DNA from: Planctomycetota bacterium
Lineage (GTDB): Bacteria > Planctomycetota > Planctomycetia > Pirellulales > Thermoguttaceae
Assembly (NCBI GenBank): GCA_029550925.1
Contig: JAKPGL010000130.1
Span: 40,821-104,820 of the forward strand
DNA length: 64,000 bases
Direction: 5' to 3'
In this document: in pieces, positions 1-64,000 of the stretch
Position numbering within the stretch: the first letter of the stretch is position 1
Layout: every line of letters begins with the position of its first letter
The notes under the pieces: model-generated
The model's database searches: none
Told to the model about the DNA's origin: nothing
Seen by the model: the letters and a program-made list of their open reading frames with translations, nothing else
Made by a program: the position numbers and the translations under genes

Positions 1-127
1 GCCGGCTAGCCGTCAGGCTAGCCGGGTGAGGGGGAACAAGTGGGCAGCACAAGGAACCCTGGATTCCCGCTTGCGCGGGAATGACAGTAGGGGAGGTACG
101 GGAATGACAATTCAGCAGATCCCCTCC

Positions 128-182
128 ACTGCCGCCTGCACGGCAGGGACATTCTTGGGACTGCCGCTTTCACGGCAGGGAC
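128..182. repeat. Tandem pair of CTGCCG-N6-CGGCAG hairpins
   Basis: actgccgcctgcacggcagggac (128-150) and actgccgctttcacggcagggac (160-182). Confidence 0.7.
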
Positions 183-239
183 CTGATAGAGTTTTTCGAG
201 AGACGCCCGTACTTGCTGCATTCGGCGGAAGTGTTTCCA

Positions 240-1031
240 TTATCCGGCCCGGCGGCGGTAGAGGAGCACTAGACAGACCAGCAGGCCGACGGCGCAAAGG
301 ATTTGGTCTTTTTGGGCCTGGAACGGTCCGATGTCGGCCCGGTAGCAATCGATCTAGCACCGCAGGCTAAGCCAGAGCAGGGCGGCCCAAAGGGCGATCA
401 AGCCTGGCCGACGCACGTATCGCTGAAGCACTAGCACCGCCGCCAGCACAACCAGGGCTGTCGCCGCCAGGTAAAGCTGGGTCGGATGCACTGGTCTCGG
501 TCCAGTAAAGAGGATCGCCAGATCGTACTGGAGTTGATAAAGATGCGACAGGCTGCCGGGCGGAAATTGGACGGCCCAGGGCGCGGTGGTTTCTTTTCCG
601 AAGCAGCAACCCGCCCCATAACAGCCGAGCCGCACGATCGCCATCGCCGCTGCGGCGGCTGGGGCCAGGGCGTCGAGCATCCGCCAGGGATCCAGGCGGA
701 GCGCACGGCTGAGGGGCCATCCGACCGCTGCCGCCGCCAAGAAACCCCCCAATAGATAAAAATGGCCGAAATCCAGAATCAGAAGCTCGTTCCATGGTTT
801 GGAGAACCCGTCCGGTCGGAGCGCGCCATAGGCAATCCGGGCGCCGACCAGCATCGAGACCGTTACTGCCAGGACATACCAGGCAGCCGACCCAACCCCG
901 CCGCCTTGCCGACGCACCCCGAACCAACCTACTAAACAGAATACAAACAATCCCGCGGTGAGGGCGGCGCTATAAGTTGGCAGATTCCAACTGCCGCCTA
1001 TCCAGGGCAGTCGCAAAAGCGTAGGATACAT
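240..1031 (-). CDS. Prolipoprotein diacylglyceryl transferase (Lgt)-like membrane protein, interrupted by in-frame TAG at 354-356
   Basis: Multi-TM protein with RLGCYGAGCCFGK and HPTQLYLA motifs typical of Lgt-like proteins. The frame continues past TAG as IDCYRADIGPFQAQKDQILCAVGLLVCLVLLYRRRAG to TAA, matching the usual LRFxIExxRxD C-terminal segment. Confidence 0.75.
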
Positions 1032-1092
1032 GGGGTCTATCCGCAAACCGGCGAAGTCGCCGCTGATACGTCGCACTCAGGGCGTTTTAGTT

Positions 1093-2130
1093 TTAGGGTC
1101 GCACCGGTCTTACTTGGGAGACGTTCCAGGAGTATTTCACGGTCGCGCGGGCTTCGCCCATCGGCACCGAGACATTGCCAGCACCCCGGATGGTCCACGC
1201 GCTATTGATGAACTGAAATTCACCTTCCAAGGCCCATCGTCGCCCTTGGAGAGTCATCTGACTTGAAAAGCGAGCATCCGAAAGGGAGTAGGAACCGTCG
1301 ATAGGGCCGACTGCTTGTACCTTTTCGTCTTTGGACTTTTTTTCCGGCGTTAGTTCCACGACCATTCGGCCAGCGGCTGGTCCAGTGGGCGTCAGATCCA
1401 TGGTCAACTGGAACTGAGCGCCATCGATCTGTTGGCATCGCTTGGGCGGTTGGTTTTCCGCGGAGAGGAAGGCTTCTTGGATGATCAGGCGGCCTATCCA
1501 TCGGCCCGCCACGTTTTCGGGCATATTGGCCGGTACGGTAAAGGGAATCTTGATTTCCGGATAGGCGAAAAACTCCTTTCCGTTCACATAGACGGTGCGC
1601 TGGAGCTGGGCGGTGTATTTACCGGGTTTTTCCAATGGGTACTCCTGCTCCGGTGGATCGGAGGTCCAGTCTTCGGTTTCCGGTTTGCCATCTGGTCCGG
1701 TCCAGCGGTCTTTGACGGAGATGGCGGGCCGATCGGGCGGATCGAAGATATCCTCCGCCAATTTCCGCACCCGATTGATCGCCTTGGGTAAGGAGTCGGT
1801 GGTACGGAGGGTAACGGTAACTTTATCCACCTTAGGGGCGCCGCCGCGGAAGCCGTCTTTCGGATCGAGTTCGCATGTTGCTTGCGGCGGGTGTTGGCCT
1901 AGTTGGTCCAGCACGTTTCGAAACCCGCTGCGTTTTTTTTCTCGCCAAAGTTGCGTGATCTTCGGCTGGACGTCGGCGTATAACCCATCGGGAGGCAGGT
2001 CTTTCAAGGTTGGCTCCTTGGCTGTGGCTTTCTGAGCGGCCTGCTTGAGGAAGGCAGGGTAGGGGAGGTATAGCCGGTGCAGTTCGCCCAGGGCAGGGGA
2101 GAGCAGGGCAGGGGGGCAGGAGATAAATAG
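1093..2130 (-). CDS. Hypothetical protein; 5' end unclear
   Basis: Part of a long open frame (1093-2628). The N-terminal part overlaps the hydrolase gene and looks non-coding, and no ATG is evident near the plausible start. Confidence 0.45.
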   Translation of the reverse strand, partial: LFISCPPALLSPALGELHRLYLPYPAFLKQAAQKATAKEPTLKDLPPDGLYADVQPKITQLWREKKRSGFRNVLDQLGQHPPQATCELDPKDGFRGGAPKVDKVTVTLRTTDSLPKAINRVRKLAEDIFDPPDRPAISVKDRWTGPDGKPETEDWTSDPPEQEYPLEKPGKYTAQLQRTVYVNGKEFFAYPEIKIPFTVPANMPENVAGRWIGRLIIQEAFLSAENQPPKRCQQIDGAQFQLTMDLTPTGPAAGRMVVELTPEKKSKDEKVQAVGPIDGSYSLSDARFSSQMTLQGRRWALEGEFQFINSAWTIRGAGNVSVPMGEARATVKYSWNVSQVRPVRP

Positions 2131-2171
2131 AGAGAGATGTTCATGTGCCTGACTGTCCCCAATCAGCCCCT

Positions 2172-3119
2172 CTACCGCCACAGGCGGAAGCGGGTGCCTT
2201 CTTCGGCCTGGGCGGTGGGCGGTTCTGAGCCGGTAGGATTCGACGGTTGGGAACCAGTGGGACGGGCCGACGGTGGAGAACCGGAAGGAGACGACGGCGC
2301 AGCGTCTGGACGGGATGGGGTTTGGCCGGAGACGCTCGATTCTGGCTGCTTCGATGGTGATTCCGGCTGCTGGCTGCTGGACCGGCTGTGCGGTTGGGTC
2401 AGGACGTTTTCCAGGGCGGCTAGGCGATCCCGCTGGGACTCCCAAAACTTTGCCTGGGCCTCCACGTAACGCCGTTGTACGCCCTCCATCCAGGCCGGCT
2501 CGAAAAAGACCACCACCACCAGAAGCCCCAACACCCCGTAGCTGAGCAGGTTCGACCAGGCGTGCGAACCCCAGAGTTTCAAGGCCGTTCCGAAGGACCG
2601 GCGCAGCTTCCATCGGCCGCGCACCCACTCCAGGCTATAAAGCTCATCCAACACCAGATGGCTTAGATACCCGAGCAGCACCCCGCCCGCCTTGTACCAC
2701 CGCAGGGCCGTCTCCTGCCCCGAAGCCAGCAAAAAGGCGATCAGGAAAAACGCCCCGGCGGCAGGCAAACTGTGGAACATCCCCCGATGCACCGTGAAAT
2801 GCTTCAAAAACCAGGCCAAGCCAAACCGGATCAGCAGATAACTGCCCGCCCCGACGAGCACCAACAGTTCCGGCGCCAGGCCGAATGTCCGGAGCCGTTC
2901 CAGCAGCATCATCGGCACGACCGCCGCTGCAAAGGCCACGCTTTCCCGAAGCGGTCGGCCAGAACCGCTGTCCAAATCCGGAAGCATCCCGCACACGCCG
3001 CACAGCCCGCCCGCCAGCAGGCTGGTCGAAAGCGGCACATCGTACCAACCATAAGCAGCCGCCCCGTAGGCGGCGCCCAGGACGCTGCTGGTGGCAATGT
3101 GAGTTACAAAATCGGCCAT
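2172..3119 (-). CDS. Membrane-bound metal-dependent hydrolase (YdjM/DUF457-like)
   Basis: MADFVTHIATSSVLGAAYG, MLPDLDS, HRGMFHS and HLVLDEL motifs; Pro/Ser-rich C-terminus. Confidence 0.75.
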   Translation of the reverse strand: MADFVTHIATSSVLGAAYGAAAYGWYDVPLSTSLLAGGLCGVCGMLPDLDSGSGRPLRESVAFAAAVVPMMLLERLRTFGLAPELLVLVGAGSYLLIRFGLAWFLKHFTVHRGMFHSLPAAGAFFLIAFLLASGQETALRWYKAGGVLLGYLSHLVLDELYSLEWVRGRWKLRRSFGTALKLWGSHAWSNLLSYGVLGLLVVVVFFEPAWMEGVQRRYVEAQAKFWESQRDRLAALENVLTQPHSRSSSQQPESPSKQPESSVSGQTPSRPDAAPSSPSGSPPSARPTGSQPSNPTGSEPPTAQAEEGTRFRLWR

Positions 3120-3505
3120 TACGGCAACTCCTTTCGCGGCAGTCCCCACGAAGTAGCATGGGCGTTCCCGCCCAGGGGGGCAACCGATTGCCGCCCACCG
3201 CAGTTGCAACCGGCAGGCCCGAAAAACCAAGGCATCCTCAACACGGAATTCCTAGTGCTTTGGGAGAAAGTGTACGTGATTTTGGTCTTTTGGACCAAGA
3301 GCATTTCTTGTGGGTGATTCTCTCTTTTGCCTATTCTTTCTATTTTTACCGTCTAAAGATTCGTGGATTGCTCTTTTGGGACGGAGACCGTTGAGCTATA
3401 TTGCCGGTTGAGTTGCTCCTGTTAGGGCAGAGGCCCTCCCTCTGCCGGATTTTAGCGGCGTAGGCAGGGCCTACGCCCTACTTTTGCCAGGAGGAGCCAT
3501 TACTC

Positions 3506-4372
3506 ATGGGCAACTTTCCGCTGCATCCGTATGACGTGGTGATGCTGGTGATTTTGGCCGCGGCGACCTTTTTTGGTCTTTGGAAGGGGTTGGCCTGGCA
3601 GGTGGCGTCGGTGGCCTCGTTTGTGTTGAGCTATTTTGTGGCCGTTCAAGGCAGTAGTTCCTTGGCCCCGCTTTTGCCGTTGCAAGCGCCTTGGAATCAT
3701 TTGGCCGCCATGCTGATTTTGTTTGTGGCCACTTCGGCGGCTGTTTGGCTGGTGTTTCGGTTGGTGGCTGGGGTGATCGACAAGATCCAACTGAAGGCGT
3801 TCGATCGGCAATTGGGGGCGCTGCTGGGGCTGTTCAAGGGAGTGTTGATTTGTTTAGTAGTTACCTTCTTTGCGGTAACCCTTTCGGAAAGCCTTCGGCA
3901 AGAGGTACTTCGCGCCCGGAGCGGCTATTACATCGCCCTGCTGATTGACCGGATTAAACCGGTCTTGCCGACGGAGGTCCGAGACCTGGTCGGCCAGTAT
4001 ATTGAAGAACTCGACCAGAAGCTGCAACAGCCTGCCGCGCCGGAGAGCAATGACCAGCAGAATCCGCAGAATCCTCTGGAGGGGCTCTTTCCGCCTGCTC
4101 GTCCCGGGAATTCCAATGGTGGTAGGGGCGAGGTCGGCTCCACGACGCCGGGATCGAACATCCCCTGGGGGACAATTCCTGGCGCAGCGGCCGAGGCGGC
4201 GGCAGGATTGTCGGACTTTTTTTCTCGGCATGGGGCTTCCGGGAGCGGCGGCTCGACTCCATCGGGCAACCCCCTGAGAAATTCTGCCCAAGCGCCGTCG
4301 GCCGAGCCTCCTTCCGGTCCATCGCAACCAAAAAGCGATGCGCCTTTGGCGCCGCTGGTTCCGATTCGGTAA
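3506..4372 (+). CDS. CvpA family membrane protein
   Basis: N-terminal MGNFPLHPYDVVMLVILAAATFFGLWKGLAWQVASVASFVLSYF is CvpA-like; disordered C-terminus. Confidence 0.7.
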   Translation: MGNFPLHPYDVVMLVILAAATFFGLWKGLAWQVASVASFVLSYFVAVQGSSSLAPLLPLQAPWNHLAAMLILFVATSAAVWLVFRLVAGVIDKIQLKAFDRQLGALLGLFKGVLICLVVTFFAVTLSESLRQEVLRARSGYYIALLIDRIKPVLPTEVRDLVGQYIEELDQKLQQPAAPESNDQQNPQNPLEGLFPPARPGNSNGGRGEVGSTTPGSNIPWGTIPGAAAEAAAGLSDFFSRHGASGSGGSTPSGNPLRNSAQAPSAEPPSGPSQPKSDAPLAPLVPIR

Positions 4373-4387
4373 AGGCCGCCCCGTACC

Positions 4388-4513
4388 GTCGGCTGTTAGC
4401 CGGCATCTTGTAGCGCCGCCTGTTTAGGCGGCGACGTACCGCCCGCTGTTTAGCGGGCGCCATTGGCTCAGGCTGGACAGCCTAAGTTACGTACCGTCGG
4501 CTGTTAGCCGGCG
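4388..4513. repeat. Extragenic hairpin array A (5 hairpins)
   Basis: CGGCT-GTT-AGCCG (4390-4402), CGCCGCCT-GTTT-AGGCGGCG (4414-4433), CGCCCGCT-GTTT-AGCGGGCG (4440-4459), CTCAGGCT-GGAC-AGCCTAAG (4467-4486), CGGCT-GTT-AGCCG (4498-4510). Confidence 0.9.
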
Positions 4514-4815
4514 AGGTAACGTTGGCGGTTAATCGTGGGCGGATTTGGGTTTTTGCGGGAATTTTGGGCTTTCTGACCGAACATAAGAAAGATTATCGGA
4601 CGTTCCCGCGGGACCGTCTTCCGTAACTTTCCGCCGATTGGAGCACGGGCTTCCAGACCGTAAAACTTCATGGGTAAAAGTTGGTTCTCTCCCGGTTATA
4701 TCTCTCTGCGGTGAGAACGAAAACATTTTACCGCGAGGGACGCTTTCGCGCAGCGGACGCAGAAAAGAAGCAGCAGAAAAGAGATTGCCCGTGCTCCCGG
4801 AACGCCCTGGATAGG

Positions 4816-5676
4816 CTACCGATGCTCGACGTGCAAACTGGGAAGAGCTTTTTTCAGTTGGTCGATGCCGTCCTTGGTGACCCGAGTGTCCCGGAGATTC
4901 AGTTGGCCGAGCTGGGGGAGAAGTTCCAGATGTTTTAGGCCCGCATCCGTTACCGCGTCGCCGTCCAGCAGAAGCCAACGGAGGTCTTTCAGTTTGGCCA
5001 GTTCGGCCAGTCCTTGGTCCGTTACCTGGGTTTCCGACAGATCCAGGACTTTGAGATTCGGTAGGGCCGCCAAGTGGGCCAGCCCAGCGTCCGTAACGGC
5101 GGTTTTTCGTAGATGGAGCACTTCCAGTTGCTCCAACGGGGCCAGATGGGCCAAACCTCCATCGGCAATCGGCGTTTCGTTAAGGACCAAAGAAGCCAAC
5201 GACCGAACCTTGGCCACATAAACAAGCTGCTCGTCCGTAATCGGCATTCCGGTCAGGTTTAAAGAGTTAAGTCGCACCAGCATCGCCAACTGCGTCAAAC
5301 TTTCCTCAGACAATGCCTTGGGGTTTGTAAAATGGACGCTGGTTACCCCTTGCTGAGGACCTTCAAAGATGACCAGGGCGCCGGATTTTCGGAGGACCTT
5401 GGCGGCGGCTAGCTCGGCGTCCCTCTGGGACTGAGAAAGAGATGACTCTTGTAGTTGGGCGACGAGATGGGCCAGACTGTCAGAAAATCCCGGTTGGAAT
5501 CGGCTGAGAATCCAAAGCCCGATCGCCCCCGCCAAAAGGAGAAGCCAGAGACTCCACCGAAAATACTTCCAGCCGTTGACAGAAGGTCGGTCCCCGTCTG
5601 GCCTTTGCACCCCGGCGACCTCGGGCATTGAAGAATCGGCAGAAGATGACGGAGAGGCGGAGTCGTTCAGCGACAT
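4816..5676 (-). CDS. Leucine-rich repeat protein with N-terminal TM helix
   Basis: Repeats such as VTDAGLAHLAALPNLKVLDLSETQVTDQGLAELAKLKDL. The start lies 3 bp past the accA stop. Confidence 0.75.
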   Translation of the reverse strand: MSLNDSASPSSSADSSMPEVAGVQRPDGDRPSVNGWKYFRWSLWLLLLAGAIGLWILSRFQPGFSDSLAHLVAQLQESSLSQSQRDAELAAAKVLRKSGALVIFEGPQQGVTSVHFTNPKALSEESLTQLAMLVRLNSLNLTGMPITDEQLVYVAKVRSLASLVLNETPIADGGLAHLAPLEQLEVLHLRKTAVTDAGLAHLAALPNLKVLDLSETQVTDQGLAELAKLKDLRWLLLDGDAVTDAGLKHLELLPQLGQLNLRDTRVTKDGIDQLKKALPSLHVEHR

Positions 5677-5678
5677 CG

Positions 5679-6830
5679 TCAAGACTCGGGAGGGATGGTG
5701 GAGGGAGTTTGCGCCACAGGGGCAGGTTGACCGTTCGAGGAAGCATCTTCCGAAGATGCGGCGATCTCCGTAGGACTTTGTACCGCAGGAGGCGTTTGTC
5801 GGCCAGGCGGTCCTTGGGGGGCCAATTCCCGAACCCCATTCCACACCAACATCCATTGGCCGGCGGCGTCTCGTTCAAAAAACATCCCCAGACGGCGGAA
5901 CTTTTGATACCTCGCCTCGAGCAATTCCGGCGTGGGAATGTGGACCAGTTCCCGGAGCGCACCCCGCAGATACATTTTCAGCCGGGCGGCCATCAGACCC
6001 GGGTCCCGATGCGCCCCGCCCAACGGCTCCGGAAGCACCTCGTCGATCAGGCCCAATCGGAGGAGGTCTTGCGAGGTGAGTTTCAGCGCCTTGGCGGCCT
6101 GTTCTTTGAAGGCGGCGCTTTTCCACAAAATGCCGGCGCATCCTTCTGGGCTGATGACCGAATAGTAGGCATACTGGAGCATGGCGATCCGGTCGCCCAC
6201 GCCGATCCCTAAGGCCCCGCCGGAACCGCCTTCGCCAATCACCACACAGATGATCGGCGTTGGCAGCCGGGCCATCTCAAACATCGACTGGGCGATCACA
6301 TAGGCCTGGCCCCGTTCCTCGGCCCCAATGCCCGGATAGGCCCCGCCGGTGTCGATCAGGCAGATGACCGGCAGATGAAACTTGGTGGCCAAATGCATTT
6401 TGGCGATGGCCTTTCGATACCCTTCCGGATGGGCACAGCCGTAATTACATACGGTCCGCTCTTTGAGGTTTTTACCCTTCTGATGGCCGACCACCATCAC
6501 TTTGAAACCGTCCAGACGCGCCCAGCCGGTCCGCAAGGCCCGATCATCGCCGAAACATTTATCGCCGTGCAGTTCGACGAACTCCTCGAAACACAAACTG
6601 AGGTAGTCGGTCAGCATGGGCCGATCGGGATGCCGGGCCACTTCCACGATCTGCCAAGGCTCCAGATGGTCGTAAATCCGGCGCGTCAGCTCCATGATCT
6701 CCCGCCGGAGCCGACGTATCTCTTCCCGGATTTCCGGTGTGGTAGGCTGCGCGCGTTCCAGCCGGTCTTTCCGGGCTTCTAGTTCGTAAATCGGCCGCTC
6801 AAAAGCTAATCGAAATTCATGCGTTGCCAT
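5679..6830 (-). CDS. accA: Acetyl-CoA carboxylase carboxyltransferase subunit alpha, with C-terminal extension
   Basis: FERPIYELEARKDRLE, GDRAIRTG-like, PEGYRKA, DTGGAYPG, GEGGSGGALGIGVGDRIAMLQYAYYSVISPEGCA. Confidence 0.95.
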   Translation of the reverse strand: MATHEFRLAFERPIYELEARKDRLERAQPTTPEIREEIRRLRREIMELTRRIYDHLEPWQIVEVARHPDRPMLTDYLSLCFEEFVELHGDKCFGDDRALRTGWARLDGFKVMVVGHQKGKNLKERTVCNYGCAHPEGYRKAIAKMHLATKFHLPVICLIDTGGAYPGIGAEERGQAYVIAQSMFEMARLPTPIICVVIGEGGSGGALGIGVGDRIAMLQYAYYSVISPEGCAGILWKSAAFKEQAAKALKLTSQDLLRLGLIDEVLPEPLGGAHRDPGLMAARLKMYLRGALRELVHIPTPELLEARYQKFRRLGMFFERDAAGQWMLVWNGVRELAPQGPPGRQTPPAVQSPTEIAASSEDASSNGQPAPVAQTPSTIPPES

Positions 6831-7163
6831 AGCTGTTTGTAGGCAATTCGTCCCAGGACTTGAAAGAGAGGCAGATGTTTCTCCCTTTCCTGTTTTAGGG
6901 GCTGCATACCCCCCAAAGCCGCTCGTAGGTAATGCGTTGGAACCCCACTTTAACCTAGTTCTTCTCGGTCTTTTTGGAAAGACCTACCCACCTTAACTTC
7001 GACCCAAAAAGGAGTATTTCTTGGAGATATTCCTACTGGAGGAAAGCAAGCAACTTTTGCCTCCTGAAATGGTTCAAAATAGATGATTTACGCAAAATAG
7101 ATAAAAAGTTGCGGATATTTTTTGTTATGTTGGTAGTCTGTGCAACCCTCCTGGGAAGGGGGA

Positions 7164-8063
7164 TCAAGACGATCCGGGGGCGGTTTTGCCTGCCGGTAGT
7201 TCCGGCGGGCGTGGCAATTGACGAAAAAGCTTGATGATCCGCAATTCGTCCAGGAATTCTTCCACGGATCGGGGCCGGTCTTTGGGCCGTTTGGCCATCG
7301 CCCGTTTTAATAGTTGCGCAAACTCCGGAGTCGCATTTTTCGCCACGGCGTCCAATAACGGCGGTGCCGCCTTCAAGTGCTTATTGAGCAGTTCGTTGGA
7401 GGTAACTCCGGTAAAAGGCGGTCGCCCTGCCGCCAGCTCAAACAGGGTACAGGCCAGACTGTATAAATCGGAGCGCTCATCGACGGGTTCGCCACGGATT
7501 TGTTCGGGCGACATATAACTGCGGGTTCCTTGAATCTGGCGGGATCGGGGCGCAAAAAGCCGCAACAGCAAACCGCGCCGACGCTGCGCCAAGCCAAAGT
7601 CGATCAGTTTTACCTCGCCCTGATCGTTGACCAGGAAGTTATCCGGCTTAATATCCCGGTGGATCCAGCCTTGCTGGTTGAAATAGGCGACGGCCTCCGT
7701 GGCTTGGAGAATGATTTTCGGCAGCAGAGGGGCGATCTTGTCGATCCCTTGACGGATGCGGGTTTTCATATTGGGGGCCGAAAACCATTCCATCGCCAAA
7801 TAGGGCAACCCCCGATGCGTCCCGTATTCAAAAATCCGAATCACGCGGGGATGATCGAAACGATGGCCGACTTTGTATTCCCACCGTAAAAGCCCGAGCT
7901 GTTCTCGGTTTTTCCGATACTGTTCCAAAAGCACTTTCAGCCCCACAAATTGGCCGGTCGCATCGTTGATCGCCTGCCAGATTTGCCGGGTTTGGCTGGT
8001 ATTGACCACATTCAACAGTCGGTAGGGGCCAATATAGCCAGGGGCTTCGGATGCCTTGCTCAC
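7164..8063 (-). CDS. Serine/threonine protein kinase
   Basis: HRDIKPDNFLV, DFGLAQ, GTRSYMSPEQ and DLYSLACTLFELAAGRPPF motifs. Confidence 0.92.
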   Translation of the reverse strand: MSKASEAPGYIGPYRLLNVVNTSQTRQIWQAINDATGQFVGLKVLLEQYRKNREQLGLLRWEYKVGHRFDHPRVIRIFEYGTHRGLPYLAMEWFSAPNMKTRIRQGIDKIAPLLPKIILQATEAVAYFNQQGWIHRDIKPDNFLVNDQGEVKLIDFGLAQRRRGLLLRLFAPRSRQIQGTRSYMSPEQIRGEPVDERSDLYSLACTLFELAAGRPPFTGVTSNELLNKHLKAAPPLLDAVAKNATPEFAQLLKRAMAKRPKDRPRSVEEFLDELRIIKLFRQLPRPPELPAGKTAPGSS

Positions 8064-8296
8064 GGTTTGCGTCTCTAGGCCAAAAGGGAAAAAGTTCTTT
8101 TTTTCTATTAAACATTCAGTTTACCAAGAATAAACATTTCGGAAAAGTCCTTTCCCCCCCGCTGGAGTGGGGCAAGAGAAGTCCTAATTGTAAGTGAATA
8201 CTTACTTTCTTTGCCCCCCCTACCCTCCCCTGCCCCGCATCCATCCTACCGGCTGTTCGTCGGAACGCCGTCTGTCCTGCCGGCGGTGTGTAACGT

Positions 8297-8383
8297 CGGC
8301 TGTTAGCCGGCGAGGTAGCGCCCGCTGTTAGCGGGCGGATGACTCAGGCTAGACAGCCTAAGTTACGTAACGCCCGCTGTTAG
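8297..8383. repeat. Extragenic hairpin array B
   Basis: CGGCTGTTAGCCG (8297-8309), CGCCCGCTGTTAGCGGGCG (8319-8337), CTCAGGCTAGACAGCCTAAG (8343-8362), half hairpin CGCCCGCTGTTAG (8371-8383) ending in the stop codon of the glycosyltransferase. Confidence 0.88.
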
Positions 8384-9546
8384 GTGCTGTTCGCTCGCAG
8401 CAGTTCCTCATACAACGCCCGCAATTGGTCTGTCATCCGTTCATGCCGAAACTGTTCCACGCATCGGCGTCGGCCTTCCTCGCCCAGTCGGGCACGAAGC
8501 TCCGGATCACCGGCTAATCGGACCACTGCCCCGGCCAATCCCTCGACATCTTTCGGCCGGACTAAGTATCCGGTCTGGTCTGGCAGGACCACCTCCCGGG
8601 CGCCGTCAATATCGAAGCTGACCACGGGCCGACCCACTAACAAAGCCTGCGGCAGCGCCCTGGCAAGCCCTTCGCGTAGGCTCCCATGCACCAGAATATC
8701 CATCGCACCGATCCACCGGGGGATTTCTTCCGGCGGCACGAGTCCCACAAGCCGAAAATAGTCGGCCAGTCCTGCTTGTCGAATTTGCTGCTCGATGTTC
8801 GGCCTGAGGATGCCGTCGCCGATCAGAAGGAACCGGACCTGCGGGTTGTGGGCGAGGATTTTCGGGGCGGCAGCCAGCAGATATTCATGGCCTTTGAGAT
8901 AGAAAAGTCGAGCGATTTTGCCCACCACGATATGTTCCGGTCCCCAGCCCAGCCGGGCCCGGTATTCCGCTCGAAACGGGTCCGCCTCCAGGAAAGGTTC
9001 TACTTCCATGCCGCTGTAAACGGTTCGGCATTTTTCCCGGGGGGCGACGTTGGCCTGGACCAATTGGTCGGCCAAGGCGTCAGCCACACAGACCAGCCGA
9101 TGGCATCGTCGGGCCGCCCACCGCTCACAAGCCTGAAAAAACCATCTCGCCAAACCCGACTGATAGGGATGAAACGGCGCTCCGTGGACCGTATGCACAA
9201 TGGCCGGTGTCCGAAGTTGCCAGGCAACGGCCCGACCCAGCAGGCCCGCTTTGGCGCTATGGGTGTGGACCACATCGGGCCGAAATCGCCGGATGATCTG
9301 CCGCAGGGCCAGGTAACTGACCACATCCCGCCACGGATGGATCGGCCGACATAGGCTCGGCAGCAGCAGCATGGGGACTCCCCCTGCCCTGGCCCGCTCC
9401 ACCAGACTTCCTTCCGGTCCTTCCGGCGGTCCGGTTACCAGAAGCACCTGGTCGCCGTATTGGCGCAGCAGGTCCTCGCAGGTGAGCAAGGTATTCTCCT
9501 GCGCTCCGCCGAGGATCAGACGTGTGATGATATGAACGACCCGCAT
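8380..9546 (-). CDS. Glycosyltransferase family 4-like (GT-B)
   Basis: MRVVHIITRLILGGAQENTLLTCEDLL, VGKIARLFYLKGHEYLLAAAP, HGSLREGLARALPQALLVGRPVVSFDIDGAREVV. Confidence 0.88.
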   Translation of the reverse strand: MRVVHIITRLILGGAQENTLLTCEDLLRQYGDQVLLVTGPPEGPEGSLVERARAGGVPMLLLPSLCRPIHPWRDVVSYLALRQIIRRFRPDVVHTHSAKAGLLGRAVAWQLRTPAIVHTVHGAPFHPYQSGLARWFFQACERWAARRCHRLVCVADALADQLVQANVAPREKCRTVYSGMEVEPFLEADPFRAEYRARLGWGPEHIVVGKIARLFYLKGHEYLLAAAPKILAHNPQVRFLLIGDGILRPNIEQQIRQAGLADYFRLVGLVPPEEIPRWIGAMDILVHGSLREGLARALPQALLVGRPVVSFDIDGAREVVLPDQTGYLVRPKDVEGLAGAVVRLAGDPELRARLGEEGRRRCVEQFRHERMTDQLRALYEELLRANST

Positions 9547-9790
9547 AGGTTCCTTAGGATTCCGTAACACTTCAGCCGAGCGAGAAGATTTCGCCTCTCC
9601 CCTCCGTGGGAGAGGCCGGCGAGCGAAGCTCGCCGGGTGAGGGGGAGAAAAAGTGTTTCCTGTTTCTCTCGGTCCCCCTCACCCTTACCCTCTTGGAGCC
9701 ATGGGGAGAGGGCGAGAGAGATAGGCCCCCTCCATTCGGCTGAACTGTTACAGGTTCCATTGTACCGCAGAAGAAGCAGAGACCCCAGAT

Positions 9791-9865
9791 GCGCCCGCTG
9801 TTAGCGGGCGCATGACTCAGCCTGGACAGGCTAAGCTACGTGTCGCTTAGCCTGTCCAGCCTGAG
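9791..9865. repeat. Extragenic hairpin array C
   Basis: GCGCCCGCTGTTAGCGGGCGC (9791-9811), CTCAGCCTGGACAGGCTAAG (9816-9835), CTTAGCCTGTCCAGCCTGAG (9846-9865). The last two are near-perfect reverse complements of each other. Confidence 0.88.
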
Positions 9866-9921
9866 GAGAAAGTCCGGACATAGACATTACAACGGCGATG
9901 GGGGTTGGGGAGGCGCCGGTT

Positions 9922-10884
9922 TTATTTTTCACTTTGCCAGCTCTGCGATCTTTCCGGCGAAAAACCGGAGGGCGGATCGAACCGGACGTAGAGCAGGTAG
10001 AGGCCTTCGGGCGGAGCGGTTTTGCCGGCGGCGGAGCGGTTTCGGGCGGCCAGGACTTCGGCCAGCCACTCCGGAGGGCGTTTTCCGCGGCCTACTTCGA
10101 CCAGCGTACCGACGATGGCCCGCACCATGTGATACAAAAATCCATTTCCTTCTACTTCCACGACGACCAAGTCCCCCCCCTGCCCTGCCCTCCCCTGGGG
10201 AACGACGAAATCGCCGAAGTCGAGCGACTTTTGCTCCGGGACCGACGCTCTGCCGGACGTTTCTACGCTGGGAACTGGGCAACCCAGGCTGCAGAGCAGT
10301 ACAGGGTCTTGGAGCGGCGTCCAACGGGGGCTTCCCCTCTGCCCTGCCCCGCACCGACGCACCGAAACGTCAAACAGGGTCCGGATCGTATCCAGCCGAG
10401 GCGAACCGCGGGATTGAAAACTGGCAAAGTCATGGGTTCCCACCAGCCGTTGACCGGCCTGGTGCATGGCCCACGCATCGAGCCGATAGTCCATCTGCCA
10501 TGCATAGCGCCGCAGAAAAATATGTCGGATCGGACCGTCATAAATAAGATACCGATACCGTTTGGCCGCGGCGTCTCGGCTAGGCCGAAACCCAGCCGAC
10601 GCTTCTTCTATCTGAAGGATCGCTACATCCGCCGGCAGTAGGGCGTTCATAGCCCGGAGGAGTTCTTCGGCCGTAAACCGGGCGTCCAGCGTGAAGGCGG
10701 CTACCTGGCCGAGTGCATGGACGCCTGTATCGGTTCGGCTGGCGCCCCGGACCCGCACCGACTGGCCCGTGAGTTGCCGAAGCACCACCTCCAGCACTCC
10801 CTGCACGGTTCGTTGTCCCGGCTGAAGCTGCCAGCCTGTAAAGCAGCTCCCATCGTAGGCCAAGGTGATCTTAAAGGTGGGCAT
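9922..10884 (-). CDS. truA: tRNA pseudouridine synthase A with ~60-aa insertion
   Basis: MPTFKITLAYDGSCFTGWQLQP, RGASRTDTGVHALGQVA, GNGFLYHMVRAIVGTLVEVG. Insertion between FDVSVRR and DLVVVEVEGNGF. Confidence 0.92.
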   Translation of the reverse strand: MPTFKITLAYDGSCFTGWQLQPGQRTVQGVLEVVLRQLTGQSVRVRGASRTDTGVHALGQVAAFTLDARFTAEELLRAMNALLPADVAILQIEEASAGFRPSRDAAAKRYRYLIYDGPIRHIFLRRYAWQMDYRLDAWAMHQAGQRLVGTHDFASFQSRGSPRLDTIRTLFDVSVRRCGAGQRGSPRWTPLQDPVLLCSLGCPVPSVETSGRASVPEQKSLDFGDFVVPQGRAGQGGDLVVVEVEGNGFLYHMVRAIVGTLVEVGRGKRPPEWLAEVLAARNRSAAGKTAPPEGLYLLYVRFDPPSGFSPERSQSWQSEK

Positions 10885-11090
10885 CGCTCCGCCTACATCG
10901 AACAGCTTTTAGGCTTCCTTGGGATAGATTCCACTCGGCTCCCCTGCCCTGCCCCGACTTAAACCCCGTGTATGGAGGCCCCGTCCAGGTAAACCATTTG
11001 CTGGGATCGTTTGCCCAACCGTTTTTTAGGGATCGGTCCTGTCCTAGGACGTTGGACGGCCTTAGAGCGCGGCTTGGAGGCGTGGAAACC

Positions 11091-12119
11091 TTAGGATGCG
11101 GCCCTAGCCAGCACACCGGCTTCTTTCAGCAGCAGTTCCGCGATCTGCACGGCGTTGGTAGCGGCGCCTTTGCGCAGATTGTCGCTCACGCACCAGAAGA
11201 CCAGCCCGTTGGGGTGCGAAAGGTCTTCCCGCACTCGACCGATGAACACTTCATCACGCCCTGTGCATGTCATCGGCATCGGGTATTGTTTCTTGTCGAT
11301 GTCGTCGATCACCACGATGCCGGGAAACCGCCGCCAAAGTTCCCGGGCCTCTTCGACGGACAGCTTCCGCTCCGTTTCCACCACGATCGTCTCGCTGTGG
11401 CAGTTGCTAACCGGTATTCGGACCGTCGTGGCGCAGACTTGGATCGACTCGTCTTCCAGGATTTTGCGGGTCTCCAGGACCATTTTCATCTCTTCGGAGG
11501 TATAGCCCTTATGTTTCGGCGAGCCGATCTGCGGAATGCAGTTGAAGGCGATCGGATATGGGAAACATTCGTACTGATAGGCTTGACCAGCCAGGGCGGC
11601 CCGCGTGCCGCCTTCCAGGTCCCGGCTGCCGACCACGCCGGCCCCGCTGACGGCCTGATAGGTGCTGACGATCACCCGCCGTACCCGGGCCGCATCATGC
11701 AGCGGCTTTAACGCTACGACCATCTGCGTGGTCGAGCAATTGGGGCTGGCAATAATCCCCTGATGACGCCGAATGGCATGGGGATTGACTTCCGGGATCA
11801 CCAGCGGCACCTTCGGGTCCATCCGCCAATAGCCGCTTTCATCGACCACCACACAACCCCGCCGCACCGCCTCCGGGATATAATCCCTAGCTACCTCGTC
11901 CGGGGTGCTGGAGATGATCAGGTCGATGCCGTCCAGGGCTTCCGGACGAAGTTCTTCGACCACCACCTCTCGGCCGTCAAAGGGGAGTTTTTTTCCGGCG
12001 GAATTCCGAGAGGCAAAAAAGCGGATATTTTTATACGGCAAACGGCGGGCCTCGATGATTTCTCGGATCAACCTTCCTACGGCGCCTGTGGCGCCCACAA
12101 CGGCGAGTGTTTCAAACAC
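11091..12119 (-). CDS. asd: Aspartate-semialdehyde dehydrogenase
   Basis: LAVVGATGAVG, SPNCSTTQMVVALKPLHDAA, STYQAVSGAG, FPYPIAFNCIPQIG, RIPVSNCHSETI. Confidence 0.95.
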   Translation of the reverse strand: MFETLAVVGATGAVGRLIREIIEARRLPYKNIRFFASRNSAGKKLPFDGREVVVEELRPEALDGIDLIISSTPDEVARDYIPEAVRRGCVVVDESGYWRMDPKVPLVIPEVNPHAIRRHQGIIASPNCSTTQMVVALKPLHDAARVRRVIVSTYQAVSGAGVVGSRDLEGGTRAALAGQAYQYECFPYPIAFNCIPQIGSPKHKGYTSEEMKMVLETRKILEDESIQVCATTVRIPVSNCHSETIVVETERKLSVEEARELWRRFPGIVVIDDIDKKQYPMPMTCTGRDEVFIGRVREDLSHPNGLVFWCVSDNLRKGAATNAVQIAELLLKEAGVLARAAS

Positions 12120-12371
12120 GTCTTTTCACCTCCCAGGGCAAATCATGAACATTCCAAAACAGAACCCATTTCCAATAGTGCCGGTCTGCCTGCTCTTTCT
12201 CGGAAACGGCTGAAAAATCCAAGACTTTTTACTATAATCCGGAGAATCACTCTCGGCAAGAGCAGAGACCAGACCAAAGCCCCCACCTTTCGGGGGATTG
12301 CGTGGCGTCGATCGTGGTTGCCATTGGACGAAACCCTCGGAGTAGAGAAAACCATAGGAGACTCACCTGCC

Positions 12372-13169
12372 ATGAAAACCAATCCGGTCAAACAGAAACT
12401 TCGTCGGGGGGAGCCCAGTTTCGGTACCTGGCTTTCGTTGGGCCAGTTGCAGGCGGCGCGGATTTTGGCCCGCAGCGGCTGGGACTGGCTCACCCTGGAC
12501 ATGGAGCATGGGCCGTTCGATTGGTCGGAGGCGGCTGCCGTGTGTGCGGCGGTGGCCGACGCCGGCTGTGTCCCCCTGATCCGGGTACCGGAAGGAAGCG
12601 TCCCCTACATCAAACGGGCTTTGGATGTCGGGGCCTGGGGCATTGTCGTGCCGATGGTCGAAACGGTCGAGCAGGCCCGGCTGGCCATCCAAGCGGCCAA
12701 ATATCCCCCCGAAGGCATCCGAAGCGCCGGCGGCGGCATGCACGCCCTGAACTTCCAAGCCGGGCTGGAAGAATATTATCGCCAGGCCAACCAGGAGATT
12801 CTCGTCATCCTCCAGATCGAAAGCCCCCTGGGCGTCCAAAACACCGAGGCCATCTGCCAACTGCCCGGTTTTGATGCCCTGTTTATCGGGCCGAACGATT
12901 TGCGATTCCGGATGCGTCGGCCTGACGGCCAATTTCCCAGCCCGGAGGAGTTGGAATCGGCCATCCAGCAGGTGGTGGACATCGGTCGAAAGACCGGTCG
13001 GCCCACCGGCATCCATGCGATGGACCCGGCCGAGGCCCAACGCCGAACCGAGCAGGGAATGCAGTTTCTGGCCGTCGGAAGCGACCTGAGGATGCTGGCC
13101 TTGCAAAACGCCGCCTGGTGCGCCGCCCTTTGGCCCACCCGCCCCTTCACCGACCTGGCCCGGTATTAA
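12372..13169 (+). CDS. HpcH/HpaI family aldolase (2,4-dihydroxyhept-2-ene-1,7-dioate / KDG aldolase-like)
   Basis: GTWLSLGQLQAARILARSGWDWLTLDMEHGPFDW, VPLIRVPEG, AWGIVVPMVE, ILQIESPLGVQN, FIGPNDL. Confidence 0.9.
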   Translation: MKTNPVKQKLRRGEPSFGTWLSLGQLQAARILARSGWDWLTLDMEHGPFDWSEAAAVCAAVADAGCVPLIRVPEGSVPYIKRALDVGAWGIVVPMVETVEQARLAIQAAKYPPEGIRSAGGGMHALNFQAGLEEYYRQANQEILVILQIESPLGVQNTEAICQLPGFDALFIGPNDLRFRMRRPDGQFPSPEELESAIQQVVDIGRKTGRPTGIHAMDPAEAQRRTEQGMQFLAVGSDLRMLALQNAAWCAALWPTRPFTDLARY

Positions 13170-13171
13170 AA
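13064..13171 (+). repeat. Left copy of 108-bp direct repeat (aldolase 3' end)
   Basis: Identical by eye, base for base, to 17770-17877 (gtttctggccgtcggaagcg...cggtattaaaa). Confidence 0.97.
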
Positions 13172-13443
13172 GAAAAGCTTCCTTGTTTATGGTGGAGACT
13201 GCCAGGGACAGTTTACATGTTTGCATTCTTTTGGACTTTACTGGGACTGCTAGGCTTCCCTAAAAAGCCACCGTTAGGGAAAGAGAAGGAGTTTGTTTCC
13301 TTCTATCTGGAGGGGGCTATCCTAGTGCGCTGGAATGCAGACGGAAATGTCATTGGAAACAGCGGTTGAAAGGGAGTGGGTGAAATAAGATAACCGACTG
13401 GGGGTGGCAGATCTATGGACCTTTTGAACAAGGAGACATAGGA

Positions 13444-14625
13444 ATGCGGAAGATGATGTTTTACAGCACACTCTTTCTGACGGCGTTCACGATAGGAATC
13501 GGTCTTTGGGCGGCCGAAGCGATTGCTCGCTGGGAGGTCAAACAACCGGCCCCCTACGACGGCAAACAGGCAGATATGTCCAAGCCCGTTAAGATATTCA
13601 TCTTCATGGGGCAGTCCAACATGCTTGGGTTTGGCCTAGTGCCGGGGATGGACGTGAAAGGATCCTTGGGATACTACTGCAAGAAGGAGAAAAAGTATCC
13701 GTTCCTGTTGGACCAGCAGGGCAACTGGGTCCTACGGAAGGATGTGCGATGTGTGCTTTGGATAACTGCCAACTCTGGGCCTGCCAAAGTGGATTGGCTT
13801 CAGCCGGGATTTGGCGCCAGGCCGCAATTTATAGGGCCTGAATTAGGGTTTGGCTATGTGGTGGGCAATGCGGTGGAGGCGCCGGTGCTTTTGATAAAAG
13901 CCTGTATTGGGAATCGGAGCTTGGGCTGGGACTATCTGCCGCCTGGCAGCCAGCGGTTTGCCAGCGTCCGAAAGGATAGAAGCGGGGTAGAGAAGACTTT
14001 TGTATATGCTGGCTATAAGGACCGGCCGCCTTTTTGGGAGATGGACAAGGCGCAAGGACTAGCTACCCCGCCCCCTCCATGGCTGGGAAAGGATGGAAAA
14101 CCGATCGATTGGTATGCCGGCAAACAGTATGACGACGATGTGGCGAAGGCCAAGGCGGTCTTGGCAGATATCGGCAAGTACTATCCTGGGGCCGATAGCT
14201 ATGAGATTGCTGGCTTTGTCTGGTTCCAGGGGCATAAGGATCAGGATCCTGTATATGCCAGCCGGTATGAACAAAATCTCGCCAACTTGATCAAGGCCCT
14301 TCGCAAGGAGTTCAATGCTCCTAAGGTTCCGTTCGTGCTGGCCACTGGTTGTGGCAATCCTGGAACCGAGGGCTTTGGGTTGAAGATTGCCGATGCTCAA
14401 CTTGCGATGAATGATGCGAATAAATACCCGGAGTTTGCGGGCAACGTAACGTGTGTGGACGCTCGGGGGTTCTGGCCCAAACCGGAAGAATCTCCCAGCA
14501 AACAGGGCTACCATTACTACTGGAATGCGGCCACTTACATGGATGTGGGGTTATCGCTCGGCTGGGCCATGGTAGAGCTATTAAATAAGGAAAGAGCTAA
14601 TATAGAAAGGGGCAAGAATGAATGA
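13444..14625 (+). CDS. Sialate O-acetylesterase-like/SASA-domain carbohydrate esterase, secreted
   Basis: Signal peptide; KIFIFMGQSNMLGFG (SGNH-type serine motif); VWFQGHKD. Confidence 0.8.
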   Translation: MRKMMFYSTLFLTAFTIGIGLWAAEAIARWEVKQPAPYDGKQADMSKPVKIFIFMGQSNMLGFGLVPGMDVKGSLGYYCKKEKKYPFLLDQQGNWVLRKDVRCVLWITANSGPAKVDWLQPGFGARPQFIGPELGFGYVVGNAVEAPVLLIKACIGNRSLGWDYLPPGSQRFASVRKDRSGVEKTFVYAGYKDRPPFWEMDKAQGLATPPPPWLGKDGKPIDWYAGKQYDDDVAKAKAVLADIGKYYPGADSYEIAGFVWFQGHKDQDPVYASRYEQNLANLIKALRKEFNAPKVPFVLATGCGNPGTEGFGLKIADAQLAMNDANKYPEFAGNVTCVDARGFWPKPEESPSKQGYHYYWNAATYMDVGLSLGWAMVELLNKERANIERGKNE

Positions 14626-15950
14626 TCAAAAGGTCCTTATCGGAAGAAAGGATGGAATCTATGAGTAAGCAGTCTCCCCTGAGCCGACGGCAGTTTCTCC
14701 GTAACTCTGCCTATGCTGGTGCAGGTGTGGCGGCCGGGCAATGGTTGGCTCCGGCAGTGCTATCTGCCCCCTCTCCTTCCAAGGTGCTTGGCATCGGGTG
14801 CATTGGCCTGGGTACCCGGGGCGGCGATCTGATCAATGCCGTCGTGCATATCCCCGACGTCAAAGTAACAGCAGTCTGTGATGTCTATGCACCCCATCGG
14901 CAGAAAGGGGTTCAACGCAGCCAAAATCCCGATGTAAAAGCCTATGTGGATTACCGAGAGTTGCTGGCCGATCCGAATGTCGATGCCGTCATCATCGCTA
15001 CGCCCGACCACTGGCACTGCCAGATGGTGGTGGATGCCGCCAAAGCGGGCAAACATATCTATTGCGAGAAAGGATTCTGCCGGACCCTAGACGAGGCCAA
15101 GCGGATGCGGGAGGCGCTGAAACGCAGCGGAGTGGTCTTTCAACTGAGCCACCAGGCACGTCAGTCCACTTGTGCTTTCCAGGCGAGAGAACTGCTGGCC
15201 CAAGGGATTCTCGGCCCCATCAGCTTGGTCCGCACTGGCCGATTCAAGGCTTCGGATCCTGAGCATCCCAATTGGCGATGGTACGGCTACTATGATCAAT
15301 GGGAGCGACCGGACCCAGCAAAAGTGATTAAGGAACTGAATTGGGAGCTATGGTTGGGACCGGCGCCGAAAATCCCCTGGAACGAACGCCACTTCTGGCA
15401 TTGGCGGTGTTATTGGGCCTATGGGACCGGTTATGCCGGCGACCTCTTGTCGCACGAGATGGACTTCGTGCAGTATCTTCTGGAGCATGGAATTCCAGAC
15501 ACCTGCATTTGCACGGGGATGATTTCGCTTCTTCGAGATGATCGGGAAGTGCCGGACACATGGTCTACCATCTACGAGTTTGAAAGGCTTGGCCGGACCG
15601 TCACCTTTATTGGGAGCATGAATACCGGTCAAGCCAAACAGCCTGTGGAAATCTGCGGCCGAGAGGCCACCCTTCGTTTTGACGATATTGCCCACAATGT
15701 AACTCGTTTCCAGATCATCCCTGAGGAGCATGACGCCCGGACGGATTTGCCTAAAGGATACGACTGGAAAAAGACGCCCAAGCAGCCCAATCACATGGAA
15801 GACTGGATCAATTGCATCCGAAATGGCGGCGCTCCGAAATGCTCCACCGACGAGGCGTTCGTGGAAGCGGCCACCTCTCTGATGTCGCTGATATCGTACC
15901 AACAAGGCCGCAAAGTCCGATGGGACCCCGTGCGGGAAGAAATTGTCTAA
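14622..15950 (+). CDS. Gfo/Idh/MocA family oxidoreductase with Tat signal
   Basis: SRRQFLRNSAYAGAGVAAGQ; LGIGCIGLGTRGGDLI; DAVIIATPDHWHCQMVVDAAKAGKHIYCEKGFCRT. ATGA overlap with the upstream gene. Confidence 0.9.
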   Translation: MIKRSLSEERMESMSKQSPLSRRQFLRNSAYAGAGVAAGQWLAPAVLSAPSPSKVLGIGCIGLGTRGGDLINAVVHIPDVKVTAVCDVYAPHRQKGVQRSQNPDVKAYVDYRELLADPNVDAVIIATPDHWHCQMVVDAAKAGKHIYCEKGFCRTLDEAKRMREALKRSGVVFQLSHQARQSTCAFQARELLAQGILGPISLVRTGRFKASDPEHPNWRWYGYYDQWERPDPAKVIKELNWELWLGPAPKIPWNERHFWHWRCYWAYGTGYAGDLLSHEMDFVQYLLEHGIPDTCICTGMISLLRDDREVPDTWSTIYEFERLGRTVTFIGSMNTGQAKQPVEICGREATLRFDDIAHNVTRFQIIPEEHDARTDLPKGYDWKKTPKQPNHMEDWINCIRNGGAPKCSTDEAFVEAATSLMSLISYQQGRKVRWDPVREEIV

Positions 15951-16069
15951 GAACCTTTACCGAAATGAAAACCATGGGCAGATCGCCGGCTACCCTCTAC
16001 CCTTCGGAATGGGGAGGAACATTCATTTTGTTAGAGGCGATCAGCCACCGGTGAAAAGTGGAGAAAACC

Positions 16070-17746
16070 ATGAGAGTTGGAGTTCTTCTTATTGCTCTGA
16101 GTGTTCTGGTCTGCGGGGTATCGGTGGCGGAAGAAACCATACTGAAACAGGCCCCTACCGCTCAACCGGGTAAGGCAGCATATCGGTTAGAGGGATTGCA
16201 TGGGTATATTGGTTTCGGGACATCCCCTGCTCCGTCGGAGTATTGTGTGGGGATGGGATTTTATACAGCGGTTTGGCGGCTGATCGACAAGCCGCTGGCC
16301 CACTTCCAGATTGGGCTAGCCGGTTGCTGGATCCTGCCCGACAACTCCGACAATAAGGACAAGCCACTCTGCCCGGAGGGAACACTGGCGCGGCAGTGGC
16401 AGCGGCGTGGGCCTACCTGGGAAAGTGTGTTCCAAACCATCGAAGGCGGAGTGGGCTACTGGGCAGGCAACCACTTTCGTTATGGCCCCCCAAAGTTCAG
16501 CATGAACGCCACGGCCCAATGCTACGACTACGAAATCGGCTCACCCGGGTGGTCTTTCTTTTACAGCAGTCAGGCCCTACCAGACGATCGGCTCGGTATC
16601 GCCCAGTTGAGCAACCGGCTGCTGATTCCGCCCGACGGATTGACCTTTCAGGGCAACCCGAATGGGGAATTTCTGGGATATACCTGGATGGCCTTGCCCT
16701 TTAGCGATCCTACCTCGGGCGAGCCGCCCACCGGGGAGCAAAGTTGGACCTGTTTTTTGAGCACCGCGAATTTCAAGGGACCTATTGCCTATTACATTCC
16801 GGAAACTTGGAGTAAGATCGGTAAACTGTTCAAATGTCCTTTCCTTTATGGCCGGGGACTTGATACCCGGCCCGGCAAGATGCATGGCGGCGCTATGGAG
16901 ATCAATACGGTTCCCCGTTTCGATGGCCAGGATGCCCGTGGAGTCCGCTATTCGAAGATCCCGAAGCTCCAGTTTCCGGTCGATGCCCAGGGCAGATCCC
17001 TGCTCGTCCAGGAGGTTACCTACTACTCAAAAGCCGCTTTGTACGATGCCTTTAAAGCATGGCGGGACGGGGGCCCAGCGTGCCCCGGACGCTTCGACCC
17101 AAAGGGTGCCTGGAAACCTACTCTGACCACACGCAGCGTGCATCTGGACCAGGCAGGCAAGAGGATCCTCGGCCTGGAACATTTCTTCCAAACGAAAGTC
17201 TTCGAAGGGAATGTCTGGGGGTTGCAGTGGAACGATAACCCCATCAGTCCTAAAGGAGGCTTTCCAGAGTATTTCACCTGGGAGGGCGAAAAATGCCTGC
17301 CGGTCTCGGCCGCCCAGGTCCCTAAGGATACTTATTTACACCAACAAAAATTCAAACTCGCCGGGCCCGGAGAACCCTACAGTTCCCCAACAGCCGGTGC
17401 GTGGGCCCGGCCAGGCCCAAAACTCGGCCCATTCACTGTCCAGCTTGCCGATGGCTCCGTGGTTACCTACTCCTGGTACCGGTTCATCGATCAGCCCTCC
17501 TTTCAGCAATATCGCTGGAGCGAGGAAAAGAAGGCTAAATTGCAGGCCTTGGTCGAAAAAATCCATGCCTCTTGGCCTATTGACCGGGATTATATGTCGC
17601 CGCTGAAACATGGAAAACTGGCTGCTCTGGATCCAGCCCTGTTGGTCAGCCCGCCCAAAGGTCTGGAGGTGGGATATGTGCCCATCGTTACCCGCCAAGA
17701 ACATCGAAGTGGGCAACCTGCTCCAGCGACTAGGAACTTTCCATGA
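16070..17746 (+). CDS. Secreted hypothetical protein
   Basis: MRVGVLLIALSVLVCGVSVAEE signal peptide and a long coherent ORF; family not recognised. Confidence 0.7.
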   Translation: MRVGVLLIALSVLVCGVSVAEETILKQAPTAQPGKAAYRLEGLHGYIGFGTSPAPSEYCVGMGFYTAVWRLIDKPLAHFQIGLAGCWILPDNSDNKDKPLCPEGTLARQWQRRGPTWESVFQTIEGGVGYWAGNHFRYGPPKFSMNATAQCYDYEIGSPGWSFFYSSQALPDDRLGIAQLSNRLLIPPDGLTFQGNPNGEFLGYTWMALPFSDPTSGEPPTGEQSWTCFLSTANFKGPIAYYIPETWSKIGKLFKCPFLYGRGLDTRPGKMHGGAMEINTVPRFDGQDARGVRYSKIPKLQFPVDAQGRSLLVQEVTYYSKAALYDAFKAWRDGGPACPGRFDPKGAWKPTLTTRSVHLDQAGKRILGLEHFFQTKVFEGNVWGLQWNDNPISPKGGFPEYFTWEGEKCLPVSAAQVPKDTYLHQQKFKLAGPGEPYSSPTAGAWARPGPKLGPFTVQLADGSVVTYSWYRFIDQPSFQQYRWSEEKKAKLQALVEKIHASWPIDRDYMSPLKHGKLAALDPALLVSPPKGLEVGYVPIVTRQEHRSGQPAPATRNFP

Positions 17747-17769
17747 AAGAGGTTGACCCAAGAAATACC

Positions 17770-17877
17770 GTTTCTGGCCGTCGGAAGCGACCTGAGGATG
17801 CTGGCCTTGCAAAACGCCGCCTGGTGCGCCGCCCTTTGGCCCACCCGCCCCTTCACCGACCTGGCCCGGTATTAAAA
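17770..17877 (+). repeat. Right copy of 108-bp direct repeat (orphan aldolase 3' tail)
   Basis: Identical by eye to 13064-13171; no aldolase N-terminus upstream. Confidence 0.97.
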
Positions 17878-17888
17878 CCTTCCCCGAA

Positions 17889-17922
17889 TTTTTCTCCACA
17901 TCCTTGACAGCGTCAGGGGGGT
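17889..17922 (+). promoter_or_regulatory. Possible sigma70-type promoter (TTGACA-16-TATGCT)
   Basis: ttgacagcgtcaggggggtgattatgct upstream of the PEP-CTERM gene; boundaries approximate. Confidence 0.35.
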
Positions 17923-18082
17923 GATTATGCTACTAAAGAAGTGGTGGGGGCTTTTTAGTCCTCGTGGGTTTGTAAGCCCTTTCAGGCTGTCTTCGAAGCC
18001 CACAAGGTAAAAACCGGAATTGTATCAGAGGTTCCGGGGATGTAGTTTGTATAACCCCAACCAGAAAAAGAGGGGAGAAGCG

Positions 18083-19540
18083 ATGACCAAGAGAAGTGGC
18101 CGTTTTCTGGGGCTGGTGGCTGCGGTAGCGGCTTTAGGGGGATTTTTACCCGGAGAGGTCGCCACGGGGGCCATCATCTATTCCGTGGAGACCCGGCTTC
18201 ATAGCGAGTCGGGGATCAACGTTTCCCAGCCGATAGCTCCATTTTCTACTGTTCCGAACCTTTCGGCGGTGGATTATGCCAGCCCGGCTCGAAGGAACAA
18301 TGTACAGCTTCAGATTGCCGCCGGCACTCCCCAGGCCGGCAGCGGCGGCGTAGGGAAGCTGGTCGATGGCCTTTGGCCTTGGGACGGCGATCGGGACGCG
18401 CCCAGCCAGGTGCTTTTCTCCGATAGCGGCGATTTAGCCGTCCAGTTCGACCTCCGGCAGTTAGTGGACATTTGGCGGATCAACACTTATTCCCGCCATG
18501 TGAGCAATCGCACGCCGCAGGTTTACACGGTGTACGGCAGCAGTGCGGCGGTGCCGCCCACGACCAACGGGGATCCGACCGGCTGGACGCTGATTGCTTC
18601 GGTGGATACTCGCAATAATAGCCCTGGGCCGCCCTATGGAACGACCGGCACCAGCCTGGACGGCATTGCCGGGGCAAGCATCTATGACGATGCGGGCGGG
18701 CCGCTGGGCCAGTACCAGCACCTGCTTTTTGTATTGCAACGGCCTGGGACCTACGGCACCTTCTACGGTGAGATAGACATTGTTACAGGTAGCCATCCAA
18801 TTATCACTATGGAAAGCCGATACCACGGGGACCCGGATAATGTGGGCAGCGGCCCAATTACCACCAATCCGTTCCAGTGGGTCCCCACCGTATCCAACAA
18901 GGACTATGCGGATGCTAGTCAAGGCCACGGGGTAACCGCGACGATTGTTGCCGGCGCTAAATCGTCTGGCAGTGGGGCTCCGAGCGTGCTGCTGGATGGC
19001 CAGTGGCCTTCTACCTGGGATTCGCCGGGCCAGGTCCTTTTTGATGATGGGAATTATCCTTTCCGGGTTCTGTTTGATCTAAAGGACCGGCTATCTGTGG
19101 AGATGATCAATACCTTTTCCCGCCATACCCAAGCTACCAATCCTTCCAACGGGGCTCGCACGCCCCAGGTTTATACCCTCTACGGCATTGATGCGGATAC
19201 GCCGCCCTCAGCTACCGGCGACCTAATTGCCAACGGCTGGATTCCGATCGCTGTGGTGGACACCCGGCCCTATGCCTACTCGAATGGCACAGGCACCAAT
19301 CTGCCCGGCGTGGCCGGTGTGAGCATCACTCCCTTGGATGGCATCAGCCTGGGCGTGTACCGGTATTTGCTATTCGATTTCCAGCCTTCCACCGAAACGT
19401 ACGGTACCTTCTATGCGGAGATCGACATTTTCGGCACGGTGGTGCCGGAGCCGGCCAGTTGGCTGCTAGTCCTGTTCGGCCTGACCAGCCTCGGCCTGGT
19501 GGCCCTTCGCAAACGCATCTGCGGACTAACAAAATCCTGA
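18083..19540 (+). CDS. PEP-CTERM sorted exported protein with two tandem homologous domains
   Basis: Signal peptide; C-terminal VVPEPASWLLVLFGLTSLGLVALRKR; two similar halves each ending YGTFY(G/A)EIDI. Confidence 0.88.
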   Translation: MTKRSGRFLGLVAAVAALGGFLPGEVATGAIIYSVETRLHSESGINVSQPIAPFSTVPNLSAVDYASPARRNNVQLQIAAGTPQAGSGGVGKLVDGLWPWDGDRDAPSQVLFSDSGDLAVQFDLRQLVDIWRINTYSRHVSNRTPQVYTVYGSSAAVPPTTNGDPTGWTLIASVDTRNNSPGPPYGTTGTSLDGIAGASIYDDAGGPLGQYQHLLFVLQRPGTYGTFYGEIDIVTGSHPIITMESRYHGDPDNVGSGPITTNPFQWVPTVSNKDYADASQGHGVTATIVAGAKSSGSGAPSVLLDGQWPSTWDSPGQVLFDDGNYPFRVLFDLKDRLSVEMINTFSRHTQATNPSNGARTPQVYTLYGIDADTPPSATGDLIANGWIPIAVVDTRPYAYSNGTGTNLPGVAGVSITPLDGISLGVYRYLLFDFQPSTETYGTFYAEIDIFGTVVPEPASWLLVLFGLTSLGLVALRKRICGLTKS

Positions 19541-19603
19541 TCCCCTGCCCTTCCCATCCAGGAAGGTTTCCAGGGGCCCCAGCATTGAGAGAAAGTTTCT
19601 CTG

Positions 19604-19643
19604 CCTCTGGCAAAGCTCTGGTTTTGCCAGAGGCTTTTTTTTA
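19604..19643 (+). terminator. Rho-independent terminator
   Basis: gcctctggcaaa-gctctgg-ttttgccagaggc followed by T8. Confidence 0.85.
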
Positions 19644-19651
19644 TGCGGTTT

Positions 19652-20590
19652 TTATGCGGTCATGCCTTTGGTCAGGGCCATGAAGGCGGTTTCCAGGTTG
19701 AGTTCGTCCTGGCGGAATTCCAGCAGGTGGTAGCCGGCCTGGACCAAAAGAGCAGCCAAGGGGCTGTAATCTTCGACGCCTGCGCGCAAGGTGGCCAGAA
19801 TGGTTCCATCTCGCAGATCGACCCGCTGAACACAAGGGTCTTGTTCCAGCAGGCGAGCGGCGGCGTCGGGATGTTCGCGGAGTCGGATCCGAAGGACCAC
19901 GTGCTCCCGCACCCGGCGAATCACCTCGGACACTTCGGCCGAGACCAAAAGCACGCCCCGCTCGATGATGCCGACTTTGTTGCAGATGTCGGCCAGTTCG
20001 GGCAGGATATGGCTGGAAACCATAATGGTTTTGCCCATCTGGCGGAGTTGTTTTAGCAGTTGGCGGATTTCGATGCGGGCGCGGGGGTCCAGGCCGCTGG
20101 CCGGCTCGTCCAAAAGCAAAACCTGCGGATCGTGCAACAGCACCCGGGCCAGACCCAACCGCTGCGTCATGCCGCGCGACAGGCTGGTTACCAGGGCGTC
20201 ACGCTTGTAGCCCAGTTCCACCAGTTGGAGCACCTCTTCGCATTTTTGGCGTCGGGCCGGGCCTCGCAGCCGATACGCCGCCGCAAAGAACTCCAAATAC
20301 TCCATCACCGTCATGTCGTCATAGACGCCGAAGATGTCCGGCATGTAGCCGATCAGCCGACGGATCTCCTTGGCATGGGTGTAGATGGAATAGCCGGCCA
20401 CATACGCCTCGCCCCAGGTGGGATTCAGCAAGGTGGCCAGGATTCGCAGCGTGGTGGTCTTGCCCGAACCGTTCGGCCCGATAAAGCCGAATAGGTCCCC
20501 TTCGTGGAGCTCGAGGTTCAGGTTGTCGATGGCCCGCAGGGAACCATAGACTTTGGTGAGGTCCTGGGTTTTGATCATCACTTCGGACAT
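19652..20590 (-). CDS. ABC transporter ATP-binding protein
   Basis: GFIGPNGSGKTTTLR Walker A, SLSRGMTQRLGLARVLLHDPQVLLLDEPASGLDPRARIE. Confidence 0.95.
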   Translation of the reverse strand: MSEVMIKTQDLTKVYGSLRAIDNLNLELHEGDLFGFIGPNGSGKTTTLRILATLLNPTWGEAYVAGYSIYTHAKEIRRLIGYMPDIFGVYDDMTVMEYLEFFAAAYRLRGPARRQKCEEVLQLVELGYKRDALVTSLSRGMTQRLGLARVLLHDPQVLLLDEPASGLDPRARIEIRQLLKQLRQMGKTIMVSSHILPELADICNKVGIIERGVLLVSAEVSEVIRRVREHVVLRIRLREHPDAAARLLEQDPCVQRVDLRDGTILATLRAGVEDYSPLAALLVQAGYHLLEFRQDELNLETAFMALTKGMTA

Positions 20591-20629
20591 GGAAAGGCCC
20601 CATTGTTGTCGTTTGGGGGTTCGCTGGGT

Positions 20630-23041
20630 TTATGGATTCGGTCTATTTTCGTGCTCTACCGGATAAACAAATCGGACAAACACCAGATGTTGATCTTCGG
20701 GCGGATGGGGGAGCGGTTGGCCGTCTCGCAAAACCACAGTTCCAGGGATTCCGTCAACCGGTCGGTTTTCTACCGAGGCTGTTGGCCAGCCGGTCGGCTG
20801 CTGCACCTGGGCCACCAGCACCGCCCTGCCCTGCCGAAGCCAACCGGTTCCGTCCAGAAAACTATGATACCGATGGGTTAGCCCCGTGTAGGTTTCGCCG
20901 CCGATACTGTCGAAGAACATCATGGTCTGGAGGATTTCTACCAGGTTATGGGATTGGGGGTTATAGGGTTTTCGGCTCGAGGCGGCCCACCCGGCTGCGC
21001 CCACTTGTCCGCCGCCTCCGCCGCCTAGGAGTGTGGGAAGTTCGATCCGCTGGCGGGACATCGGCTCAATGCGGACGGTTTGGCCCGGCGCGAGTCGGCC
21101 CAAAGCATATCCCCATCGGCCATAGGCTAGGATACATTGGTCCAGTGGTATAGGCAGCGTATTGGTCAGATCGCCTTCGGGCAATTGGTCCCGATCGACC
21201 AGATGGGCCTGCGGCCAAGCGCGACAAGGCGTCCACCATCGGCCCAGGACCAATCGGCTGCTCCAGACGTGTACTGGCAGGCCCAGCAGTTGATCGGCTT
21301 CGGCGGTCCAGTGATACGGTCGGCCCCAAAGCAGATTGCCGCCCGGTCGGGTCTGCATTCCGCCCAGGCCTTCGCCGGCCAGGCCGATCGGCGAAAGAAC
21401 GGTCTGGGAGGTTTGGAGCAGCTTTCCGTCCGGACCATACTGGCGGAGAGCCAACGTGTAGGCGTCTGTCTGTGGACTGAACAAATTCACCCATGTCGCT
21501 CCCCGCACCAGGCCCGCGGCCGTATCCACATCCAACACGTCCACTTGATTGTAGCGAACTTGCCGACCTTTCAGATACACACTCAGGCCATAGGCGCCCA
21601 CGGCCGTCAGGACGACCAGGGTGGAAAACGTCAGCCAGGTCCAATGCATCCGGCCGACCACTTTTCGCAGGAAGAAATAATCCCCAGGACCGATGAGCAG
21701 AATATAGAGCACCATCAGCCCAGCCACCGGCCAGAAAGAGATCATTGGCAGCCCCTCGAACTGATCTAAGGCGGATCGCCATTGGCCGCTCAGGTCGCGG
21801 TAGCCGGTATGGAGCAAGGCCCCGCCTTCGCTGGTTTGTTCGGTTTTGGGCAGGGGCAGGGCCAGCAGTTTGCGGAGCAGCCGACCTCGGTCCGGCCAGT
21901 GAGCAAGCGGCGGCCGATCAAAGTCCCCGGCAAGGACCAGCACTTCGCCCAATCCATAAGGCCGACGGATCGCCAGCGGGGTATCGCCTTCACGGACCTC
22001 CACCAGACCTTCTATCCGGTCCCAGCGAGGGGCGGCAATCGTTGTTTCCGGTCGCCCCATGCCGGGCACAGGCCGACTGCTCTCCGCATACATTTCATAT
22101 CCGGCGGCGGAGCGGAGAGAAGCCAGGCCGACCACCCGGCCGGGCAACCATTGGGCCAATACGCCCCCCTGCCCTGCCGCCTCCTGAGCCTTGGCGCCTA
22201 AAAACACCACCAATTTCCCGCCCTGCCGAACCCACAGGTCCAGGGCGTTGGAACGCTCCGGATCGGTCCAAAGCGGCTGGAGCAGATCGGGTTGGCTGGT
22301 GGAGATGGTGATTAAATCTACTCCATCGTAGCCACACCCATTCGTCGGTAATCGACCCACCGCGTCCGGGTCGGAAAGCTGGACCACCACCGGGGCGCGG
22401 TCTTTGGGCCAATGGAGGCTGCCGATCACTTCCACCGGACGGACCGCGTCTTCCAAGCCCACAGACGCCGGGCCAATGGAGACCAGCAGAAGTTGGGCGG
22501 CCCCCATCGCTGGGAACAACTCTCCGGTCGGCGTGCTTTTGGCAGACTGGCCGGGCAATGTCTCCCCTGTCGCCCGGACGCCGATCTTTTTTTCTACGAG
22601 CCGATCGCCCGCCCGAACCTGATCGCCCTCCGAGACCGGTTCATGCAGAGCTACGGTCAGCCCCCCTTCGGTCTGGCTGAAAAGGACATACATGAAATGG
22701 CGAACTTCTTCGCCGGCCTTCCATCGCAAAAGACGTTCCGGCCGAACCCGGACGCCGAAACAGGCCGTGGTGCCTTCGCTATCGGGCGTCTGGAGCACAA
22801 CGACCGCCTGGCCCGGCGTCGAACCGCCCCGAACGATCACTTCCACCGGCGCCCAAAACCCCACCTTATACCGCCCTGCCCAGCCAACCCGTACTCCTAG
22901 GATTTCAGGCGCCGCCGAACTGGCTTGGGCCGACGGAGGAGCGGCGGTGCTCGAGGGCGGCGACTCTGCCGTGGCCGGTAGGACGCCAGAAAAGAGGAAT
23001 ACTAGCCCCGGCCAAGCCCAGTGAAAGGTTCCCCTAAGCAA
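20630..23041 (-). CDS. Large membrane-anchored hypothetical protein, next to the ABC ATPase
   Basis: LRGTFHWAWPGLVFLFSGVLPATAE signal peptide (possible TTG start at 23041); TM segments GLMVLYILLIGPGDYFFLRK and TWLTFSTLVVLTAVGAYGL. Upstream ORF extension looks non-coding. Confidence 0.65.
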   Translation of the reverse strand: MLRGTFHWAWPGLVFLFSGVLPATAESPPSSTAAPPSAQASSAAPEILGVRVGWAGRYKVGFWAPVEVIVRGGSTPGQAVVVLQTPDSEGTTACFGVRVRPERLLRWKAGEEVRHFMYVLFSQTEGGLTVALHEPVSEGDQVRAGDRLVEKKIGVRATGETLPGQSAKSTPTGELFPAMGAAQLLLVSIGPASVGLEDAVRPVEVIGSLHWPKDRAPVVVQLSDPDAVGRLPTNGCGYDGVDLITISTSQPDLLQPLWTDPERSNALDLWVRQGGKLVVFLGAKAQEAAGQGGVLAQWLPGRVVGLASLRSAAGYEMYAESSRPVPGMGRPETTIAAPRWDRIEGLVEVREGDTPLAIRRPYGLGEVLVLAGDFDRPPLAHWPDRGRLLRKLLALPLPKTEQTSEGGALLHTGYRDLSGQWRSALDQFEGLPMISFWPVAGLMVLYILLIGPGDYFFLRKVVGRMHWTWLTFSTLVVLTAVGAYGLSVYLKGRQVRYNQVDVLDVDTAAGLVRGATWVNLFSPQTDAYTLALRQYGPDGKLLQTSQTVLSPIGLAGEGLGGMQTRPGGNLLWGRPYHWTAEADQLLGLPVHVWSSRLVLGRWWTPCRAWPQAHLVDRDQLPEGDLTNTLPIPLDQCILAYGRWGYALGRLAPGQTVRIEPMSRQRIELPTLLGGGGGGQVGAAGWAASSRKPYNPQSHNLVEILQTMMFFDSIGGETYTGLTHRYHSFLDGTGWLRQGRAVLVAQVQQPTGWPTASVENRPVDGIPGTVVLRDGQPLPHPPEDQHLVFVRFVYPVEHENRPNP

Positions 23042-23500
23042 TATCGTGTTTCTGACGACCGACCCAATTGCCGGGCCTCCTGCCCTGCCCTGCCCTGCCT
23101 TTGCAGCATCGGCCTGTTGAGGCTTGGCCCCCCTGCCCTGCCCTACTCTACCTTTCCCGGCCAGTTTGGGTCTGCCCCCCCTGCCCTGCTCTGCCCTGCC
23201 GAGGTTCTCATGCGGCCCTTTGGTTTCCCTACCCTGCCATAGCCTGTGGGTTGGCCCATCGGATTGCCTGAGCCGACTCTGAGGCCGAGATGCCTCCCCC
23301 CCCTGCCCCGGCAAACAACCTCCGCCAGGCAGAGCTTGTTTTGCCTGGGAGAAACATTTCGGAGACTCGGAGCGATTGGGGGCCACAAAACAACCTTTTT
23401 CCAGGGACAACATCAAGGGCACGTGTCTGGGGGGTGAATTACCCTATGCTGAGGGGGATCAGTTTCCCTTTAAGGTAGATTCTCTACGTCGAAAAGCCTG

Positions 23501-23899
23501 TTATGGTTTGCCCGCGTCCGGACAGATACAGACCATCTGCCCACAGCCGGGACAGCCCTGGGCGTATTTTTTCCAGACGGCCTCGGCCAAATCGACGCCC
23601 ACCACATTGGCGATGGTAACAAGCCAGGCCAATACGTCGGCGAATTCCTCGGCCTTTTGCTCCAGGGTGCCTTTACGCAAGGCGGCCGACAATTCGCCGA
23701 ACTCTTCGGCCAGCCACATGAAGGTGCCCTCTACGCCGCGGGCCACGTCTTTGCGAAGATACATTCGGCGGATAATTTCCTGGAACTCGGCCAAGGTCAA
23801 ACGTTGCGGCCCGGACCGAGCAGTGGATGAGACAGTTTCCACGGATTTTTTCTCCTCGGAGGATTGGCCCCGGCCCAGTCGCCCCAAATGGAGGGACAA
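23501..23899 (-). CDS. MazG-like nucleotide pyrophosphohydrolase
   Basis: WLAEEFGELSAALRKGT...KAEEFADVLAWLVTIANVVGVDLAEAVWKKY; Cys-rich tail CPGCGQMVCIC. Confidence 0.85.
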   Translation of the reverse strand: MSLHLGRLGRGQSSEEKKSVETVSSTARSGPQRLTLAEFQEIIRRMYLRKDVARGVEGTFMWLAEEFGELSAALRKGTLEQKAEEFADVLAWLVTIANVVGVDLAEAVWKKYAQGCPGCGQMVCICPDAGKP

Positions 23900-24040
23900 G
23901 AATTGGCCCTCGCCGATGGCCTGCTTGGCCAGAGGCGTTTCTTCGGAAACTATTCCATATTAAAATAGCAACGATTCCAGGCCAAGGGGCCTGACATCGG
24001 GAACACGTTTCTCTGAAGACTCTTTCCAAGGAATCTTTCT

Positions 24041-24373
24041 ATGACGAAACCGGAAATTACGTATGACGATTTTGCGAAGTTGGACCTGCGAGTGGCGACG
24101 GTCATTTCGGCCCGGCCCCATCCGAACGCCGATAAACTGATGCTTTTGGAGATCGACGTAGGCGACCAGCGCAAACAGATCGTGGCCGGCATCCGGCAGC
24201 ACTATCAGCCGGACCAATTGGTCGGCCGACAGATCATCGTCGTCAACAACCTCCAGGAGGCGGTGCTTCGGGGAGAAGAGTCGCAAGGGATGCTCTTGGC
24301 CGCCAGCGACGGCCAACGGATCGTCCTGCTACAACCCGCCGAGCCTTGCGCCCCCGGCAGCGTGGTCAAATAG
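24041..24373 (+). CDS. Stand-alone tRNA-binding (EMAP/MetRS-beta-like) protein
   Basis: ITYDDFAKLDLRVATVISARPHPNADKLMLLEIDVGD...RQIVAGI...SQGMLLAA; ends with TAG. Confidence 0.88.
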   Translation: MTKPEITYDDFAKLDLRVATVISARPHPNADKLMLLEIDVGDQRKQIVAGIRQHYQPDQLVGRQIIVVNNLQEAVLRGEESQGMLLAASDGQRIVLLQPAEPCAPGSVVK

Positions 24374-24498
24374 CCCCCTTTGCTCCCTCGAGACGGATCC
24401 TCAAACGGCGCAGGAGGTTGTTTCTGGGCCGGGGGGATGACATATTCACTAGAAGTGTACTTTTGTTTCTTTGACCGTCCATTGAGGAGGATTTACCC

Positions 24499-26106
24499 AT
24501 GCAAGCAGTGGTCAGAAGTCTCCGGCGAATGTGGCTCCTGGGGGTAAGTCTGGGCGTGGTATTGTCGCTGGTGCGGAGCGGATGGGCCGAAGTCAAATTA
24601 CCCCGGCTTTTAAGCGACAACATGGTGCTCCAACAGCAGACAGAGGTCCGAATCTGGGGGTGGGCCGATCCGAGCGAAGAAGTAACCGTCCGGTTCCGGG
24701 ATCAAAAGGCCTCCGCCAAAGCCGACCCGGATGGCCGATGGGAAGTGAAACTCCGCACTCCTGAAGCGGGCGGTCCGTATGAACTTACTGTGGCCGGCAA
24801 AACCAGCCAGATCACCCTCCGAAACGTCCTGGTGGGTGAAGTCTGGGTCTGCTCGGGACAATCGAACATGGCCTGGACGGTCGGCGCCTCGCTGAACCCG
24901 CAGCAGGAAATTGCCTCGGCCAATTATCCCAAGATCCGCCTCTTTACTGTGGGGCGGAAAGTTTCCGACAAACCCCTAGACGATTGTGAAGGCGCTTGGC
25001 AGGAGTGCAGTCCGCAGACGGTGGGCGGATTTTCCGCGGTCGCGTACTTTTTCGGCCGACATCTGCACCAGGAGCTTGGGGTCCCGGTGGGCCTGATCAA
25101 TAGCTCCTGGGGCGCCACCCCCTCGGAGTCCTGGACCAGCCGACAGACCCTCCAGTCGGAACCCTCGGTAAAACCGCTCCTGGATCAATGGGACAAGATG
25201 GTCGCCGACTGGCCGAAGGTGGATCCCCAATACCTGCGCCGATACCAACACAAACTAAAAAACTGGGAGGAGTCGCAGAACAAGCCGGGGGCCAAAAAGA
25301 CGCCGCCTCCGCCGCTTCCGAACCGATCGGCGCAGTCCAGCCATCGACCCGCCAACCTTTATAACTCCATGATCGCTCCGCTTACTCGGTACACAATCCG
25401 AGGCGCCATCTGGTATCAGGGCGAATCGAACGTAACCCGGGCCTGGCAATATCGCACCCTGTTTCCGCTTTTGATCCAGGATTGGCGGCGGGCGTGGGGC
25501 CAAGGGGATTTTCCCTTCGGCTTTGTGCTGATTGCGCCGTTTCACTACAAGCTGGACATCAACTTTACGGATATACCCCCGGACTGGTGCCCTGAGCTGC
25601 GAGAGGCCCAATTGCTCGCGCTCAAAACCACGCCGAATGTCGGCATGGCCTGTGTCATGGACCTGGACGAAGTGAATGATATCCATCCGCGGAATAAGCA
25701 GGAGATCGGTCGCCGGCTGGCCCTTTGGGCTTTGGGCGCTGTGTACGGCCGAGCAGTTGTTTATACTGGCCCGATCTATGAGTCGATGGCCGTCGAAGGC
25801 GATAAGATTCGGATTCGGTTTACCGGCGTGGGCGGCGGCCTGGTGAGCCGAGACGGCCAGCCGCTGCGGGAATTTACCATTGCCGGCCCGGACCAAGAGT
25901 TTCACCCGGCCGCGGCGGTGATCGACGGCAATACGGTCGTTGTATCCAGCCCCAAGGTGGCTCGGCCGGCGGCGGTGCGGTTTGGCTGGCGGGACGCCGC
26001 CGTGGTGAACCTGGCCAACCAAGAAGGCCTACCGGCCGCCCCGTTCCGCACCGACACCTGGAAACTGCAAACCGAAGGCCGCCTGCTGAACGAAGAACCG
26101 TATTGA
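24499..26106 (+). CDS. Sialate O-acetylesterase
   Basis: LPRLLSDNMVLQQQTEVRIWGWADP, VWVCSGQSNMAW, GAIWYQGESN, DLDEVNDIHPRNKQEIGRRLALWAL. Confidence 0.92.
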   Translation: MQAVVRSLRRMWLLGVSLGVVLSLVRSGWAEVKLPRLLSDNMVLQQQTEVRIWGWADPSEEVTVRFRDQKASAKADPDGRWEVKLRTPEAGGPYELTVAGKTSQITLRNVLVGEVWVCSGQSNMAWTVGASLNPQQEIASANYPKIRLFTVGRKVSDKPLDDCEGAWQECSPQTVGGFSAVAYFFGRHLHQELGVPVGLINSSWGATPSESWTSRQTLQSEPSVKPLLDQWDKMVADWPKVDPQYLRRYQHKLKNWEESQNKPGAKKTPPPPLPNRSAQSSHRPANLYNSMIAPLTRYTIRGAIWYQGESNVTRAWQYRTLFPLLIQDWRRAWGQGDFPFGFVLIAPFHYKLDINFTDIPPDWCPELREAQLLALKTTPNVGMACVMDLDEVNDIHPRNKQEIGRRLALWALGAVYGRAVVYTGPIYESMAVEGDKIRIRFTGVGGGLVSRDGQPLREFTIAGPDQEFHPAAAVIDGNTVVVSSPKVARPAAVRFGWRDAAVVNLANQEGLPAAPFRTDTWKLQTEGRLLNEEPY

Positions 26107-26174
26107 AGCTCTCTTGCATCCTATCGACGCCGTTCGCCGTCGGAAAGAGTTGGCCGGAATAGATAACATGAAAT

Positions 26175-27635
26175 TTATTTCACTCCAGTAAAGGCATAAA
26201 GTTTCGACCCTCGCAGTTCAAACTTAAGCCGGATGGTTTTTCCCCGCAGATCGGCAAACTTCTTGCCGGTCTGCCACTCCACGGGAAAGCCAGAAACATC
26301 TTTGCGGATCGGCGTACAGTCGGCCAGTCCATAACCGGGCGTATCCAGGACTTCCACCCGGAGTTGGCCTCCGGCCGCATCCGCGGAAATGCATAGTTCG
26401 TCGTCGGAGGCAACCATCGGTTTGGTAACGAGCACTCCTGGACGATCCGCCTGGATGGGTTCATAGGCGGCAAAGCCGTCCAACCGAAGCCGGGCTAGGC
26501 ACAACAAACAGTGTCGTTTCCAGCCTCGATGCACCTCCCGGCTTCCGCCGTAATAGATACAAAGGCGATCCTGATGGAGAATGGGTGGGCCGGCCTGGGC
26601 GTAAATACATCCGGCGTCATAGCTTTCGGCGGGACCTCGGGGGATTAGCGGCGTACCCGGTGCGAGCCGCTCCCACCGCATCGTATCTGGGCTCCAGGCG
26701 AGTTCACAATCCACCGTCCGATCGGTCCCCGCATGATACATCATCAGGAAGCCTAAATAAATGTTTCCGTAGGGAAAAGCCGTCATGCAATAGGTCTGAT
26801 GGGCGGGCCCTTCTTCCGGCGTGGAACGGAGCACCAGGAGGGGTTTCTCCCAATGGAGAAAATCTTGGCTTTGGCTCCGGGTCACCAGACGCTCGCCCTG
26901 ATACAGCCGGGTGATCAGGATATATTTCTTACTCGCCGGGTCCCAGAAGGCGTTATTATGGGTATCGCCGCTTTGTTCGAGTCCCTTGGGTTCCAGAGGG
27001 TCCGACCATCGCAGACCATCGGCTGAGAACCGGACTCGCATCTTGCCTCGCCCCACATCGTAAATCATCTTATACCGGCGAGCCGGATCCGGATCATGGA
27101 TATCCTTCCCTACCCCCACATTGGGACAATCCCGACACACCGCATTATTCTGGGTGGAGCCGTCGAATCCGATCAGCCCCAACGATGGTTTTTCCCAATG
27201 GACGCCGTCCCGGCTTCTGGCATACAGCAGGAGCCAACCGACGTCATGGATCGTCGCCGGCGGGTTCAATTTGGCGACTGCCTCTTTATCGGCGAGCACA
27301 CATTTGTACCATAGCTTGAAACACCCTTCTTCCCGGTCGTACACGATATTGGGATACAGGTTGTTCAGGGCGTTTTCCCAGGGTTTGTCTGCGGTAAACA
27401 GAGGATTCCGAGGATCTTTTTCCACCTTGCCCAGCGTCAGGCGTACATGGTCCTTTTGGTCCCAAAGTCGGCTGTCCAGGGCGAGGTGTTTTGCCGGGTT
27501 CCAATGGTCGGCGATGGGTTCATCCCCCGGCAAGGAAGAAACAAGAACGAGAACACTGAGACCTAATGCGCCAAGGCCGAAGCAACTTCTTCGCAGTATA
27601 GATGGAAAAATAGACATGTTTTTTCCTTCGGGCAA
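26175..27635 (-). CDS. Secreted GH32/GH43-like five-bladed propeller family protein
   Basis: Signal peptide; DPARRYKMIYDVG, HNNAFWDPASKKYILITRLYQGERLVTRSQSQDFLHWE, YDAGCIYAQ. Confidence 0.65.
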   Translation of the reverse strand: MPEGKNMSIFPSILRRSCFGLGALGLSVLVLVSSLPGDEPIADHWNPAKHLALDSRLWDQKDHVRLTLGKVEKDPRNPLFTADKPWENALNNLYPNIVYDREEGCFKLWYKCVLADKEAVAKLNPPATIHDVGWLLLYARSRDGVHWEKPSLGLIGFDGSTQNNAVCRDCPNVGVGKDIHDPDPARRYKMIYDVGRGKMRVRFSADGLRWSDPLEPKGLEQSGDTHNNAFWDPASKKYILITRLYQGERLVTRSQSQDFLHWEKPLLVLRSTPEEGPAHQTYCMTAFPYGNIYLGFLMMYHAGTDRTVDCELAWSPDTMRWERLAPGTPLIPRGPAESYDAGCIYAQAGPPILHQDRLCIYYGGSREVHRGWKRHCLLCLARLRLDGFAAYEPIQADRPGVLVTKPMVASDDELCISADAAGGQLRVEVLDTPGYGLADCTPIRKDVSGFPVEWQTGKKFADLRGKTIRLKFELRGSKLYAFTGVK

Positions 27636-27972
27636 GGGGGATCCATTTGAACTTCTTCTGTTTTGTCATGGGGCGAGGTCCTAGTGGAGTGGGCTTCGCC
27701 CGGCGTTTGCCTTTGGACGAGCACGGCCAAGTCCTGCTCATGGTGGGCGGACTGTTGGCCCAAAGACCGGAAACCACGCCTATTTTACCCAGACGGGAAC
27801 TTCTGGGAAAACGGGCTTTGGGCCAGAAAATGTTGATACCGGAGATCGGGAGTTAGAGACTGGCCAATGATAGAAAGATAGCTCACCGCCCACCACCCAC
27901 AAGTAGGGCACCGCTACGGATAAAACACCTACACAGCATAGCAACGTCATGTTGCACAGCGTTCCGCAGTGT

Positions 27973-30786
27973 TTAGAAGACCGTTGGGGCGTTAGGTTTC
28001 GGGGCTTCAGGCGCGCCGCGAATGGTTGCCTTGGGAAGGGCGGTTTGCAGAGACCGGATCGCTTGAGGAGTTACACGGGTCTGGGACAGATCGAGTTCCT
28101 CCAGCTTCGTAAGACCGCGAAGATGGACCAATCCCGCGTCGGTCACGCCCGTACCTTTCAAGCTCAGGTGGCGGAGCGAGGTCAGTTGGTTTAGGTGCGC
28201 CAGGCCGGCGTCGGTGATCCGGGTACCATCCAGATAGAGGCCTTCGAGGGATTGCAGGCGTGCAAGATGGGCCAAACCGGCGTCGCTGATCCGAGTATTC
28301 TGCAAACAGAGCGTACGCAACTCTCGGAGCTGTGCCACGTTCTCCAGTCCTGCATCGCTCACCTGGGCGCCGGCCAGACCGAGCGTCTGCACGTGGGGAA
28401 GCCGCTTGACGAGGGGCAGAGCCTCGTCGGCGACTGGGGTGTTTGTATAATCTACCATGATCACAGGTCGGCCGGGCCGCCGATCATCAAACGAGATCAT
28501 GACGTTGCCCAGCTTACGCAGCTTGGCGACGATAGCTTGCTGATCTTCTTCGGTGGGTGGGGGAGTCGGTTCGATCATCCTGGGAGCGAGCGTTACGTTG
28601 TTGGGCAGGGTCATAGGCTCGCCCAGCTTTGACGTGTCCAGGCGAAGCGCGGCCGACTCACCTTCGCGCATGGTTGCCTTATACAGCGCGATCTGTCCGG
28701 CTCCCTTGCTGGCGCAGAGATGGAACGGGCCGGTGCCGATCGCGCGGAGCGTCATCCGGTATTTTCCGTCGGGCAGCCAAACCCCCCAGGACAAGTCCTT
28801 CTTGCCCCGCGGGAACACGAATACTTGGCTTCCCCGTATGTCATTTTGCCAGGCGCCTGCCTCGGTCGCGCCAAGGCGCTCACCGCTCTCGCTGACGATT
28901 TCCACTAGGACTGGGCATCGCACGGAAAGGTGAACGCCCTTCATGGCTGGGCCGAGGATTGGGCCTCGCGGGTCTGCACGGTCGAACCCCCACTCAGGCG
29001 ACTCGGGATAGGTTTGCGGCGAGGCCGACCAATCCAAATTCCAATAGACCGAGCCTCCCAGCAGAGGAAAGGCGGATGACCAGTCGTCCACGTTCCAGCA
29101 ACTACTGCGGTCAGGCCGCGCCATACGCCCGAAAGGCCGTCCTTTCGTCTTCTTGCCCAACAACGCCTCTTCCAACCCGTAGAAATCCTCGAACATCGAG
29201 AGGAGGTACACTTCGGCCTTCTGTTGCGGCCAGGGATCAAGCACACGATTGCACCAGGTATCCTGGAACCAACGTTCCCGACGCGCCCGTGGATACAAGA
29301 GTACCGCGTAGTGTTCGCCGTCTTTCCGTTTCTGGCTGACAATGCCGCGCACGATCGGGCAGTACTCCAGCCCGATCATGAGGCTGTTCTCTCCGGAGTT
29401 CTCGCCGAAGCGCAGCCGATTCAGCAATCGCATGGTCTTAATCTGGTAACCGACACATGTGTACCCATTGAAGCCGAAAAGCTGGTTGTTCAGATCGCCC
29501 AATTCCATAGGGTACGGTTCGCCGAGGATCCATCCGCGCAAGGTCTGGTTGTACCGCTCCAGGACCTCGATCTGATGTGTGGGGATCACATCGCGGTTGG
29601 TTTTGTAATGTTGCACGACGGTCCAAAAGTGCTTCTCCAGCGTCAGGTCGTCGATTTGGGGTTGGACCGTCTGGATTTCCAGCTCGCTGACGCGCGCGAA
29701 TTCGCCTAAGCCCGGTACGCCGTCCAAAAGCGGCGCGTGCTCGGGCTTCGAAAGAAAAGCAGTGATCCGGTACTTGCCCAGCGCGTCGGGCGCAAAGGGG
29801 ATGATGCGGAACCGCCCAGCCTCGTCCGTGAAACACTGCTGACGGGGGTTGTCGGCGGACGTTCCAATGACAGCGTATCCTTCGTTGGGAAACACGATTT
29901 TCAGTGCGAAACGTTTTCTCGCCGGGTAGTCCACCAGCTTGCCTTCATTCAATCGCTTGAGTTGGCCGGTGATCACTACTCTTTGGCCCGCTACGTAGGT
30001 TGTCCGATCGCTGTGGAGTTCCAGCGTTACCGCTGGGCCGACAGCGGCGGTCGGATCGAGCAGCGGCTGGAGTTTCTTCTGCAAGTATCGCGCAACGGCT
30101 TCCACCTCCGCCACGCGCGGAGGACACTGATCCTGCTCCTCCCACCGCGGCGAGTCGAGAGGAATAATGTTATTGGAGCAGCCCACGGCCGCCAGGTACG
30201 GACCCATGCGGAACGCGACTATGACATCGCGGCGCCCTGCCACACGGTAAGACTTCACGTAGAACGCGCCTTCGCCCAACGCCGACTCGCCCATTTGCAT
30301 GGTCACCTTCTCTGGGTTGGCGCGGGTAGCCTCTTTTTGTCTCTGAAGCGCGGCCGTGGCCTCCTCCGCCGAGCCGAACCGTTGGTAGGATATACGCAAC
30401 TCGCCCGCATGCAAATCGCGGACTCGCCCAAATCGGGCCGTTTCGGAGTCGGCAGGATAGCCAGGCGGGATCGGTTGGTCCGGAGGCCGTTTCGTCAACA
30501 CGCGCACAATCCCGCCTTGCACGTTGGTTTCCCCGCCAAACTGCGTGATTGTCCAACCCCGGACGATGCGGCCCAGAACGGTCTCGATCTCTTCTCGGGA
30601 AAAGTAAACTTTTTGCTCTTTAGGCGCTCCAGACGCGCCGGCGCTCGGCCCTTCCGCTAACGCAATCTGGCAAGCGGCCAGCAGCAGGCACCAGCAGCCC
30701 AGACGCCAGATCATCGAAGCCAGAACGTCCGTCCCTAACGCCCCGACGCCCACCACACGCAACTCTGCTCCCCTAAGACGTTTCAT
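27973..30786 (-). CDS. Large exported protein with C-terminal leucine-rich repeats
   Basis: Signal-like N-terminus; C-terminal ISDAGLAHLARLQSLEGLYLDGTRITDAGLAHLNQLTSL repeats. Confidence 0.72.
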   Translation of the reverse strand: MKRLRGAELRVVGVGALGTDVLASMIWRLGCWCLLLAACQIALAEGPSAGASGAPKEQKVYFSREEIETVLGRIVRGWTITQFGGETNVQGGIVRVLTKRPPDQPIPPGYPADSETARFGRVRDLHAGELRISYQRFGSAEEATAALQRQKEATRANPEKVTMQMGESALGEGAFYVKSYRVAGRRDVIVAFRMGPYLAAVGCSNNIIPLDSPRWEEQDQCPPRVAEVEAVARYLQKKLQPLLDPTAAVGPAVTLELHSDRTTYVAGQRVVITGQLKRLNEGKLVDYPARKRFALKIVFPNEGYAVIGTSADNPRQQCFTDEAGRFRIIPFAPDALGKYRITAFLSKPEHAPLLDGVPGLGEFARVSELEIQTVQPQIDDLTLEKHFWTVVQHYKTNRDVIPTHQIEVLERYNQTLRGWILGEPYPMELGDLNNQLFGFNGYTCVGYQIKTMRLLNRLRFGENSGENSLMIGLEYCPIVRGIVSQKRKDGEHYAVLLYPRARRERWFQDTWCNRVLDPWPQQKAEVYLLSMFEDFYGLEEALLGKKTKGRPFGRMARPDRSSCWNVDDWSSAFPLLGGSVYWNLDWSASPQTYPESPEWGFDRADPRGPILGPAMKGVHLSVRCPVLVEIVSESGERLGATEAGAWQNDIRGSQVFVFPRGKKDLSWGVWLPDGKYRMTLRAIGTGPFHLCASKGAGQIALYKATMREGESAALRLDTSKLGEPMTLPNNVTLAPRMIEPTPPPTEEDQQAIVAKLRKLGNVMISFDDRRPGRPVIMVDYTNTPVADEALPLVKRLPHVQTLGLAGAQVSDAGLENVAQLRELRTLCLQNTRISDAGLAHLARLQSLEGLYLDGTRITDAGLAHLNQLTSLRHLSLKGTGVTDAGLVHLRGLTKLEELDLSQTRVTPQAIRSLQTALPKATIRGAPEAPKPNAPTVF

Positions 30787-31204
30787 GATGGGAAACTCCT
30801 ATGCAGCCTGGAGAGGATCGAATCCTGCTCAATTATAACCCGGCGCTAGGAAGAGCTAGTAAAAGATTGTCTAAAATGCCTGTACTTTCTAAAGATTCTC
30901 CTGAGGGTTTCCCGAAATTAAGACCCTCTACCAAAATAAACCTCTTAGGCGAGGTGGGGGTAGGCGTTGCCGCCGGTGGGGTGGACTTGCTGGAGACGCG
31001 ATCAATCGCTCTTGGCCTGGATCGCTTTTTTTGGGAAAATCGGAGGGCTGCTGGAACTGAGGGGAACGAGATGGCTAAAAGGCCCTCTTTCTGGGGGGGC
31101 TTTTGGAAATTCCGTAGCATGAAGGAGAAGCCCTTCTCGAAGGAACTTCCCAAACGAGGGACACCAGAGGAGGTGCGAGTCGGCGCACGGAGGAGGTTCA
31201 CCAG

Positions 31205-32131
31205 ATGCGGCTAGGACGGGTGATGGATTGGGGCGTCTATTTGGTGGTCCGGATATTTATCTGTCTGGTGCAAGCCATGCGGATGGAGACGGCCCAAGGG
31301 ATAGCCCAGTTTTTAGCTTGGCTTGCGCATCGGGTGTTTCGGATACGGCGGCGCGTGGTGGAGGAGAACTTGCGGTGTGCGTTTCCGCATCTCGGGGCGG
31401 CGGAACGGGAACGGTTGGCCCGCCGGATGTGGGAACATCTTTTCTTGTTGGTGGTCGAAGTGGCCCATGCACCGCGAAAAATCCACCAGACCAATTGGCG
31501 CGATTACATTCAGTTGGGCAATAAAGATGTTTTGGTGCGGCTTTTGCTTTCGGACCGGCCGGTCATTATTGTTACCGGCCATTTTGGCAATTTTGAGTTG
31601 GCGGGGGTGATGCTCGGGCTTCTGGGCTTTCCTACCTATACGGTGGCCAGGGCGCTGGACAATCCCTATCTGGATCGGTTTGTGAATCGGTTTCGGGGCC
31701 TGAGCGGGCAGTTCATCATTCCCAAAAAAGGCGGTTATGATCAGATCGTCGAGGTGATGGCTCACGGCGGGGCGATGACCTTCCTGGCCGACCAACACGC
31801 CGGCGACAAAGGCTGTTGGGTGGAGTTTTTTGGTCGGCCCGCCTCGGCCCACAAAGCGATTGCGCTGTTGGCGATGACGTATAACGCCCCGATGGTGGTC
31901 GGGTATTGTCGGCGTTTGGACCGGCCGCTCCGCTTTGAGATGCGGGTCCATGCTACAGCCGACCCCCAACAGACGCCGCCGGAAACCGCCTCGGTCAAAG
32001 CGTTGACCCAATGGTACACCACTCGGTTGGAGGAGATCATCCGCTCTTGGCCGGAGCAGTACTGGTGGCTGCACCGTCGATGGCGCACGCCGCCGGCCCG
32101 CCAAACCAAGCTCGATAAGAAAGCCGCCTGA
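31205..32131 (+). CDS. Lysophospholipid/lipid A acyltransferase (LpxL/HtrB-like)
   Basis: VEENLRCAFPHLGAAERERLARRMWEH, VTGHFGNFE, ADQHAGDKGCWVEFFGRPA, PEQYWWLHRRWR. Confidence 0.9.
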   Translation: MRLGRVMDWGVYLVVRIFICLVQAMRMETAQGIAQFLAWLAHRVFRIRRRVVEENLRCAFPHLGAAERERLARRMWEHLFLLVVEVAHAPRKIHQTNWRDYIQLGNKDVLVRLLLSDRPVIIVTGHFGNFELAGVMLGLLGFPTYTVARALDNPYLDRFVNRFRGLSGQFIIPKKGGYDQIVEVMAHGGAMTFLADQHAGDKGCWVEFFGRPASAHKAIALLAMTYNAPMVVGYCRRLDRPLRFEMRVHATADPQQTPPETASVKALTQWYTTRLEEIIRSWPEQYWWLHRRWRTPPARQTKLDKKAA

Positions 32132-32247
32132 CAGACGCCCCCAGCCCAGCAAGCTGACAAAAGGGAAAATGGCCGGTCGTTGCCCCGGTCTTGGATGGTC
32201 GATGGCCGCTGTCGGCGGGATTCTTTACCAGACGGGGCGAACATCGG

Positions 32248-33108
32248 TTAGACGCCCAATTCTTTTCGGAGCCAGGCCAGGGTTTCTGCGTGTTGTCGGC
32301 TTGTTTCGGCCAGGGACTGGACCTGTTGCTGCAGCTCGGCCAATTGGCGGCGGAGGTCTTGCAGATCGGCCTGGAGAGAGGGCGAACCAGAAGGCGGGAA
32401 GGAGACCATTTCCCTCGGTTGGACGCCGTCGGCAACTCCTTCGGAGGTCGGGCTGGGCAACGAGCCGGTTGCCGGCGAGGAAAGCGATTCAGGCCGGATC
32501 GGCTGGACGGTCTGTTGATATTGCGCCTGGATCCGTTCCATTTCCCGCGGAGGATACAGGGCGTGGCCGACCACATGGCCTCGACCTTCGGGCGTGAGCG
32601 AAACAAGAAGCCCCTTCGCCTTGAGCGAAGCGAGCACTTGTCGGAGGGCGGCCAGATCGGCCAGCGGCTCCATACGGCTGGCATGGGCGCGGAGTTCGCC
32701 TTCGGTTTGCGGCCCGCGGAGCAAAAGTTCGGCCATGACCGCTGCTTCGACTTTATCGACGCCCAACCATTCGTAGAAGTAATGTCGATATTTGGGCACT
32801 CGGCCATAGCCTTCGACCAGCCCTACAGCGCCGATCGCCCGGAGCCGGTCCAAGGCGGCCTCTACGTCTTCAGGTTCCAGTTGCATGACGGGGGCCCGAT
32901 TGCTTTTCTGATTGGCCCCGGTCGTAACGGCGTTGAGCGAAAGCGGATACACATCGGGGGTGGTCTTAGCCTTTTCGACCAGCACGCCCAGGACCCGGCG
33001 TTCTACCGGTCCGATCGGCTGCCACCGGCGTGGGGCCGCCGCAGGTTCTGAACCATCCGGCCCAGAACCGGCTGGTGGATGGAGCGGCTGGTCCGAAAAA
33101 CTTGCCAT
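32248..33108 (-). CDS. YceH family (DUF480) protein
   Basis: IGPVERRVLGVLVEKAKTTPDVYPLSLNAVTTGANQKSNRAPVMQL; LLLRGPQTEGELRAHASRM. Confidence 0.92.
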   Translation of the reverse strand: MASFSDQPLHPPAGSGPDGSEPAAAPRRWQPIGPVERRVLGVLVEKAKTTPDVYPLSLNAVTTGANQKSNRAPVMQLEPEDVEAALDRLRAIGAVGLVEGYGRVPKYRHYFYEWLGVDKVEAAVMAELLLRGPQTEGELRAHASRMEPLADLAALRQVLASLKAKGLLVSLTPEGRGHVVGHALYPPREMERIQAQYQQTVQPIRPESLSSPATGSLPSPTSEGVADGVQPREMVSFPPSGSPSLQADLQDLRRQLAELQQQVQSLAETSRQHAETLAWLRKELGV

Positions 33109-33204
33109 GGTTGTTCCTCCTTGGTTGAAAACTTCCTAACATTTCCGTTCAACCCTCGCCCTGGCGGGCGAGGTTCAGATGGCTTTCCGATACGGTAGAA
33201 ATGT

Positions 33205-36200
33205 TTAGTCCTTTTCCATGCTGGCCTGGATTTGTTGGGCGGAGAGGTCGAAGGGGAAGGCGGCATAGTGGGACAGTTGGCGGCGTTCGATCTTTAATCG
33301 GATTCGGGTGGCTTCATCGGTGTTGGGGTCGGCCATCTGTTGATCGAACTGTTGGACTGTGGAACGGGTTTTGGATCGGCCTTGTTCATAGGCTTGGATG
33401 GCCGAGGCGCCCCATTGGGCCGCTGCGGCGTCCAATTGGGGGAACAATTCGGGTTTGGGCCGCGAAGGCCCTTCGGGCGCCAGCTCGGCAAACTCCCGAA
33501 GCTGGCCGATCCAGGAGAGCATCCCCTGCCAATCTGCGGAAAGCGATTGGCCGGGTTTGGGTTTCGGCCCCGTTGTCAGCATCCCGATCAATTCTTCGAG
33601 GCCCCGGTTGTAGGATTGCCGCTCGAAAAACGTCCAAGCAATCGCCATGCGCGGCAGAGGCAGTTCGGAATGCTCCAGTTTCAGGCGTTCAAAATGTTGC
33701 TGGGCTTCCTCTCGGTCTTTGCGGTCTTTGGATTTCAGCAAACACAGGCCGTAGGCCAATTCCGGCTCCAGTTCACTGCCAGCCAACTTCTTGGCTTCCG
33801 AATAGGCCTGGCTGACGGCGTCCATGTCGATCTTCTCCTGTCGCACGAGCGAAAGTAACCGACGGATGGAGCGTTTGGCGTTTTCGGAAAGCCGGGGCGG
33901 CTCCAGATTGGGCAGAAACAGCTCCGGGGTTTGGGTCTTGGCCAATGCCTTGCTAGCTTCGGACATGGCGGCTTGCAAGAATTCCGAAAGTTCGGTCGCC
34001 TCCAGTTGGCCGTCCCGGTTCTTGTCCGCTTTGCCGGAAAATCCCTCCGCCAATGCGTAGGCAAAGACCGAATGGCCTTTGTCAGGCCAATAGTATCCCT
34101 TCTGGCCTTCTCGACAACTGGCAATGGCGGTTACCGTGCGGAGGATGCCTCGGGTTTGAGGCGTTTTGATCGTGCGGATCATTTCTGCGGTGGACGGCTG
34201 GTTCAGCCCATGGGCGGCCGTATCCTGCGAGCAGTCTAAAAGCAGCCATTTCTCTTTGGCCGAACATTTCTCCAATTCATCCACCAGCCATTGCAACGGC
34301 AAACCAGTAAGGGGAATCCGCCGGGAGTCGAAATTTTTGGGCGCCAGATATACCTTCCCTTCCGAATCCTTAAAGGCATGGCCGGCGAAATAGACGATCA
34401 CCGAACTGTCGGCCCCCGTCCGGTCCAAAAAACCAGGAATGCCCTGTTCCAGACGAACCAGATTCTCGTCCACCAGCAGTAAGACCTGTTCCGGGGGCAC
34501 GGCAAACCGGCGAACCAGAACATCGCGAAGATATTGCACATCCTGAGTGGGCCAGCGGAGCCCGGTCAACAATTTGTCTTCGTAATTTTGGACGCCGATC
34601 AAGATGGCCCACCGCTTTGGGTCCGGCGGCCGACGAGCGGCAATCTGTTTGGCCTCCGGCGTGCGCGCGGGATCGGGCGTATCGTGCTGGATATCGACAA
34701 TATCGCCGCGGCGCAGGTCGGTCCACTCGACCGGTTCGCCGCCCAGGGTGATCTTGCAATCGGGGCGAACCAGAAACTTTTTCTCTTTGCCGTCCACTTG
34801 GACATCCATCGTACGGGCGTCGTACTCGATCCGGACAATTGGCCCGCCCTCGCCGATGGTCCGATAGGCGTGGATGCGGAGGATTTGCAGATCATGATAG
34901 ACGGTGGCCTTATCGCCCGGCTGCAAATCGGCCGGGGTGAGCCGTCGCTCTTGAAGCACCGCCTGGTCGTTGAGCGTTACTTCGCAGTTGGGCGCGATGG
35001 GCAACGAAAGCACTTCCGAAGAGGCCGTTTCGCCTCGGTCGAGAGTCAAGATTTTCTTCTTCGGGTCATAATCCCGAACCACCCCCTCGAAGGAGACCAC
35101 CCGTTGGATGTCCAGTTGCGTAGCTTCCCGACCGGTTTCGGTCCCCCGATGTTTCACCACCACCCGGTCATCCACTCGCAAGTCGGCCAGTTGGACGGCG
35201 CGACCGTCGATCTCGGTTCGACCGTTGATGGTGATCTTCTTGTTTTGGCTGAGGTCCTGAGGAACTTGAATACAAAGGGGCGGAGTTCCCTCGGGACTGT
35301 TTTCAATGGCGAGCCAGAATTGGCCCAATTCCGGCTCCACCTTGGCCGCCACCCCGCGATGTTCCTCCGGGCGATAAATGTGGTATTCGGTGAATCGCCG
35401 TTTGGTTTCCACATCGTCGAGCACTTTGACGATCATTTCGTCGCCTTCGCGGAGATCGCGCAAGGTGGCGGCTTTTTCATTGATAAAAAAGCGATCGTAT
35501 CTGCCGACAGAGCGTTCCACCGCCCGCCCCTTTTGGTCTCCCTCCAAGTATTCTACCGAGATAAGATGTTCGTCCGAATAAACATGTCGAACCACCGCAC
35601 GGGTGGGCGGAGGCGGACCTTCCGGCGGCGGCGTGGGTCTGGGCAGAATCATCCAGATCGACAGCAAGAGCGATACCAATATCGCCGCAATCGCCCCGAT
35701 CCGAGTGAGCTTCTTTTGCCGGGCTTCGCGCTCCCGGGCGGCGATCTGTTCGGGCGTCTCCTCTGGCGGCGGCGGGGGCATGGCCACCAACCGAGGGTCG
35801 GTCCGCAAATCCCGCAGCGCCTCGGCCGCCGAATGATACCGACGTTGGGGGTCTTTGGTCGCCATCCGTTGGATGACGGCGGCCAAATCGGGCGGCACCC
35901 CTTCCAGGACCCGATGGATTTCCGGCAAATGCAAATCCGCCGCCGCATGCCACATCATCCAGGCGATCTGCGGGTCGCGGCCATAGGCGCTCAGACCGGG
36001 GAAAAGGTTCTCGAACTGCCGACCGCACATCAACTCGTAACAAACGAATCCTAACGAATACAAATCGCTGGCAGGACCGACCGGCCCGAACTGCGGATTG
36101 ATAAGCTCCGGGGCCATGTATTTGGTAGTACCTTTGAGCAGGCTGCCCTCTTCATTGGCGGCCCGCCGGGCCAGGCCAAAATCGCCCAACTTCACCCGCC

Positions 36201-36618
36201 CCTGAGCGTCAACCAGCAGATTGCTGGGTTTAATGTCCCCGTGAATAACCCCGCGAGAGTGCAAAAAGTCCAATGCACTCAAGCCACCTGCCAGCACAAT
36301 GCGAAGATAATCCAGATCGATCGGGCCGGCCTCCAACGCCTGTTTCAGGCTGCCCCGCATCAGCTCCAGGATCAGCCAGCCCCGGCTCCGGTCGATGTCG
36401 TAAATGGTCAGAATGTGCGGATGCTGGAGGTTGGCCAGTAGTTGCGCTTCCCGCCAGTACCGCTCCAGTTGCCGGGGGTCGATCAGATATTGCTGATGGA
36501 TCTGTTTGATGGCCACTTCCCGGCCAAGTTCTCGGTCCCTGGCCCGATAGACAATAGCAAAATCCCCGGCGGCGATGGTATCGACGATTTCATAACGGGC
36601 GGTCGCTGCCATGGACAT
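33205..36618 (-). CDS. Serine/threonine kinase fused to caspase-like (peptidase C14) domain
   Basis: Kinase HGDIKPSNLLV, DFGLAR, YMAPELINPQ; TM IGAIAAILVSLLLSIWMIL; caspase KRWAILIGVQNYED, VIVYFAGHAF, KWLLLDCSQD. Confidence 0.9.
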   Translation of the reverse strand: MSMAATARYEIVDTIAAGDFAIVYRARDRELGREVAIKQIHQQYLIDPRQLERYWREAQLLANLQHPHILTIYDIDRSRGWLILELMRGSLKQALEAGPIDLDYLRIVLAGGLSALDFLHSRGVIHGDIKPSNLLVDAQGRVKLGDFGLARRAANEEGSLLKGTTKYMAPELINPQFGPVGPASDLYSLGFVCYELMCGRQFENLFPGLSAYGRDPQIAWMMWHAAADLHLPEIHRVLEGVPPDLAAVIQRMATKDPQRRYHSAAEALRDLRTDPRLVAMPPPPPEETPEQIAAREREARQKKLTRIGAIAAILVSLLLSIWMILPRPTPPPEGPPPPTRAVVRHVYSDEHLISVEYLEGDQKGRAVERSVGRYDRFFINEKAATLRDLREGDEMIVKVLDDVETKRRFTEYHIYRPEEHRGVAAKVEPELGQFWLAIENSPEGTPPLCIQVPQDLSQNKKITINGRTEIDGRAVQLADLRVDDRVVVKHRGTETGREATQLDIQRVVSFEGVVRDYDPKKKILTLDRGETASSEVLSLPIAPNCEVTLNDQAVLQERRLTPADLQPGDKATVYHDLQILRIHAYRTIGEGGPIVRIEYDARTMDVQVDGKEKKFLVRPDCKITLGGEPVEWTDLRRGDIVDIQHDTPDPARTPEAKQIAARRPPDPKRWAILIGVQNYEDKLLTGLRWPTQDVQYLRDVLVRRFAVPPEQVLLLVDENLVRLEQGIPGFLDRTGADSSVIVYFAGHAFKDSEGKVYLAPKNFDSRRIPLTGLPLQWLVDELEKCSAKEKWLLLDCSQDTAAHGLNQPSTAEMIRTIKTPQTRGILRTVTAIASCREGQKGYYWPDKGHSVFAYALAEGFSGKADKNRDGQLEATELSEFLQAAMSEASKALAKTQTPELFLPNLEPPRLSENAKRSIRRLLSLVRQEKIDMDAVSQAYSEAKKLAGSELEPELAYGLCLLKSKDRKDREEAQQHFERLKLEHSELPLPRMAIAWTFFERQSYNRGLEELIGMLTTGPKPKPGQSLSADWQGMLSWIGQLREFAELAPEGPSRPKPELFPQLDAAAAQWGASAIQAYEQGRSKTRSTVQQFDQQMADPNTDEATRIRLKIERRQLSHYAAFPFDLSAQQIQASMEKD

Positions 36619-36767
36619 GTCCTTATGGAGTTCCTTGGAGAAGATTCACCTTCTTTGTTATGGTACCAGAAAGAGAGCTGCTTGCTCTAGGCCCCCAAAC
36701 CATCGAGGGAAAAACCGACAGGAAAACCTGTCCCTTCGAGAAGCTCCCGTGGTGGAATCCACGGACC

Positions 36768-37964
36768 TTACGGAGGACCGCTCAACAGGGTGATTAGACA
36801 TTTCTCCAACTCGCGATCTCGTTTGGGGCTGCCCGTCAGCCCACGGGCCGGGTCCAATCGCTCCGCCCGAAGCATATCCAAAACTCTCTGGTAGTATTGG
36901 CGTTCTTTGCGATAATCTCCCTGGGCGTAAGCGATCAAGGCTTCCCGAAGATAGATTTGATAGCGTTCCAATTCTTTGCCTTCCGGATTGCCAGTATATT
37001 CCGCCTCGATCTTCTGGCGAACTTCCCGCTTCTCTTGTTCCAACGAGGTGTTTTTGGGGGCGACATCCATAAGAATCAACACCACCGAAAGCCCCAGACT
37101 CAGACAGACGGCGGCCAACAGGAGAAAGGGATTCATGGAACGACTCTCTTGAGCCGCCGGTTGGTCTGCGTCGGTTTCTTTGAGCCGAAGTTCCGGTAAT
37201 TTGCCGTCGCTTCCTAAGGGCATGGTGGAAGGAGCGGCCTGGGTGGCGATGAATCGGGCCACCTTTCGGCCCGCCGCCCCAGAAGTGGGAAGGGTAGCCA
37301 CTACTCCCGCTCGGCCAGAACGCGCTGGCGGTGCGACTGGGGAGACAGTCGGGGAACCTTTTCCTGACGGCGGTGCGGGCGGCAAGCCAGCGGTCGTCCC
37401 CGGCGCCACAGCTCCTGGGGCGGGCGGGGGGACATTGGGCGGCGCCGGCGGCGGGCCCCCTGGTAACCCCGAAGGAGGAACGCTCGGCGGCGCCGGCGGC
37501 GGGCCTCCTGCTACCCTCATGCCCGGTGTAAGACCACCGGGGGGAGGCGGAGGAACCGAAGGGACGACTCCGCCTGGAAGCGGCGGCGAAGACGCCGTTC
37601 GGACCGGCGGCGCTCCGCTGCTCGGCGGGGCCGAACCGCCCAGCGGCGGCGGAGGCGGCGGCGAAGCAGGCAATGGTCCTCGCCCTGGAGCAACCGTCCC
37701 CGGGGGAAGCGGGCTGGACGACGCCGGAGGAACGCCTCCGGCGGTCGGAGACGGCAAACCCGCCGACGCCCCTGCCGCCACACCCGCGCTAACGCCCGGA
37801 TTGAGAGCGACAATCTCGGCAGGTTCTGGGCTGGGGTCTATTGGGGCGGTGCTGGGAACCCAAAACCGGCCCCCACACTGAGGGCAATGTGCGTAACTAT
37901 TGGCCATCTTGCGAGGCGCCAATAAATGCTGCCGACACCGTGGACATTGCAACTGGAAAGGCAT
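36768..37964 (-). CDS. Zinc-ribbon/proline-rich linker/TM hypothetical protein
   Basis: MPFQLQCPRCRQHLLAPRKMANSYAHCPQCGGRFWVP, long PPP/GGP linker, TM NPFLLLAAVCLSLGLSVVLILM. Confidence 0.75.
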   Translation of the reverse strand: MPFQLQCPRCRQHLLAPRKMANSYAHCPQCGGRFWVPSTAPIDPSPEPAEIVALNPGVSAGVAAGASAGLPSPTAGGVPPASSSPLPPGTVAPGRGPLPASPPPPPPLGGSAPPSSGAPPVRTASSPPLPGGVVPSVPPPPPGGLTPGMRVAGGPPPAPPSVPPSGLPGGPPPAPPNVPPPAPGAVAPGTTAGLPPAPPSGKGSPTVSPVAPPARSGRAGVVATLPTSGAAGRKVARFIATQAAPSTMPLGSDGKLPELRLKETDADQPAAQESRSMNPFLLLAAVCLSLGLSVVLILMDVAPKNTSLEQEKREVRQKIEAEYTGNPEGKELERYQIYLREALIAYAQGDYRKERQYYQRVLDMLRAERLDPARGLTGSPKRDRELEKCLITLLSGPP

Positions 37965-38055
37965 GGATCACCTACCGTCAAAACGTTCTCAATCCTGGGT
38001 AGTCGCCGCCCTGTCGGGCTAACATTGCGGCTTTCGTTCTCCTTTTCCTATTGGC

Positions 38056-39000
38056 CTACATGGTTAACCCGAATTGCAGATAATTCATTAAAAATGGCCC
38101 GATGATGATCAGCACCGTGGCCACCATGATCAGCACACCAGGCAGCAGCATGTTGACGCCGGCTTCGCCGGCGACGGTTTCGGCCCGTTGGGTGCGTTTC
38201 AGTCGGAGCAGGTCCGCCTGGGTGCGGAAGATGTGGGCCAACGGCGTGCCTAGTTCTTCGCCCTGCAGAATAGCGCCGATGATGCTGGTGATTTCGTCGT
38301 CGCTGAGTCGATCCCGCATGGCCGAAAACGCCTCATATCGGGTTTTCCCCAGGTTCATATCCGTCAGGACTCGTCCGAACTCCTCGGCCACCGGATGTCC
38401 GTGAAACTCTTTGACCCCTTGGGTCAGGGCGTTGAGGAACGAGGCGCCGGCTTCCATGAGCAGGGTCAATAGGTCCAGCAAGAAGGGCATCCTGCGTTTG
38501 ATCATCAACAATCGCCATCGGGCGCGTGCGGCCAAGCGCCGACGCAAAAAATAGGCCGTCAGGATCGTCATCCCCGCCGCGGCCAAAAGGCCGGCCATCC
38601 CCAACGCATTGAAAAAGAAATAGCCATACAGCGGCGACAGGGCCAACGCAAACAGCTCGGCACGGGCCAGATATTCCTCGGCCAGCCAGAAGCGCGGCAA
38701 CCCGGCCGCCTGAATTTCTCGATGGATTTCTGGCAACGCCTCTCGGAAAGCGGCCCGATTGAAGGCCGCCAACAGTTGGATCAGCGGTTGGAAGACCCGA
38801 TAAAAAATGTCGATCCGCCGCAGTTCGTTGATGCGGGTTACGTCGTAGCGCCATTCTCTGTCTTGCGGCAGGTCTTCGGTGTGCAAGACCTGATAAAGCC
38901 AATAGATAAACACGGCGACGGCCAACCCCATCACCCCGCTCGCCGTGATCAACAACCCAGGGATGTCCGTTGCAATAAGCAGCGTTATCGTCGTTTCCAT
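38056..39000 (-). CDS. Type II/Tad secretion F-domain protein (TadC-like)
   Basis: LLDLLTLLMEAGASFLNALTQ, ILQGEELGTPLAHIFRTQADLLRLKRTQRAE. Confidence 0.85.
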   Translation of the reverse strand: METTITLLIATDIPGLLITASGVMGLAVAVFIYWLYQVLHTEDLPQDREWRYDVTRINELRRIDIFYRVFQPLIQLLAAFNRAAFREALPEIHREIQAAGLPRFWLAEEYLARAELFALALSPLYGYFFFNALGMAGLLAAAGMTILTAYFLRRRLAARARWRLLMIKRRMPFLLDLLTLLMEAGASFLNALTQGVKEFHGHPVAEEFGRVLTDMNLGKTRYEAFSAMRDRLSDDEITSIIGAILQGEELGTPLAHIFRTQADLLRLKRTQRAETVAGEAGVNMLLPGVLIMVATVLIIIGPFLMNYLQFGLTM

Positions 39001-39033
39001 GAAAGTCTCTTCAGGGATATTTTTTCCACATGC

Positions 39034-39882
39034 TCAAATATCCGGACTGAGAATCTTCCGGGCCCAAAAATAGGCCAGGATATTCAACAGCATGGCCGTC
39101 GCCAAAATGAATTGGCCGAAGGCCGTTACAAATAGCAGCCGGGTATTTTCCGGGTCCACAAAATAATACACCACCAAGACAAACACGGGCACAATGGCCA
39201 TATAGACGGCCGATTTGCGGGCCTGGGCGGTTTCCGACAGGACCTTTCGTTCCAGGCGTTGAAGTTCCAGAACCGATTGGGCGATCCGTTCGACGGTTTC
39301 GTTCAGCCGTCCGCCGCTTTCATGACTGGCCAACATGGCGGCGGCAAACAGGGCAAAGTTTTCGCTCTTGAGCCGTTCCTTCGCTTCCAATAGCGTTCGT
39401 TCCAATGGCTTGCCCAGTTTATACTCTCCGATAATCTGGTGAAATTCAGTGCTGATGGGTTTGGGAGATTGGGCCGCCAACATTTCCAGCGCTTGCGGCA
39501 ACGAAAGCCCCGCGCGAATCGCATTGGCCAGCGTAACCATGGCGTCGGCCAATTGGTCCTCGATCTTCTGACGCCGATACTCCGCCAGCCGACGAATCAC
39601 ATACCACGGCACGCCGATCAGCAGGACCGTAATCACGATCGCAAAAATCCAACTCTCTAGTACCAGCCAAAACCCAAAAAACGACGCGATCATCGCCGCC
39701 AACCAAAGCGTCAAATAGGTGCGCAATCGCCGGGTCGGGTACCGCAGGCGGGTGAGTTTGTCGGCCAAGTCCTCTTCCACGTAGCGGAACGCGGCGGCCG
39801 CATAATCTTGGCAGAACAAGCCCAACGCAGCCCCGGCCAACCCTATCATCAGCGTACCAAGCCACATCATCTCGTTGCCCAT
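39034..39882 (-). CDS. Type II/Tad secretion F-domain protein (TadB-like)
   Basis: QLADAMVTLANAIRAGLSLPQALEMLAAQSPKPISTEF, ESGGRLNETVERIAQSV. Confidence 0.85.
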   Translation of the reverse strand: MGNEMMWLGTLMIGLAGAALGLFCQDYAAAAFRYVEEDLADKLTRLRYPTRRLRTYLTLWLAAMIASFFGFWLVLESWIFAIVITVLLIGVPWYVIRRLAEYRRQKIEDQLADAMVTLANAIRAGLSLPQALEMLAAQSPKPISTEFHQIIGEYKLGKPLERTLLEAKERLKSENFALFAAAMLASHESGGRLNETVERIAQSVLELQRLERKVLSETAQARKSAVYMAIVPVFVLVVYYFVDPENTRLLFVTAFGQFILATAMLLNILAYFWARKILSPDI

Positions 39883-40034
39883 AGGTTGCTCTCGCTCCAA
39901 AGGTATCCTACTGGGAAGATACGCAACGGTAGCTCCCCTCCAACGGATCGCGCCAAAATCGGCGGCTCGGAATCCCAGGCGGCAGCCATCGCACCAACTG
40001 CCTCCTCGGGTTTTGAGGAGGCAAAGGGACCGGT

Positions 40035-41981
40035 TTACCGGTTTGTGCGTCGGGGTTCGCCGCGAGCCGCCGGAGCGCCGTCGCCGCCGCCTCGTGTGCC
40101 GTACAAAAATTCAATGTCCAACAAGTCCTTTTCAATCAGGGAGTCGATAAACGTAGGCAAATAGCCCGTCGGCTGAAGCGAGACGCCGTTGCGGAAATTG
40201 AAAATATCGGTAAGCACAATTCGCTGCAATTGGGCGTCGTATCGGGTTACTTCGGAGACTTGGGTAACCGCCCGGCGTCCGCCCGGAAGCCGACTGAGAT
40301 GGACGATCACGTTCAAGGCCGAGGCGATCTGCCGATGGATGGCGGTTACCGGCAAATTGGCTCCCATGAGCATCAGCACCTCCAAACGCTCGATCACTTC
40401 TTCGGCGCTATTGGCGTGTACGGTGGTCATGGAGCCGTCGTGTCCGGTGTTCATCGCCTGGATCATATCGACGGCCTCGCCGCCGCGGCATTCGCCCACG
40501 ATGATCCGATCGGGCCGCATACGCAAGGAGTTGCGGACCAGATCGCGGATCGTATAGGCGCCCGTGCCTTCCACGTTGGGCGGCTTGGACTCCAGGGTAA
40601 CCACATGCTCCTGGTGCAACCGAAGCTCCGTGGTGTCCTCGATGGTGACGATCCGCTCTTTATAGGGAATAAAGCTGGAGAGAATGTTCAGCATGGTGGT
40701 CTTCCCGGAGCCGGTGCCGCCGCTTACTAAGATGTTCTTCCGGTCGATCACACAGGCCCGCAGGAATTGGGCGGCGGCCTCGGTGATGCTGCCCATTTCC
40801 ACCAGGTCGTCCATCGTCCACCGCTGCACCGGGAATTTTCGGATCGTCAGGCACGGCCCACGCACCGCAAGCGGCGGAATAATGGCGTTCACACGCGATC
40901 CGTCCGGAAGCCGCGCGTCCACCAAAGGCTGGCTCTTGTCGATGCGGCGTCCCACCTGGGCCACGATCCGCTCGATGATCGCCTCGGTAACTTTATCGGA
41001 AATGAAGCGTCGGCCGGACTTTTCAATCACCCCGTTCCGCTCCACATAAATCTGGTCGCTTTTGACGACCATGATTTCCGTAACCGTCGGCGCCCGGATC
41101 AAATCCTGCAACGGGCCGAACCCAAAGATCGTGTCCTTCAGGTCTTTTTTCAAAATCCGCAGAAGGATGTATTTCCGAAGTTCTTCGTGCAAATGGGGGC
41201 GAACCAGCGGGAAAAACTCGTGAAACCGTTCTTCCACCCGTTGGACCTGCTCGGTGGAATCCCGACATTCGTGCAGAGACAGCCGCTCCCGCAAAAACCG
41301 CAATAGCCCGTGCAATTCCGCCTCGCGTTCCGGCACCAGCATGGCGGGCACATCGAATTCGTTCGTAGCCAGGACGGCCAGATCGAAATACTGTTCCCGG
41401 CCTCCTTCCATGATCAGTTGATTCACCAGAAGGTCGCGCAACACCAGGCCGGCCAGCTCTTCCAAAATCGGAGCGTTCCCCTTGTTGAAAACGTCCAACT
41501 CCCGGCAGATGTCTTCGATGTTGTTTTCCAGCAGGAGGATGGCTTGGGTGTCGGCGGCGGCCCCAGCCTTTTTTTCAAATTCCATCAGGTCTAGCCGTTC
41601 GAGGAGTTTTTTGTGGATTCGCAGTTCCAGGTCGGCCAATTGGCTGCGAAGATGGGCCTCCAGCTCGGCCCGGGTAACCGAAGGCGGTTTTTCGGCCTCA
41701 AAGGTGAGCGTATAGGGCCAAATGCGCACCTTCACCCCCGGATCAAACGCCGCCGTCTGTCCGCCCAGTATCTCCTCCTCGCCCACCACGCAACTGTTCA
41801 GACCGACGTTCTCCAAATAGAGCCGACCGTCGTGGATCCGCACGACCGCATGACGACGGGAAACCAACGGACTGGGCAACACCACATGGTTCGTTGGGTC
41901 CCGACCGATCGTGATCTCATTGGTCTGGACCTCGACCATCGAGCGGCGACTTTCGTTGATCTTGTTGAACCAAATCTTCAT
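40035..41981 (-). CDS. FHA domain-TadA/CpaF secretion ATPase fusion
   Basis: N-terminal FHA (ITIGRDPTNHVVLPSPLVSRRHAVVRI); VSGGTGSGKTTMLNILSSFIP, RPDRIIVGECRGGEAVDMIQAMNTGHDGSMTTVHANS. Confidence 0.93.
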   Translation of the reverse strand: MKIWFNKINESRRSMVEVQTNEITIGRDPTNHVVLPSPLVSRRHAVVRIHDGRLYLENVGLNSCVVGEEEILGGQTAAFDPGVKVRIWPYTLTFEAEKPPSVTRAELEAHLRSQLADLELRIHKKLLERLDLMEFEKKAGAAADTQAILLLENNIEDICRELDVFNKGNAPILEELAGLVLRDLLVNQLIMEGGREQYFDLAVLATNEFDVPAMLVPEREAELHGLLRFLRERLSLHECRDSTEQVQRVEERFHEFFPLVRPHLHEELRKYILLRILKKDLKDTIFGFGPLQDLIRAPTVTEIMVVKSDQIYVERNGVIEKSGRRFISDKVTEAIIERIVAQVGRRIDKSQPLVDARLPDGSRVNAIIPPLAVRGPCLTIRKFPVQRWTMDDLVEMGSITEAAAQFLRACVIDRKNILVSGGTGSGKTTMLNILSSFIPYKERIVTIEDTTELRLHQEHVVTLESKPPNVEGTGAYTIRDLVRNSLRMRPDRIIVGECRGGEAVDMIQAMNTGHDGSMTTVHANSAEEVIERLEVLMLMGANLPVTAIHRQIASALNVIVHLSRLPGGRRAVTQVSEVTRYDAQLQRIVLTDIFNFRNGVSLQPTGYLPTFIDSLIEKDLLDIEFLYGTRGGGDGAPAARGEPRRTNR

Positions 41982-42787
41982 GGCGCCTTCCCCGCCTCTT
42001 TCTTTTTAGAAGGACATAACATGACAAGCACGTTCCGGAAACCAGTCTGGTGCAAGAGGTTCACCAACGCTTTGCCTTTGGGTTCTAACTGGCCGTCTGG
42101 TTGGACCCGAACCACGACGCCAATAACGTTCTCATTGGCGGGCTGTTTGCCCCAGGCTTGCCAGACTTCCGGAGAACTCAGTCGATTGCCCAACGAAAGG
42201 ATCTTAAAAGGCCCCAGAATCTGCGGATCGCCTTTTCCGGATCGGACCGCCAGAGAAGAGACAGGTTTCGGCTGGGGCGACGCCGAACCTTCCTCTGCGG
42301 CGGAGTCGGACGAAGAACTGCTCGGCGCCATATAAGCGGGCGTGGGCCCTTCATACGAAATGGCAAACTCTACCTCGTTCCCAGGCGAAACCAAACTCGG
42401 CACAAAACTACTCGACGCCACCGGCACCCACACCAGTCGTTCGTCCGGCTGCAACGTCAGGTTAGGCGGCGGAGTTTTTAAGTCGTCCTTCAGTAACAGC
42501 GAACCTCCCGTCAACGTCCGACATACCGGACGCCCCACCACGCTGGAAGATGCCTCCCAGAGATACGCAAAATCATTCAAATTGCCGACGTTTCCTTTAG
42601 GGATATTAATGGGAACCAAGTTTTCTTCCGTGAGCTTATCGCCCGCATTCACCGTTACATCCGGCCGGATGCCGATAAATCTTACCAGCTCTAGTTCTTT
42701 GGACTTCTGAACCAAATAGGCATAGCTAAACAGCGCCCCGGCAATTCCCAACCCTAACGCCACTATCAACCCCTGAATTCCTTTCAT
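41978..42787 (-). CDS. CpaB/RcpC-like SAF-domain pilus assembly protein
   Basis: Single N-terminal TM; VTVNAGDKLTEENLVPINIPKG...VVGRPVCRTLTGGSLLLKDDL. ATGA-type overlap with TadA. Confidence 0.7.
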   Translation of the reverse strand: MKGIQGLIVALGLGIAGALFSYAYLVQKSKELELVRFIGIRPDVTVNAGDKLTEENLVPINIPKGNVGNLNDFAYLWEASSSVVGRPVCRTLTGGSLLLKDDLKTPPPNLTLQPDERLVWVPVASSSFVPSLVSPGNEVEFAISYEGPTPAYMAPSSSSSDSAAEEGSASPQPKPVSSLAVRSGKGDPQILGPFKILSLGNRLSSPEVWQAWGKQPANENVIGVVVRVQPDGQLEPKGKALVNLLHQTGFRNVLVMLCPSKKKEAGKAP

Positions 42788-42976
42788 ACGCTTTGCCTTT
42801 CCGAAAAACGAGAAACAAATCAACGCCCTAGAATCGATGCCCTAAAAGAAAACGGACTCTTTCGCCCTATGGATGCTGGATCGCAGTCCGCCTGGGCCAG
42901 GCAAACCAGATATTCTTTTGAGCAGATCGATTAGGATTTCTAAGGATTCCATAATTCCATGAACAAGGCGATGCGG

Positions 42977-44191
42977 TTAGGGCCCCGTCGCTGGGGTGGC
43001 AGCGGATGGGCCCTCCGCCCATATCCATATTAAACCCGTCCAAGTGTCGGCGGCGTCCGGTCCGAAGGAGATTTCCACGATTTTTTCCCTGGACGAGCCA
43101 GCCTGGGCGGCCTCTGGTTCAGACGCCCCAGGCCATAAGAACCGACTCCTCCATCGGACGCCCTGCTGCTGCCAAACGCCTAGCTGTCGGCCTCCATGAG
43201 TGCGAAAATAGGTTTCGTAAAAACTCTTCCAGGTTTCCGGCCGAGGAGGGCCTCGAAACAAGGTCAAAGCGGGGCCTTGAATCAGTCCTAAGGAGTACAT
43301 CAATGTACTCTCTGGAGGTATTGGTATGCCTTCCCCCACTCCCTGGGGGCCGCCTCCAACCGAGGAAACCGCTACCAAAGTATATAATGTCCACCGCCCC
43401 TCCCCGCTGGGAATCCCAAAACCCCAGCTTACCACGTTCAGGGGTTGCTGGGCAACCTCCGATTCCGAGGGGGAAGGCAGCGGGGGGGCCTTCTCCCCAG
43501 TTTTTCCTTTTGGATTCTCAGTTTTTGTTGGTAAAGGGATATTTGGTGTTAAGGCAGAAGACGCGGGGAAAGAGGGGTTTTTTTCTTCCTTTCTGGCTGG
43601 CTGGTTTTTTTCCTCAGAGGGGGGGGTAGAGAAATGATCTCTTTCTCGTACCCCCACCACAAGGGGAACGCTCTCATAGAATGCATACACAGCCCATCCC
43701 GTACCCTTGGCAACCGGCGCTCGGTCCTTCAGTCTCTCCAAAAATTGCCGCTGCTGGGCGCTGGGTTCTGGGCCGGAAGTTTGGCAGGCCGCGGTAGCCT
43801 GAGCGCACTCGGTCTTTAGCCGATCGAAGGCCCTTCGGGTGTCCCCTAAAATCACCTGCCGACGAAACTCCCAAGGGGCGTCGCCGAATCGAAATACATG
43901 GACCCGTTCCTCTTCGCCCAGCCCGGCCAAGGGGTCGGTCAGGAAGGCGGCCTTGCCGGACTCTGGAGTCTCTTCATACCACCACCGGAGCACCTGCCGA
44001 CCAAATCCCACACTGGCCGCCGCAATGATCGCACAGAGCAGTCCCCGGGTGGTCCACTGGGCGATCCTCGCCGCCAACCGACCCCATCCCAGCGGTTCCG
44101 CCGACTTTTCAGGGGTTTCCGCACGGGCAACTTCTGTCCGGTCCCCTTTTGGTTCCGTCGGCAGTGGCGGGTGATCCAAAAGATTGGCCAT
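42977..44191 (-). CDS. TM-anchored hypothetical protein in the Tad-like cluster
   Basis: MANLLDHPPLPTEPKGD..., TM LLCAIIAAASVGFGRQVL; family not recognised. Confidence 0.65.
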   Translation of the reverse strand: MANLLDHPPLPTEPKGDRTEVARAETPEKSAEPLGWGRLAARIAQWTTRGLLCAIIAAASVGFGRQVLRWWYEETPESGKAAFLTDPLAGLGEEERVHVFRFGDAPWEFRRQVILGDTRRAFDRLKTECAQATAACQTSGPEPSAQQRQFLERLKDRAPVAKGTGWAVYAFYESVPLVVGVRERDHFSTPPSEEKNQPARKEEKNPSFPASSALTPNIPLPTKTENPKGKTGEKAPPLPSPSESEVAQQPLNVVSWGFGIPSGEGRWTLYTLVAVSSVGGGPQGVGEGIPIPPESTLMYSLGLIQGPALTLFRGPPRPETWKSFYETYFRTHGGRQLGVWQQQGVRWRSRFLWPGASEPEAAQAGSSREKIVEISFGPDAADTWTGLIWIWAEGPSAATPATGP

Positions 44192-44252
44192 TTGTTTCGG
44201 CCCTTTCGATCCACGGTCCCACCGGGCCAACACCCGTTGCTATATAGATATT

Positions 44253-47200
44253 CTATCCGCCCAGGGCCTGAATACGCTGTTTGGCCAAGGGGACTTTATC
44301 GCTTTGTGGGTGTTTTTCGAGGAGTTCTTTATATTGGCCGACGGCTTTCTCTTTCATCCCAAGGACTTCAAAGCAACGGGCGGCCTCGTACATGGCGTCG
44401 GCCTGCCATTTCGGATAGCCGTACCCGGCAATGACCCGATAAAAACTCCGGATAGCTTCTTTGTGGTTTTTTTGGTCGAATTGGATTTCGCCGATCATAA
44501 ATTGGGCGCGAGCCGCTATCTCTTGGTTGCCCCCTTGGGCAACGACCGTTTCGTAGATTTTCATGGCTTCGTCGAGTCGGCCCATGTTCTGCAAGGCCCA
44601 GCCCTGTTCATAAAGGGCCTGGGGCAGATACGGGGAATTGGGGTGTTCGGCAGCGCACTGCTTGGCCAGTTGGAGGGCCTGATCCCATTGCTTCAACTGA
44701 GCGGCGGCCTGGGCCGAGTGCAACAGGGCCAATACGGGAAACTCCTTATTGGACGGTTTTTTGACCAGTCCATAGGCGGCGAGGGCTTCTTGCCATTTTT
44801 CTTGTTTAAACAGGCACTCGGCTTCCATGAAGGCGGCGTCGTCGGCCAATTCGCCCTGGGGCCAACCTTGGCGCTGAAAATGGAATGTCTGCGCCGCCTT
44901 GGCAAAGTCGTTCATTCGGAAATACGCCCATCCCAGTTTATAAGAGGCCTTTTCCGCCAGCGGCGAAGTGCCTGCTTTTTGGGCCGAGTTGTAATAGGCG
45001 CCGGCGGCGGCCAAAAAGTCGCCCTGTTGGTAGGCCGATTCCCCTTGGCGAAACAGGGCTTCGGCGGCCAACGGGCTATCAGGATGTTCCTTTGCCAATC
45101 GAGCGAATATCGCCGCCGATTCCTTCTCCTGGCCCGCCGACTGCAACGCCCACGCCCATTCATAGAGCACCTTATCTTTCGCCGAGTAGTTCGGATCGGC
45201 TTGGAGGAGTTTTTCAAAGGCGGCGGCGGCCTCTTGATGGCGTTTAAGCCCTGCCAAGCAAAGCCCCACGGCATACTGGGCGTCCGAGCGTTCGGCGGGC
45301 GTCGGGTTGGCTTGGAAGAGGGCCTGGATGTCTTCCAGAGCAGGAGCAAATTGCCCTTGCTGTTGGCGCGCCAAGCCTCGACCATACCGGGCGCGCACCG
45401 CCAACGGGTCCTGGGGATATTTTTCTAGGAACTGGTTGAAGGCCGCCTCCGCCTCGGCATACTGCCCCGCCATGAGCCGAGACCATCCCAATCCAAATAG
45501 CGCCGCCGAAGCGATCGGCCCCTGAGGTTGTTTCTCGATGGCCTTTTGGTACTCTCCGGCGGCTGGGCCATACTGCTTTTCTGCATAGAGATATTCGCCC
45601 AACCAGTAATGGGCGCGGTCCAGAATTCGGCTTTGGGGAAAATCGGTCAGCAGTTTTTGCAACGTCTGTTTGGCCGCCGGGTGTTTATCGGCCAACCAAT
45701 AGGCGTGGGCCAGGCAGAGGAGGGTTTCATCGGCCTGTCGCCACTGGGGATCGGCCTGGAGGGCGGCTTCCAATGCCTGGATCGCCGGGGCCGGTTGTTT
45801 GAGTTCCAACAGACAGGCCCCCAGGACATACTGCGCCTCGGCCAAAAGGGGCTTCTCTTGAATCTCTCGGACGAGGGGCTGAACCACACCGACGGATTCC
45901 TGGTACTTCTTGGCCAATAAGAGCGTCAACCCATACCGGACCTTCCATAGCAGCGGCGCTTTGGCCCCGGCCTTTGCTAATGCTTGGCTGTAGAACTTTT
46001 CCGCCTCCGCATACTGCTGGAGCTGAAGCTGGCTTTCGGCGGCCAGTTGTAGGACCTCGCCGGCTAACTCGTGTTGGGCGAATCGTTCGGAAAAAGTTTT
46101 TGCATAATTCAAGGCGGCCGGGAAATCGCCCACCTCCACCGCAGTAAAGGCGGCCATATAGAGCGCTTGCGGGGCCACGGTGTGCCGAGGATATTTGGCC
46201 GCCGCTGCCGCATATAACGCCGCCGATTCCTTTCGACGGTTCGGAATTTCATACAGGATGTCGGCCTGGTCCAGGGCCAATTGGGCCGCCCATTCACTTT
46301 GACCGGCCTGGGGCAAGGTCTTTTCCACTAGCGCCAAGGCTTCCGCGGCTTTGCCCTGTTTGAGCAGCGTCCGGGCAAGCCAATGGGCGCTTTCCAGCCC
46401 CGCCTCGCCGCCCACCGAAACCGACTTTTCCAACACCGCTTGCGCCTGAGCATACTGGCCGGCCAGGTAGAAACATCTGCCGCCCAACGCCAACGCCTGG
46501 CCAAGGTATTTCGATTGCGGGAATCGTTCTGGGAACTGCGAATAGAGAGCGGCGGCTTCCGGGTATTTTTTCTGTTGGGCCAACACGGCGGCCTGACGAA
46601 AGACGGCGTAATCGGCCAAAGGGAAATCCTTGGTCTGTGCGGCGGCGGCAAACCACTTTTCCGCCGCCTCGTATTGCCCCTGGGCAAACAGGGTTTCGCC
46701 CCTTCGGAGGGTGATCTCCGGGACCAGCGGGTGCCCTTTGAACCGTTGTAAAAAGAGGTCGTAGGTTTTTCCGGCGGCTTCGTGTTGATCCAACTCTTGT
46801 TGGGCTGCGCCCAAGGCGTATAAGGCGTCCGGAACCAGAGGGTGTTCTGGATAGTTGGCGGTCAGGGTTTGGTAACTTTCGGCGGCCTCTTTCTTTTGCC
46901 CCAAGGCGTAGAAGCATTCGCCGCGATAATAGAGGGCCTCGGCGGCTTGGGGCGATTTCGGATATTGGTCCAGATACCGGCGCAAGGTTTCCGCGGCGGC
47001 TTTGAGGAGTTCTGGTTTGCCGGCCCGGCCTGCCGTGTACTGGGCCAGCCCCAAAAACCGAAGCGACTCTTGGGCGATCTCCGCTTTAGGATGTTTTTGG
47101 AGCACCTGCTCAAAGGCGGCGATCGCCTCGGCGGGTTTCTCGAGCTTCAGATAGCAGACGCCCAGGTAATGCGTCGCCCGATCAGTGCGGGAATCGTTCG

Positions 47201-47498
47201 GATAGGCTTGGAGGAACTTGGTCCATTCTTCGGCGGCCAGGTCGAAAAGCCCGCGGTTTTGCATGGCCACGGCCGCTGCATACTGCCGAGTGGCCAGCTC
47301 CTCTCCGGCGCCTTGAGAGGAAGCCGGCGCCGTCGGCTGGGAAGCCGGCGCCGCCGCTTGAGCGGCCTGGACCTCAAGCCCCTCAAGGAAAAGAGATTCT
47401 GGGAAACCATCTTCCCACAGCGTCCCTGCCGCGCCTAACCAGCCTCCTAACCCAACTACCGCCGATCCTACCAGCCGCCGCCAAAAGGCTGTCTTCAT
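44253..47498 (-). CDS. Exported tetratricopeptide-repeat protein (>20 repeats)
   Basis: MKTAFWRRLVGSAVVGLGGWLGAAG; repeated YxxGxxxxxxGxxxxAxxxFxxxxxxxPxSxxxxxAxY pattern. Confidence 0.88.
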   Translation of the reverse strand: MKTAFWRRLVGSAVVGLGGWLGAAGTLWEDGFPESLFLEGLEVQAAQAAAPASQPTAPASSQGAGEELATRQYAAAVAMQNRGLFDLAAEEWTKFLQAYPNDSRTDRATHYLGVCYLKLEKPAEAIAAFEQVLQKHPKAEIAQESLRFLGLAQYTAGRAGKPELLKAAAETLRRYLDQYPKSPQAAEALYYRGECFYALGQKKEAAESYQTLTANYPEHPLVPDALYALGAAQQELDQHEAAGKTYDLFLQRFKGHPLVPEITLRRGETLFAQGQYEAAEKWFAAAAQTKDFPLADYAVFRQAAVLAQQKKYPEAAALYSQFPERFPQSKYLGQALALGGRCFYLAGQYAQAQAVLEKSVSVGGEAGLESAHWLARTLLKQGKAAEALALVEKTLPQAGQSEWAAQLALDQADILYEIPNRRKESAALYAAAAAKYPRHTVAPQALYMAAFTAVEVGDFPAALNYAKTFSERFAQHELAGEVLQLAAESQLQLQQYAEAEKFYSQALAKAGAKAPLLWKVRYGLTLLLAKKYQESVGVVQPLVREIQEKPLLAEAQYVLGACLLELKQPAPAIQALEAALQADPQWRQADETLLCLAHAYWLADKHPAAKQTLQKLLTDFPQSRILDRAHYWLGEYLYAEKQYGPAAGEYQKAIEKQPQGPIASAALFGLGWSRLMAGQYAEAEAAFNQFLEKYPQDPLAVRARYGRGLARQQQGQFAPALEDIQALFQANPTPAERSDAQYAVGLCLAGLKRHQEAAAAFEKLLQADPNYSAKDKVLYEWAWALQSAGQEKESAAIFARLAKEHPDSPLAAEALFRQGESAYQQGDFLAAAGAYYNSAQKAGTSPLAEKASYKLGWAYFRMNDFAKAAQTFHFQRQGWPQGELADDAAFMEAECLFKQEKWQEALAAYGLVKKPSNKEFPVLALLHSAQAAAQLKQWDQALQLAKQCAAEHPNSPYLPQALYEQGWALQNMGRLDEAMKIYETVVAQGGNQEIAARAQFMIGEIQFDQKNHKEAIRSFYRVIAGYGYPKWQADAMYEAARCFEVLGMKEKAVGQYKELLEKHPQSDKVPLAKQRIQALGG

Positions 47499-47786
47499 GG
47501 CACGCACCTCTTCTGCAGAGTTCCGGAACCTATTCCTTATTATTTCCAGTTTCCGCCCCAATTACCAGTTGGCCTGCGGGCCGGTTCCGGAGAATCTTAT
47601 CTAAGAAGAGAAGAGTAGTCCGCTGCTTCCGATGGCCTCCAGCGGGCCACCATTCCCCCCGTCGGGGCCTTTATCCTTGGAGAAGAAAAGCAACGCGCAG
47701 CAAGATCGCTTTTTCCAGGGAAAAAGGGAACCTAGAAAAATGCGATTGGCAGTAGCGGAATGGAAAAAGGGACTTTTTGGTCCGTT

Positions 47787-49316
47787 TTACCCGGCTTGGT
47801 GGATGGGTTGTTTGGCGGGGGATTTTTCCCGACTTTCTCGGCCGATTTCTCGAGAAGGAGGTTCCGTAACGCAACGCCGGGCCGCAGACTCGCCTGCGCA
47901 GGCAGGGAAACAGACCGACGGTTTCGAAGAAGGACCGGGGCCAAGATCGCTTTTAGACGGCGGAAGTAATGGTTCCGCCGCCGCTTGATCCACTCGCACC
48001 CTGGCAGGCTGAGCTTTCGCACGGCGGATACCTCGCCGAGACGAGGGTACGGTTTGCTCTCGTGCAGCAATTCCTCGATACACCACCGCCGTCCCGCCCA
48101 AAAGGACCCCCATCAGCACAAACAAACTGGGATATCCTGGCAGTCCCCACTCTGGAGCGCGATGGAGGACCGTCCCCACTAACGGGGAACCTACCATAGT
48201 CCCTAGATCAAAGGCCGACATGATCAGCATGGTTCCCAAACCCCGATACCGTTCGGGAAACGTTCGACACCCCGTAGCTACCACCGTAGGGAATAGAATG
48301 GCGTGGCCGATCCCATACGTAAAACCCGGCAGCATGAAAGTCCATTCATTCTGCACGAAGAGAAATAGCAATTGGCTGCCGCCAATAATGGCCAAGCCGA
48401 TCAGCACCAGGGGCGTCAGACCGAAGGATTCCGGCCAGCGGCGGGTCAGCACGCGGGTAATGACCGCCGTGATGGAATAGATGGTAAAAAAGGCGCCGAT
48501 TCGGGGAATACCCAGTTCCGCCGCATAGGTAGCTAAAAAGGTGGAGGGCCAACCCAATCCTGCCCCGGCCACGAGAGCCACTCCGAGGATCGCCCCCGGT
48601 TGGTACCGCCGCAATAGATACCCCATCGGCGGCTGCCGATGCCGAACCTGCGGCGGAGGACTCTGGCCGGTGGCCAAGGCGGCAAACAACATCGCCCCCA
48701 GCCCGATCAGTCCCGCCGCCGTAAACAACCGATCGACATGGGCACGGGTCAACTGCTCGGCGCCGCACAACCAATCGCCCACCTGGGCGCCGACCACCAT
48801 CCCCATAAAGCCGGCCGTGCCCAACATGCCGATCATCTCCGCCATCCGTACCACTGGCATCCGGCCAGAGACAAACGTCATGGCCGCCCCAAAAACTCCG
48901 GCCACCGCCAAACAATAAGCCACCCGCAATAGGTAGATCACCGGCGTGTCCGGCCGGGTAAGCCCCAGATGAGCAAAACAGATCACACAGAAGGCCGCCA
49001 GCGAGACCAACCAAATGGCTTTCGGCCCCCGACGGTCGATCCCACTGCCCAAGGTGAGCCGAGCCGTCAGACTCCCGATCATCCCCACCCCAACGATCCA
49101 CCCCAGTTGATATTCGCTGCCGCCCAGAAGCCGGACAAAATCGGCATACCGGTACAGGATCGACACCGCCACGGAGATCAAGAAATTAGAAAGGTAGGCC
49201 AGCCAGAACGCTCGGCCATAGCCTCTTCTCGGCTGCCCCCTTAAAAGATTTATCTGAAGGTCCTCTACGGGAGGGGGTGCTTCCAAGGACCGCTCTTTTT
49301 TCAATAAGACGTTCAT
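47787..49316 (-). CDS. Major facilitator superfamily transporter
   Basis: ~12 hydrophobic segments; GVGMIGSLTARLTLGSGIDRRGPKAIWLVSL. C-terminal ~90 aa looks unrelated to MFS. Confidence 0.8.
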   Translation of the reverse strand: MNVLLKKERSLEAPPPVEDLQINLLRGQPRRGYGRAFWLAYLSNFLISVAVSILYRYADFVRLLGGSEYQLGWIVGVGMIGSLTARLTLGSGIDRRGPKAIWLVSLAAFCVICFAHLGLTRPDTPVIYLLRVAYCLAVAGVFGAAMTFVSGRMPVVRMAEMIGMLGTAGFMGMVVGAQVGDWLCGAEQLTRAHVDRLFTAAGLIGLGAMLFAALATGQSPPPQVRHRQPPMGYLLRRYQPGAILGVALVAGAGLGWPSTFLATYAAELGIPRIGAFFTIYSITAVITRVLTRRWPESFGLTPLVLIGLAIIGGSQLLFLFVQNEWTFMLPGFTYGIGHAILFPTVVATGCRTFPERYRGLGTMLIMSAFDLGTMVGSPLVGTVLHRAPEWGLPGYPSLFVLMGVLLGGTAVVYRGIAAREQTVPSSRRGIRRAKAQPARVRVDQAAAEPLLPPSKSDLGPGPSSKPSVCFPACAGESAARRCVTEPPSREIGRESREKSPAKQPIHQAG

Positions 49317-49448
49317 GGAACCAAAGTCGGCTATCCGGAACAAAAGAATCTGTATTTTACCTCCCCATCCGCCGAGAGGCTAGAGGAGATTTTTCCGGAA
49401 GGACGGAAAAGAACCTCGGACGCTACTCCGGGGGGCCACCGACGCTTT

Positions 49449-50873
49449 CTACTGTTGCACATTGCATTGGGGTATGGCTTTGCGGAACTCGTCAATCCCC
49501 TGGCTGGTGACTTTGGTTCCTTGGACGAAGACCTGCCGGAGTTTTTTAGCCTCTTTCAATTGTTGCAGGCCGGCGTCGGTAATTTGGGTATTTATCAGCC
49601 AAAGGGAGACCAAGTTGGGCATTTTGGCTAAGTGCGCCAACCCGGCATCGGTAATCGGCGTATCGTTGAGCATGAGGGACTGAATCGGGCTTGCCTCGGC
49701 CAGCACCTTGGCGCCCTCGTCATTGAACTGCGTGCTGTTGAGCACCAGATGGGTCAATGTCCCGGCCTCCTGGAGCCTTTGGAAGCCCACGCCTCGGATC
49801 GAAGCACCCGTGAGGTCCACGTTCCTGAGATTTTTGCACTTGGCCAGATGGACCAGATGTTCGTCGGCCAGTTTGGTTTTTTGCAAGCTCAGTTGCATTA
49901 ACTGCGGCAGATCGGCCAGATGCACCAGCCCTGAGCCTTGCACCCCGGTTTCATTGAGCTGCAAATGCATCAGATTAGGAAACCGTTTCAGATGTTCCAG
50001 CCCGGCGTCGGTAATGGCAGTTCGGTTTAGGTTCAACATACGGAGGCTGGGCAACTCTTTGATCTGAGCCAACCCGGCGTCCGTCAGCCGAGTGTCCTCG
50101 AAGACGAGCGTTTGAAGGCGAGAGAGACCGGAAAGATGTTCGAGGGCCTCCGGCTGGAGTTGAAGGCCGCGCAGCACGAGCGCACTCAATTGGGGGCATT
50201 TTCGGAGCACTTTGAGTCCCGGCCCTCGAATCGGGCAATTGCTCACCTGGAGATTCACTAGCGTCGGCATTTCCTCCACGGAAACCAATCCGGCGTCGCT
50301 GACCGGGGCGTTGTCGAGCTGAAGACTCTGCAAGCCGGTCAATTCCCGGAGTAACGAAAGATCATCGCCGCCTTTCCAACCAGGCCCGATCTGCACCAGA
50401 TGGACCACCTGGCCGTTATGATGGACCGTAGCCCCCTGTTGTTGCAGACGGGCGATCAGACGCTGATAAATCCACGTCTTGTGCCACGCCAGCGCGTTCT
50501 GTGCCCGCCAAACCGCCGAGGGATTCGTGGAGGCGGCGATCTGTTTCAAGGCGGCCACCGCGTCGGACTCCAATTTGGGGTCGTCGGAGAAGGCGAATTG
50601 CATGAGCAATTGGATGGCCCGGCTGGTAACTTCCAGATTGCCTTTTTGGGCCGCCTCGACCAACGGGGGAATTGCCGCCGACTTGGCCTCCGTTAAGCCC
50701 CGCATCGCACGCTGTCGGACCTCAAACTGATCGCTGTTTAACTGGGCAATCCATTCGGCCAACGAGGGATTAGGCTGGGCCGATGGCTCGGAACTTGCCT
50801 CCCCTGCCGTCCGTTCCATGAGTATCCCGACGGCCAACAATGCGGCCAAACCTATTTCCCACGCCAGTTTCAT
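49449..50873 (-). CDS. Exported leucine-rich repeat protein
   Basis: Signal peptide; TDAGLAQIKELPSLRMLNLNRTAITDAGLEHLKRFPNL repeats. Confidence 0.8.
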   Translation of the reverse strand: MKLAWEIGLAALLAVGILMERTAGEASSEPSAQPNPSLAEWIAQLNSDQFEVRQRAMRGLTEAKSAAIPPLVEAAQKGNLEVTSRAIQLLMQFAFSDDPKLESDAVAALKQIAASTNPSAVWRAQNALAWHKTWIYQRLIARLQQQGATVHHNGQVVHLVQIGPGWKGGDDLSLLRELTGLQSLQLDNAPVSDAGLVSVEEMPTLVNLQVSNCPIRGPGLKVLRKCPQLSALVLRGLQLQPEALEHLSGLSRLQTLVFEDTRLTDAGLAQIKELPSLRMLNLNRTAITDAGLEHLKRFPNLMHLQLNETGVQGSGLVHLADLPQLMQLSLQKTKLADEHLVHLAKCKNLRNVDLTGASIRGVGFQRLQEAGTLTHLVLNSTQFNDEGAKVLAEASPIQSLMLNDTPITDAGLAHLAKMPNLVSLWLINTQITDAGLQQLKEAKKLRQVFVQGTKVTSQGIDEFRKAIPQCNVQQ

Positions 50874-51361
50874 GCCCTTTCCCCTGACACATCAGCCATG
50901 GTGGTCTTGGCCCCTGGGAACCTTTCTATCCTTTCTATTGTCTTCCGGACCCTACTGCTTCGCAAGGAATTTCAAAAGCTTTTTCTCACCCCAGACCTCA
51001 ATCCCCCAAAATAGGCGGGATCACCCCAACTAAAGGAGAATCGCACTCTCCTGGACGACCTTTGTATGGAACGCCCTCTTAGATCGAACGCCGCCTGTCA
51101 GACGATAAGAGATGGTCTCCCCGCAGTACGCAAGCCAGTCGAACGGACTGGGTTCCAAGCCCAGTATTCTCTTCCCGCAAGGACGAATATCGTGGGAACT
51201 CTTGTAAGAAAGAAAAATCCATTTTAAACTATTTTGAGAGCTTTCCTCAGGTAGAACCTATCGTCCAGAAAGATAATTTGGGAAAAATGGGATTTTTGGG
51301 AAAATTGGATAAAATAAATTCTTGGTGAACTTTTTTCCATAGAAATCACTCAAGGTGTACA

Positions 51362-51511
51362 ATGAGGACTAGACCACGCACGAAGTTTGTCAAAAAACTC
51401 AAGGATCGCAGGTGCCCCAAATGTGGGACTAAACTCCACCCGGCACGTAAACGGTGTAAACGTTGCGCCGCCCTTACTGGCCGACCTAAAAAGAGCATAA
51501 AAAAACATTAA
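51362..51511 (+). CDS. 49-aa highly basic zinc-ribbon miniprotein (not in the supplied ORF track)
   Basis: ATG...TAA: MRTRPRTKFVKKLKDRRCPKCGTKLHPARKRCKRCAALTGRPKKSIKKH; two CxxC pairs, ~40% K/R. Confidence 0.65.
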   Translation: MRTRPRTKFVKKLKDRRCPKCGTKLHPARKRCKRCAALTGRPKKSIKKH

Positions 51512-51778
51512 CCAATCCGCCACGATCGGGCTGTGGTTGCCTCTTTGCAAGATTGGAACCGATCAGGCAGGGAGTGCGCCGTCCCGAGTCGGCGACGGGG
51601 AAGGCGTTCCGTACACGACGATTTCCGCAGATTTCCGCCTGTTCGACGAGGACGCCGACAGATCGAGAAGAATCACGCGCCGTCGGCTACGGAGGGGATG
51701 CCGAGGAACCTTTTGGGGGAAAGGATAGACGGCGGAGGTGTTCGCTTGCTGGCCGGGTAAGCTGCAAAGGGGAAAACT

Positions 51779-53740
51779 ATGGCGATTCTCGCTCAATGCC
51801 CGTTGTGTGGGGCGTGTTTTAAGGCCCGAGACGAGTATGCGGGCAAACGGGTGAAATGCCCCCAGTGTCAGGGCGTGATTCAAATTCCCCTGCCTGAACC
51901 TTCGCCCCAGGCGGTCGTTCCGATCGCCGCGAAGAAAAGCCCCTCCGAAGGAAAATCCTCCAGGGAAACTCTAGGGGAGGAAGAATTCGTCTCCGCCTCG
52001 GATCAGGACGCCTCGGAGGTCCAAAGCGGGCCGGTTCCTGTGGTAAAACCTGCGCCGGTATTTGTCTCGACCGTTCCGCCGGTTCAACCGGCCTCTTTTT
52101 CGCCGCCTCTCCGCCCGGAAGGCAAAGCAGCGGTTCGGGGCGTTCCAGCGGTTCCTGTGTGGGCGTGGATTGTGTTGGCTTCGGCGGTGAGCGGGTTGTT
52201 AGTGGGCGCTGTGGTCTATGCCGCTTTGAAATCCTCAGGTTCGGATCAGACCAGAGGCCCCGTCGCACAGACCGAAGGGCCGAAAGCTTCCGCCAAACAG
52301 ACCCCGACCGACAAAAAAAAGCCCCAGGAGCCGTCTAGTTCTGCCGGCCAGGTCGGTCCTTCCCCGCAAACAGGACAATCGAAACCCTCCCTAACCATCC
52401 GCGAAGTCTTGGACGCCGTGGTGAAGATCGAGATGCCTGCCGGTGAGGGCAGAATGAGCATTGGCGCCGGGTTTTTCATTGATCCCCGCGGTTGGGTGGC
52501 CACCAATTACCATGTCATTTCGCAGGGCACGTCGGCGACTCGGGTTCGGCTTTTCGACGGAACCCAGTGCAAAGTAGCTGGTATTTTGGCCCAGGAACAG
52601 AGCATGGACTTGGCCATCCTGAAACTGGCCGATCCTCCTTCTCGGTTGCGGGTACTGGACATCAATTTTTCTGGAGAACCGGAATTGGGGGAGGAGATCC
52701 GAGTTTGCGGCCATCCGCACAATTTGAGTTTTACTTTTGTGGAAGGCACGGTAGGCCGGGTGGTTACCACGATGGAGCTGTTGAAAGAACGGCCCAATCC
52801 GCTGCTTTTGCAGATGAAAGCGCCCCTGGACATGATATAGATTCAGCATAGCGCCCGGATCGCCCAGGGCAATAGCGGCGGCCCGGTGGTCAATAAACAG
52901 GGACAGGTCCTAGGAATCAATTCCTTTGTCAATGAGCTTTCCTTTGGGTATGCGATTCCGGTGCGATATTTGCGGGCCTTGATGGCGTTGTGCAACGACA
53001 GCCAAGTTACGCCGTTGCCGGACCAACTTCCTTCTCAGCCGTCGGCCAAGCCGAAGGAGTCGCCGGGGCCTTCGCAGCCGCCTCCGTCGGCGGAGCCGTC
53101 CCCAGAGTCTCCCCCGACGCCCAAAGAAGCGCCCCCGTCCCAACCTCCGCCTCAACAGCCGCCCGCGCCTCCTCCGCCGCGTCCGGGCGGTGTGGGCCTG
53201 TCGCCGGAGGAACTCCAAAAGCTTTACGACGCCTGTTGCCAGTTCTTTTGGAAACCGGAGACGGCGGAACAATATAACACCCTACAACTCTTTGCCCGGG
53301 TGGTTTCCATCGTGAAACACATTCAAGCCCATCCCGAAGCCGCTCCTCAAGCGCCAAAAGAGGCCGTGGCCGCCTGCGCCCAAAAGGCCGACCAACTGAT
53401 CGCCGAACTCCAGAAATCTCCATGGACAAAAGAACATTGGCAAAAAATCCACGCCCAGGCCGCCAACCAACTCCAGCCGGATCAAGGCGCCCTCCTGCAG
53501 GGCAGCGTCGTGATGAACGCTGAACAAATCCGCGCCAATCAGCCTGCTATTCTTTTGGCCGCCGAGGGGATCGATCGAAAACTCCTCCTCTTGGTCAGTC
53601 AAGACCATGCGAAACTGCCCATCTCCACCAAGCTATGGTTTATTGGCCGCGTGGTCGGGACGGCCCAACTGAGCAACAACCAAGGCCAATCCGAAACCTG
53701 CCCCTTGATCCAAGTCGCCTATCTGATCAAAGAAGAGTAG
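51779..53740 (+). CDS. Zinc-ribbon/TM/S1C (HtrA-like) trypsin protease, interrupted by in-frame TAG at 52838-52840
   Basis: AQCPLCGACFKARDEYAGKRVKCPQC; GAGFFIDPRGWVATNYHVI (His), MDLAILKL (Asp), then after TAG, IQHSARIAQGNSGGPVVNKQGQVLGINSF (Ser). Both segments share one frame. Confidence 0.85.
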
Positions 53741-53856
53741 CCGGGGGATAACAGAATAAAAGAGCGTTTCGTCTGGATGGCTGGTCCGGCCGGGTCGGAA
53801 GAAATCGGTTTCTCCGCCCCTTCGTTCAGACAGGCAGGGGCAATCTATGGGGTCCT

Positions 53857-54555
53857 CTAAGGGGTGCAGACTGCCTGCCCCATCCGTACGGCTTCGACCA
53901 GATCATGAACCGCCGCTTCCAAACGCCGAAAAGATCGCATCTTCTGCCGAACCAGACTTAAATCCACCAGCTCTGCCAGCTTCGCCTGATCCCGAGGCGG
54001 GTTGTAGCCGGTAGGAATCTTTTGCCTTATCCAACCCTTCGCATCCCGGGGCGACGTTTCTGGATCCGCCGGAATCTCCTGAGGTAGTTTGGAAACTACA
54101 ATCCGGCCATCCGGAAAGCGTTTTCCTACCAATGAGTCGGCTGCGGCAATGAACCAGGATTCAAATTCTTTACAAGCGAACACCACGGCCACAGAAAACT
54201 GGCTGCCAGCACCAACTCGTTGCGCTTCCTTAGCAAGCATCCGGGCTGCTCGCATCGCACAAAAATCCTCCCCCTCCACCGGCCCACGGCCATCCCAAAG
54301 AAAATCGCTATCGCCATCCAACAGAAGAAGGGCAGCGCCAAAGTCCTTCCGTGTTTTGGCAACTTTCAAATAACGATGCCAATCAGCAAATTGATTTTTG
54401 CAAACTTTGCTATACCCTCCTACTCGGATTGGAAATTCGTCGAGAATGATCACGTCGAAAGCGGCCTGTTGTGCCAGGAGGCGTTTGACCAGCACGCACG
54501 TCGCCTCTGCGTCGCCGTGGCCTTCGACCATCAGCACAAGCCGCTTCCGACTCAT
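53857..54555 (-). CDS. DUF4276 family protein (Toprim-like)
   Basis: LMVEGHGDAEATCVLVKRLL, LLLLDGDSDF, ACKEFESWFIAA. Confidence 0.75.
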   Translation of the reverse strand: MSRKRLVLMVEGHGDAEATCVLVKRLLAQQAAFDVIILDEFPIRVGGYSKVCKNQFADWHRYLKVAKTRKDFGAALLLLDGDSDFLWDGRGPVEGEDFCAMRAARMLAKEAQRVGAGSQFSVAVVFACKEFESWFIAAADSLVGKRFPDGRIVVSKLPQEIPADPETSPRDAKGWIRQKIPTGYNPPRDQAKLAELVDLSLVRQKMRSFRRLEAAVHDLVEAVRMGQAVCTP

Positions 54556-55724
54556 CCGGCCGTCTCCACCTCGCCAGCCGCCATTCGAGGAGTCTCTACC
54601 GTAAACAGTTCGCCGGGATGCAACAACTGTTCACGCAAAGCCTCCCGTTGATCCTGGGCCAGGGGACCTATCCGAGTCTCCAAATCCACCAACTCCACCA
54701 CCCGGATCTGCTCGTCGGAAAACTCGTCCAGAAGCATAGGGCTGTGCGTGGTCAGCAGCACCTGCCCCCGGCCCGCATCCGGCGCCGCTTTGAACTCACC
54801 ACCCAGTAGCTTTAATGCGGCCGGATAAATCCCATTCTCCGGCTCCTCAAAAACAAGCGTTTGCTTCGAAGGCTTCTGATACAGGGCAAGCAGGTGGGCA
54901 AAGAACCGACGAAAACCGTCCGACTCCTGATCCAAGTCCAAAGGCAAAATTTTCTCTCCCAACCGATGGCCAACAATCACTCGCTGCGGTTGTTGAATAG
55001 AATTCGGCTGGATGGTGGCGATGGTGGGATTGAGACACTGAAGGGTAGCTACCATCGCCTTCGGCGTCTCGATGTCCTGCAGATCGGTAAGGAGTTGCCG
55101 AAGAACCTGGAGATAATTTTCGCCTTTGTCGGCCAACCCGAAGTTAGAAGAGACAGTTTCGCTTTTTCGGAGCACGTCATAGGGGAAATTATACACGCCG
55201 ATTCCGGCCGTCAGTGCCGTATACGCTAGCACTGCTTCCTCCAAACCCGGCAGTCGGCCCAAAGCCAACGCTCCAGGCTCAGGAGGCGATATTAAAGAAG
55301 GAGGGACCTGCCAGATGACAGAAGGAGAGACCTGCAGGGGCGAGGAGCTTGGGGGGCGGGGCTTCGCTTGGGAAAAAATTATCTTTTGCCCTGTTTCTGT
55401 TTCGCAACTCAACTCTTCCAAGAGAAGATAGTCCCTCTCAGAGCTCAATCGTAATGTGTAATGAAAAGGGGTATTCATTCCGGAAATGGTAAATTCTACA
55501 CTAAACTCGGGGGGCCCCTTGGGATTCGTAGCACAGCGCCAATTTTGTTGGTTGGCGTATGGGGGAACTCCTCCTTGGATTAGGTAATCTCGCAGAAACC
55601 GGATGGCGGAGACGAAGTTGGTTTTTCCCGTGCCGCTTTTGCCGATAAACACGGTAACCGGCGAGAGTTCCACGGTTACGTCCCGAAGACTTTTGAAATT
55701 TTGGATCCTGATACGGTGGATCAT
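54552..55724 (-). CDS. AAA family ATPase (AAA15/21, RecF/OLD-like)
   Basis: IRIQNFKSLRDVTVELSPVTVFIGKSGTGKTNFVSAIRFL; LVFEEPENGIYPAAL; QVLLTTHSPMLLDEF. Confidence 0.9.
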   Translation of the reverse strand: MIHRIRIQNFKSLRDVTVELSPVTVFIGKSGTGKTNFVSAIRFLRDYLIQGGVPPYANQQNWRCATNPKGPPEFSVEFTISGMNTPFHYTLRLSSERDYLLLEELSCETETGQKIIFSQAKPRPPSSSPLQVSPSVIWQVPPSLISPPEPGALALGRLPGLEEAVLAYTALTAGIGVYNFPYDVLRKSETVSSNFGLADKGENYLQVLRQLLTDLQDIETPKAMVATLQCLNPTIATIQPNSIQQPQRVIVGHRLGEKILPLDLDQESDGFRRFFAHLLALYQKPSKQTLVFEEPENGIYPAALKLLGGEFKAAPDAGRGQVLLTTHSPMLLDEFSDEQIRVVELVDLETRIGPLAQDQREALREQLLHPGELFTVETPRMAAGEVETAG

Positions 55725-55906
55725 GGGCAGACTCCCCGGGAAATGAGAGCGAATACAGGATCATTGTCCGGCAACCGGGCATATCCGTCAAGACGAGGGC
55801 CGATTTGGTTCTCCGCCCAATAGGAGTCGGCAATCTGGGGAGGCCAGCCGAGAACCCCATCCTGGGCGTCTGAGCTTGGACTATCGAAGCGTAGCTTTAC
55901 CACCAC
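55721..55906 (-). CDS. Putative 61-aa small protein coupled to the AAA ATPase
   Basis: GTG-start ORF whose TGA overlaps the ATPase start codon (ATGA); weak upstream RBS. Confidence 0.4.
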   Translation of the reverse strand: MVVKLRFDSPSSDAQDGVLGWPPQIADSYWAENQIGPRLDGYARLPDNDPVFALISRGVCP

Positions 55907-55953
55907 CTGGACTATTGGAGTTTACGCCCGATAGGGATGTGTTGGCCAGAAGT

Positions 55954-56940
55954 TTAGTATTTGCTGGCGTCGAGGGCTTGGCCGTCCTTGCGGTTGGCTA
56001 GATAGACAAAGGTCTGCGGATCGATCGAATAGCTGATCATCCGCACCGACCCGTCGCAAAAGACAAAGTACAACCCGGCCGCATGCGCACTACCAAACCG
56101 ATAGGAATCCCCATAGGCTGGTCGGTCTTGCATAGGCAGTTTATTGTTGCCCGAATTGGCCGGGTCGTAGTACGCCACCCGGGCGTTATCGTTGTCGTTG
56201 CCAGCGTACATGCTTTCGTTGTCCCCGCCGTCGCCGCCGGTATTGTAATGGTCTGGATTAAGGTATTTTTCCCCGGCCAGGAAGGTATTGCTGGAGCCGT
56301 CTTTGATGTCGGCCATAGCAATCTCGCTGCATTGGTGGGCGATGCCATTATAGTCCAGGGTGGGCCAATTAGCCCCGCCCGCCAGATCACCCGGTCCTTT
56401 ACTGTGCTCGACCCAGGTGGCTACCCCCGCGTTGACGGCGTAATCGCTCCGGGCGATTTGCAACGTGCTGGCGTTATCCACATTGATCCAGTTTAAGTCA
56501 TAAATGCTTTGCACCGGCCAGGGCGCCGCACGCCGACGCGATGGACAGGTAAAGACCACCAGCGGCGTGGAAACCAGGGTGCGGTTGAGAACCTTCTTTT
56601 CGGCGAACGTTTTTCCCCGACCAAGGTTATAGAGGGCCTCTTGTTCCAGGTAGGGGAGGATGTGGTAGATCCAGCCGCCCGGTTGTCGCCGGCCCGCCCC
56701 CTGGTCCGGGTCGCCGACCCACCCCCAGCCCCAACCGTTGCTGGGAAAGATACGGTAGGCGCTTTCATGGTTCAGGCAGGCCAGGCCGATCTGTTTGAGA
56801 TTGTTTTGGCACTGCGCCCGCCGGGCCGCCTCCCGAGCCGACTGCACCGCCGGCAACAAAAGCGCAATCAAAATCCCAATGATCGTAATGACCACCAACA
56901 ATTCTACCAGCGTAAACCCCCACCGACGGTTAGGAGACAT
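55954..56940 (-). CDS. DUF1559 / type IV pilin-like prepilin protein
   Basis: RRWGFTLVELLVVITIIGILIALLLPAVQSAREAARRAQCQNNLKQIGLA; C-terminal FVFCDGSVRMISYSID. Confidence 0.95.
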   Translation of the reverse strand: MSPNRRWGFTLVELLVVITIIGILIALLLPAVQSAREAARRAQCQNNLKQIGLACLNHESAYRIFPSNGWGWGWVGDPDQGAGRRQPGGWIYHILPYLEQEALYNLGRGKTFAEKKVLNRTLVSTPLVVFTCPSRRRAAPWPVQSIYDLNWINVDNASTLQIARSDYAVNAGVATWVEHSKGPGDLAGGANWPTLDYNGIAHQCSEIAMADIKDGSSNTFLAGEKYLNPDHYNTGGDGGDNESMYAGNDNDNARVAYYDPANSGNNKLPMQDRPAYGDSYRFGSAHAAGLYFVFCDGSVRMISYSIDPQTFVYLANRKDGQALDASKY

Positions 56941-57186
56941 ACCCCACCTCCTTTCGAGCTTGGATTTTGGCCAATCCAGCAAGTTCCCGAAAATGCTAAT
57001 CGACCAATTTACCTATCGGCATTTTAATCTACGCCTTTTTTTCTTTCAACTGAACGGTATCCACTATAAGGCCTTTGAGACGAACCGGCTTCCTTAATAC
57101 CGCGCGGCTCAGCGATTTGCCGTTGGACGAGGGCCCACGGGCTTGGGTCCGAGGATTTTTTGCGTCCTCCACTCCTCCCCTACTAC

Positions 57187-58740
57187 TCACGTCCACAGGG
57201 TTCGGTCGAGCATCCGGTATTGGATGGCTTCGCTCAGATGATGGGGTTCGATGGAGGCCGAGCCGTCCAGATCGGCGATAGTGCGGGCGACCCGAAGTAT
57301 CCGATCATGTGCGCGGGCCGACAGACCCAGCTCTTGCATGGCCATTTTGAGCAGGTTTCTGCCCTCCTCCGACAATCGGCAGTATTGCCGGATTTGCCGG
57401 GGTGTCATGTCCGCGTTATAGCGGATTTTTGTGGCGGCGAACCGTTGGGACTGAATTTGCCGGGCGGCAGCCACCTGACTGCGCATTTCGGCGCTGGAGA
57501 CGCCCGTCGGCCCGTCAGCCAGGTCCCGGTACGGCACCGCCGGCACTTCAAGGTGGATGTCGATCCGATCCACCAGCGGCCCGCTGATCTTGGACATATA
57601 GCGTTCGATCTGCGGGATGGTGCAATGGCAGGGCCGACGGGGATCGTTCCGATAGCCGCACGGACACGGATTCATGGCCGCGATCAGCATAAAATTAGCC
57701 GGGAAGGTGGTGCTGTTCAAGGCCCGGGCGATGGTTACGGCGCCGTCTTCCAGTGGCTGGCGCAGGAGTTCCAGGGTATGGCGGTTGAACTCAGGCAATT
57801 CGTCCAGGAAGAGCACTCCGTTATGGGCCAGGGAGATTTCGCCGGGAGCGGGCGGGGAGCCGCCGCCCACAAGACCAGGGTCGCTGATCGTATGATGGGG
57901 CGCTCGGAAAGGCCGGACTGCCAGCAGCGGTTGGCCCGGCTTCAGGCGGCCCAGGGCGCTATAAATCCGGGTCGTTTCGATCGACTCGGCCGGGGTAAGT
58001 TCGGGCAGGATCGTGGGCACCCGTTTGGCGAGCATGGTTTTGCCCGATCCGGGCGGACCGATCATCAGCAGGTTATGCCCGCCGGCAGCCGCCACGGTGA
58101 TGGCCCGTTTGGCCATCTCCTGCCCCCGCACCTCCGAAAAATCCACATCATACCCGGCCAATTGGCCGAACCATTCCTCCAGCCGGGATGCGGTCGGCTC
58201 GATGTCCAGTTGTCCGGTGAAAAAACCTACCGCCTGAGTGAGGCTGGAAACCGCAATGACTTCAATCTGTTCGACCACGGCGGCTTCGGCGGCGCTGGCC
58301 TGCGGAACCACCAATCCCCGAAGCCGTTGGCCGGAAGCGTCCGTTTGAGCCGCGGCGGCCATGGCCATCGACAAAGCCCCCTTGGTTGGCCTGGTCGCCC
58401 CGTCCAACGCTAACTCCCCTACCACCGCATATTCCTGGAGCCTGTCCGAGGCGATCTGGCCGCTGCCCAGCAAAATCCCCAAAGCAATCGGCAGGTCGAA
58501 CGAGGCGGCGTCTTTTGGTAGATCGGCTGGGGCCAGGTTGATTACCACTCGGTTTTGCGGCCGCTCAAAGCCGCTGTTGACCAAGGCCCGCTCCACCCGA
58601 TGCTGACTTTCCCGCACGGCCGCCTCCGGCAGCCCCACCAACACCGTCTTCGGTACCCCGGCCGGCGAGACATCCACTTCCACCTCCACCGGCGCCGCCT
58701 CGATACCCAGCAGGGAAAATGTCTTCAGCTTGGCTAACAT
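57187..58740 (-). CDS. YifB/ComM family Mg chelatase-like AAA ATPase
   Basis: MLAKLKTFSLLGIEAAPVEVEVDVSPAGVPKTVLVGLPEAAVRES; MIGPPGSGKTMLAKRVPTILP; AAMNPCPCGY. Confidence 0.95.
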   Translation of the reverse strand: MLAKLKTFSLLGIEAAPVEVEVDVSPAGVPKTVLVGLPEAAVRESQHRVERALVNSGFERPQNRVVINLAPADLPKDAASFDLPIALGILLGSGQIASDRLQEYAVVGELALDGATRPTKGALSMAMAAAAQTDASGQRLRGLVVPQASAAEAAVVEQIEVIAVSSLTQAVGFFTGQLDIEPTASRLEEWFGQLAGYDVDFSEVRGQEMAKRAITVAAAGGHNLLMIGPPGSGKTMLAKRVPTILPELTPAESIETTRIYSALGRLKPGQPLLAVRPFRAPHHTISDPGLVGGGSPPAPGEISLAHNGVLFLDELPEFNRHTLELLRQPLEDGAVTIARALNSTTFPANFMLIAAMNPCPCGYRNDPRRPCHCTIPQIERYMSKISGPLVDRIDIHLEVPAVPYRDLADGPTGVSSAEMRSQVAAARQIQSQRFAATKIRYNADMTPRQIRQYCRLSEEGRNLLKMAMQELGLSARAHDRILRVARTIADLDGSASIEPHHLSEAIQYRMLDRTLWT

Positions 58741-59143
58741 ATTGCTCTCTCTGCTTATAGAAACATTTCAACCCGGACCAGCTCAGCCATCCATTGGAAA
58801 CTTTCAGGCCTTTTTTATTTTCTTTGGCCTGCTTGTAGCCTACAAGTCCCAGCGCTGCTGGTTTTCTCCTGGTGTATCTTTCCTGAAAGGCGTCGGCGGC
58901 AAAAGTGATATTTTATTCATTCTATTTGGAAAGCCGCCCCAAACGGGCATGGCCAAACAAGGTAAAACCGTTGCGTGGTTGAAAAAGCTGTTTCCGAGTA
59001 GTACATTGAAGGCGTGTGAAAGGCCGGTTTCCAGAGGAAAACTAGAAATCGCCTAGGGACCGGCGGAATTACCTCGTGCCCCAGTACCCCTCTCCAAGCC
59101 AGGGCGACAAGTTAGCCAATCGGACACCTTAGGAGGCCGAACC

Positions 59144-60727
59144 ATGCGAACTGTTTTGGCTCTGTTAACAGGTTTTGGCGTCTTTTCTACTCTGGCGGCG
59201 GCAGAACCGGAGAGGAACCAGTCGGCCTTTTCCAGGCCGAATATCCTGTTTATCTTCTCCGACGATCATGCCTGGCAGGCCATTAGTTGCTATGGAGAAA
59301 AGCGTCGGTTGATCCAGACGCCCCACATCGACCGCCTGGCCGCCGAGGGGATGAAGTTCACCCGGTGCCTTGTGCCCAACTCCATTTGCGGCCCAAGCCG
59401 GGCTACCGTGCTCACCGGTAAATATTCCCACCTGAACGCAGTGTATCGGAACGATCCACGGCGTCCGTTCGACGGCTCGCAGACCACCTTTCCGAAACTC
59501 TTGCAACAGGCAGGCTACCAGACGGCCCTAGTGGGCAAATGGCATCTGGAAAGCGATCCGACCGGATTCGACTATTGGGAGATCCTGCCGGGCCAGGGCG
59601 TCTATTATAATCCGCCGATGATTCGCAACGGCCAGCGGGTCCAACACCAGGGTTATGTAACCGATATAATCACGGATTTGAGTATCGAGTGGCTCAAAAA
59701 GCGGGATCGGTCTAGGCCGTTTCTTTTGCTCTGCCAGCACAAAGCCCCGCACCGACGGTGGGAGCCGGCCCTTCGGCATCTGGGCTGGGACAACGACCGG
59801 GTCTATCCGGAACCGGATACCCTTTTCGACGAGTATGGCAATGGCCGGGGACTAGCATGGCGGGATCAGGATATGAGCCTGGAGAAGACATTTGACGTCC
59901 AGGATGCCAAGCTCGTTCCGCCCTCGGACCTCAACCCAGAGCAACGTAAACTCTGGGACGCCTATTATGAACCGCGCAATCAGAAGTTCCGAGAGGCCAA
60001 CCTGCAAGGCAAAGACCTGATCCGCTGGCGCTACCAGCGGTATATGCATGATTATCTTGGCTGCATCAAAGGGATCGACGAAAGCGTCGGCCGGCTGCTT
60101 CGGTTTTTGGACGAAGAGGGACTGGCTGAAAATACGGTAGTCGTTTATTCGAGCGATCAGGGGTTTTTCCTTGGGGAGCACGGCTGGTTTGACAAGCGAT
60201 GGATTTTGGAGCCGTCGCTGCGCACACCTCTTCTGGTTCGTTGGCCGGGGGTGGTCAGGCCAGGCAGTGAGTGCTCGAAGATTGTGTCGGTGTTGGATTT
60301 TGCCCAGACGTTTCTGGATATTGCGGGGGCGCCGCAGCCGGCTGACATGCAGGGGCGGAGTTTGGCGCCGCTTTTGCGGGGCCAAGAGCCGCCGGATTGG
60401 CGAACCAGTTTCTACTACCATTACTACGAATATCCCCAGCCGCACCGGGTCCGGCCGCATTATGGCGTAGTGACGGATAGATATAAATTAGTTCATTACT
60501 ATCGGCCCGACCTGGATGAGTGGGAACTTTACGACCTAAAGGTCGATCCGGAGGAGACGAAAAACTTTATCAACGACCCGGCCTATGCGAAGGTGGTCGA
60601 AGAGCTGCGGGCAGAACTCCGGCGTCTGCAACAACAGTATAACGTACCGCCGCTTCGAGAAATACCGCCTTACGCCTATGATATGCCGCCTGCCTTCAAA
60701 CGAAAAAAGCCTGAGCCGCGCCGGTGA
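59144..60727 (+). CDS. Secreted sulfatase (arylsulfatase A family)
   Basis: RPNILFIFSDDHAWQAISCYG; sulfatase signature NSICGPSRATVLTGKYSH; VGKWHL. Confidence 0.95.
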   Translation: MRTVLALLTGFGVFSTLAAAEPERNQSAFSRPNILFIFSDDHAWQAISCYGEKRRLIQTPHIDRLAAEGMKFTRCLVPNSICGPSRATVLTGKYSHLNAVYRNDPRRPFDGSQTTFPKLLQQAGYQTALVGKWHLESDPTGFDYWEILPGQGVYYNPPMIRNGQRVQHQGYVTDIITDLSIEWLKKRDRSRPFLLLCQHKAPHRRWEPALRHLGWDNDRVYPEPDTLFDEYGNGRGLAWRDQDMSLEKTFDVQDAKLVPPSDLNPEQRKLWDAYYEPRNQKFREANLQGKDLIRWRYQRYMHDYLGCIKGIDESVGRLLRFLDEEGLAENTVVVYSSDQGFFLGEHGWFDKRWILEPSLRTPLLVRWPGVVRPGSECSKIVSVLDFAQTFLDIAGAPQPADMQGRSLAPLLRGQEPPDWRTSFYYHYYEYPQPHRVRPHYGVVTDRYKLVHYYRPDLDEWELYDLKVDPEETKNFINDPAYAKVVEELRAELRRLQQQYNVPPLREIPPYAYDMPPAFKRKKPEPRR

Positions 60728-60865
60728 GAAAACAGAACTCTCGTTTTCCCGTCGGAGACCCATCGCCCGCACCGTCTTTCCGCCCAAGCAGATTATCCGA
60801 CGGCGAGGCGTCTGCGAAATGCGGCCGACGGTTTTCGCCCATCCAGCGGACGACAGGACCGGGGT

Positions 60866-61522
60866 TTACTGGCTGGGCAGTTCTTGGATGAAGATGTTTT
60901 TGAACTCGATCGGGTTGCCGTGGCGCTGGAGGGCGATCTCGCCTTCGGGCGGTACCCCTGGCAATTGGGCGTCTTTGATGACCACTTCGCCGTTTAGCTC
61001 CACGGTGAGCCGATCGCCCCGCATAGTGATCTTGAAGGTGTTCCACTGGCCGACAGGCCGGTCAGCTCGTTTGAGCGGCGTGCATGCCTTTTGGACTTCC
61101 TCGGGCATGGACTTGTCGGTTCGATAGCCCCAGACTTCGCCGGAACCCAACGGATTGCACCAGATGTTTACTTGGCTTTTGGATTGCCCCCGCAAATAGA
61201 CGCCGCTATCGCCCGGCTTGGGGAATCGCCAATCCAGCAGGAGAATGAAGTCTTTGTATTTTTTGGTGGTCCAGAGGTCGGGGCCTTGGCCGTCGAAGCG
61301 AATCACGCCGTCTTCGACCTTCCAATGCTCCTGCCATTTGGCCCGCTCCTCCGGTGTTTCTGTTCTGCCGCGGGCTGCTTGCCAGCCGGCCAAATCCTTC
61401 CCGTTAAACAGGGCGGTAAAGCCTTCCGGCGGCGTGTTGTCGGCCGCCATCCCAGTCCAACCTGCCATACCATACACCAGTCCCACCCCAACAACCACCA
61501 ACATCGCTCGTACGGCACGCAT
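60866..61522 (-). CDS. DUF1080 (3-keto-disaccharide hydrolase) domain protein
   Basis: Signal peptide; PEGFTALFNGKDLAGWQA...; FILLLDWRFPKPGDSGVYLRGQ; NTFKITMRGDRLTVELNGEVV. Confidence 0.92.
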   Translation of the reverse strand: MRAVRAMLVVVGVGLVYGMAGWTGMAADNTPPEGFTALFNGKDLAGWQAARGRTETPEERAKWQEHWKVEDGVIRFDGQGPDLWTTKKYKDFILLLDWRFPKPGDSGVYLRGQSKSQVNIWCNPLGSGEVWGYRTDKSMPEEVQKACTPLKRADRPVGQWNTFKITMRGDRLTVELNGEVVIKDAQLPGVPPEGEIALQRHGNPIEFKNIFIQELPSQ

Positions 61523-61580
61523 CGCACCATCCTCCTTTGAAAAAAGGCCAAGGAAAAACTTCTGAATCTGCGCCTTTAAC

Positions 61581-61719
61581 AAAATGACTGGAGTTTTGCA
61601 AAATGGGCTAGTTCAGGTGTTCGTACACGGAACAGGTCCCTCAAAAATCCTGTGATTTTTGAGGGTAGGTAGTGTACAAGTTGGTGGAAATCCCAAATTT
61701 GCAAAACTCCAGAAAATGA
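61581..61719. mobile_element. MITE-like element with 15-bp TIRs and 7-bp TSD
   Basis: TSD AAAATGA (61581-61587 and 61713-61719); TIR CTGGAGTTTTGCAAA (61588-61602) and TTTGCAAAACTCCAG (61698-61712); internal perfect hairpin CCCTCAAAAATC-CTGT-GATTTTTGAGGG (61638-61665). Confidence 0.85.
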
Positions 61720-61836
61720 CCTTTTCCGCAACCTACGCCGGGTAGGGGGACCCGTCTAGTCTTTGGGGTGGCTTCATTTTGTTAGAGGCTCGTTATTCTT
61801 CTCCACAAAGAGAAACTACTCGATTCGTGGATTTGT

Positions 61837-64000
61837 CTATCGCTCTTCCAACAAGGGCTGCCACTGTTGCCGAAGTCGCACCAGTTCGGCCTCCTGCTGG
61901 TCGCTGAAGTGGCCCATTCGGTGGGCGTAGGCGTCCATCCAGGTTTGCAGCCGTTCCACGGCGTCCGGGTCGGAGCGTAGTTCGGGGTGGTTGTCCAGAA
62001 TCCGGCGGAGCAATTTGCTCTGTCGGGCGGGCATCTGGCCGACGACCGATCGGGCGCGTTCAAACGCCAGTTTGTGTAAATCGCGGTCCGCGTAGTTCAG
62101 AAGATTTTCATAGGATTTGGCCGGGGTAAGGTCGAAGTGGACAGCCTTCGGCTCCGGGCTATCGGGCCGATGGCACCGGACGCAATACTTGTCCAGGACC
62201 GGCTGCACCAGCCGATCGTACCGCAGCGGCCAAGAACCTTCCGGTCCCGGCCGCAACCGGCTGGGCGGGCGCCGGGCCGCCATCGGCAGGCTGCCCGCAG
62301 GCGGCGCGGTATCCCGATGCTCATGGCATCCGATGCAACTGAGCGTTGTTCCCGGCTGAACATAAGTTAGTGTCCGCATCGTTTGCACAGCATACCCTTG
62401 GGCGTCTAAGGCCTGGAAAAACACCGGTACCCCGGCGGGCGCCTGAAAATAAGCCGATCCGTCCAGCTCCACCGGCACGGTACCTAATATGAATTTTCCA
62501 GGGTCTTGGTGGGTGATGCCCAAGTTCGGTTGGTTCATGTGGGGCTGTAGTTTAGGGATAACGGCCACCAGGCGCAATCGCCGGATCGACCCACGCTCCA
62601 CCCCCTCCATGCCGCGATACACATCCTGCAAGAGGAAATAGCCCACGTCGGGCTTTTTGGGCGGAGGCGTGTTCGCGGCGGCTGTTTGATCGGCGATCAC
62701 CGGCGGCCTAGGTCGAGCCTGAATCGGAATCGGGTCCCAACTGCCAATCGATGGGTCCCTATATAAAAGTTCCAAATTGCCGAACACATCCAGTAGATAA
62801 ATCCCCGTGGGATTGGGCGGATTGCGATCGTCGGTAACATACGTATGCGGCGGCAGACCTTTATCGCTCCAGACGACCAGGAAAAACTCCTCGCTCAGCG
62901 GCCAAGGATCGGCGTAATAATGCCGGGGCCACCCTTCGGTCTCCGGAAAGACCACTTCCGGCGTGATGCGGCGGATCGGACGGTCGCCTTCGGTTCCCAA
63001 ACTGCGATCCAAAAGCACCAGCGACCCGCCCACATTCGAGTGATGCGCCGAGGCGGTAAAAACGAACTTCGTCGAACCCGGAATCGGACGGGCCTCAAAC
63101 ACGCACTGCGGTCGATGCGTAAAATTGCCATAGACCAGTTGCGAATTCGTCCCGTCCGGATTGGTGCTCCAGAGGCTCAGGAAGTCGCCGTTAGGCCGGT
63201 CGATGTAATCCCACCGGGCGTATAAAATCCGGCCATCCCAAGCAACCGCTGGATACCACTCGAAGTTTTCAAACGCCGAAATGGGCCGGAGGTTGCCGCC
63301 GTCGGCGTCCATGACGTGCAACGTATAAACAGGCACCGGCCGAGCGTTGTCCCCGCCGCACCGAACGTAGCTATCCGGCCGGGCGGAAGCCTCGGAAAGC
63401 GGTTCCCATTTGCTGGCCGGTGTCTGCACCGCCTGCCCTTTGCGGGTCGAAAGCAGCACAATGCGACCGTCGGGCAGATACCGACCGTCAAAATGATCGT
63501 ATTTCCCCTTGGTCAACCGACGCACCCCGCCGCCGTCCAGACGCATCTCGTACAGATGGTAAAACGCATCCTCCGGCAAATTGTCCTTGTTGACCTTGTC
63601 GGGAATCGCATGGACATGGGGATAATACTTCGCATAGGCAAAAAGCACTTTCGTTCCGTCATAGGAGAGGTCAGGCCGAACGAAACTCCCGACCGGCCAA
63701 CCTTCGGTAATACAGCGGATCCGAGGCCCGCTGGCCGAAGTTTGATTCCCCGCTGCCTGAGGGTCCTTCGCCCCGGACTGGGCAGTTCCAGCGACGTCTG
63801 ACCGGGTCGGCTCCTGGCGGAATCCTTCCAAAATGTAAATCCCGCCGCCGCCCCGGGACCACCAGCCGTAGTATTGATCCGACATGTGCGGAAAGGACGG
63901 AGGAACACGTTGGACCAGTAGAATCTGATCGAAATTCAACAGCGGATTCGCCAAGGCCATTCGCCGGACCGCCCACCGGGCCTGGAAATAAATCCGCCTG
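61837..64000 (-). CDS. HzsA-related / c-type cytochrome-like protein (5' end beyond window)
   Basis: Frame stays open to the window edge (...RRIYFQARWAVRRMALANPLLNFDQILLVQR); CIGCHEHR and CVRCHRPD haem-type motifs. Confidence 0.75.
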   Translation of the reverse strand, partial: RRIYFQARWAVRRMALANPLLNFDQILLVQRVPPSFPHMSDQYYGWWSRGGGGIYILEGFRQEPTRSDVAGTAQSGAKDPQAAGNQTSASGPRIRCITEGWPVGSFVRPDLSYDGTKVLFAYAKYYPHVHAIPDKVNKDNLPEDAFYHLYEMRLDGGGVRRLTKGKYDHFDGRYLPDGRIVLLSTRKGQAVQTPASKWEPLSEASARPDSYVRCGGDNARPVPVYTLHVMDADGGNLRPISAFENFEWYPAVAWDGRILYARWDYIDRPNGDFLSLWSTNPDGTNSQLVYGNFTHRPQCVFEARPIPGSTKFVFTASAHHSNVGGSLVLLDRSLGTEGDRPIRRITPEVVFPETEGWPRHYYADPWPLSEEFFLVVWSDKGLPPHTYVTDDRNPPNPTGIYLLDVFGNLELLYRDPSIGSWDPIPIQARPRPPVIADQTAAANTPPPKKPDVGYFLLQDVYRGMEGVERGSIRRLRLVAVIPKLQPHMNQPNLGITHQDPGKFILGTVPVELDGSAYFQAPAGVPVFFQALDAQGYAVQTMRTLTYVQPGTTLSCIGCHEHRDTAPPAGSLPMAARRPPSRLRPGPEGSWPLRYDRLVQPVLDKYCVRCHRPDSPEPKAVHFDLTPAKSYENLLNYADRDLHKLAFERARSVVGQMPARQSKLLRRILDNHPELRSDPDAVERLQTWMDAYAHRMGHFSDQQEAELVRLRQQWQPLLEER

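Follow-up and report, generated by a model that had tools for sequence, protein, structure and literature searches.

In bacteria, one known reassignment of a stop codon to tryptophan concerns UGA (UGA = Trp, translation table 4). A second related phenomenon is represented by isolated nonsense codons within bacterial genes. Such in-frame stops are reported to be widespread and generally short-lived, on the scale of population polymorphism; genes carrying them still show dN/dS <1, and readthrough was suggested for part of them (Belinky et al. 2021, PMC7918605). The trypsin-like serine protease gene described here resembles these genes in its single stop, intact frame and signature of purifying selection. 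The published set consists of stops common to at least two species, whereas the protease stop was seen in one genome only. Its likeness to the UGA reassignment lies in the occurrence of a stop codon at Trp positions; here, however, UAG takes the place of UGA, no more than two cases were seen, release factor 1 (RF1) remains intact, and none of the 45 tRNAs found in the genome matches.

The genome is a draft metagenome-assembled genome (MAG) of a hot-spring planctomycete (Thermoguttaceae) in 233 contigs, with estimated completeness of 97.5% and contamination of 2.97%. The window, i.e., the whole 64,000-nucleotide stretch analyzed, lies on a 104.8-kb contig, which carries both TAG-bearing genes. 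Comparison was made with two genomes of the same genus (G001 and G002) and with more distant relatives (G009, G006 and loci L008–L013).

Translation of positions 51779–53740 (plus strand) gives 654 codons with a single internal TAG at 52838–52840, as the earlier note had described. The N-terminal part (51779–52837) includes a Cys-rich zinc-ribbon-like start and a probable transmembrane segment (both recognized by eye), followed by a protease domain with His (TNYHV) and Asp (MDLAIL) and without Ser (Pfam Trypsin_2, 7.1e-15, model positions 1–108). The downstream part (52841–53737) remains open in the same frame for 299 codons up to the natural stop TAG (53738–53740). It contains the catalytic serine motif GNSGGP (52868–52885, beginning 27 bases past the internal TAG), the end of the protease domain (Trypsin_2 model positions 119–144, the latter being the model end, together with a Trypsin match), a Pro-rich linker and a C-terminal region. 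Since the Trypsin_2 match continues across the TAG, this is one protease domain cut between Asp and Ser, and termination precedes the catalytic Ser, in agreement with the earlier reading. The assignment to S1C (HtrA/Deg) proteases holds in part: the trypsin-like His-Asp-Ser domain is present over both parts, with Ser only after the TAG, but a Pfam search of both parts gave no PDZ match, which makes the label a loose one. The first ATG, GTG or TTG 3' of the internal TAG is GTG 52886, directly beyond GNSGGP; re-initiation there cannot restore the Ser motif, and the essential part of the enzyme is lost without a bypass from a common start codon. Beside the protease gene, on the minus strand (53857–55724), an AAA_21 ATPase is followed by a DUF4276 protein, neighbors that we take to resemble a defense-type pair.

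Intact, stop-free orthologs of the protease (PF13365/PF00089, with GNSGGP) are found in both same-genus genomes (G001 contig C42, 79% identity; G002 contig C220, 76%; values for the protease domain). They are of similar length and have the same Trp-Ile pair before the Ser motif, the Trp codon (TGG: WIQHSARIAPGNSGGP) standing where the studied copy has TAG. The codon alignment and the DNA alignment both give TGG at 52838–52840 in G001, G002, G009 and G006, and Trp occupies this site also in several more distant relatives (L008–L013). The sense codon of the relatives is one substitution away from TAG, and the orthologue alignments contain no relative sharing the stop. Compared with these relatives, the protease TAG differs by a single G-to-A change from the codon of a conserved Trp (TGG>TAG).

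The sequence past the stop retains the marks of a constrained gene. For the region after the TAG, dN/dS is 0.156 against G001 (285 codons) and 0.144 against G002 (283 codons), which, with dS above 1 and thus saturated, is largely a record of the period preceding the stop; the intact sister pair, G001 against G002, gives 0.149 for the same region. Relaxed selection, which would mark an old pseudogene rather than a recent allele, is not seen past the stop at this dN/dS of about 0.15, and the aligned codons contain no further lesions. Of the protease codons, 58 follow the stop and 137 precede it; residues private to the studied genome number 12 and 19, respectively, and since this genome is more divergent than either of the other two, we read no clear relaxation from these counts. 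Constraint equal to that of the sister pair means that the stop either arose recently or is an error of the consensus, or else, as the least likely case, that it is read through. By these comparisons, the protease gene is not an old pseudogene.

A second case in the window, also reported earlier, proved real: a TAG at 356–354 on the minus strand within the PF01790 frame of an Lgt-like gene (alignment RC*IDCYRAD / RIWIDCYRAD). This short Lgt-like paralogue (258–995, minus strand) is present in the genome beside a canonical Lgt, which is intact on contig C228. G002 is the only relative found to have the paralogue, with TGG (Trp) at the site; in G001, the match is to the distant canonical Lgt only. 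Judging by the alignment with G002, the Lgt-like TAG is an independent TGG>TAG change of the same kind as that in the protease gene. In both genes the TAG is followed by Ile, as the earlier note had pointed out, but this shared context is accounted for by a Trp-Ile pair that each of the two proteins conserves. In the studied genome, 5.5% of Trp codons precede Ile; at this frequency, meeting the pair twice is a modest coincidence, and one spotted in hindsight.

An excess of TAG over TAA and TGA was sought in about 30% of the genome (a 1.48 Mb sample, some loci overlapping, against 0.73 Mb of G001, of which about 200 kb could be aligned) and in family scans of the whole genome. No excess was found, the outcome that the earlier note had named beforehand as contradicting its proposal. 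At conserved Trp codons in pairs with G001 of at least 60% identity, TGG occurs 932 times and TAG never; the protease (58% identity over its length) adds a single Trp>TAG to this comparison. The five families scanned (ABC_tran, 45 matches; GFO_IDH_MocA, 78, of which 55 listed; SBP_bac_10, 65; Sulfatase, 16; Pkinase, 25) gave 229 matches, and the 206 listed included a single internal TAA but not one TAG. At C38:204–629, an internal TAA interrupts a DUF1559/SBP_bac_10 copy, and two adjacent partial copies at C88:21026–21879 suggest a frameshift. When 1.39 Mb was scanned by coding potential for stops flanked by coding sequence, 15 candidates came up (8 TAA, 5 TGA and 2 TAG). Most of the others appear on inspection to be neighboring genes sharing a frame, e.g., the TAG in L104 followed by MKLIIAY (a GlnB-like start). 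Several internal stops in tblastn matches were likewise set aside by inspection as leaders, antisense frames or low-identity tails.

In G001 itself, a lone in-frame TAA replaces a conserved Gln codon (L192:3884) within an otherwise intact aligned frame of 524 amino acids, in a gene that by eye reads like an outer-membrane efflux protein. This Gln>TAA lesion shows that such lesions are a background not specific to TAG. Lone nonsense codons are thus infrequent and not confined to one kind of stop, and TAG does not stand out among them. Under a simple substitution model with an assumed transition weight of 3, TGG>TAG is expected to make up about 11% of nonsense changes; two such cases in 64 kb are somewhat above expectation.

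The locus is probably best explained by a recent nonsense allele, or by a strain variant captured by the MAG consensus, in a protease with intact paralogues. A single G-to-A change would have turned the conserved TGG into TAG. Translation would then stop after codon 353, leaving half a protease domain without the catalytic Ser and hence an inactive product, and the Lgt-like gene would have undergone an independent change of the same kind. Loss could be tolerated owing to intact relatives in the genome: the second Lgt and nine further protease-domain matches elsewhere, the listed ones of which are without stops. The allele would accordingly be a true one, its product inactive and its loss permitted by redundancy. 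This recent or segregating mutation is the simplest account, with MAG error ranked second and readthrough third.

An error of sequencing, assembly or consensus, or a mixture of strains in the MAG, the real or majority base giving TGG, is an unlikely account of the stop, though the one that ranks closest behind. It agrees with unrelaxed constraint past the protease stop and with the draft state of the assembly (its many contigs and estimated contamination). It agrees also with a foreign-looking extra release factor: a second RF1-type copy, diverged from the genus copies, occupies a 1.8-kb contig (L077, C80:1–1827) and is probably MAG contamination. However, error would have to produce two independent single-base changes on the same contig, and by inspection no other in-gene stop of the studied genome occurs in the approximately 200 kb aligned with G001.

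Inefficient natural UAG readthrough by a near-cognate tRNA is less probable again. It would yield some full-length protease, with expression lowered by the TAG, and could be favored by the intact, constrained frame downstream and by the readthrough proposed for conserved bacterial in-frame stops (PMC7918605). Against it, the stop occurs in no relative found, so that neither it nor its context is conserved as in programmed readthrough, and the constraint, measured at saturated dS, mostly predates the stop. The decoding apparatus speaks in the same direction. Rfam recognizes 45 tRNAs in the genome, whose estimated completeness leaves a small chance of a missed one, and none of them has a CUA anticodon (0/45, ARAGORN on the loci); such a tRNA had been suggested as a target of search. 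With RF1 intact and no TAG excess, the partial suppressor or TAG-specific readthrough put forward in the earlier note finds no support. ARAGORN also lists, in the genome sample, a putative tRNA-Asn with an unusual anticodon ATT besides the normal GTT.

Low-level decoding of UAG, as Trp or another residue, that keeps a few Trp>TAG genes functional in this lineage is very unlikely. Decoding of TAG as Trp through partial or context-dependent reassignment has next to no probability, although both internal TAGs of the window align with Trp. RF1 (L073) and RF2 (L075) are complete and close to the G001 and G002 copies; the two were told apart by the established PxT-type and SPF motifs. The sole tRNA-Trp has the anticodon CCA, and its anticodon stem folds with 5 bp; a 4-bp stem widening the decoding by tRNA-Trp, an idea drawn from PMC13092985, was rejected on this basis. 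TAG terminates 193 of 761 long frames (about 25%) and 32 of 131 orthologue pairs, and within the window normal terminal TAGs were verified at 24371–24373 and 53738–53740. The earlier judgment that wholesale reassignment is unlikely is thus upheld by intact RF1, the share of genes ending in TAG and the Trp codon counts; the tRNA set, RF1 and these counts together lead us to reject TAG as Trp or a suppressor tRNA. Equally negligible is a split protease of two polypeptides assembling in trans: both halves are intact, but the stretch from the TAG to the Ser motif offers no ATG, GTG or TTG as a start, and the product of GTG 52886 would exclude GNSGGP.

Both TAGs have the appearance of commonplace nonsense mutations of recent date, or of errors in the draft assembly, rather than of a novel genetic code or a system for readthrough. 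UAG readthrough in this organism, if true, would be a new case of natural suppression. The locus serves mainly as a caution, since a pair of lone stops in a draft assembly can mimic recoding and nevertheless be ordinary; most of the recoding question is settled by the tRNA set, the release factors and the comparison with two congeners.
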